From contig NC_049984.1 in the NCBI RefSeq assembly GCF_000003815.2, positions 15,584,765 through 15,648,764 on the forward strand: 64,000 nt of DNA, written 5' to 3'. Within the stretch, counting starts at the first letter, position 1. Each line of letters begins with the position of its first letter. Under the pieces are notes generated by a model. The model was not told where the DNA came from. It saw nothing but the letters and a program-made list of their open reading frames with translations, and did not search any database. Of this stretch, positions 1 to 64,000 are shown in pieces. A program made the translations under genes and the position numbers. The DNA is from Branchiostoma floridae. Lineage: Eukaryota; Chordata; Leptocardii; Amphioxiformes; Branchiostomatidae.

Positions 1-3000
1 TAGATTCCAGTCAGTCATGTGTGCCTATGGTACAATGCCTGAATGCAAGGTACGCCCGCCCCGGACACAGATACAGGCCTGAGCGCATATTGAACAGGGA
101 ATGTCGGCCGCTGACGAAACAAAGCTATTCAGTTTTCGCACTTAGTAACAAGACAAGCTTTATTGACACGGCAAAAAAGTACCGTGACTTTTGTATGGTC
201 AACTATAAACTACAAAAGAAAAGGGATACAGAATAGATATTAAAATCTTATAATTAAACAATATAGGATAATAAAATTCTACTAATCTATCAATATAGGG
301 TGATAAGAAAACCTTCATACAATCAGGTAGGGCTAAATGTGAGTGTCACTATCTTTTCTAATTACAAAACAATCTTTTATGTATTCACCTATCTTAGCGT
401 TATGATAGCTGTCGGATATAAAGATATAGTCAAATCTACTTGCGTTGGTGGCGAATCTTGACAACTAGCCTGACCAATTAAAAGGCTTCTAGGTGATAGT
501 ATGTAGTACACGTATGTCTAGGGACATTTCAGGTGACCTATAGCGTAGACAAATAACGCCATTTACTGTCTTCTGTGGCCAAGACATATAAGATGGTTAC
601 CGTTATACTTCCAAACAGCTCATCTTAAGAAGCTATGGACCATAATTTACGCCAGTTGCCAGATTTGTCGTACTGTCAGTTAGAATTGATAACTTCACCT
701 TTTTTTCATAAATGAAGACTGCAGATAGAGAATGAAAGGGAAGGGGGAGACTGGCAAGTGACAATAGAAAATATCATATTTTTATTCAGTTTTTTAAAGT
801 TAAAAGGACACGACATGGGAAACGCAACTTTATAATAATTTTCCTCTTCGTAGTGACGCGACAAAAACGTTGTGAGGGCTATGGAATGTAATGCATAGAA
901 ATGAAACTGAGAAAAAAAAACTGTCTTTGCCTTCTTGGGTATATGACGTAATATCACTGACGTCACTATTGTAGTGAACCAATCACGTGAGGAATTCTAT
1001 AGGAACTGAAATCTCCGCTCAGCGTTTGCGTTTTGTAGCTTCAAGAATACCAGCAAAAATATAACAGAAAAGAAATTTGACAGTCGCTCATATTCTTTTG
1101 ACCTATAGCAACAAAAGTTGTGTTTAAATTCCAGGAACTGAAGAGCATATAATTTTAAAAAATGCAATCAAATGCCACACCTGATCATATATAGTGTTAC
1201 ATTGATACACATCAAGCAAAGTAATCACCGTTTTGCTGCATACAACGATTGCCGACAAATTGAACATTGACAATAACATAATAATCTTCCAGGTGTAGAC
1301 AATGAATGATATAAGAAAGAAATAGCACATCGAAATCATTTTGTGTTTTTAATGATACAGCGATTTGATTCTTATGAAAGTAAAAAGAAAGAAAGGGTAT
1401 TGTTTAACAGACAAAAGTGGCAAAAAATGCTGACGGCTCCTGTCCTTGGTACTGAACAATACCAGTTTCATCCCATGTGAAACCCACCCAAACCAGTCCC
1501 TCTGAAAGAAAAATACTTTATATCTACACATCCAAAAGCTTTCTTTAACTTTGTGAATCTGAGCTGAGGTTGTCCTTTGTGACAGTCTCCTAACAAGTTA
1601 GTGTTTATGCGCTCGGTCAGACCAAAATATATATCAAGGATTTCCAAGCCGCCATTTTGGATTGTAATCTGACTCGCCCCGCGCCCGTGTTCCCATGATG
1701 CTTTGTCGCTGAACTGCCGGGCGATTACAATCTTTATGGAACCCAGACGCTTCGACTTCGGCGGGAGACGAGAGATGACTGGATATAGAAGGGGGAAGAT
1801 TATCACAATTGAAAATCAAACGCAGAATCTAGGACGTTGGGGGTTGTTTTGCTTCATCTGTGCCGCTGTTGGCGTCCTGCGAGAGACGGCGAACGCAGAC
1901 AAGGCTAGCTTTTAAACACAGTTTTCTACAGCCCTGGGTGTAGAGTTGCCGAGGGACTACTGATAGTAGCCTTGGTCTCGTTATCGTGTCTTCCGTATCG
2001 CGAGTTTGCAATCTGATGTTTCCAGCGCGCACGGCGAATGGAATTATTACTAATTTGTCATGCGTGGTAGGCTGGCACGGCCCTTATCGTGTTTAATTCA
2101 GCTGTACGCACATGTTTTTTTGTGTTTTCTCCATAACGAAAAATATTTACGATCAGTCCGAGTTAAAGTGGTGTATGCGAATACCACACATCTATAACAT
2201 ACAATTGGATAGTTAGGAAGGGCCCTGCATGGGGGTTTGTGTGGTTTTGTGTTGTGTTCCGCTATGTGAAAACATATATTTTTTTGGTCCTGGCTGTCAT
2301 TCTTGTATCAAACTTAAAAAAAAAAATCTCATTACGTATGTGTTGTATTCTATCGCCGTGCTATCTTTGAAATTTGAACATGTCAGAAATGTGGCCTGTC
2401 CCAAGAAAAAAAATCATCTAATAGAATCTACTAGCTTGTCTCTTATAGTTCTGATTCTTTGCTATTATATACATGATATTGTAGACAATAAAATGAGGAG
2501 AAATAATTAGTTTGAGTTGCGTATCCACTGAAATTTACTTTTAGCACATGTGCGTAGACTTACAGTCGCTTTCCTTCTCAGCCAATAAAGTAAAATCCTC
2601 ACCCCTCCGAAAATGTTCCAATGGAACAACCTCGCGTTTAGTCCCCTCACATTTTCAGCAATACAAGGATGACGACACATTGCCCCCCCCCCCCCCTCGA
2701 GCGGGCAGTGTGCCTTTACTTTACAAGGCCGTCCCTTTGTGTTTATATGTAGGTAAATCTATGCTATGTTCCAGTTAGCACATAGGTTAAGGAAATGGAC
2801 GTCAATATATGAACCGCTACGTGCAAACACTTTCAGCACTATGTAAACGTCTATTTATACGAACGTCGTAACTTCGATTAGCTAGTAGAAGCCTATTTGT
2901 CTGCCAGGGCTATTATGACAGCTATTAGCTTTTATTTTGTGCGTTTAGGATCACCCATAAAAAATAAGTCAGAGGTCCCTCAACGTCGAGGCCGCGTGGG

Positions 3001-3014
3001 CTCCCATTAACGCT

Positions 3015-3213
3015 AGTTCACCTTTGACCGCTTTAATCCGTTCTTTTTAAAAACAAGATATTTAATTTTGGGATATCAAGTAGAAGGATGGTGTTTTCAA
3101 ACTGCAATAGTTCGAAAATATTACAATTTGAAACCACCGCCCAGCGATTTGATATCCGTAAATACCCTGTTTATCAACACAACGGATATAGGTTACCCCG
3201 CGGATAAAGGTAC
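3015..3213. repeat. Fold-back element, TTCACCTTT/AAAGGT ends
   Basis: The left end reads AGTTCACCTTT followed by a degenerate ATCCG. The right end carries CGGATAAAGGT, its inverse complement. A related full fold-back lies at 32508-32662 and a single arm with the same AGTTCACCTTTATCC start lies at about 24888. Three copies in one window indicate a small non-autonomous DNA element. No coding potential is seen. Confidence 0.5.
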
Positions 3214-3220
3214 TCTAGCT

Positions 3221-4118
3221 GCCACCGTCCATTCTTAACCCTGGTTTCCTGTTTTTTCCATCAACCCGGAAAGAAAGACTAAACTTTGCAGTTAACTTTG
3301 CCGTGGCTGGCAAAACTGGCTCCCCTTCTTTAATGAAATGTTGTGTATAGACATCGGACAGAGAGTATCGGAATCGCCGTTTTACTTTAGCTGCCACCGT
3401 CTATTCTTACCCTGGTTTCCTGTCTTTTCCATCAACTATAAAAGAAAGACTAAACGTCGCAGTTAACTTTGCCGTGGTTGGCAAAACTAGGTCCTTGTTT
3501 TTAATGAATGAAGACCTTTATTGTACAATTTTGCCCAACCGGGCTAAGTACAGGTCACAACAATGAAATGTTGTGTAAAGACATCGGACAGAGCGTTTCG
3601 GAATAACTAACGTTAACGTTACCGTTTTACTCGCCGTCCATTCTTAACCCTGTTTTTTTCTTCTCCATCAACCAGGAAAGAAAGACTAAACTTCGCAGTT
3701 AACTTTGCCGTGGCTGGCAAAACTAGCTCCCCTACTTTTATGAAATGTTGTGTAAAGACATCGGACAGAGCGTTTCGGAATCGCCGTTTTACTCTAGCTG
3801 CCACCGTCTATTCTTACCCTGGTTTCCTGTCTTTTCCATCAACTAGAAAAGAAAGACTAAACTTCGCAGTTAACTTTGCCGTGGCTGGAAAACTAGCTCT
3901 CCTTCTTTAATGAAATGTTGTGTAAAGGCATCGGATAGAGCATTTCGGAATCGCCGTTTAACTCTAGCTGCCGCCGTCCATTTTTTAACCCTGATTTCCT
4001 TTTTCCCCGGAAAGAAAGACTAAACTTCGCAGTTAACTTTGCCGTGGCTGGCAAAACTAGCTCCTCTACTTTAATGAAATGTTGTGTAAAGACATCGGAC
4101 AGAGCGTTTCGGAATCAC
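3221..4118. repeat. Tandem repeat, about 170 bp unit, five copies
   Basis: Five successive copies begin at about 3221, 3393, 3633, 3800 and 3970 with the motif GCCACCGTC or close variants. Each contains GAAAGAAAGACTAAAC, then GCAGTTAACTTTGCCGTGG, then ATGAAATGTTGTGTA and CATCGGACAGAG. Spacing is about 170 bp, except that copy 2 is about 240 bp because of a roughly 60-bp insertion (3510-3567) carrying the interspersed GAAGACCTTTATTG motif. The short reading frames that recur here follow from the repeat and are not genes. Confidence 0.85.
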
Positions 4119-4869
4119 CGGCACAGGCGCGATGCAGAAGAGATAGTGCTACCTGTAATTCCTGAGGGAACCAGCCCATTATCCCAGTGACAACCGATTC
4201 GCGGCGATAAGCGAAGATTTTCCATGGAAGTGATATACAGAAATAATTCCATGAATAAAGCAGACTTTAACGTCTGATATAGATGAGTTGCAAAATGAGA
4301 AGAGACGTGCGTAGGTCGCGAGGGTGTGTATGAATTCACCAGAGGCAACTTCTGCCGCTGCCGCCAAAATTGCCTATCGGGTGTCTACAATTGCGATGCG
4401 CAGCTGTAGCTGCAGATAGAAACATGCCGTCCGGCTTTGCAGGATTAAAGATAACGGCCTAAATCAACGCTCTCGAGCGAGCTATTTTTTTTTTAAAAGA
4501 CGAATAGGACGGACTTGAACCTGAAATATCCACGCCATTAACTTTATTTTAGAAGAAAAAGTGCCCACGAATGCGCAAAAGATGTTCCCGGGAGACAGTT
4601 TTTACTACCCGCCTTCTCTCAAATTGTTCAGGATATAGTAGTGAACCAAGGGTTCCGCGTAGACTCTACTATATTATAAGAAGGCGCCTCCGTTTTAACA
4701 AGAGCAAACTATGGTGCCGTGAACTGTGCGTTCATGTAGTTTTCAGCATCCTTTCTGTCAGGAGTATCGCCCGAATAAATGATATAGACTGTCATGGACC
4801 TGTGGATTGGACGGTGGAAAAATCGAGAAATGTTTCTAAAAATCGTAAAATCCTCAAACATTCCAGAAG

Positions 4870-5090
4870 ATTTGTATAGTTTAAGCTCCAAGGTCTAATT
4901 AGTCGGTAATTGTGAGACTCCGGTTCAATCCTCGATAGGGCATCTCGGTTGGGGCTGCACCCGTCTTTCGGAAGGGACATAAAATGGGGGTCCCTTATTG
5001 GAGTAGGTGCCTCAAGCATGTTAAAGGGTAAGAGCTGACAATTCCTCCCTGTAAATATATACCCTGTTACTGAACTAGTAAGGAAACGTG
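4870..5090 (+). mobile_element. Probable tRNA-derived SINE or its tail
   Basis: The stretch contains GGTTCAATCCTCG, which fits a polymerase III B box, with a tRNA-like segment about 40 bases upstream that could hold the A box. A conserved-looking body follows, with phrases such as GGGACATAAAATGGGGGTCCC. No terminal duplication could be fixed by eye. It could also be the 3' part of a LINE-related repeat. Confidence 0.4.
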
Positions 5091-7198
5091 CCATCTATAT
5101 GTCACTTATAGGACCTGAAAGACCGAACGAACGTTCGTGGTCATTTGGAGTTTCCTGATTTGACGCCTATTATATTTCAAACACTTTCACTGGTAGGGTA
5201 TCAGCAACATATGATTGTAACACACTCCACTGTGTGTTCATCTTTTTTTGGCTATGTAAAACACTACACTGTGTGTTAATCTTTTTTTTTGGTTAATGTA
5301 TGTGCATCATTTATAGGGGGAAACCTAAAAGAAATAAAGAAACGCTGTCACAAAAAGCAAGACCTACGTTTTAGAGTTGATATATTTAATAAAAAACTTG
5401 TTCGAGCACATTGAAATATCATATCCATCGAATCTAACTCCTTGATTAATACAGTCACCCTCCATTTATTTCGTTAGTAATTACCTTCGTTAAAGGTTAT
5501 GTTTCCGGTAGTATTTGTGTATGTGTGTATTTATGTATGTAGTTGACCAGCATAATTGCAGAATGCCCAGATGGATCGTCTTGATATTTGTTGATGAGAC
5601 ATTGAAACGATTAGATTTGGGCCCCTAGCGTGATATTACAGTACTGCAATAGAATTTCCGTGTTTCATATCTCAAGTTCTGAACATGCTGTGGTCGTGGC
5701 TTGTTTTGGAACTGCAGTGGCCTGTTTGATGTCAGACTTTTTATACAACTGTGGTTGAATATGTCCAACAACATGCAGCTGTCTTGTTCTCAAACATTTC
5801 TGATCACAAAAAAGAAGACCAAGTTCAAGTTGAGGTAGCAACATTTGCTGCTGTGTATGCAGATAAGTAATGGGGTAACGCATACCACACCTTTCCTTGT
5901 ATCTTTCTAAGACTCACGACAAGATATACTCGCACCTCTTCTAACAAATTGAGTCCTAGTACAGGCGGCCTCCGGTAATTTGGCTAGAATCTCGCGTTGG
6001 TAAAACAGATAGAAGCAAAATTTATAGTCTACCTCCTGAACGCACCACTCAGTCTTATCCGCGATGACCGCCCACCCACAACAACGTTTTTACCGTCCCA
6101 AACTTAGCCTCCGATACAGACTTTTGGGAGCTGGCGTTTATGTTTTTGGGAAGAGCGCTGCTTCACGATTTTCAACATGGGCCTGGTTCTCTTAAGTCGG
6201 GGAAGGTAATTTTTGCACGGAAACAATCTTTCCGGTATTGGAAAGTTCTGAAAGTCGTGAACTCATGTTAAAAATCGAGAATGCGTACAGGAAATGGCAA
6301 GTGTTTGTCACCTTTTTGACCGATGTGCAAGGAAATAAGCTACATTACCACAAAGCCCAATCATAACTACGGAACCGTTGCTCCTGTACATTTCTAAACT
6401 ACATTTTCTTCAAGCTTCTATGTTTGCCGCCTTGCGATGACAATCTACGATGGTAGTGTAAGTGTGTATGTCTGAAAGACTTGTGCCTAGTTACAGTGTT
6501 TTGTAACGTATCCCGGTAATTGTACAATTGCTGTGTCAAGTCAAGAGATGTGGCTAAAATTGTATATATTCGTAGTATATGTACTTCTGGGCACCGACCT
6601 ATCTTGGAACAGTAAATGTATCACTTATGCATTCTCTACATCTCGCTCTAGGGTAAATGACAATGTACTATGTTCTCCGCTTTTCCTCCCCCCCCCCCCC
6701 CAGTATATTGCAACAAAATCGTAGCAAAGTCAAGTGCCACAGTGACTGCAGCTGCCCGAATACGGTACTAAGCTTCGTAAGCGACATCTAGCAATATGGA
6801 TCGAAACTGCAGTTCAGGGTTGCTAATACTTTACTGGAAGGCCCCTGTTACGTACCGTCATGGAACCAAACAACCGTTGATTGATAGATATGTAAACCTT
6901 GTTTGGTCCTCCGACCTGTGGCCTTTACATTTGATAGTGGACTGTTTAACTACGTATGGTAAATGAAAACTCTATGTATCAGTAGAATATATTTCCTTGT
7001 ATTCATGTATTCATATTGCAACATGGTGTTGCAATTTCCTAACACAATAAAGAATTGCTAACATTAATTGGTAACTATATTATACAGCTGGTGCATGCTT
7101 CGTGACCTTTGTACAACGTAACGCGCCGCCTTTTGTGAATGTTTATCAGATGCGTCTCGTGTGTACCTTCAGTCCATACGTGGCGCGGACGATAAAAG

Positions 7199-7457
7199 GT
7201 GTAGCCTGGTTACCATACCACCGAGAGCTCTACGGTGCTGGGCGTGTGGCCGCCCGACTAGTTCATTAGCGCACTCCGGGTAATTTTTACGAGGTTGGGT
7301 TAAGTTAAACTTTGTGAAAATTCTACCGGTGGCAGAAAGCTACCGGGTGCGAAAAACTACCCCGGCAACGGCGGCAGATAGCTTTAATATTCCACAGAGC
7401 TTTCTAACCCAAAGAGAGCTTAGCCAGGCCACGAATAGAATGGATACCAGGCTATAA
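7199..7457. mobile_element. MITE with TAGCCTGGT terminal inverted repeats
   Basis: The left end TAGCCTGGTTACCAT is matched by the right end GGATACCAGGCTA read in reverse complement. The interior of about 230 bp has no open frame of interest. The size and ends fit a miniature inverted-repeat transposable element. Confidence 0.6.
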
Positions 7458-8173
7458 AAGGTGAGGCCCTCAACCGTTACCCAGGCTACCAACAAAGTAG
7501 TAAATGGTTTACAAAGGTCAAAGGTCACAAGGGTAAGGAGAATTTCCATATATAAGAGTCGCTACAGGACATGGCTGTGTTTTCATGACGGATATTCAGC
7601 TGCACACTTTGATGTAGCTGACGAAAGGAACAAGACCGTAACGTTATTAGGTAGGAACCACACACTAGTTCACTGTGTATGGCAGTACATTTAGAGCTAT
7701 TCTCAAATGGGTAACAGAATTTTGTTAGTAGTACAAGCTAGAGAACATCTCAAGACGATCTGATGTTTTTTTTAGAAACCCTGTACCGCTACCAACGTAC
7801 AATGAACTTGACGACGTACAGAACTGTCAGTCGACTTCTATTTGTCTAATTTAAGATCTTAGATCAAGTATTTATCTTTATAGGATTTGATGCATGATTA
7901 GTGTATGATTATTTGTTACCACCTGCAAAATATGGTGGAACCGTCGGGCAAAGTCCATCAACACACGATGTCTTAAAGTTCATGCTGCTTGTTAAATTTG
8001 ACTGGAAGAATATATGGGTGTAATGTAATTCCAACTAACCACGAAAAACGTTCATAGTCTAACTATTCTGACACGCTGGGATGTGACTTACAGTTACACG
8101 AAGCTTTTCAATATGAGAGCAGTGATCTTATTTGCCGAGACTTTATTTGTTTCAGCAACAACAAAGACCAAAA

Positions 8174-11100
8174 ATGATGACTTTTCTGACAAGAGTACTC
8201 CCGATCCTCGCTATCGGAGGGTACTTCGTGTATGGACATGTACACAGCTCAACAGGTGTGACAAATCATTGCTGTAGTTTTAACATACCAGTCACTCTAT
8301 CATGAAAATCAAGTTACATCTGTTAAATATTGCTAAGGTACAACGATGTATTTCTAGTCTTAAACGTCACAGTTGAAACATAAATTTACTAGGCTAACGT
8401 TACAACTGCGAATTGAAGTTAGCATACATGTCAGCTTAAAGTTTCTTAACACAATGTTATGCGTAACGTAGGCTTAAGGCTGTAATTTTTGTTGAGGTTT
8501 ATCAAGTTAATGTCAATAACATTGTTATGCGCAAAGGCATACCTATATCTTATAAAATATTATTTATAGTGATGATCAAGTGCAACATCTATTGTGATTT
8601 TGTTTTCTTATGATTGTCGTATCGATGAGAAGAGTGATCTAGGATGATGCCATCAAATTAGGAGCTTCATTAATGTACATTCTTCAAGTACAATGTAGAA
8701 ACAAACAAACAACCGATGGAGGATAGATATCGAGGTAATAAGATATGCCACTGTGTCACTGACGAAAGTAATTGATGCTATCTGAATCATTTGACCGTTT
8801 GTAATAGAAGACCTAATAAATGTTTCGGATGATCTCCTTTTGAACAGAAGCTGTACGACTTCAGCCGTCCATGGTCAAGAACGTGACCGTGGCGCACGGA
8901 AGTGACGTCACCGTGACCTTCAGCATCCCCAACATCACGGACATGGCCTACATCCGGGTCTCCACTCCCAATCCAAAATGGCGGAACCACTCCCTGTTCG
9001 TGCTGTCGGACGGTCACCCCCACAACTTCACCACGGCCTGTGATTGGCTAGACGAAACCCTGTACTGTAATCTAACCGTGATTGACGTGCAGGCAGAAGA
9101 TGAAGGGGAGTACAGGATTGAGAATGACATCTGTCACGAGCATCCGCTGACCAATCACTGCACGCCATCGGAAGTCCGAAAGTTCAGAATTAATGCATTT
9201 GTCGGTAAGCACTCTTGTATTGTACATTTGTTCAAATAATATCCGTTAGTATTGGCACGGGGATTGAATGCATTTTCCTGATATCTAAATTCAGGAAAAT
9301 TCTAGATAAAGTAGTCAACTATACATTTACCATTCGATACACTTTCGCTTACACTAACGTTACCATATCCGTTTTCTTTTCTGAGAATAACGCTGCTCCT
9401 TTTCTTTTTCATTTAGCACCACCTGTTACCCAGACTACACAAAGCACACAAAGTGAGTATATCGCTCTTTAAATGATATGTATACGGGTATGCTTTTGAC
9501 CTTTTACATGTATCTTGATGTTATAATCATCCCATTTATAATTTTTCTTGAATAATTTCAAGTGATACAAACAGAGATGGTAAGGAACTGTCCCTTGTTT
9601 AGATTCCGAGGGCAGATAAGTGTTATATTGCTAAACAACTTTGTCAGTTTATACTGTCTGTACGTATATTATTGCTATATATTTCTATTTGTTTAAATTC
9701 TTTTGTAAATTCCAATATCTAACTTTTTTACAGCTGATAACCACATGCACAATGGGACTTATATTGGAGAGCATGGGACAGAAAACCTCGGTTAGTGACT
9801 CTGTTCTATCTAAGAACAAACAACACCACCATTCATTTCAAGCTTAATTGTTACGTCCACATGGAACACCTCTATTCAATCCATCACATTGGTTTGATCG
9901 GCATATTGGTGTCCTTCGTTGAATTTTTGATTAGTACATTTCAGCATTTGCAGATATCATCTGAAGAAAGTAGTCTTAATTGTCGGAGACTAAGTGAACG
10001 GAAGAACACAGAGATACTGAAAAAATTGTCAATGATACCCTTACTGCGCGCCCTTGAGTTACGATTCAAATAAGGGCACCAATATGGCCGACGCCGTTTT
10101 TTTTATCGGCACTGCTCTGTTAATTAAATCTTTTAAACTGAATAGAACAAAGTATTGATTGGACCCGCCACTCACAAAATCTTTGAATTTGAAGAAGCAT
10201 AAAATACATGAAATGAGTAAATAGAGCAGCTGTAATAGAGAATTTACGTGTTACAGATATTTATGTTTTTAAATTACTTCGTTTTGAACTTTTTACTTAA
10301 AGGAGCCGCAGCAGGCATTATCGGCGGAACATGTGTGTTCCTGGCTGCTCTGTGGATCGCTGCCATGTTTTCTGTCAGAGGATCGCTAAACAAAAAGGAG
10401 GTGGAGTACAAGAGCGTGGAGGTAGGTGTCCCCACAGTACAGCCCATGCATAATTGTACCTTTTAATAAAAAAATACTTGTCTGAATTGAATAATAGGTA
10501 AGTAAGGATGTTATAGAAGACGTTATATCTTATATAACGTCCTTGCTAATAGATGTATAGTAGATAATACATGTGCTGAGTAGGGATGCTATTTTGCAGC
10601 AAATCGCTGATTGAGTCACATTCTACGATTAAATCATTGAACAAATACATAGACAATGTACGTTAAAGCGAATGTATTTTTAAAAGGGTATGAATTGTGT
10701 TTCACTTAATATCTCATTGTCTCAGTCATCAAGCAATCGATTTGTCAAATAATAAAAAATCAAAGAACAAAGTACTTGTTATATATTCCAAGCAAATGTG
10801 ATTCTCTCATATGTCAACGTGGAGAGTTATTCAACGTTGTCTTCTTCTTCTTCTTCTTCCCGTTAATGCCCACAATCTTGGCGAAGATTATACTGGCATG
10901 TTTGGGGGTGGTGACGCTCGCACTTGCAGACGCAATACTCGCACTTGTAGACGCATACTCGTTAGTCCATTAAACAGTCCATGGTCGATACCCTTGAATC
11001 CGTCCGTTGTCAAGGTAAGTTGTTATGAAGCAGAGGCCCGAGACACAAACGTGTCTACTGTGGCGGCCTCGACTGTCTCTGCTGGTAAAACTTGAAGTGG

Positions 11101-12182
11101 AAGACAAGGAAAAAGAAAGACCGAAGACACCACTACCGGAGGGAAAGTCAATAAAGGTAGGCCTGAAGATATGTACTTTTATATAGCGTTGTATACGTGA
11201 CCTTGTAGTCTTGAGTAGACGTTAAATGTATTTGTATGTATATATATGCTCAGGATGTTGCAGAACTTGACGCTATGCTTGAGAAAGAGCTTGAAGTGGA
11301 AGACAAGGAAAAAGAAAGACCGAAGACACCACTACCGGAGGGAAAGTCAATAAAGGTAGGCCTGAAGATATGTACTTTTATATAGCTTTGTGTACGCTTC
11401 TGTCAGCACTGCGAGCATGCGTCAACGTACATTGACGTAAGTCACACATGCAGTTCAATCGCAAGTCGCTAGATGGGGTATGTAAGCGGTGATGTCAATA
11501 TCATTTCCTCCTTACATACGTTAAGGTAGCAGAACACAGTATTAGTGGGCGAACCCCGGGGTGTATGACGCGGGTACATAAAATAGTACGGATAAACTTG
11601 TTGAAGGAGAGGTAAAAAGCCTTATTTGAGGGGCAGCCAGATATAACCTGTGCTACGTGGTCACGGAAGGTGTTGACTCTGAGACTGCATGGTTTGGATT
11701 GTGAAAGTTTTCTATTTTGTGTATAAATGCGCTCCATTACGCAACTGCCTTTCTAGTGTGAGCCGGCTGCAGTTCTGTGACCTCCGCAGAGGGGCATTTC
11801 AAAGAGGGCGTGAGAAGACGATACGCCGACAGTATTTTTTTGTTTTTTAATATATTGTGGCTTGTACCTTCAACTCAAACATAACCGATTTTGGTATTCC
11901 AAAAGTGCACCCTACTATATTTTTCATTGCGTCGAAGCTAGTCACCTTGAGGCCCTTAACTATAGAAATCCCCATAGGCCAAAAACTGTGTTCTGCTACC
12001 TTAAACAATGTTGCCTGCTTTTCTAGTGTACATATAAGCCAGTTGCGAGACACATATGTTCCAAAGAATGGCGTAATCATTGAAAAAAAGGTACCTATTA
12101 TGATATGTTGAATAACAGATTCAACTCTTCCCACGTTTAGGTGAAGAAAAACGGCCGGGTTGAGAGGTGGACAACGGTGTAA
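8174..12182 (+). CDS. Single-pass Ig-like membrane protein, 264 aa, seven exons
   Basis: Exons: 8174-8255, 8848-9204, 9417-9452, 9734-9790, 10303-10421, 11254-11355, 12141-12182. Phases agree throughout (795 nt including stop). Residues 1-27 are a signal peptide (MMTFLTRVLPILAIGG...). Residues about 29-145 are a divergent Ig-like domain: the F-strand tyrosine motif DEGEYR is present, but the usual B-strand cysteine is replaced (VTVTFSIP), and other cysteines (ACDW, LYCN, NDIC, NHC) may pair instead. Several N-glycosylation sites are visible. Residues 178-202 form a transmembrane helix. The cytoplasmic tail is short, very charged (KELEVEDKEKERPKTPLPEG) and ends WTTV, which fits a class I PDZ ligand. 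It shares the Ig and membrane layout of the kinase gene just downstream but has no kinase. The last two exons rest on splice sites and phase alone. The function is unknown; adhesion or co-receptor roles are guesses. Confidence 0.72.
11091..11397 (+). repeat. Partial tandem duplication of a coding exon
   Basis: Bases 11091-11197 and 11290-11396 are near-identical copies 199 bp apart. The downstream copy holds most of exon 6 of the Ig-like gene (11254-11355) plus its donor site and the start of the intron. The upstream copy lacks the first 36 bases of the exon and any acceptor AG, although its donor is intact. It is therefore most likely a non-functional exon fragment. Confidence 0.8.
11521..12004. 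mobile_element. TTAA-flanked inverted-repeat element in intron
   Basis: Bases 11525-11540 (GGTAGCAGAACACAGT) are repeated exactly, in reverse complement, at 11985-12000. Each end is bordered by TTAA on the outside. A TTAA target duplication is the hallmark of piggyBac-type elements. No transposase frame is present, so this would be a non-autonomous copy. It lies in the last intron of the Ig-like gene. Confidence 0.7.
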
Positions 12183-12282
12183 AGCTGCCTATGAAAAAGA
12201 CCGCAATTTAATTATTACTACACCACACTACTTCGCTACTACCAAAATGAAGTTGTACAGAGACCTGATGACCCGTCTATTT

Positions 12283-12288
12283 AATAAA
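12283..12288 (+). terminator. Poly(A) signal AATAAA of the Ig-like gene
   Basis: AATAAA lies about 100 bases after the predicted stop codon at 12182. It supports ending this gene before the kinase gene starts at 13118. Confidence 0.55.
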
Positions 12289-13117
12289 AATAAACCAAAA
12301 TAATGAGCCGATGCAATTGATTTTCGTTATAGGGCAATGTTTGATGTATAAACGACTAGCGAGAGTGGATGTGGGCCATGGGGCTCCCCACACCAACACT
12401 CAAGAATACTACTCATAACAAAGTTACTGTATGTTTAGTAAAGAGGTGCGCCACGTACTGTAACACTGTGGGTCAAAGTACACAGACTTACACTTCAAAG
12501 AGGTGTGTTTTTTGTGTTATACAAAGATTGAAGCTTGCAGTGGACGTTACACATTTAGACATGCATGATGTTATTTACGTCAATATATATGTTAATGCTT
12601 ATTCAATCGTGATGCATATGTTTAACATGTGCTGAAATGATGGAGAATTCCGCAAGAGGCGAAATTAGCGTTGTGGGAACACTGTATTTCCAAATATGCT
12701 GATTTACACGTGATACAAACAGATTAACCTGTGATATAAGTTATCTGCACATGTAAATATCCCTATGTTTAATGTGCTGCAATACTGACTAATTCCGCAA
12801 GAGGCCCTTCGTTGGCTGCTTGAATTTACTATTACAAGTTTTGAATACAACATACAGCTCTTCAGAAAGTTAAGGGGTGTCTTTCCATTATTAAAAGCTT
12901 GCATCGGGTCATGTTCACCAGGTCATTTCATTGTGGTGTAGTCTAAACATTGAATAACATCAACCATTATGTAATGCGTGGTTTCCTCATTATGTCAGTG
13001 TTCCTCTTTTGTCTCTTTCATTTTCACAATCAACATTTCTCAATACAAACACACTTAAGCTCTATCCTTCGAAAATTTTGTTCATTGTCTGACTTTTGGA
13101 CTTTCGAGCTCAGGAGT
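12289..13117. other. Spacer between the two Ig-type genes
   Basis: No coding exon is seen. A short tandem duplication is present: ATGTTTAA followed by a segment ending TTCCGCAAGAGGC occurs at about 12617-12660 and again at 12764-12806. The promoter of the receptor kinase should lie here, but no clear TATA box was found. Confidence 0.45.
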
Positions 13118-22607
<9,490 letters not shown>

Positions 22608-23091
22608 GGCGGTAATTCATACAGGAAAATAAGCAGAAGTTTCCCCTTTCCCTTAAATGTGCCTTTGTAAGGGCAGGCAAAATTGAAGTATGACCACTTT
22701 TGATTACCTCCATGAAAAATGGAGGTATTATTTTTGGCATGTACATGTATGTGTGCTTGAATGCGTACTTGCTTGCTTATTGTGTTTCCGAATATATAAC
22801 ATATGCAGATATCAATTACGCCCAAAGAGATACTAATAATGTAGAATTAATGAAAATAGCCATAATTCCTTTATGGTGAATGGTGGGAATTATATACTTG
22901 GTAAATGTGTAAGTTAAGTTAAACACTACACCACTATGCATAGATTATGTAAATATGCAAGTCATTTGAATTATCTATGATGAACTGTATCATTGAGTCT
23001 AAACCAGGGCATAAACAAAATGTAAAATATGGTACAGTGCCAAGTGACTTGTAGAAGTCCAACTTGCGTTATTTGGAAGGCTATCATTTGA

Positions 23092-23408
23092 AATAAATTA
23101 TTATGCTAATACTACAGACTTATTTGCATCACCAGTGAGAAAAGATAAAACAATATTAAATCTAGAAAGGCTCAAGATATGTCTCTTAACATTTATTCAT
23201 CATGTGCGTTGACTCTAAACTGCCAGCCTACTCAATAACTCTTTGACATTGTATTATTATGTATACATAAGATTATATCTAATCAAGGAAAGCCTTTACA
23301 TGTGTAGCATGAATCACCGTGATTCTCTAGTTGCCTTGAAAGTAAAATATTGATGATGTAATCGTTGAATTTTCACTAAACAGCATCATTGTACATTATC
23401 TGAATAAA
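23092..23408 (+). terminator. Candidate poly(A) signals of the receptor kinase
   Basis: AATAAA occurs at 23092-23097 and 23403-23408, about 490 and 800 bases after the stop codon at 22607. Either would give a 3' untranslated region that meets the convergent esterase gene ending at 23555. Confidence 0.35.
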
Positions 23409-23554
23409 ATGTTTGAGTGAATATGTATCTGTGTATCTATGAAAACTTAACATTAGAAATGTTTGTCTTGAATGCAAAATCAAAAAGAATGTTAGAAATG
23501 CTTACTGTATGGCCCCAGAATGTGCACACATGCAAAGGTGATCAACTGGGAAAC

Positions 23555-26500
23555 CTAAAATGGAATCTCAAAGACGCCGAAGCATATGGCAACGCCCAGT
23601 ACAAGGTACACGTAGCTTCCCCAGACCCGGGCGGCAGGGCTCGCGGTATCCCCCGCCAGGTACCTCGGCACCACTTCGTTCCAGAACTTCAGCTTCTCCG
23701 GCTTCAACAGCGCCGTCCCCACGGCGGGCTCGGGGCGCAGCTGGAGGTAGGCGGGCGTGTCGGGTGTGTAGCGCGGCCAGGTCACCAGGGGGCGCTCGGT
23801 GGGCGCTCCGGCTGAGTCGGACGGATCACTGTTAGGATTGGAAGTATTCATGTGTCAAAATCAACTTGACCCCTGTTGCTAGATACTCGTATTTAAGTCA
23901 TATCTTGGAAAGGTACTATTGGTTCTCTAAAAATAGTGTATTTGTGTTGATAACAACAAAATGCTTCTCGAGTATGACACATATTATGTACGAATAAGAT
24001 AAGGCAGGCATGATGGCAAGCCAAGAATAGATGCTGAGAGGATTTGAAATGTAGTCAATAAATTCATGTCATTTTTAGAATAATTCTGACGGTTTCCTGT
24101 TAAAAATATTCAATAAGCCAACAAAATTAAGCACATATTAAATTTTTATTCTTAGGGCCTTTATTCTACAAGACCGAGATTACTGAGCAACCAGATCTAG
24201 ACAGCATCAAAATTGGATTTTTGTGACCGTTGAGTTTATCATTGGAATGTTTAAATCAGATGTGCTATGTAAAAATTATAATTCAAAAGACAACAAAAAG
24301 CGAAAATATTAGCTTTTTATATTTTGCGTAATTCGTTGAGCTCATGAGCGAACTCTAAAACGTTTGGTCGCAGGGCGGTTGCTAGTGAAAACAGCTCTTA
24401 CCCAGTTCTTGCGAAGTTAGCCCAGTACGCCATCATGTCCAGACTCAGGTTCCGTTCCTCCTCGGTGAACAGCCCCGCCGCGGGTCCGACAGGATCGACC
24501 GGAAACCCGAACACGAACATCACCTCGTCATGGTGGTCAGCTCGAGCGTACGGCGGCTTGAACCAGAGTATGGACGGTCGGTGCTGGAACTCGTATTGGT
24601 ACACATTCACAGGTTGCGCTACGGTGGGAGACAACAAAAATGTATCATGCCAAGCTGCCATAAGGCCTACGTCACATTTCCTATCCGGGGCCCGACCGGG
24701 CTGTTTGCGGAAACGAAAAATTTAACTTTATGCCAATAAATATCTTTTGTCTTTTATATCATACTTATCGTTCCCGAAAGCTGCCCGGCCGGGCCCCTTT
24801 GTGGAAATGTGACCTTAGCCTTACTCGAGGACCCTTACAGCAGCAAAAAATAGGCATCATTAAAGGAAATATTCCGGTAAAAAAGTTAGTTCACCTTTAT
24901 CCTTCGGGTGAACCCATATTCGTTGTTTTGAAAAAAAAAAAAACGCGGAATTTAGGGATATCAAGTCCACGGACAGAGTCTAAAAGTTCTTCTCTCTGTA
25001 AAATCGTCATATCGCTTCGTCGCCGTAATTTCTAGGCCAAATGAACCTGAAATTTGGCACCGGGGTAGAATGAGCCACCAATGGCAATTGGTGGGTATCA
25101 CTGAAAGGGCCCATTCTCGTGTGTGGTTATTTTTTGAAAATTCCATTTTTAACCAGGCCGCGGGGTAATTATGCGAAGTCCATTCTTTTAGTAGAAGTGT
25201 TCTTGAACTGGACCTTTCCGAAAGTGCCTCACGAAGAGTCCCTATCGTCCTGCATTGCATTGCAATGCTCTACAACTATAATTATCTTTCAAAAATGTCT
25301 GAAATACTTCAGATCCGCACCTGATTGAGCGTTGGCCACGGAAACTGTGGGCGCTAAAAACAGGTAATCAGTCCCACTGTCAAAATACTGTTGGCGGATT
25401 GCTATTGGGTCGTCAGGCATCTCCGGGTCACTGTACTCTTCTAGGATTGCGTTGATTAAACCAGGCTTGTCGGCGTTCTGGAAAAACACGAAAGGTAAGT
25501 TACAGCAAGTTATGATTTTAATTTTGTAATTATATTTCAACCCTACCACAGGGATAGTTTGGAATATCTTGCTTTTCTTAATGTGTCTTCTCTCCCCCCC
25601 CCCCTCTTAATTTCTTGGCCAACAACCAAAGGATCTGAAATTTGGTATAGGGGTATTTCAGATATCTATGCAAAGGATCCATGTGTAATATTTGGCATTG
25701 ACCAATCGAAAATTTAACGACACAGCCGAAGGGAACAATACGATGAATTACCGGTGTACAGATGTCCATACTGTCAAATATAAAAAGTCTGGAATGAATA
25801 TAAAATTTCAACTACTCAGAAAAAAAATACAATGGATTACCTGTGCAATGATGTCCGGCACAGCAAGGTCGACCATATAAGAAGTCCCCAGGAACTGTTG
25901 TTCGTGAGTCATACCGTTGTCTAAATCCGGGAACAGCGATATAGTAATGCCATAACGTGCCTCATCATTATTTGTTCCCAAAAGATAGTCCACCTTGCTA
26001 AACCGTCCGGCCTGTAGTAGAGTCTAAAAACATTGATGGTGTACGTTACTATATGTCCAAATATTTCAACATACGATTTCTACCTATCAAAGCGTATTGA
26101 ATTTTGGTAGCTTCATGTGTATTCCGGTGTATTCCGGTAGTTAGGTGGACCGCATATTCAGTTGCATAGAAAGGTGAAATGGACGATTAAAGCAGCTAGA
26201 TTAACTAGAAAAGCGTATTGAAGTTTCAAATTGGTAGATTTTACCCTCCTCCGTGTATATTCGAGTGTATTCCTGTATCTAGGCGGACCGCATATTTAGT
26301 TGTATAGAAAGACAACATGGACGATTGAAGCAGTTAGGTTAACAAGAAATTCATTGTCTTTAGAGTTAATGCCATATTGCCAAAGACTCTGGCGAAGACA
26401 ATAGATTAGACACATGCATAGTTGTCATTTGCCATATAATCAACGGGTTTGAACACTTCCTTTGCTTCAAATGATCATTGCAAAATTGTTTCTTTGATGA

Positions 26501-29500
26501 AATCATTGATGTGAAAGCTACTGATATCATTTAAAAAGTTGACCACATGTTCCTACCATGGGATCTTCTGGTAAGAAGTAATGATCTACCACTGGGTACA
26601 CAACCACAGGTACTGCCAAGATGCTCTCCACGGACTTGCTGTGGGGCACAAGTAGGAGACCAAAGTACTTTGTCAATACAGTAAGTTCTTTCCGATCCTT
26701 CCAGAGCATGTAGGTAACGCAAATCTTCCAGCTGTTTTAGTAGCAGGATGCATTTTTACAGTGAAGAGTTGCTAGCCCCTCCCCTTTCACGTTCTCGTGG
26801 CACGTCCTTGACGGTTAACGCAACGATATACAAGCTATACAATTATATACAAATGTTCCTGGTACACTATATAGTTTTATGTACATTGATCTAGCACCGG
26901 TCTGAACTAAAAGTAGACAGCAAAACACAGCATGGAATAGAAGTATCGACCATGATGAAGACATAGAGACAGGATACAAAGAAGAAATTTTTTTTAGGTT
27001 ATTCTAAAAGAGATCACATTTACATGTACCTTCGTATACAGTCTATCATATTAGCGTCGACGTCACCAGTGCAGTTCAGGGAATGGCCAACAGATGACGT
27101 AATGCTGAACATGGCGTCATCGTTTGAGATAATGGGGAGGGTGGTGGCTGCGCCGCTCTCCGAGATGGCTCTACGGAACAGTCCTTCCGCCGGAGGGGAC
27201 ATCACGAGAAGGGAGACACTGATGCCCCCCGCAGACTGCCCAAATATGGTCACCTTGTCCGGATCTCCGCCGAAGTTAGCGATGTTGTCACGGACCCATT
27301 CTAAAGCCAGTACCTGTTTGTGAAATGCAGTAAAAACATACATATTTAAGATAACAGCTGAGGTTCACCAATTTGGGTCCACTAGCTTAAATTTTCAAAA
27401 ATGCATTTTTTCAGGAAATCGCAAAAGAAAATGCAAATAGACTAAAAAATCCTTTAATTTTTTTTTGCAAAATATCAGGTAGTTACGAATTTTAAGAGAC
27501 AAAACCTTGTTGTACTACGTCTTGATCGGGTGATAAGGTCCGCCATTTTCGATTTTGGTCCATTACGTCATCAGATTAGCATGATTTATGTATATTCAAT
27601 ATAAAGATAAACTAAATAATAAAAACCATTATACTTATGGAAGAAAATAGCAGCAATGTAGGAAGAAAACCTGAAAAATAGACTTTTGGAACTGAAATGA
27701 TCGCTTTTTTGTCCAAAATACCTGTAAACAACCGATTTCCATGGCAACACGAAAAAACAACAACAAATTTCCTTAAGCCTGTCAACTAAATTCGGAAAAG
27801 TAACCCAATTTGGTGGCTCTAGCGTTTGCCGTTCCGGCGTTATGTGACATGAAAGTTGGCACCCCCGGGTTGAATAGGGTTAAAACAGACTTAATACACA
27901 AGCTTCAATCCCTTTTGTTTCATGTTACAATCACATAGCCGCGCTCTGCACGGAATTCAATCTTTAGGCGCACCATGCGTTTGCCCATGAAATCATCCCT
28001 ACAAGTATGCTTTACGTTTGCTTAAAAATCAGATTTCATGTCCTATCAATTACAACAAGTTATGATGATGAACTGTTGATATGAAATACTCATCGTGTAC
28101 TGTTGGACGTCCTTGCTGAAACTTTAGAAATAGAATTTTTACCTGGTCCAATAATCCGAAGTTTCCTGTTGCATTTGCAAGCGGTGTCGGCAGAAATCCC
28201 AGCACTCCGATACGATAGTTAATGGTTACCACTACGACATCTTGGTGGGCTGACAACGCCATCCCGCGGTATGCATTGGAACTGCCTGCCATAAAGCCAC
28301 CTCCATGTATCCAGAACATCACCTAGACACATGGGAAAGTATCATCTGTTACTAACATGTATGCGTCTACATACGTGGAGCGCGCTAGCGTAAAGTGTAG
28401 GCAGTTACCTTCATGTAACGTAAAACGTAACCAGTGATTTACTGAAACCTTTAAGATTCGCATCTCAAATTGCATCAAAACGGCGTTTTAGAGGGTCAAA
28501 GTGATTCCAGGCGAGCATGCCCTTGTACCCCAGTAAACCCAGGAGCTTCGTTTGGGGACTCACAAGCTAACAGACTTGGTTGGCAACATTTCGCCCTCTC
28601 CCAAAGATAGTTGCTGCCGTCGCCAATGAAAAAAGATTTATCTTCATGCCCACTCACCATTATGATATAACATTATTCCTTTTGCGGTAAAACTAGATAG
28701 TTAATTTGTGTGCTGCACAACTGAATTTGGTTAGAAGTCTCATGAGTTAACGTATATTCTCAATCCGCTCTGGAACGTTTTGTAAACAGCGGGGAAAACT
28801 TTGAATAATTTGTATTCACTACCCCCTCCCTCATGCAGTCCCTCTCTAATAGAGACTATTGCAACATACCGGCAAGTTGTTTCCAGACAGAGCGGGTGTG
28901 TAGATGTTGAGATACAGACAGTCCTCGTCCATTGTGGCATTCCCATCGCCATAGAGCTGGTCCACTATCGTTGCGTTCGGTACGGTATCAGAAGGTTTTC
29001 TTATAACTTGTGGACACTTCGGGCCGACGCTTTTAGCATCTAAGACATCATTCCACGAGGAAGGGGGCTGTGGTGGCCGAAATCTGAGAAAGAGATAAAA
29101 GTGTTTTTGATTTATACAAAATGCACACCAGCACCACTGTTTGAAACCACTGAGCAGCCAATTTTGTTAGAATAAAAAAAAAAAAAAAAACTTCAAGAGT
29201 TTCTTCAGTAGAATTAGATACTCTCCAAGCAAAGGTTCGGCTGCAGCTGTGTTTTTAAACGTGTTCTAGTTGTTTTGGGGTGCATTCTGTTTGTAATGTT
29301 TTCTTTATGTCTGCCGGCCACACAGCCGGAGCCAAACCTCTGCTTGGATTGCAACAGTTTACAAATTGCTTGGCGTACCTGAGACTTCCTACAGGAGGCG
29401 CAGCGTAGGGCACACCCTTGAAGGTAAAGATGGCGGAGGAAGCGGCAGTCGGACCAGTGAATGTTACTGTAGTGCCTCTCACATCACCGTACGTTGTTGT

Positions 29501-30354
29501 AACGGTCGGATTTTGACAATATACTGAAAAATATATATCCTGTAACTATACGCGACGAAATCGGGACCCCCTAGCTGTGTGACCTTGGTACTGCAGTATT
29601 TCCGTTTATTGTATACTTTGACCTGGACATACTATAGTTTTTTGGGTGACAGCTTGTAATATAATGAAGAAGTTGTAGCTTTGGGCTACCTAGCAGTTTG
29701 CTCTGGAAATGCAGTGATGTTTTTGTAAAAACGGTTAAAGGAGGATAAGTACACAAATGGATGACGAATTTCCATATTGCATAATGAAGATGAAACAATA
29801 CATCTACAATGCCTCAAAACATATCATGGAGGTGTGAGGTCTCTAAATCTTAAGTGTCATTGTTATCCTCAGCTTCGTGATTATACGCCGTAACTTTATC
29901 ATCAAATATCTGTTATTCATGTTAGTAAAAGGAATGTTACAAGCTCTACATGAGTCATGACTAAAGTCCGGCTCGAGATTTGGGTTAAAAGTCAACGTAC
30001 AGTAGGTTATGTCATGAAACTAGGTAACGTCCCTATATGGAATATCAATGAGCTCTGGTAATTTTTAAAAGTGTTAAACGATCATATGCATGCCTCAAAC
30101 TACTTACGATCTACAGTCATGAAGCGATGATACAATGCCTTTAAGTACAAACAAGTGGATACAGTATCATTCGCACCGTACTGTTATACAGGTCGAATTG
30201 TTGTGTGTGTTCGACGAGAACATACCGAAAAAGTGCATATAGAAGCGTTTAGATACGGTTATGCCTATGATATGTCCTTACCTGTATGTCTAGGTCCCAA
30301 GAACACAACGAGAATCACGACTAAGCGATAACAGGTACTCATCTTTCCCGCCAT
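23555..30354 (-). CDS. Carboxylesterase/cholinesterase-family protein, copy 1, 602 aa
   Basis: Exons, 5' to 3' on the minus strand: 30354-30282, 29523-29379, 29083-28870, 28322-28143, 27313-27030, 26638-26557, 26023-25841, 25477-25321, 24618-24402, 23828-23555; phases agree (1809 nt). A signal peptide (MAGKMSTCYRLVVILVVFLG) leads into the alpha/beta hydrolase type-B fold: GVPYAAPPVG, EDCLYLNIYTP, oxyanion loop WIHGGGF, nucleophile S231 in GQSAGG, E347 in NNDEARY, H468 in ADHHDEVMFVFG. The Ser-Glu-His triad is complete, so hydrolysis of carboxylic esters is expected; the substrate cannot be read. The residue before the serine is Gln, where most carboxylesterases and cholinesterases have Glu. 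The C-terminal 20 residues are hydrophobic (YVYLVLGVAICFGVF), suggesting a GPI signal or a membrane anchor. Paralog of the gene at 31402-40410. Confidence 0.93.
24661..24823. mobile_element. MITE with TAAGGC...GCCTTA ends
   Basis: The arms TAAGGCCTACGTCACATTTC and, inverted, GAAATGTGACCTTAGCCTTA match well. The inner arms GGGGCCCGACCGGGC and GCCCGGCCGGGCCCC also pair. Size about 163 bp. It is the same family as 20812-21013 and lies in an intron of esterase copy 1, 42 bases upstream of an exon. Confidence 0.8.
24888..25095. repeat. Single arm of the TTCACCTTTATCC repeat family
   Basis: GTTAGTTCACCTTTATCC and, further on, AATTTAGGGATATCAAGTCC match parts of the fold-back elements at 3015-3213 and 32508-32662. 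The opposite end is not evident, so this is a partial copy. Confidence 0.4.
26086..26350. repeat. Intronic tandem duplication of about 125 bp
   Basis: Two copies share GCGTATTGAA, GTGTATTCC, GGACCGCATATT and ATGGACGATT, beginning near 26090 and 26212. The paralogous intron of esterase copy 2 (about 36490-36640) has one copy, so the duplication came after the gene duplication or was lost there. Confidence 0.7.
29219..29352. mobile_element. Small MITE with CTCCAAGCAGAGGTT-type ends
   Basis: The left end ACTCTCCAAGCAAAGGTTCGG and right end CCGGAGCCAAACCTCTGCTTGG are inverse complements with a few changes. The same ends bound the palindromic element at 52680-52879. It sits in intron 2 of esterase copy 1. 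Confidence 0.65.
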
Positions 30355-31401
30355 CTTTCTTTATTATACCAAAGTGGACGGGTCGTCCTATCTACGAAAG
30401 AACATGACGTTGTTAAACCTATCGCAGCTTTGAGCTAGCAACAAAACAAAAGTAACTGAAAGTTAAGGACCTTGTGCCTACAATTTTTATCTTTGGAAAA
30501 CTACTATTTGTCTAAAGTAACATTTGCTCTAATTATTTTTGAAGTAGTTAGCTCATTCCCCTTTTTAAAGAATAGACTCGTCTACATAATCAACCACTGT
30601 AAACAAAGGTGCCGTCCAAGTAAGGCAAAGGTCATAACAGGTACGAGGTCAACGCACCAGACGGTGGTTCAAACAGGAAAATTCACACAGGTCTGTTTCT
30701 TTAGGGGTGCCATCCAAAGGACAGACAAGTAACATTGAGATGGTATCATTTATGGTTTAAAAACGGAGGTATTATTTTTGGCTCGTATGTGTGCTTGAGC
30801 GTGTGCTAGCTTGCTTGTGTTTTCGGATATTGGAACGTCTATACAGATATCGACGATGCAAATGATATACTAATTTGCATCATTAATGCAAGATGGCCAT
30901 AATTTCTTTGTGGTAAATGGTGGGAATTTCATACTTTTCACATGTGTAAACAAGGAGGTTTGATGTTGATAAAAGCTCCTCTTAAACTAGTCAACGTTGT
31001 ACATTATTATGCATAGATTATGTACTAAATGTGGAAGTCATTTGCATGATCTATGATGAAATGTAAATACGGTACATTTCATCATAAATTACACAAATTA
31101 CCTGCACATGTCTAATAAATGTATTCTTTTAAAAAGAAGACGATCGATAAATATGGTAGTTACAGCCTTATATTTGTATCATTAAGGAGAAAAGATAAAC
31201 AATAGATCTGGAAAGGTTCAGTGTATTTCATGAAGGTATGCGGTCTGTGAACTCTTGTTCATCATGAACGTCAACTCCAAACTCAACACCTACTCAATAA
31301 CTAACTGTCTAATGAAGTCTTTCAGAATTTAGAAAAAGTTTTAAACATGCCTTCTGTATGGCTTTAGAATGAGCACGTACATGTATGCAGATGTGATCAA
31401 C

Positions 31402-40410
<9,009 letters not shown>

Positions 40411-40776
40411 TTTCTTTATTCTGATTATATGGTAGGGTTGTCCTACCTACCAAAGTATGCAAAAGTGTCTTAACCCATTGCAGCTCTAATAAGCTAGCGA
40501 CAAAACAAAATTGAAATTTAGGGATCTTTTGCCTACAAGTTTGGATCCTATTAAAATAACTGCTATCTGTCTAAAGTAACATTTGCTTTAATTTCCAATA
40601 ATTAGCTCATTCCCCTTTTTAAAGAATAGATAGACTCGTCTACATAATTAACCATTGTAAACAAAAGCGCCTTCGGTAAGGCAAAGGTCATAACATTTAA
40701 GAGGTCAACTCAAAGGTCACAACAGGGAAGAGGTAAACGTGAGAGTAACACGAAAGCACGGAAGCGTTTTAAAATT
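40411..40776. promoter_or_regulatory. Shared spacer between esterase copy 2 and AnmK (candidate bidirectional promoter)
   Basis: The two start codons point away from each other and are 366 bp apart. Bases about 40573-40713 are well conserved with the upstream region of esterase copy 1 (30515-30665), including TTAGCTCATTCCCC and AATAGA...GACTCGTCTACATAAT. Resemblance stops just before the AnmK start codon, so AnmK may use sequence that was first an esterase promoter. No TATA box was identified. Confidence 0.5.
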
Positions 40777-43700
40777 ATGGAAAGCACCATCAAAACGAAA
40801 CGTGCGCTGGGACTTATGAGTGGAACGTCAATGGATGGTATAGACGTAGCGCTTGTGGATATTATAGAACGTGACGACGGCCGTTTAGAGGTACAACAGG
40901 TAGTTGCGGAGACCTATCCCTATGACAAACAACTACAGGAGGATTTACGTGCTGTATGCTCGGGATGGCGCCTTACTCTTGAAGAACTGTGCGATTTGGA
41001 TGATCGCGTGGCGGAGGTGTTTGCCCAAACTGCGGTAGCTGTGATGGACAAGGAGGCAACCAAGCCTGAATTGATCGGTTCTCACGGACAGACGGTTTAC
41101 CACAGACCGCCCGAACGCACGAAGACAGGCGGAACCAGTCTGGGGTACTCCGTACAACTCGGCCGGGGGGCAGTCTTAGCCAAACGAACAGGTGATCATT
41201 ATTAACATTTTGAAATATATTCTTCTCATTTTTGATACTTTATCAAGATTATGATCGAAAATGTATAATCCGCGATATGGGAGGTATTTGGGTGTCTGTT
41301 TGCTTGTCTGTGTGTGTTTTCAAACTAATTTCCACATGCTAGGCACGTCGTAGACACTGAGAGGAAGTTAGGTCAAAGGTTCCAGAATAGGTCATCAAAG
41401 GTTGTCTCATTTCCTGTCTTCAAGTTCTATATCATATGCATGTCTATTGCCTTTGAATTTAGAAGGAAATCATTACACAGACAGATTCAATGAGAAATTC
41501 ACAATAACGAATTGCACCAAAAAACTTTTCATATTTCACAAATATATGAGATTTTCAAATTCTTCCGTTGCAGCCGACCGATGATGATGATCTTTTTTGT
41601 ATGGACGCAATCCCGCTTGATGGTATTTATTTGTCACCCAAATTCAGGTGTTGTTGTGGTTAGCGATTTCCGCAAGGCTGACATAGAGGTCGGAGGTCAG
41701 GGAGCCCCTCTCGTCCCCATGGTAGACTGGTTGCTACTGACTGACCGCAGGCTAACGCGAACGTCTCAGAACATCGGAGGGATTGGAAATGTGACGTACC
41801 TACCCGCTAATGGCAAACATCACCAGGTCTGTTATTCAAAAACATGATATTTATTTTTCTATAATTATCAGTAGGATAATGGCTTCTTTAGCTACCTTTG
41901 TGAAATATTAACTCAGTTGGTAAATGGATGGATGAAAACCTTATTTATGATAAACAACCAGACCACTCTTGTAGCATGGCGTGCTTTAACTTTATTGAAA
42001 ACAGCACTTTCGTTTTGTTGTAGTCGTAAAATAACAGCCTAGGCTTGGACTATCGCATGATTATTCCTGTATTTTTATATACAAATGCCACAGGTATTGA
42101 ATCTAATATATGTAATTTACTTATACAGCTGCGACTAATATTGACTAATAATGCCAAAAAAAATAACAACAGCAAATCAAGTGTGTAGTAATACACTCTT
42201 TCGCGTTACCAATGTGTACTTATTTGTATTTTTTACTATCATAGGTTCTTGGCTTCGACACCGGTCCTGGCAACGTTCTAATAGACATGGCTGCACAGTT
42301 GCTATTCAACAAGTCTCACGATGATGGCGGTAGACTTGCAAGGGGCGGAAGGATACATACGCCATTAGTGGGAAAATGGCTAGAACAGGTGACTATTAAC
42401 CTTGTATGCTCCAATTGTGTGCAGTGAGTTACATACTTAGAACATTAACTGTTTGGATTAAAAGAAGACCCAGAAACCTTTCCAAGTCCATACGAAAGAG
42501 TAAAAGCGATGGAATTTAAACATACTACTTAAAACATGCTTTGAGTCTTTGAAGACATGTTTTAATTGTGTATTTCTAACAAACATTATACATAACAATG
42601 TGCCATTATTCGGCATTTGTTGATAAATATTGTTTGATAGGAGTTTTTCCAGAAGCGGCCTCCAAAGTCTACAGGGAGAGAGTTGTACACGATGGGGTAC
42701 CTACAAGACAGGATCAAGGACTGCAGATCCCAACAGTTGTCAGACATGGACATCATGGCAACATTGACAGGTCAGCAAGTTCAAGTTTGAAACTTTATTA
42801 GAAAGACAACACACTGCCATTTACCACTACACTGATATGCCGGACTTAGAATTGTGTACTATTATATGGTTTTATGCTTGCCCATCATCATGCATAAGTT
42901 GATTCGTTATTGTCATTGCCATTGTTAATACAAGCTCCAACATTACTAGAGTAATGCTAACGCAGACCAAGCACATGAATGTCGACAATATGAGGAACTC
43001 ATCACATAGTTATCATTTTACTTTTATAGCTACCCTTGTTAAATATGCTGATTTTATCTTAAAACTACCGTATACTAACTGGAACTTAACTGTTAAAGAG
43101 GAACATGGCAAAACATTGTAATTGTTGAATAAATTCACAATGATAAGACTTGCTAACATATAGGCAAGTAAATCGTCAACATAACTACCACCTTCTACCA
43201 ATAAAGTAAGAATAGCTTGATTATCAGGTTGGTAAGTCATTGAATAATACAAGCATTTCTACACAACCAAGTCTTTCATTCAACCTATTTTCTATCACCG
43301 TCTGTCACCACGGTGGTCAAATACGGGCTCAAAACCTCCCATGTCTAGCCGAATTGGAACCTTGTTCCACGATATTCCATCTGACGTAATTCGAACCGAA
43401 CCCGTGTTCTATTTGGGGTCATCTGCGGTCGTTGCCGGTAAACACTGCTCTCTGGCCTTTTTTGCCAAACTACCTTGAATCAGCCAAAAAAGATAGTTTT
43501 TCACTAATGTAAACAATTTTCGGGACAGTACATCCATGCTATCACTTTGTTTGGGACCTGTGATATTTAACGAAGCTACTGACGTTTTTGTTGGTGACCT
43601 TGAATATTATAAGTGTTGTTTACACCGGTATCAATTACACCCTCCCGCTATCCGTGCGGAATGACATGCGTGCAAACTTCGTTTAAGATCGCGACCAAGA

Positions 43701-45002
43701 AGAGTCCAAATTAACTTGATGACGGCTCAAAATGACCGCCATGATTTTCCCGAGTTTTCTGTTTTGGGGATTTTTAGAAAATGCCTTCGATTTTGAATTA
43801 TCGGTAATTAAGTGCGAAAAATGCCATTTTTACGCATATTTTCGACTGTAACTTTGCTTAGAATCAAAAATTAAAAAATCCCCCAAACAGAAAGTTTTAT
43901 TTTCCTCATAGATGACGAAAAATATAAAAAACGAGAATTTTCGATGATACATGCGGCCTATCTTATCAAGAGTTTGGTCAAATTAAAGGCCTTCCTGAAA
44001 ACAGAAAATGATCGTCTTTTTGAGTAACATCGAAACAAAACAGCTATCTAAATTCAAACGACAACATTCAAAGTATGTAAAATTGCTAATTTAATCTTAT
44101 TTCGAAAACATTTTCCTTGTCAAAACATTTTGTTTATTTTCAAATATTTTACGGGTAGCCAAAAGTAGGCCTCCAGTAACCCGATATTCTATCGAACGCG
44201 CATAGCAACGGGAAAGAATACCCTAGCAACCGACCGCCGTGCACCTTCCTTGTAATTCTGACTGGTTCACATTACACTGCAGCGATAGGTGTCGCTGCTT
44301 ACAGATGCAGTCCCAAACGTAAATTATTTGCATGTATACATAGACACTAGTGGTTGTTGCAGTGCTTATCTTCACCATTTCAGAGCTGACAGTGCAGTCT
44401 ATAGCTCACAGCTACAGGACGTTTCTGCGGACAACACCAGAGGAAGTACTAGTCAGCGGTGGAGGAAGCCATAACAGGTACAACAAATGTTTAGCAATAA
44501 AACCATTTCGTTGTTGTACATTTAGCGCATTCACATACATGGATAGTTGTACTCTAATACTTCGTAATCTTGATAAGATGAAAGTCTAAAGGACCATTGC
44601 TAACATTAGAGCTACATATTAACATTTCTAACTCCAACTCCCATGAGAATCAACGTCTAATTCAATTCAAAACACAATAATGTTAGACTTTTTGCTAGCA
44701 CTTAAGAGTGAACTATATGACTAGTTGTCTGTTCACATTTTAAAAAACGGCATTAATAAGCAGAAAAATGTTAATTTATACCTATCTATTTCATTTCAAG
44801 ACAATTAATGGACAGACTCCGGGAGGTTTTGAGTCCCATGAAGGTGACAACAACAGAGTCCGTAGGAATCAACGTGGACTATAAAGAAGCTGTGGCCTTC
44901 GCTGTTCTCGGATATATGCGTATGAAAGAACAACACGGAAACCTTCCCAGTGTGACCGGGGCCTCAAGGCAGGTTCTGCTAGGAGAGGTTAGCCATCCAT
45001 AA
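40777..45002 (+). CDS. anmK: Anhydro-N-acetylmuramic acid kinase, 387 aa, six exons
   Basis: Exons: 40777-41191, 41648-41826, 42245-42388, 42641-42770, 44384-44477, 44801-45002; phases agree (1164 nt). The length fits bacterial AnmK (about 370 aa). Motifs in order: [11 protein letters not shown] (13-23, nucleotide loop), [12 protein letters not shown] (100-111), [21 protein letters not shown] (exon 2), [19 protein letters not shown] with D203 at the place of the catalytic base, [16 protein letters not shown], and near the C-terminus NLPSVTGAS. In bacteria the enzyme opens the 1,6-anhydro ring of anhydroMurNAc and phosphorylates it to MurNAc-6-phosphate during wall recycling. No signal peptide is seen, so it should be cytosolic. 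The exon-4 acceptor at 42641 was preferred because it restores EFFQKRPP, matching the bacterial PYF...PPKSTGRE stretch. Animals make no peptidoglycan, so the gene is best explained by old transfer from bacteria and use on microbial wall sugar. The five introns exclude simple contamination. Confidence 0.95.
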
Positions 45003-45497
45003 AATGCTTACCGATGGATGTTGTTTAAGGGCCCGGTCACATACATCGTACGATACGTCGTACGATACGTCGTACGATCCATGTACGATCGCAAACTCAG
45101 GGGATCCTTGGGATTTAGACATTGATGTATCGTTATTTTGTTATCGAAAAGGCTGTCTTATCGGCGGTTGGCTATGTCCCACCCTGCGACATACATCAGT
45201 CGTACGATAGCCTATACGACGATTGTACAAATTTTAGCTGTAGTACAATGCTTAAGTGTCTTCCATTCAAATACGATTGCTACCAACACAAATAAGCTTC
45301 CATTGAGATTTTAGCCTTCTCGGCGGTTGGAAATATCCCGTTCTTCTTCAAAACCCTACGGCATAAATCGTACGACAAGCTACGACGAATCTGACCTTGT
45401 CGTAAGTCAGTCTTCAACTAGAATGGAACTGTCGTGAACTAAATTTTAGCATAAACTTTGACTCTTGCTTTGTTTGCCGTTATTGCCACTTTATATT
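45003..45497. other. Convergent spacer with CGTACGA-rich repeat
   Basis: AnmK and the channel gene end towards each other here. From about 45030 to 45420 the motif CGTACGA and variants (GATACGTCGTACGA) recur in both orientations, with GGCGGTTGG twice (about 45162 and 45320). This looks like a decayed inverted-repeat element. No AATAAA signal was found for either gene by eye. Confidence 0.5.
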
Positions 45498-48400
45498 TTA
45501 TGCGGAATACCGGATAATCGGAATGGATATTATCAGGCTAAAGACATAGAGAGCCACGCACATCCGGTCTAGGACCCTGGCCATCTTCTCATAGTCCGTC
45601 TTTACTGAGTCTTCGTTGTCATCAGTCTTTGAGTGTTTAGAGGCAGTGAGGTTGTTCACAGCGTTACCCAAGTCACGGACGGTGTCCTGCAAACGCTTTA
45701 GTACTTCCGTTTGCATCTTCGGTTCTGCAGGAGTTGATTTACTGTAAGTGATAAAAGCACGTTTATTTTAGACAAGTCTTAGCAATTTTTGACCACATAT
45801 TGTAAGTAGAACTCTACACGAACTTCTTGTCGATAGTTCTTCGTGACTGAATATGACTGTCAGTGTACACTAGTACTCCACACGCGTACGCGATGTGAAT
45901 TCATTTAGTTTTTTTGAGACGAAAACTCCTCCTGTAACGTCTGATTCTTGCGATGTCTAAAATGCGCCCATGCTACTTAAAGATATTAATTTGGACTTTT
46001 AAGAAAATGTACACACCTTTTGTTTGCACCCTTCGACGCTTTAGCAATTTCTGCATCAGATGTTTGAGTGGAAACGCTGAAATAAAAGAATGCGATATTA
46101 CCGAATGGCCATTGCTGTAGACCTATAGAAGTACCTCAGCATGGTATTTCTATAGGGTTGCTGGCCCTTCCCTTTGAGGTAGTAAAGGTATAGTCCAAAC
46201 CGAGATGTCCTGACTCCGAAATTTATTTACGAGTTATTGGAACCAGGAGTGCAATTGTTAAGCTGCTACCAGTTGAACTACAGGGACATCCATACTATTT
46301 ACTTATGTACGTCTTGAAACAAAACAAAATTATTACTTGGTGGCGAAATTGAAAGGACTCTGAAGTGCAAGTTCGACCGAGTGTACAGTATAAATATCAC
46401 TTTAATTGGATACTTAAGTTACAGCGACCTACCTTGTCTTTTTCCTTGCAACATGAACCATCTCAAAATCTTCCACGTCTACTTGAAGGAATTTTAAAGA
46501 ATGTTGCTTCGTCATATCACCTAGAAGCACAATCCTGGCCAGATACCGGAGGAAGACTTTCTTAATGAGGGGTGGAAGATCTCCTTCCTTAAAGATACAA
46601 ACCACATTCTTCAGATATATTAAGACAATGGGTCACCACTGTAAAAGTAGTTATAGAAATGGTGCTCAATTGTGTTAGGGATTACGATCTGAGCGTAACT
46701 TTTTTGTTTCGCTTCATGTCGCAAACCCATAGCAAATACAATCTGACATGTTATGACTGCATTATGACTGGAGAGCTGTAAACATTTTATGTTAGTTATG
46801 ATCTAATAGACTGATTTCATAGCCACGCCCACATCCGTTAATAGGCATTTAAAGGCAGTCTGTATAAAGAGAGGCATAGTTGCAGGGAGGGAGAAAGGGA
46901 GAGGGCTATAAGAGAGACGCCCATACTTGTATGAGACTTACCCTTGAGCTAATCTTGATGACTATAACGGTGGCGATCAGAAATATCCCCATCAGACACA
47001 TGTACACTACGATCAGGATCGCTGGGGGTGGATGGGGAACAGATAAAAAGTTTATTTGTATGCTTGTATGCTAAACTCTATTCAGATCACGAACAAACAC
47101 CTACACTACCCCGGCCTATCCTAGATAACGTTTTACTAACCACTTGTTCAACTATGCATATATATGATTATAATAACAAAATGATGTCGGCATCTTGTAT
47201 TTTGCACTACGAAAAGCATCATTGGTAACGATAGCTCTCAAAGTTTGAAAAGCTCTCATTTTTATTCTTTACCTGTGATAACATTGATTATGTTACGATC
47301 AATAGTTTCCAAAGTAAATTCACGGTATACAATGTGGAACAGGGCAACTTACCTACAACAGGCATGGACCCTTTGGCTGGTAACACATCCGTGATGAAGA
47401 CCAAAGACACCACCATGGACAGCAATATCGTGATGCCAAAGGATAGACGATCTCCCTAATAAATATGAACCATGACGAATCTGAATCATATCACATTGAA
47501 TCACAAATTTCTACCGTCTTTTACATTGATGACAAACCAAATGTCTCTGAAAAGATACTGCAGTTTTGACATTAATATTTTTAAATTCATGATTTGATAT
47601 TACATGATACTCGTAATTAGGAGATATGAAGAACTGTGTTGTGATTCTTTTACTTGTTTCCTTTTTGGTTCGTCTTTATCACATTTTTTTCAATTTTTTA
47701 TCGTTTTAGAATCTTAGAATTGAGAAGTCTTATGTTACGAACTCTACTGACCTTGTCTATTGGAAGAATGAATGTGATGCACATGAGAATGGAGAGGATG
47801 ATCACAGGAGACAGAGTGGTACAGGAGTGGAATGTTGGGATGCGGTTAAAGGTCACGCTGATGCAACCCTGTCCAAACACTCCTCCTTCAACGGTTACCT
47901 GGAGAATAGATTGCAATACATTACACGTACATACGTACCCGTCCTTCGGCGTAACACACCAGCTTTGTGCGGCGCGGCATGGTTATATTATACTGAACGA
48001 CCTGTCACATCTAACTTTTGCACATCTATCTGAAAGCGTTCTTTAAAACTATCCAGGGAAAATTTTTGAACACATCAATCCTAGGTCGGTACAAACCTGG
48101 TGTGCTGCATCATGAGGTTATTTACCGGGAATGCAATACAAAGCAAAAACAAACAAACAAATAAACAAACAAACAAGTACATTTCACAAGATCATCCGCC
48201 AAGCAAAAATGGCAACCATTCGAGTTCTTACCCTGGCAACAGCTTACTCCAACATAGATCCTTGTACAGAATTTTCTCTTAACATTTCTAGCCACTACTG
48301 AAAAGACAAGCAGGCAAAATCCGTACCGTCCATTTCGCGTTCCATTGGTCCACAACTTCCTCCCCTTGGTCGCCACATTTCATGAAGTGTTCTATGTACA

Positions 48401-51400
48401 ACTCTGGTAGCTTCCTGTCGTCCCCTGGGTTCGGACAGTTAAACCGTTCTACACTTGTTGTCGTTCCCAGGCACACCGGGCACGTCATGGAGTCAAAGGG
48501 AAACAGCGCAGGCTCTGTAGAAAACCAAAGGACAGGCCCATTAGGAAAATGATTTGATTTAGGCCCCCTTTCCACTTGACGGCGCTCTCACGGCGCTCTC
48601 GCTGCGATGGAAAATTGGCCAGAGCGCGGTCAGAGCGCCGCGATGCCGGAAAAAGCTGCTCTAGTGGAATCTCTCCGGCGACCCCAGCGCGCTCTCACCG
48701 CGACGAAAAACTCAAATGTCAGCATCTTTTTATGAGCTAGCAAAGATTCGAAAGATTACTCAACGAATTTCAGAGAATTTCAAAGAACTAATCTTTTGAT
48801 GTATAGTGTATTTTGGTATTTTGGAAGTCATCCTTTTACGTCTTACATAACATTCAAAGTGTCGGATCAAGGCTGTAAACAAATCCAATTTTGGTCACTG
48901 TACATGTCACTCAGACTGAAATATGCACGTTTGTCTTGCTGTTTTTTCTTAAATCTGTCATGTAGCTTGTTCACCATAAATACCTTTATCATGCCACGTT
49001 ATTGGTGTAAATCATACAACACCGAAACACTTCAATTTAATTGAAAATGGCACTTCAATAATCTAAATGTACAGAATAACAGATGGAGAACAAGAAAAGC
49101 TAATGTCATCATGTTGAAATTCAAAAATTAGTTGAGATATGATAAACCTTTGTTTTTAAACCTTGCTTATTCCATCTCAGTTTGTTTAATTGTTCATCAC
49201 CGGTACATTTTGGACATTTCTCCGGGTTCTGTCTATGTCAAAAATACTTCTTCACAAACCGCAGTTGAGAGCGCAGAGAGAGCGCGGTGAGAGCGCCGTC
49301 CTAGCTAAAGGCCCCCTCTCACTTGACGTGCGGCACGCTTGCGGCATTGCTGCGTTCGAAAACGCAGATGTACCGCCACGGAACCTAGAGGTGCCGCAAG
49401 CAAACCTAGAGGTGCCGCAAGCAAACCTAGAAGTGCCGCAAGCAAGCGCGACGTTTTTTAAAAAGTTTAAAAATAACGCAAGTGGCAAGATGCCGCAACA
49501 TTGCCGCAACAGTGCCGCAACGGTGCCGCAACAGTGCCGCCACCATGCCCCAAGCAGTATCAAGGATATATTTTGCCTATTTTACACCAAGAATCAAAAG
49601 TAAACATCCTTTTATCACTGAAAAACTATTTTAGATGCATTTCTAATAATTTTACAGTGGTTTTCGATCCAGTAAAAACACTGCGAATTCCACAAAACTT
49701 ACCTTGTATCCGTATTCAGGGTTAACTTAAAAATGCATCTTTTGATTTATTTAATTGGAAGTAGGTCAGTATTTTATACTTGAAAACAAAAAATAAGTAA
49801 CTGGTTTATCGATTAACCTACGGATGTAGAGAAAAAGATTATCGTACAACGTTCAAAAATAATTTATTTATGTTGGATGATAACGAGTTTGCGTTTGCGT
49901 TATAACGTTACAAGCTAATCATTGCTGGTAGCCTGCCGCCGATAAAATACAAAATTGCAGTCATTCAAACCGATGGGCCATATTTTTCTCACTTTTTACA
50001 AATATGATAGACTTAGACATCAATAGGCTGGCAAGCCATCCGCCGACAATGAAAATACTCCGCGTCATACAAAATAAGTATGAAATATCAAGCATTTTCA
50101 TTTTAAAAATTTGCAAAATTGGTGAATAAACATATTAACATACATAATTACACATAACATGGTGCAAAACGTACACATCGATTCAAATCTGGTATATGGT
50201 TCGTGTCCGTTCATTTGGGTCATTTCCTTTACAGTAAAAGTCGTTCAAGGTTATTTATAGCATATGTATCATATAATTCATTATCATAAGGGAAATCTTT
50301 TCATTATAAATCTCATTTTTGGGCATTCTCATCATTTTACAGTGATTTTTCAAAAATTGACAACGCTGCAATTGCCAATAACATGTTCATTTAGTTTAGA
50401 AACGCAACAGTGCCGCACGTCAGTGTGAGTGCAAGACAAAATCGGCGAAATTAACACAGCAGTGCCGCAGTGAACGAACGCAGCAATGCCGCAAGCGTGC
50501 CGCACGTCAAGTGAGAGGGGGCCTTAAATTGGCATCATAAAACACTGTTGAGACCTATTGTGCTCGCTGTGCGCTCTGTTGGCGCTCACGGCGCTCGCTG
50601 CGCGCTCTCTCTGCGCTCATCGTTGGATCGCCGTCCACGGCGCTCTCACGGCGACTGTTTTGAGCAGGTTCAAAACAGTCGCGGAGGTGATGGCGACCAT
50701 GGCGACCATGGCGCTCCCATCGCGCTCTCTGTGCGCTCCCGTGGCGACCTTGGCGATCCCACCGCGCTCTCACCGCGCTCTTCCCAATTTGAGGTCGCAG
50801 AGAGAGCGCCGCGAGAGCGCCGTCCTAGTGGAAAGGGGGTATAAGTGAACGTAAATAGAAGTGTTTGAATTTCTTCGGCCCATTGGAATCGGCACTTTAA
50901 GAGCAAGGTCACACATCAGAGGGCCAAAATTGACCTTGAAACAGACATGGCAAACCCAACATACCTGTACCTATATTTTCATTGATGTAATAAAAAACGA
51001 CTAGAAAGGCCGGTATTTGCTTATGTCAGGAAAATGATTTGATTTAGCATTTTCACTCCACTCTCATCCTTTAGCAAAAATGGACTTTTCAAAATTGAAT
51101 TTGAAAACAAAAATCATCCCCTGTGAGAATGGACTGTTCATAATATACATTCTAGGTCTTGAAATCGCTCAAAATCCCCGTCCTTTGGACTGAAAGTCAC
51201 TTCAGGGAAAGACGATCAAATTTTTGTATACTAGCGTGACATTGAAAACAGATTGTTTTGTGTCGACAAGTACAGACTCGCACATTAGCACTTGATGCTC
51301 AGAATATTTACATGTATTACATTAACTATTGTTTATCGTTGACAACTTACCGAGGTCGCAGGTTGTTGTAAGTAGATCAATGATGTCCCATTCCACCTCC

Positions 51401-54400
51401 CCTTCACTGGTGACTGTCACAGGAGCGGCGGGAAACGTGCTGAACTTAGCATCTCCACTGTGGGCAGTGGAAACATGTAGACATGTTGAAGAGTAAAATT
51501 AATATGAAAACCAATACTTATTCAACATGCATGTAGTACACTGATCTTCACCACATAACGCTTGGTAAACCTAATACCCACATATGTTCATGTTTTGGTA
51601 CGATATTTTTGGTGAAATCCAAAGCTATACTGCATATATAAAGCAATATACGTCTACATTGTACTGGAAACGTTGCTTACTTTCTCATGAGGTAGATGTT
51701 AGGAATCCATACATCCTCTGTGGTTAGGACCAGCTGGGTAACATCACCATACCTCGCAGGTGTCCAGGACAGGCGGTTGTCTTTCCAGCGCTGGTCAATC
51801 AAATTGGGGCGTTATGTCACAAGTGCAAGCAAGAAAGAGAACATTAACACAATAAGGAACAGAGAAAAAAAAACATAGCCATTGAAAGGACATTGAAACC
51901 AGACTAATAAATTCAGGAACCATTGAACCAAGGACTTCAGCACACTTCCATGGCTCTCAAGCAGCAAACAATATAGACATTGGATGAGTAGAAGTATGTC
52001 CAGAGCCATCTAGCGACTCTATTTATCATAGCACATAACTGGTAGGAAATACAGTGCACATAACTTAACAAGGACTCACCAGACGGAAGGCGAATGATCC
52101 GAACATGTATTCATTTTTCTCATCCTATAAAAATAAAGAAAACACATGATGGAAAAATGTAGAATGATGCACCTGCTCGCTAATGATTCAAAATACATTT
52201 CAAATGATTCCCAATAACATATATGACATAGCAATAACAATTAATAAAACAATATATGACATATCAATGTTCACAAGTAGGGTGGACCAGCGAGTGTAAA
52301 CTTACTGCGTCTATTATTTCGACCATGGCTGCCTCGAATGTTACATTCACATGATCCGTGCTCGGAGGAAGCTGAGATAGGTACCGTTCTGTGTCCAGTA
52401 ACACATGGGACAGCTGCAGACTGTAGTCAGCTGGACAACAAAAATACAAGACTAGTGTAAACATAAGATTATATGTTTCGAGCATTGTTGGGGTACCGAT
52501 GGTGTATGGTAGGGTTTGGGCCCAGAACCCATATACATGTAGGTCCTGGGTTCAACTCCCATGGCATGCTCAATGTTGTGCCCTGTGGTAAAGTGCTACA
52601 CGAACCGATGTAACTGTCATATGTACCCAGCCTGGGTGGTCCTAGGTTAGGGGCGTCCTTCGGATAGCACGTTAAATGCACTCTCCAAGCAGAGGTTAGG
52701 CTCCCGCCGTTTTTTAACGTTTTTTTAGTCGTTTTTATCGGGCTTTCTATTTTTTCATTTTTCTTGTACGCCAGCTAAAGGTATTGACACATCAAGATAA
52801 AATACAAAATAGAAAGCCCGATAAAAACGACTAAAAAACGTTAAAAAAACAGCCGGAGCCTAACCTCTGCTTGGAGAGTACGTTAAATTGCCCATGGAGG
52901 TTCGGAGTTGGTGGAGAGCCGAACCTCGAGCACAGCAAAGAATCCACAACGCCTTCTCGGTGTGAGTTCATCAAATAAATCTGTCTGGACGTGCAGCTTG
53001 TACTCTTCAGTACAAACCTGGTGTGTTACGACTTGTATACAATACATGCAAAAAAACGAGAAACAAAACAAAACCCTTCTATCTGACACATATCAGTATC
53101 AGTAAACAACAAGACCAGGGGGGGGGGGTTACAAATAATGATAGCGTTGTGACTGCCAAATACAGGTGTCGTTTGCATCAATAAATAGAATAGGTTTTAT
53201 CTCAGGAAATGAAACAATTTGCAGGATATGCAGGGGCGGATCCAGGATTTTGCAAAGGGGGGGCGCATATGCTGTCGCACCTCAGGTCGTGGCCGAAGGC
53301 CACGAATGCGCAGCGTAGCTGCGCGGGGGGAGAGCACGAGAGGGGGGTTTCCCCCCTCTCGTTGGGGGGGGGGTTTGGGGGGGCCTCCCCCTAGAACTTT
53401 TTAAAATAAAGAGGCTCTCTGGTGCATTTTAGAGCCATTTCTGTGTAAAAATAACCAACAAATCAACACTGACTTTTAGGGCTGAACAAATATAATAAAC
53501 GAAAGAACACTGATTTTTATAGTTAGCAATCTCACATTCAACAATCATATTTTTGGCATGGGGGAACGGCCATCGAAACATGTCTTGAGCCGGGGGGAGG
53601 GCCATTGAAAAAAAATGCCTATTAAAACGGGGCCTTAAAAATACAAGCAAAATGTGCCCCTAAAACGCAGGAAATGAAGTTTCAGGTACCGGTGGTCAAG
53701 ATTTTAATTTTTCTCTGGACGTGCCTGGCGACGGCTTGCGCCTCCGGCGCCCACGACGCTCGTCGCCATCAAAAATCTTTTCCCCTGACAGAAATGTCAT
53801 TACATTTAGCATAGTCTACCAGCAAAGTTTATCCCTCAAAGTGCAGAAAATCCTGTTTCAGAGGGTTCAAATTTCAACGTTTTTCTCCAGACCTACCTTG
53901 CGACGGCTCGTGCGCTCAAAGTTGTGAAAATACGTTGGGGGCGTCGTCGCTAAAATATAAGCTAAAAACCCTACTAGAAAGGCTATTAAACTTAGCTTAG
54001 TCTGCCAGCAAATTTGTCCATCAAAAGTTAGGAAAGATCGTTTCAGATAGTCAAGATTTCAAAATTTTTCCGGGAGAGCATGCCACCGGACCCCCTAGGA
54101 TTACGTCAATATAGTTCGCCCTCCCCATAAGAAATTTGCTGCAGCCGCCTCTGTCGTGTAATTCCATGTTCGCACGAAGTTTACGAAGACTAAAATTGGT
54201 ATCAATATCAATCCTGTGTGCATCGGTTCTTTGTAAACGGAATGGTTCACGGACGGCAACGGGATGAAACATTATTTACGATGTTTACTTTCGTGACGGC
54301 GGGCTCTCTGCTGCGTGCATATATGACGTAATCATGCATATGATGGCGCGAAAATTTTTCGGCAAGTTTGTTGGTTGGCCGAAATAACTCCCGTTTTGGA

Positions 54401-57400
54401 ATGATTACAGCAGTATTGAAGCGGTTTTCGTCACGATATCACTAAAATGTACCCAAGTCTCTTCCAAGTAGAACATTAATTTAGTTTCTTTTGTGTAAAT
54501 ATCGTACATGGTGATGATGTGTAGTGGAAAAGATCGCCGTTTTTTTTTTACCTGACCCATTTTGCATCAGCCCTCCCCCCCGGTAAATATCGTCAAGTTC
54601 CTTAGCGGAGACATATCGTAAGTTTGACACATTTTTACTCCTGACATTTACCGTCACAGTATGAATGAATGAATGTTTAACATGTATGGTAGCTTGCGTC
54701 GCTCAGTCCAAATGGGCTAATAGGGCACCAAAATAGCAAATATAATAACAATATTAGAGTCAGATGGAACATAAGCGAGTTCCGAAGGAGGGCGGGAGTA
54801 TTGCCAACGTCCTGGTTACGAAACATTCTGGCTATGCCCGCAAAGACCGACACAATGAGGAAGTAAAAGCGGGAGGAGTGCGCCTTGGTATTGTTGGTTA
54901 GCGGCTTTATATTGTCGCCGCTTCGCTGAAACTTTCGCTGATTTTCTGGATTCATTTGTGGAATTCCTTTTTTTTTGTGGTCCAGCCGAACTTTTTTTTG
55001 GGTCCAGCCAAAGGGGGGGCGCGCGCCGGGTGCGCCCCCCCTAAATCCGCGCATGATATGGAACATTCAATATTCAGATTTATCGTGCCATACCTGAACA
55101 GCTGATGTCCGTTTTACTCCACGTCCCATTCTGTGTGCATGTTATCCTGGTCTCCTCAGTCCCCAGGATGTAGCCCGTGTTACACGAGATGAACACCGTT
55201 TCTCCGGGCATGTAGAAGTTCTTCACCGGACTTCTGCGCCCAAACGTCACGTCAGGGGGAACTCCGCATCCAATGGCTGGAAATGTGTGAGATTTTAATC
55301 GTGGTACAACAGATATATTGAGATAGACCTCAATGTATATAAGATACGCAAAATAGTTATATAAGATACGCAAAAAAGCAGTTTCTCAAGCAACAGGATA
55401 CTTTGGAAACTTTGAGTCTTTTCGGGTAGCATCCGTTGCCTTGAGTCAGTAACTAATGCCCTGTAACTTGAATAACTGTTTTTTGCGTATTGAGGGACAC
55501 CATTCCATATTCTTATCATGATTGAATACAGTATGCCAAAGCTGCGTTCCGAGTACGCATGCACAGCGACAAGAATTGTGGGTAATGTGTCAAAGGTCAA
55601 GCCCCTGAGACATAAACAAAGCACATCTGGAAATCGTTATGTAAATCGAGACAATGGCCGATCGGCAGAGAGTAGTCAGGGGCCTTCACCTTAGATATGT
55701 TACCCACAATTCCTGTCACTGCGCATGCGTACTCGGAATATTGAACGAGCATATTGTTTTCCTGTCATAGCTGTGTGCAGATTTTCTACGAAACAAATTA
55801 GTTTAACAACAAAGTAAGACAATAATCACTCTTGTATTTACGACAACACTTTCATGTGGGGCCGCATCGTGATATGACAGTAATTGGGTGCGCATTTGGG
55901 AGCGCATTGTTAGCAGCGACACCTAGCTGCAGTGTGCCATACTACCAGTTAGTGACAGACGGTCACCGAAACTTCAGCTATGACTTTATGGCTTGGTTGT
56001 GAATAAAAAAAAACCTAAAATTCCTTTCCAATGAAGTAAGTTGTCTTACCATTGCATGGTCTCAAGCCGCATGGTTCCATGGCGATTAGCTCTTTGCCAT
56101 TTGCTACTGTTTTCACCATGCAAAATGGCGCTTCTGTGTTTCCTGTAGAGAATAAGTGATTAAAAAGATTTAAAAAGTAATTGGCAGTATAGAGAAGAAC
56201 GATAATGTGAACAATAGGTTCTTCATACAACATTACATATATAATAGAGAATTGCTAAACTTTCTTTCCAACACTAAGATAATGTAGGGACTTACCCCTA
56301 AATTTTAACATTAAAAAATTTACATTAAACATAAATCAACATTACATATATACGAAATAAATGTGTTTTACCTATTGCAAAATTCCTACAGTAGTTTTCA
56401 CGCGGGTCTGCCCAGTTGTACTTGGCTATCAGCTGAGAAGACAGAACGCTTGTCCAGTTCAAGCACGTACTCCCGCCCTCTTCCGGTAGGGTCGTCATGC
56501 CCTTGTAGTTCTGGCCCGTGCCGTAGTAACAGTCTGGAACAAGAGTCATAAGATTTTATACCTCCGTGAAATGTTTAGAGTTTCTGGTATGTTTGGTATT
56601 AATGTCGTTAGTCAAGTACGCAAATGACGTTTTGTTTAACATCACAATTAATTGTGCACTGACTACTTCTATCGCTTTATTGCGGAAGGTGACTAGCATA
56701 TGGAACATTTTAAAGTGCGAAAACACAAACAGATAAAAGACAATTCGCCTCCGCGCGCTTTATCTTTGACCATATGATCTGAAAGTGTCATGTTTGTCAA
56801 CACAAGGCTGATGAATGACTAATTCTGGTAACTCTTGAACTTCACCACCTGTCACTCTAGCGTCCTTGCTCTGATCTTCACTTCTTGTCACTCTGCGGTG
56901 AGCGTGATTAGCATGTGCATATAAATTTAATTTTAGTTTGTTTGAATTTAAAAAAAGCGAGCGGTACCTTCATCGGATTCCAAATTGACGCAGTCTGTAC
57001 TGTTCAGCAGGTTGCAGTCCGTTGATTCGAATGATGACCCATTTGCGAAGACTAATGGACAAGATGACTTCACTTCTTCGCACCATGATCGGCAAGGTAA
57101 CTGCTTTTGTATCCTTGTTTTGCCATTTTGAACAAGATACATTATTGTTAATAAACGTAAACACCAATCTGCTCGGATTTCAGAAGAGTAAGGAGGTTAG
57201 AAAAACACAATTCGACTGCAAGAAGATAAGGGATGTGTTACAGTTATGTTTCCTTTACATTGCCGCGCATTGTCTTTGATATTGTTCATCAGAGCAAAGG
57301 GGATATAGCCTATAAGTTCCTTATTCAGATCTTGCATTTTAGACCTATTTTGCACCGCAAAACAACGAGCTTTATTTTACAACTTAATGCCAATATCACA

Positions 57401-59789
57401 GTTGAAATATTCCACAACGCACACTGTACCATTTGTTTTTTCTAAATAGAAGAGACAACAAATTCACCTTCTTCTGACAATGTTCACGTGACAGTGAGGC
57501 ATCAACAATGAACAGAGGAATTGCCGGAGCTGCAGATGACAAGATGCGTTGGCTTCCCTCATCTCCGACCAATGTTGTGAATTCGGGACCTCGTTGAGTG
57601 CTTGACCGAACATGTTGGGCCCTAATGTCTTCTGATAGCCCAGGTCTTTACAGTAGTTGTAGAACTCATCAGGGGCGTCGGAACAACGCGGTGATCTAGG
57701 TGGATCTGTTTTTGTTTGAAAATGAACAAATTAGATATAACGAATGTTTCACATGTGGTGGTTATACTAAAACATAAGAAACTACGAAAATTTGGTTGGA
57801 AAATGCGCAAGAGTACAGGCACAATTTTGAATTGAGACAGTCACCATATCATACAAGCAAAAACAGAAAGTATTACAGAAAAATTACAACAGTGCGAGAA
57901 ATTCAGTTGGAGGGTTACTAAGCAAAGGCCGCTATTTACCGAATACCATTTTATCTATGATAACAAAGATAGTTTCAGCCACAGCGGCAAGATTGATCGA
58001 GTTATCAAAACGTAAAACCAGGATGAATAAATAGACTCTTTTTACACAACCACTACTGTATTTACAACGACCTTTCGGCGACCGCTTGTCATCTTTCTCA
58101 TGGCACTTGATTGGTTCGCAGTGCACTGCAGTACGACGTGTCGCTGCTTACACTTACAGATACGGTCACAAACATATGTCGATACTTTGCGTTTCTACTA
58201 ATAAAACTAGAATGCAAGCAAAGCAACAATCGCCCACTACAGAACTTACCTCGTCCATCTCCTGGACATGGCGTCACTGCATGAAACGTTGCCGAGAATC
58301 CGGTCCTGCGAACGGTGGCATCGGACACGAATTCTACCGACAACGTTTTGGTCGCTGACGTGAAAGGGTCTGGTGGCGTATTCCCACAAAACTTTCCTGT
58401 GAAAAAGAAGGAAATCCGTGTTTTTTTAAAGATTTTAAAAAACATATTCAAGCCAATTTTGAAATTTAAAACATACAATTGAATATGAAAACGCAAGCAG
58501 GCTTTATTGTTTTGATCATCACACCACTGGACACCACGCACCACATAATGCAACTATGCACAAATTTGATGGAAACGACAGAAGCAGGGAACTTGAAACA
58601 GTCTAAAAACATAATATTTCTGACCGAGACAATGACTTATTTGTGAACATTTTGATTTTGAACAGAGTAGTCCCGGGATACCAGTTATTGTGAAGAAATC
58701 ATTCACACAACTGTCTTACCAATTAGGACATCTCCGCTGTTTATTACATCACGATCGTACACAGCTACGTAGTCCCACGTACAGTTCGGGTTGATCTCCG
58801 ACTTTTCCACGTCAAACTGGTCGAACGTCAAATGTACGCAGTGGTCAGAACTGGCTTCAATTTGCCAACGGATGTTTGTGTTGTCTGTAGGAGAGCCACG
58901 AAGCAAAGAATTATGTAAGTGAAGGTCTGACAAATTGCTGAAAAGTCCCCATTCTACTAGACGGTGATACATACATACATACATTGTGGTGGGTGACCTC
59001 GCTGCGACCATGGCAAACTTGGATTTGTGTAAATTTAATCTTTGATTCTATAATTAAAATATCATGCAAAATCCAAAATATGACTGAAAAGACAGCAAAA
59101 CACACAAAGCTGAAAAAAAATTAGATTAGTTTTTTTAAATAATTTTTGGAATGGGTGTATCGCAGGGTTGTTGCAACGAGGTCGCACAAAGTCGCTAACA
59201 GTGGAATCATTCATATCTGGCATGGGTGAATGAATAGAAATAATGTATCGCAGTCGAGATCAAATGATAACAACTTTGTCTTCAGGGTCAATCTAGACTG
59301 ACAGTATCTAGTAGATCAAAGAGCCCATCACATTTTCTGTAGCACTGGGCCACACAGTGCATTCTTATTTAATCATTGCAGGAGGGGCGGCTAGTGTTTT
59401 AATTGCGTATTTAGCTATCATACTCTTTCCTAAATACTGAGTACTAAGCAGAAAGAGAAAGCAGTATCGACCATACTTTTTAAAGTCTTTGGTATGAACT
59501 GCCGGGCATCCAACTCAAGACCTAACAACTGCAAGTCAAAAATTCTATCCACTTGCCAATTTCACCGATATCATATCTAGTACGTACTTGGATATTTCTC
59601 TGGAAAGCCCGGGCTGTTGAACGCACCACTACCGGCCTGCAGGCTGATCTCAGTCGGCGATACTCTGTCTCCCACCGCCGACATTGTGGGAGGTTCCGGT
59701 GACCCTGGTAGTGGCCCCGTACCTGGCTGGCCACACGCCAGTGAAACAAGAGCGAGCAAGACACTCGCAGTAGAAGGCCAACAATCCAT
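45498..59789 (-). CDS. Chimeric Cys-loop channel with CUB-Frizzled-kringle-sushi ectodomain, 899 aa
   Basis: Exons, minus strand: 59789-59588, 58884-58720, 58396-58250, 57705-57468, 57113-56968, 56533-56372, 56142-56050, 55276-55094, 52430-52306, 52124-52080, 51790-51681, 51457-51351, 48514-48327, 47898-47752, 47455-47353, 47021-46942, 46587-46433, 46076-46017, 45741-45498; all phases agree (2700 nt). Signal peptide 1-20; CUB about 45-165 (FNSPGFPEKYPNNT, CTWDYVAVYD, FCG); Frizzled 179-292 with 10 Cys; kringle 301-383 with 6 Cys (NYCRNF); sushi 388-444 with 4 Cys; channel ligand domain from 446, with a Cys-loop of exactly 13 residues (C572-C586, FPFD); M1 660-682, M2 689-709, M3 721-746, M4 878-896. 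M2 has D at -1', R at 0', L at 9' and D at 20', as in cation channels. Loop-B Trp and loop-C CysCys are absent. The 2.7-kb intron at 52431-55093 is the one junction where two genes could have been joined wrongly, but no start codon with signal peptide was seen there. Confidence 0.82.
48561..50840. mobile_element. GGCGCTCTC inverted-repeat element, carrying a nested MITE
   Basis: The left end AGGCCCCCTTTCCACTTGAC is followed by GGCGCTCTCACGGCGCTCTC. The right end has GAGAGCGCCGTCCTAG followed by TGGAAAGGGGG, its inverse complement. Further GGCGCTCTC arms lie at about 49270-49304 and 50560-50660, so the element may be composite or internally duplicated. Arginine-rich frames across it come from the repeat. 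It lies in the intron between channel exons 12 and 13. Confidence 0.7.
49309..50524. mobile_element. Nested MITE with identical 50-bp terminal inverted repeats, TAA target duplication
   Basis: Bases 49309-49358 and the reverse complement of 50475-50524 are identical over 50 bp (AGGCCCCCTCTCACTTGACG...). TAA flanks both ends (49306-49308 and 50525-50527). A 3-bp TAA/TTA duplication fits the PIF/Harbinger superfamily. The interior is AT-rich with no transposase. Perfect arms point to recent insertion. Confidence 0.85.
52494..52950. mobile_element. tRNA-like SINE interrupted by a MITE
   Basis: GGTCCTGGGTTCAACTCCCATGG contains a good B box (GGTTCAACTCC). The sequence runs on to ACGTTAAATGC at 52669-52679, is broken by the palindromic element, and resumes with ACGTTAAATTGCC from 52880. 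The duplicated ACGTTAAAT stretch would be the target duplication of the inserted element. Confidence 0.55.
52680..52879. mobile_element. Nearly palindromic 200-bp fold-back MITE
   Basis: The left arm ACTCTCCAAGCAGAGGTTAG, then GTTTTTTAACG and TCGTTTTTATCGGGCTTTC, is mirrored by GAAAGCCCGATAAAAACGA and CTAACCTCTGCTTGGAGAGT. Arms of about 75 bp pair almost without mismatch around a short loop. Same ends as 29219-29352. Confidence 0.85.
53226..55050. mobile_element. 1.8-kb non-autonomous DNA element, GCGGATCCAGG-type ends
   Basis: The left end GGGGCGGATCCAGGATTTTG leads into GGGGGGGCGCA. The right end TGCGCCCCCCCTAAATCCGC is its inverse complement in outline. The interior has frame remnants only, with a repeated GTCGTCGCCATC/GCGACGGCTTGCGC-type segment. 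It fills most of the intron joining the sushi exon to the channel ligand domain. Confidence 0.6.
55545..55741. repeat. Fold-back repeat, about 65-bp arms
   Basis: TTCCGAGTACGCATGCACAG and AGAATTGTGGGTAA near 55545-55590 pair with TTACCCACAATTCCTG and GCGCATGCGTACTCGGAA near 55693-55740. It lies in the intron upstream of the sushi exon. Confidence 0.7.
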
Positions 59790-62013
59790 GCTGCTTTGTT
59801 TTACGTGTTGGTCCCAATCGGTAATATGATATTAAAAAAAGAGTCAGAAGCAAAAATCTGATACTATTAAGTTTCATTTTAAGCCTAACTTGTGTTTTTA
59901 TACTAAGTGTATGCCGTATATTGTAACAATAACACAATTCAAAACGATAGTCAAATGTAGAAAATCTTTGTGATAACAAGCAAAAAAGAGTTGCAATGAT
60001 TTTAAGCTTAAGTAACTCATGTTTTCTGGTACCAAGACTATGCAAAATATTATATTAGTAGCAAATTGAAAGTGGCATCTCAAACATAGACATATTGTTT
60101 GGTCGGAAACTGTCTAGTAACAGATACAGCCTAGTACTTAGTGCTTATCTTTCTTTACGCTGTATGCATTCAAAAAGGGCTCAAATGTGTATTGCTACAA
60201 AATTGTAACGATAGTAACATTCGTATCATAGTCAATTTCATCTGATGCCTAGATGCGTATGCTCAAGGTAGGTGATGATTATGATGGATTAAAACGATCC
60301 CATGGTATGCAATACTATACACGTTGTAATAAGAGATATCAGGGACACTTGCTTTGTTTACAATGTGAAACATAATAGTGAATCTAGATCTAGACTCACC
60401 TGAAATCGTGTATAGATTTTGGCACAAGCTCTTCTAAACCATTTGTTGACTCGTTGTACCTTGTATTGTTGTACGTTGTACCAAAATTACAGAAAAAGCT
60501 CGCCTATATTCATCTTACGTCCTCAAAAACGCTACAGTTAAAAGGTCGAAGAGATTTCTAATGATATATAATTGTTTCAAAAGCGCGGACCGACACTGGT
60601 CTGACAGGGCGGCTTGTGTGTGGGTATTATTAACCACCAGCTTAAATAATCTAGCCCGAGGGAAAACCGGGCGATCGCATGGAGCTGGCTTATGTCACTG
60701 TCAGTAAAACCGAACAAAGTTTCAAAAGCTTGTCGTCAACATGTATTTTGATCTCGTTATTTTATCAGTCCTTAACTTATTTAGCAAGTGTCGTTCAATT
60801 TTATACCGTCTCTCCACTAGGACAGCGCTTTCGCGGCGCGCGCTCTCTGTGACCTAAAATTTGACAGATCGATCAACGAATTGTATAGAAAGAAAAAACG
60901 AATCTCTTTTACGCTTTTGTGTTTTGTCGTGTTTTGTTGCCTACATTTTTACATTTCGTACAGCGTATCAAAGATGCATAAATACGCTTTAAATTACAGT
61001 GAGCTAGATCGAAGCGCGATTACTGTCTAGTGGAAGGGGTGCTTTATTCAACGCTGATTAAAGAATTGAATTAAAGACACAGAAGCCGAGAGCACAGCAT
61101 TGTATTGGTGTCACCTAAAATAAGTGGTCAGGTCAGGGACCCTAGCCTAGATCTAAAGACGTCTACTGAGTGACCTGACGAATATGTATTGTAACATATA
61201 TCTATTACACAAGAACTAGAGTCAAACGTTATGTTTTTTTCGCTTACAATAAACAAATCATAAGTGTGAATATTAATTGTCTTCAATCATGGAACCCAAT
61301 ATATATTACTACCCCCAGTAGCTTTGATAAAATCATACTTATTCATGCCTACCATAAATGAAACATTTTTCTTAAAAAAAGCATGAAGTTGTACTAAAAC
61401 ACATGGTTAGATACATGTTCTATCGTTAATGGAAAATGCCAACAGAAGTCTCAATTACAACAGGAAAAAATACACATCAAATGACCATATTTGACCAATG
61501 GGAAAGAATTAATACTACTGATATTCAAGAAAAAAATCGGTTTAGATCATACAGAACACTGTAAAAGCATGGTTGCAGTAACCCAGTATTACCACACACT
61601 TCTACGAGTATAATTAAAACACATAATATTCAGGTAAACATCGCTTACATACACAACACAACACCAATACACTCCATATTTGCTATGGATTCTTGTAAAA
61701 TAACATGCAAGTTGCAATTGTTGCAGACATATCAACTAAAACCATTATCAACCCGACATTGTATCAATTTTCATCAAGGTTTTACAGTTTTATCTTAGCT
61801 TTACATTCAATAAAAGCTAATAAACTCAACATTTTAAAGCAAAATATCCAATTTTTACCATTGTAATATACGATATCTTGGATACCTTCAGTTTAACTGA
61901 TAATACTATGAGTATTTGCCGGATTTTGTTTCATATACAAAATTACATATCTTTAGATGTCTTGCACACATTCCACAGTTTGATTACACGGCTGTAATGT
62001 ATCATTCAATGTA
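59790..62013. other. Spacer between the two channel genes
   Basis: It holds the promoter of the chimeric channel (right to left) and the 3' untranslated region of the next channel copy. No coding exon was recognised. A fold-back fragment lies at 60815-61035. AT-rich sequence with TTTATT-type motifs between 61200 and 62000 is compatible with a 3' untranslated region, but no single signal stands out. Confidence 0.5.
60815..61035. repeat. Decayed copy of the CCACTAG/GGCGCTCTC element
   Basis: CTCCACTAGGACAGCGCTTTC at the left and CTGTCTAGTGGAAGGGG at the right are inverse complements in outline and match the ends of the element at 48561-50840. The interior differs. Confidence 0.5.
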
Positions 62014-63717
62014 TCATTCTTCTGTGTTACCTGCAGCAAACCTGATGATAGGAATAGAGACGACGAGGGAAAATATATAGAGAACAATACACATCCTGTC
62101 TAAGACCCTGGCCAAGTTCTGATAGTCCGTCTTCGTTTCGTCTTTCTTACGAGTCTTGGATGTTCCTGAGATCGCGAGGGTGTTCACGGCATCAGCGAGG
62201 GCGCTGATGGTGCTTTTCAGGGAGAGCATCAGTTCCATTTGGTTGTTGGGTTCAGCCGGAGTTGGTTTACTAGAAATCGAATCAAAGATGTTAGGTTAGT
62301 TAATATAGTTTAGTTTTCCCCCTCACCAATGGAACAGTCCAGTCATGCGTCATTGGAGGATGGTGTTAATAGATCTGACTCGTGTGAATGCACGCTGTTC
62401 TACTACGTCCTGTGTTATTTCTGGCAGCAGAGGGATAGAAGCCGGATTAACCAAAGAAAGGTACAGTCATCAGAGGAACTTAAACAATGTCAGGGTAAAA
62501 TGTAATGGCAATAATCCTAATGGGTTAGGAGAGGAAGTCATAGTCTGTTGTTTGTGTTGGTTTTCAAAGATAGCTCTTAAGAGAATGGGGATTTGTCTAA
62601 TTAATTGATTGATTGTATTGCATATCCAGTAAATTGCCTCATGGCGTAACACACGCTTATATTGGAGAGTACAAACTGCATATTCGGACAGATGAATTTG
62701 ATCCAATCACACCGTGAAGGACGCCCATGCGTTTCAATAAGTGCGATGTGTTATTTTACGTGCTCAGAGAGTGGCTCTCCTCAAACACGACGCGGGACCT
62801 ACATCTAACGTCCATTTTTCTCTGTGCGAAGTTAGGAAATTCGCGTTAAGTGCCTTTCCTGATGCACTTGTATAGGGTCGATAAATATTAGGGTACCCGA
62901 ACCCAAGACCTCTGCGTTCTGGACCTTAGACCTTTTTGCCACAGCTACGTCACCATTTCTGAGACAAACTGCAGTACTAGATATGTTAAAGACGAATTGA
63001 TATATATACTTCCTAAAACTTGGCTGATAAAGCACAGGTATGAGGTAACGGAAACCTACCCTATTTTCTTCTCTTCATCGTTGATCGTCTTCTCAGCATC
63101 CAAGTTTACTTCAAGGACACACTTTTGAGCTGGGCGTTGTTGCTTCGTCAAATCCCCGAGTAAGACAATCTTCGCGACGTACCGGAGGAAGACCTTCTTG
63201 ATAAGAATGGGAAGATTTCCTTCCTAAAGGAGAAATAGAAAACTGATTATTTATCTTCTGAATAAATATAGTAAGAGAGGTGCTTAGTGTGTAATGATGA
63301 CCGTCGTACTGATTGTCAGCTGAAGATGTGATGTCAGGACATATCAAATGAGGGGCTTGTTGTAACTTGCTGAAACAGTACCAACAGAACCACTAAGAAA
63401 AATTCCTTTTACAGACTGGTGATAGTGCCCAGAGTGACCTATGACTGTGTGCGTTGTCCTGAACTGTCATCATGGAACAGCCCATGATGTACCTGGCCCG
63501 TAACCTAACCCGGTAAACAGAAGATACTCGGGAGCTGTAATACGGCTGGATACCAGACTACCCATAACCAGAGGTTGCTCACTGAACGCAGAGGGCATTG
63601 ATTGATAAAGGATGAATGGGGTAGATTTTTTACTTACCCAAGTGCTGATCTTGATGACGATAACAGTGATGAGCATGAATGTCCCCATCATGCACATGTA
63701 CAGGACAAGCAGGATCG
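62014..63717 (-). CDS. Second Cys-loop channel, C-terminal part only (M3 to M4), runs off the window
   Basis: Three exons on the minus strand: 63717-63638 (M3, LLVLYMCMMGTFMLITVIV), 63223-63060 (EGNLPILIKKVFLRYVAKIV, the amphipathic MX-type helix after M3) and 62269-62014 (M3-M4 loop end and M4, DYQNLARVLDRMCIVLYIFS, then stop). Each matches an exon of the 45498-59789 gene in phase and order, so this is a tandem paralog. The small exon corresponding to 46076-46017 is absent: the MX exon joins directly to the M4 exon in matching phase. The M4 end is longer, by AGNTEE-like residues. The M2 exon would be expected just beyond 64000. Whether this copy also has a CUB-Frizzled-kringle-sushi ectodomain cannot be told from the window. 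Confidence 0.87.
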
Positions 63718-64000
63718 CTGGAAGTACATATAGACAAGGCAAATATCAGATACATTCATACATATGGTATGAACAGTGTGCTGTCGACAACCCTTGCCGC
63801 TACTATCAAAGAACAAAAGAGCTCGCCCCATAGCATTTCGAAAAAATAGCTTATCGTGGAAGAGAGGCTATGATTCTGGAATCCGTTTTCTATTATACAT
63901 ACCCGTCACTCATGAGTTTGAAATTCCTTTTCTTACTTCATCCTGTTGATATGTTTAGACCATGGGAATTCAAAGATAGGCAATCGTTAAGTATTCTGCT

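Follow-up and report, generated by a model that had tools for sequence, protein, structure and literature searches.

A gene in Branchiostoma floridae is predicted to encode a single nicotinic-type channel subunit with four extra extracellular modules at its N-terminus. Within the 64,000-nucleotide stretch of DNA that we analysed (hereafter, the window), the gene runs along the minus strand and spans positions 59789 to 45498. Its sequence places it among about seventy related loci, a family with a membrane-proximal sushi domain. Kringle, Frizzled and CUB domains are found further out in some members.

An independent rebuild of the gene yielded GT-AG introns and compatible phases throughout. With 19 exons the product has 900 amino acids, not the 899 given in an earlier note. 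Without the exon at 48001-47939, 18 exons encode 879 amino acids. These read, in order, as a signal peptide, CUB, Frizzled, kringle and sushi domains and a full Cys-loop channel. The 21-amino-acid exon was rejected as spurious. It is probably not an exon because its acceptor looks weak by eye, because paralog 2 (the adjoining gene on this contig, also on the minus strand) yielded no counterpart and because it is absent from paralog 3, where the equivalents of the flanking exons are joined across an intron of ~155 bp. Hence, of the nineteen exons in consistent phase described earlier, the phases and splice sites fit and paralog evidence leaves eighteen.

All exons are on the minus strand; we keep the 19-exon numbering, in which the rejected exon is number 14 (47939..48001). 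Exon 1 (59588..59789) is modelled to encode the signal peptide MDCWPSTASVLLALVSLACG, recognised by eye from its hydrophobic start, and the beginning of the CUB domain. A similar exon is present in paralog 2. According to the splice model and Pfam, exons 2 (58720..58884) and 3 (58250..58396) supply the middle and end of CUB, exons 4 (57468..57705) and 5 (56968..57113) the two parts of Frizzled, exons 6 (56372..56533) and 7 (56050..56142) the two parts of the kringle, and exon 8 (55094..55276; phase 1-1) the sushi domain. Exon 5 has a weak-looking acceptor (57113, ...aaaacaag), which leaves the precise position of the Frizzled splice less certain. Intron 8 (52431..55093) marks the boundary between modules and channel. 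Exons 9-12 (51351..52430; individually 52430-52306, 52124-52080, 51790-51681 and 51457-51351) encode the ligand-binding domain as far as the first Cys-loop cysteine. Exon 13 (48327..48514), placed using the splice model and comparison with paralog 3, provides the remainder of both. Exons 15-17 (46942..47898; 47898-47752, 47455-47353 and 47021-46942) encode the pre-M1 region, M1, M2 and M3. The intracellular loop, M4 and stop codon fall in exons 18-19 (45498..46587; 46587-46433 and 45741-45498).

A Pfam scan of the translation gave all six families, CUB, Fz, Kringle, Sushi, Neur_chan_LBD and Neur_chan_memb, in the order previously claimed; the 18-exon model keeps the same six as the 19-exon model. 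CUB (89 bits), Fz (55) and Sushi (37.8) are above the Pfam cut-offs. The kringle (E=8e-8) scores 32.9 bits against a curated cut-off of 34.3, 1.4 bits short. The modules had also been credited with full cysteine sets. This holds for Frizzled (10), kringle (6) and sushi (4) but not for CUB. Four cysteines were counted in the CUB stretch, including one in the linker that follows the domain; the customary first pair seems, by eye, to be absent.

ROR and MuSK are receptor kinases with one transmembrane segment that, like the window gene, combine Frizzled and kringle modules in one receptor. The earlier note had compared the Frizzled-kringle pair to ROR. However, we found no special likeness. No chain named ROR or MuSK occurred among the best 60 of 84 solved relatives of the Frizzled-kringle stretch. 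The nearest, among the matches listed, were HGF, sizzled and Frizzled chains. No Ig or kinase domain was found in the Pfam scan of the 879-amino-acid model with E up to 0.01. A ROR origin is thus unsupported by the structure-chain comparison. Wnt gating, also raised in the earlier note, is conjectural.

The C-terminal half was described as a complete nicotinic-type channel, and our analysis agrees. Both Pfam domains are present (Neur_chan_LBD, 94.1 bits, cut-off 26; Neur_chan_memb, 71.6 bits, cut-off 28.1). The Cys-loop is formed by C572 and C586, with 13 residues between and FPFD inside. The pre-M1 arginine is R656, and there are hydrophobic peaks for M1, M2, M3 and M4. Among solved chains, nicotinic alpha and 5-HT3A come closest. 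Nicotinic acetylcholine and 5-HT3 receptors, the best solved-structure matches, share with the window channel the ligand-binding domain, the Cys-loop, four transmembrane segments and an acidic ring before M2. In the window gene the acidic -1' position is kept as D688 in GDR. The gene differs from these receptors in its four N-terminal modules, changed acetylcholine-pocket positions and a pore reading GDR..SFG instead of GEK. Together, the residues point to a cation-selective pore with the coupling parts kept.

Y93, W149 and W55, which we take to be aromatic-box residues of the acetylcholine site in nicotinic receptors, are not kept. In the HMMER alignment, read by eye, M537 and T593 align with the Y93 and W149 sites; A499, also by eye, occupies the W55 place. 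No adjacent loop C cysteines, the CC pair of alpha subunits, were found in the relevant stretch of the 879-amino-acid model. Pocket loss at loop C was judged by eye because the HMMER alignment breaks there. Since the gating parts are kept and the pocket looks changed, the channel looks able to gate, and not via acetylcholine at the usual site. Hence, the residues suggest that the agonist would be another small molecule or that the subunit would be a non-agonist partner.

A different reading is that two neighbouring genes, one for a secreted CUB-Frizzled-kringle-sushi protein and one for a channel, were merged by a wrong gene model. The sushi-channel gap of the window gene is 2.66 kb and contains one ATTAAA, and the fusion is read here from genomic sequence. 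Lancelet annotation faults are also known. PMC6071037 is sceptical that lancelets form novel domain combinations at a high rate and warns that novel architectures can be such faults. In our case the warning is answered by paralogs, not RNA. The last three exons of paralog 2 (62014..63717, minus strand), encoding M3, the loop and M4, are inside the window and the rest lies beyond it. Apart from the rejected exon, all 18 exons of the window gene are matched in paralog 2, in unchanged order and with 40.5 to 88.6% identity per exon; one extra row at 33% is a stray intron match. It has the same six Pfam families, with the kringle (28.6 bits) and Neur_chan_memb (26.8 bits, from a model cut after M3) below cut-off. 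Its sushi-to-channel gap is just 607 bp. A simple filter for exons with a signal-peptide-like start and a phase-1 donor was applied to the gaps of both tandem genes. It found no such exon in 52431-55093 or in the gap of paralog 2, and in 20 shuffles of the window gene's gap it returned 0.2 candidates on average. The earlier note's single-gene fusion stood up to this search for a separate signal-peptide exon. The sushi exon ends in phase 1 in all three genes read (the window gene, paralog 2 and a member on contig C16, the last by eye), and a phase-1 junction argues against two genes.

We also compared the window gene with paralog 2 by codon. For the ectodomain, dN was 0.336 and dS 1.105 (413 codons). 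For the channel up to M3, the values were 0.113 and 0.684 (302 codons). With dN below dS, both halves appear to be under purifying selection on average, and the ectodomain appears to evolve faster than the channel.

The genome (513,431,437 bases in 431 contigs) was searched with the pore exon of the C16 member. This gave at least 133 rows, with the M2 row of the window gene at 67%. We used 123: 72 at 47% identity or more, 50 below and one fragment, which was dropped. The 47% border was chosen by eye after viewing the list, at a drop from 47 to 44. A module was counted when its match lay on the same strand as the pore exon and no more than 25 kb upstream of it. Detection was by likeness, and for CUB by an ectodomain query, so counts are lower bounds and apparently missing modules may be undetected. 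Among the 72 loci, at least 68 had sushi, at least 26 kringle, at least 24 Frizzled and at least 9 CUB; at least 69 had any module. None of the 50 less similar Cys-loop pore rows had a module upstream on the same strand, among the matches listed. As controls, again among the matches listed, opposite-strand matches upstream were present, for each module, at two of the 72 loci. Same-strand matches downstream were present at 6 loci for sushi, 2 for kringle, 7 for Frizzled and 3 for CUB; we take these for tandem neighbours. For opposite-strand matches downstream the numbers were 2, 2, 0 and 0, respectively. With a 20-kb limit and 81 channel loci, at least 45 had a module upstream on the same strand compared with 2 on the opposite strand; downstream, the numbers were 6 (same strand) and 2 (opposite strand). 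Among the matches listed, one of 83 other ligand-domain loci had a module, a Frizzled match 16.9 kb away.

As detected, the module sets of the 72 loci were sushi only (27), kringle-sushi (18), Frizzled-sushi (10), CUB-Frizzled-sushi (5), all four (4), Frizzled-kringle-sushi (4), Frizzled only (1) and none (3). For one of the three loci without modules, C11:103985, a sushi match lies 25.09 kb upstream, just past the limit. Sushi and pore exons are a median of 3.5 kb apart, with two long outliers of 12 and 23 kb. Such recurrence of the sushi-pore pairing, at no fewer than 68 of the 72 loci, together with the empty gap search, led us to reject the two-gene reading, which we now regard as highly improbable. 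The motif GDRISFG was present at 15 of 15 other family loci where the pore exon was read. In a tree of 23 rows and 74 columns, 13 mosaic rows grouped with support of 98/98, in a region where the program warns of long branches. Loci C256 and C8:17.3M have equal scores, and several rows on C16 and C230 are near-identical. These may be haplotype pairs, so "about seventy" counts assembled loci, not proven genes. The earlier note did not anticipate such relatives. The fusion is real, with the corrections given above, and no one-off: with about seventy related loci in the same genome, we describe a family rather than a single oddity.

All four modules were detected, among the matches listed, only at four genes on contig C6, the window gene included. 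These four mosaic channel genes span ~85 kb (G000:C6:15630262-15715189), with one pair on each strand. The minus-strand pair comprises the window's gene (45498-59789) and one that overlaps the window end (62014-64000). Elsewhere, Cys-loop loci at G000:C13:11.57-11.70 Mb combine SFG-type pores with GEK or GER; among the matches listed, they have no modules. The tree places them beside the mosaic clade (support of 96/95 for both groups joined and 91/65 for the C13 loci by themselves), and they may resemble a pre-fusion state. Frizzled and kringle matches akin to those of the window gene also occur at G000:C165:6435-8859 (minus strand), on a contig with no channel row among the matches listed; this locus is perhaps cut off or a second haplotype. 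Within the window, a plus-strand open frame at 40648-41205 resembles a bacterial enzyme of cell-wall recycling, anhydro-N-acetylmuramic acid kinase; its best match has E=9.9e-42 and scores 143 bits. The score is below the full-length cut-off because only the first part is present. Horizontal transfer into the lancelet and contamination are both possible. By eye, a second plus-strand open frame, at 12947-13669, resembles an immunoglobulin-type domain and has a signal-like start.

Among the open-licence papers listed by our searches, we found no description of this mosaic channel family. The accessible text of PMC6354393 reports amphioxus nicotinic gene expansions and does not mention kringle. 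The inventory in PMC4795631, in the part available, deliberately discarded terminal parts outside two signature domains and therefore would not show such fusions. The same part states that links between this channel type and other domains had already been seen at genome level, which tempers any claim of novelty. Lancelet exon shuffling is biased to 1-1 phase exons, according to an extract of PMC4284660, and such shuffling could be a way in which these genes arise. Among known systems, the prokaryotic pentameric channel DeCLIC likewise has extra domains ahead of the ligand domain; it is bacterial and these are two jelly-roll lobes. GABAB R1a also has sushi domains fused ahead of a transmitter receptor, but it is a G-protein-coupled receptor whereas the window gene encodes a channel. 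We know of no CUB, Frizzled or kringle domain in GABAB R1a. Its sushi domains target and stabilise the receptor, and LEV-9 (sushi), LEV-10 (CUB) and Hig (sushi) act in nicotinic receptor clustering (PMC9083331, accessible part). The latter three are separate polypeptides, whereas here sushi and CUB modules are fused to the channel.

With moderate confidence, we favour a one-gene mosaic subunit of the sushi-channel family in which the modules anchor the channel, the pore passes cations, and the subunit either binds a small-molecule agonist other than acetylcholine or is a non-agonist partner. By analogy with these other proteins, the modules, possibly five-fold on a putative pentamer, would act as a built-in extracellular anchor. 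This would hold or concentrate the channel where secreted or surface proteins mark a place. One polypeptide would do the job done for nicotinic receptors elsewhere by LEV-10, LEV-9 and Hig, whose CUB or sushi domains sit on polypeptides of their own, in parallel with the role of the GABAB R1a sushi domains for their receptor. A near-universal sushi domain beside the channel, with variable outer modules, fits an anchor with a changeable address. Against it, the faster-changing ectodomain also fits a recognition role.

The fused modules could instead be a ligand sensor, in which binding of a secreted protein (Wnt-like, matrix or protease-like) to the Frizzled, kringle or CUB domain would directly open or close the pore. 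In its favour, the usual agonist pocket appears changed while the gating parts are kept. However, 27 of the 72 loci are sushi-only and 18 kringle-sushi, with Frizzled and CUB undetected there (detection being a lower bound), which makes a Frizzled ligand unlikely as a common trigger. We consider this reading unlikely. A broader reading seems to us improbable: that lancelets evolved a class of about seventy pentameric channels on which extracellular proteins act, through the fused CUB, Frizzled, kringle and sushi domains, to gate or set them. If true, these would be ionotropic receptors whose ligands are proteins, and secreted signals would be converted directly to ion current. Octopus chemotactile receptors are nicotinic-derived, and the lancelet set might similarly be diversified chemical or microbial sensors with modules that widen binding. 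The number of loci, spread across many contigs, the changed pocket and the faster evolution of the ectodomain are consistent with this, but average purifying selection on the ectodomain speaks against it, and we give it a small chance. It is very unlikely that the subunit is a non-conducting or dominant-negative partner; the changed pocket positions would agree, but the M1 to M4 peaks and the conserved GDRISFG motif speak against it.

Added N-terminal domains had been thought absent from animal channels of the Cys-loop class. PMC9897478 (2022) states that the eukaryotic relatives of bacterial pentameric channels lack such domains. An animal genome with about seventy module-linked channel loci runs against that statement. 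In this genome, CUB and sushi modules of the kinds that form separate receptor-clustering proteins in worms and flies appear to be built into the receptor chain itself. The family would thus be a natural experiment on module function.
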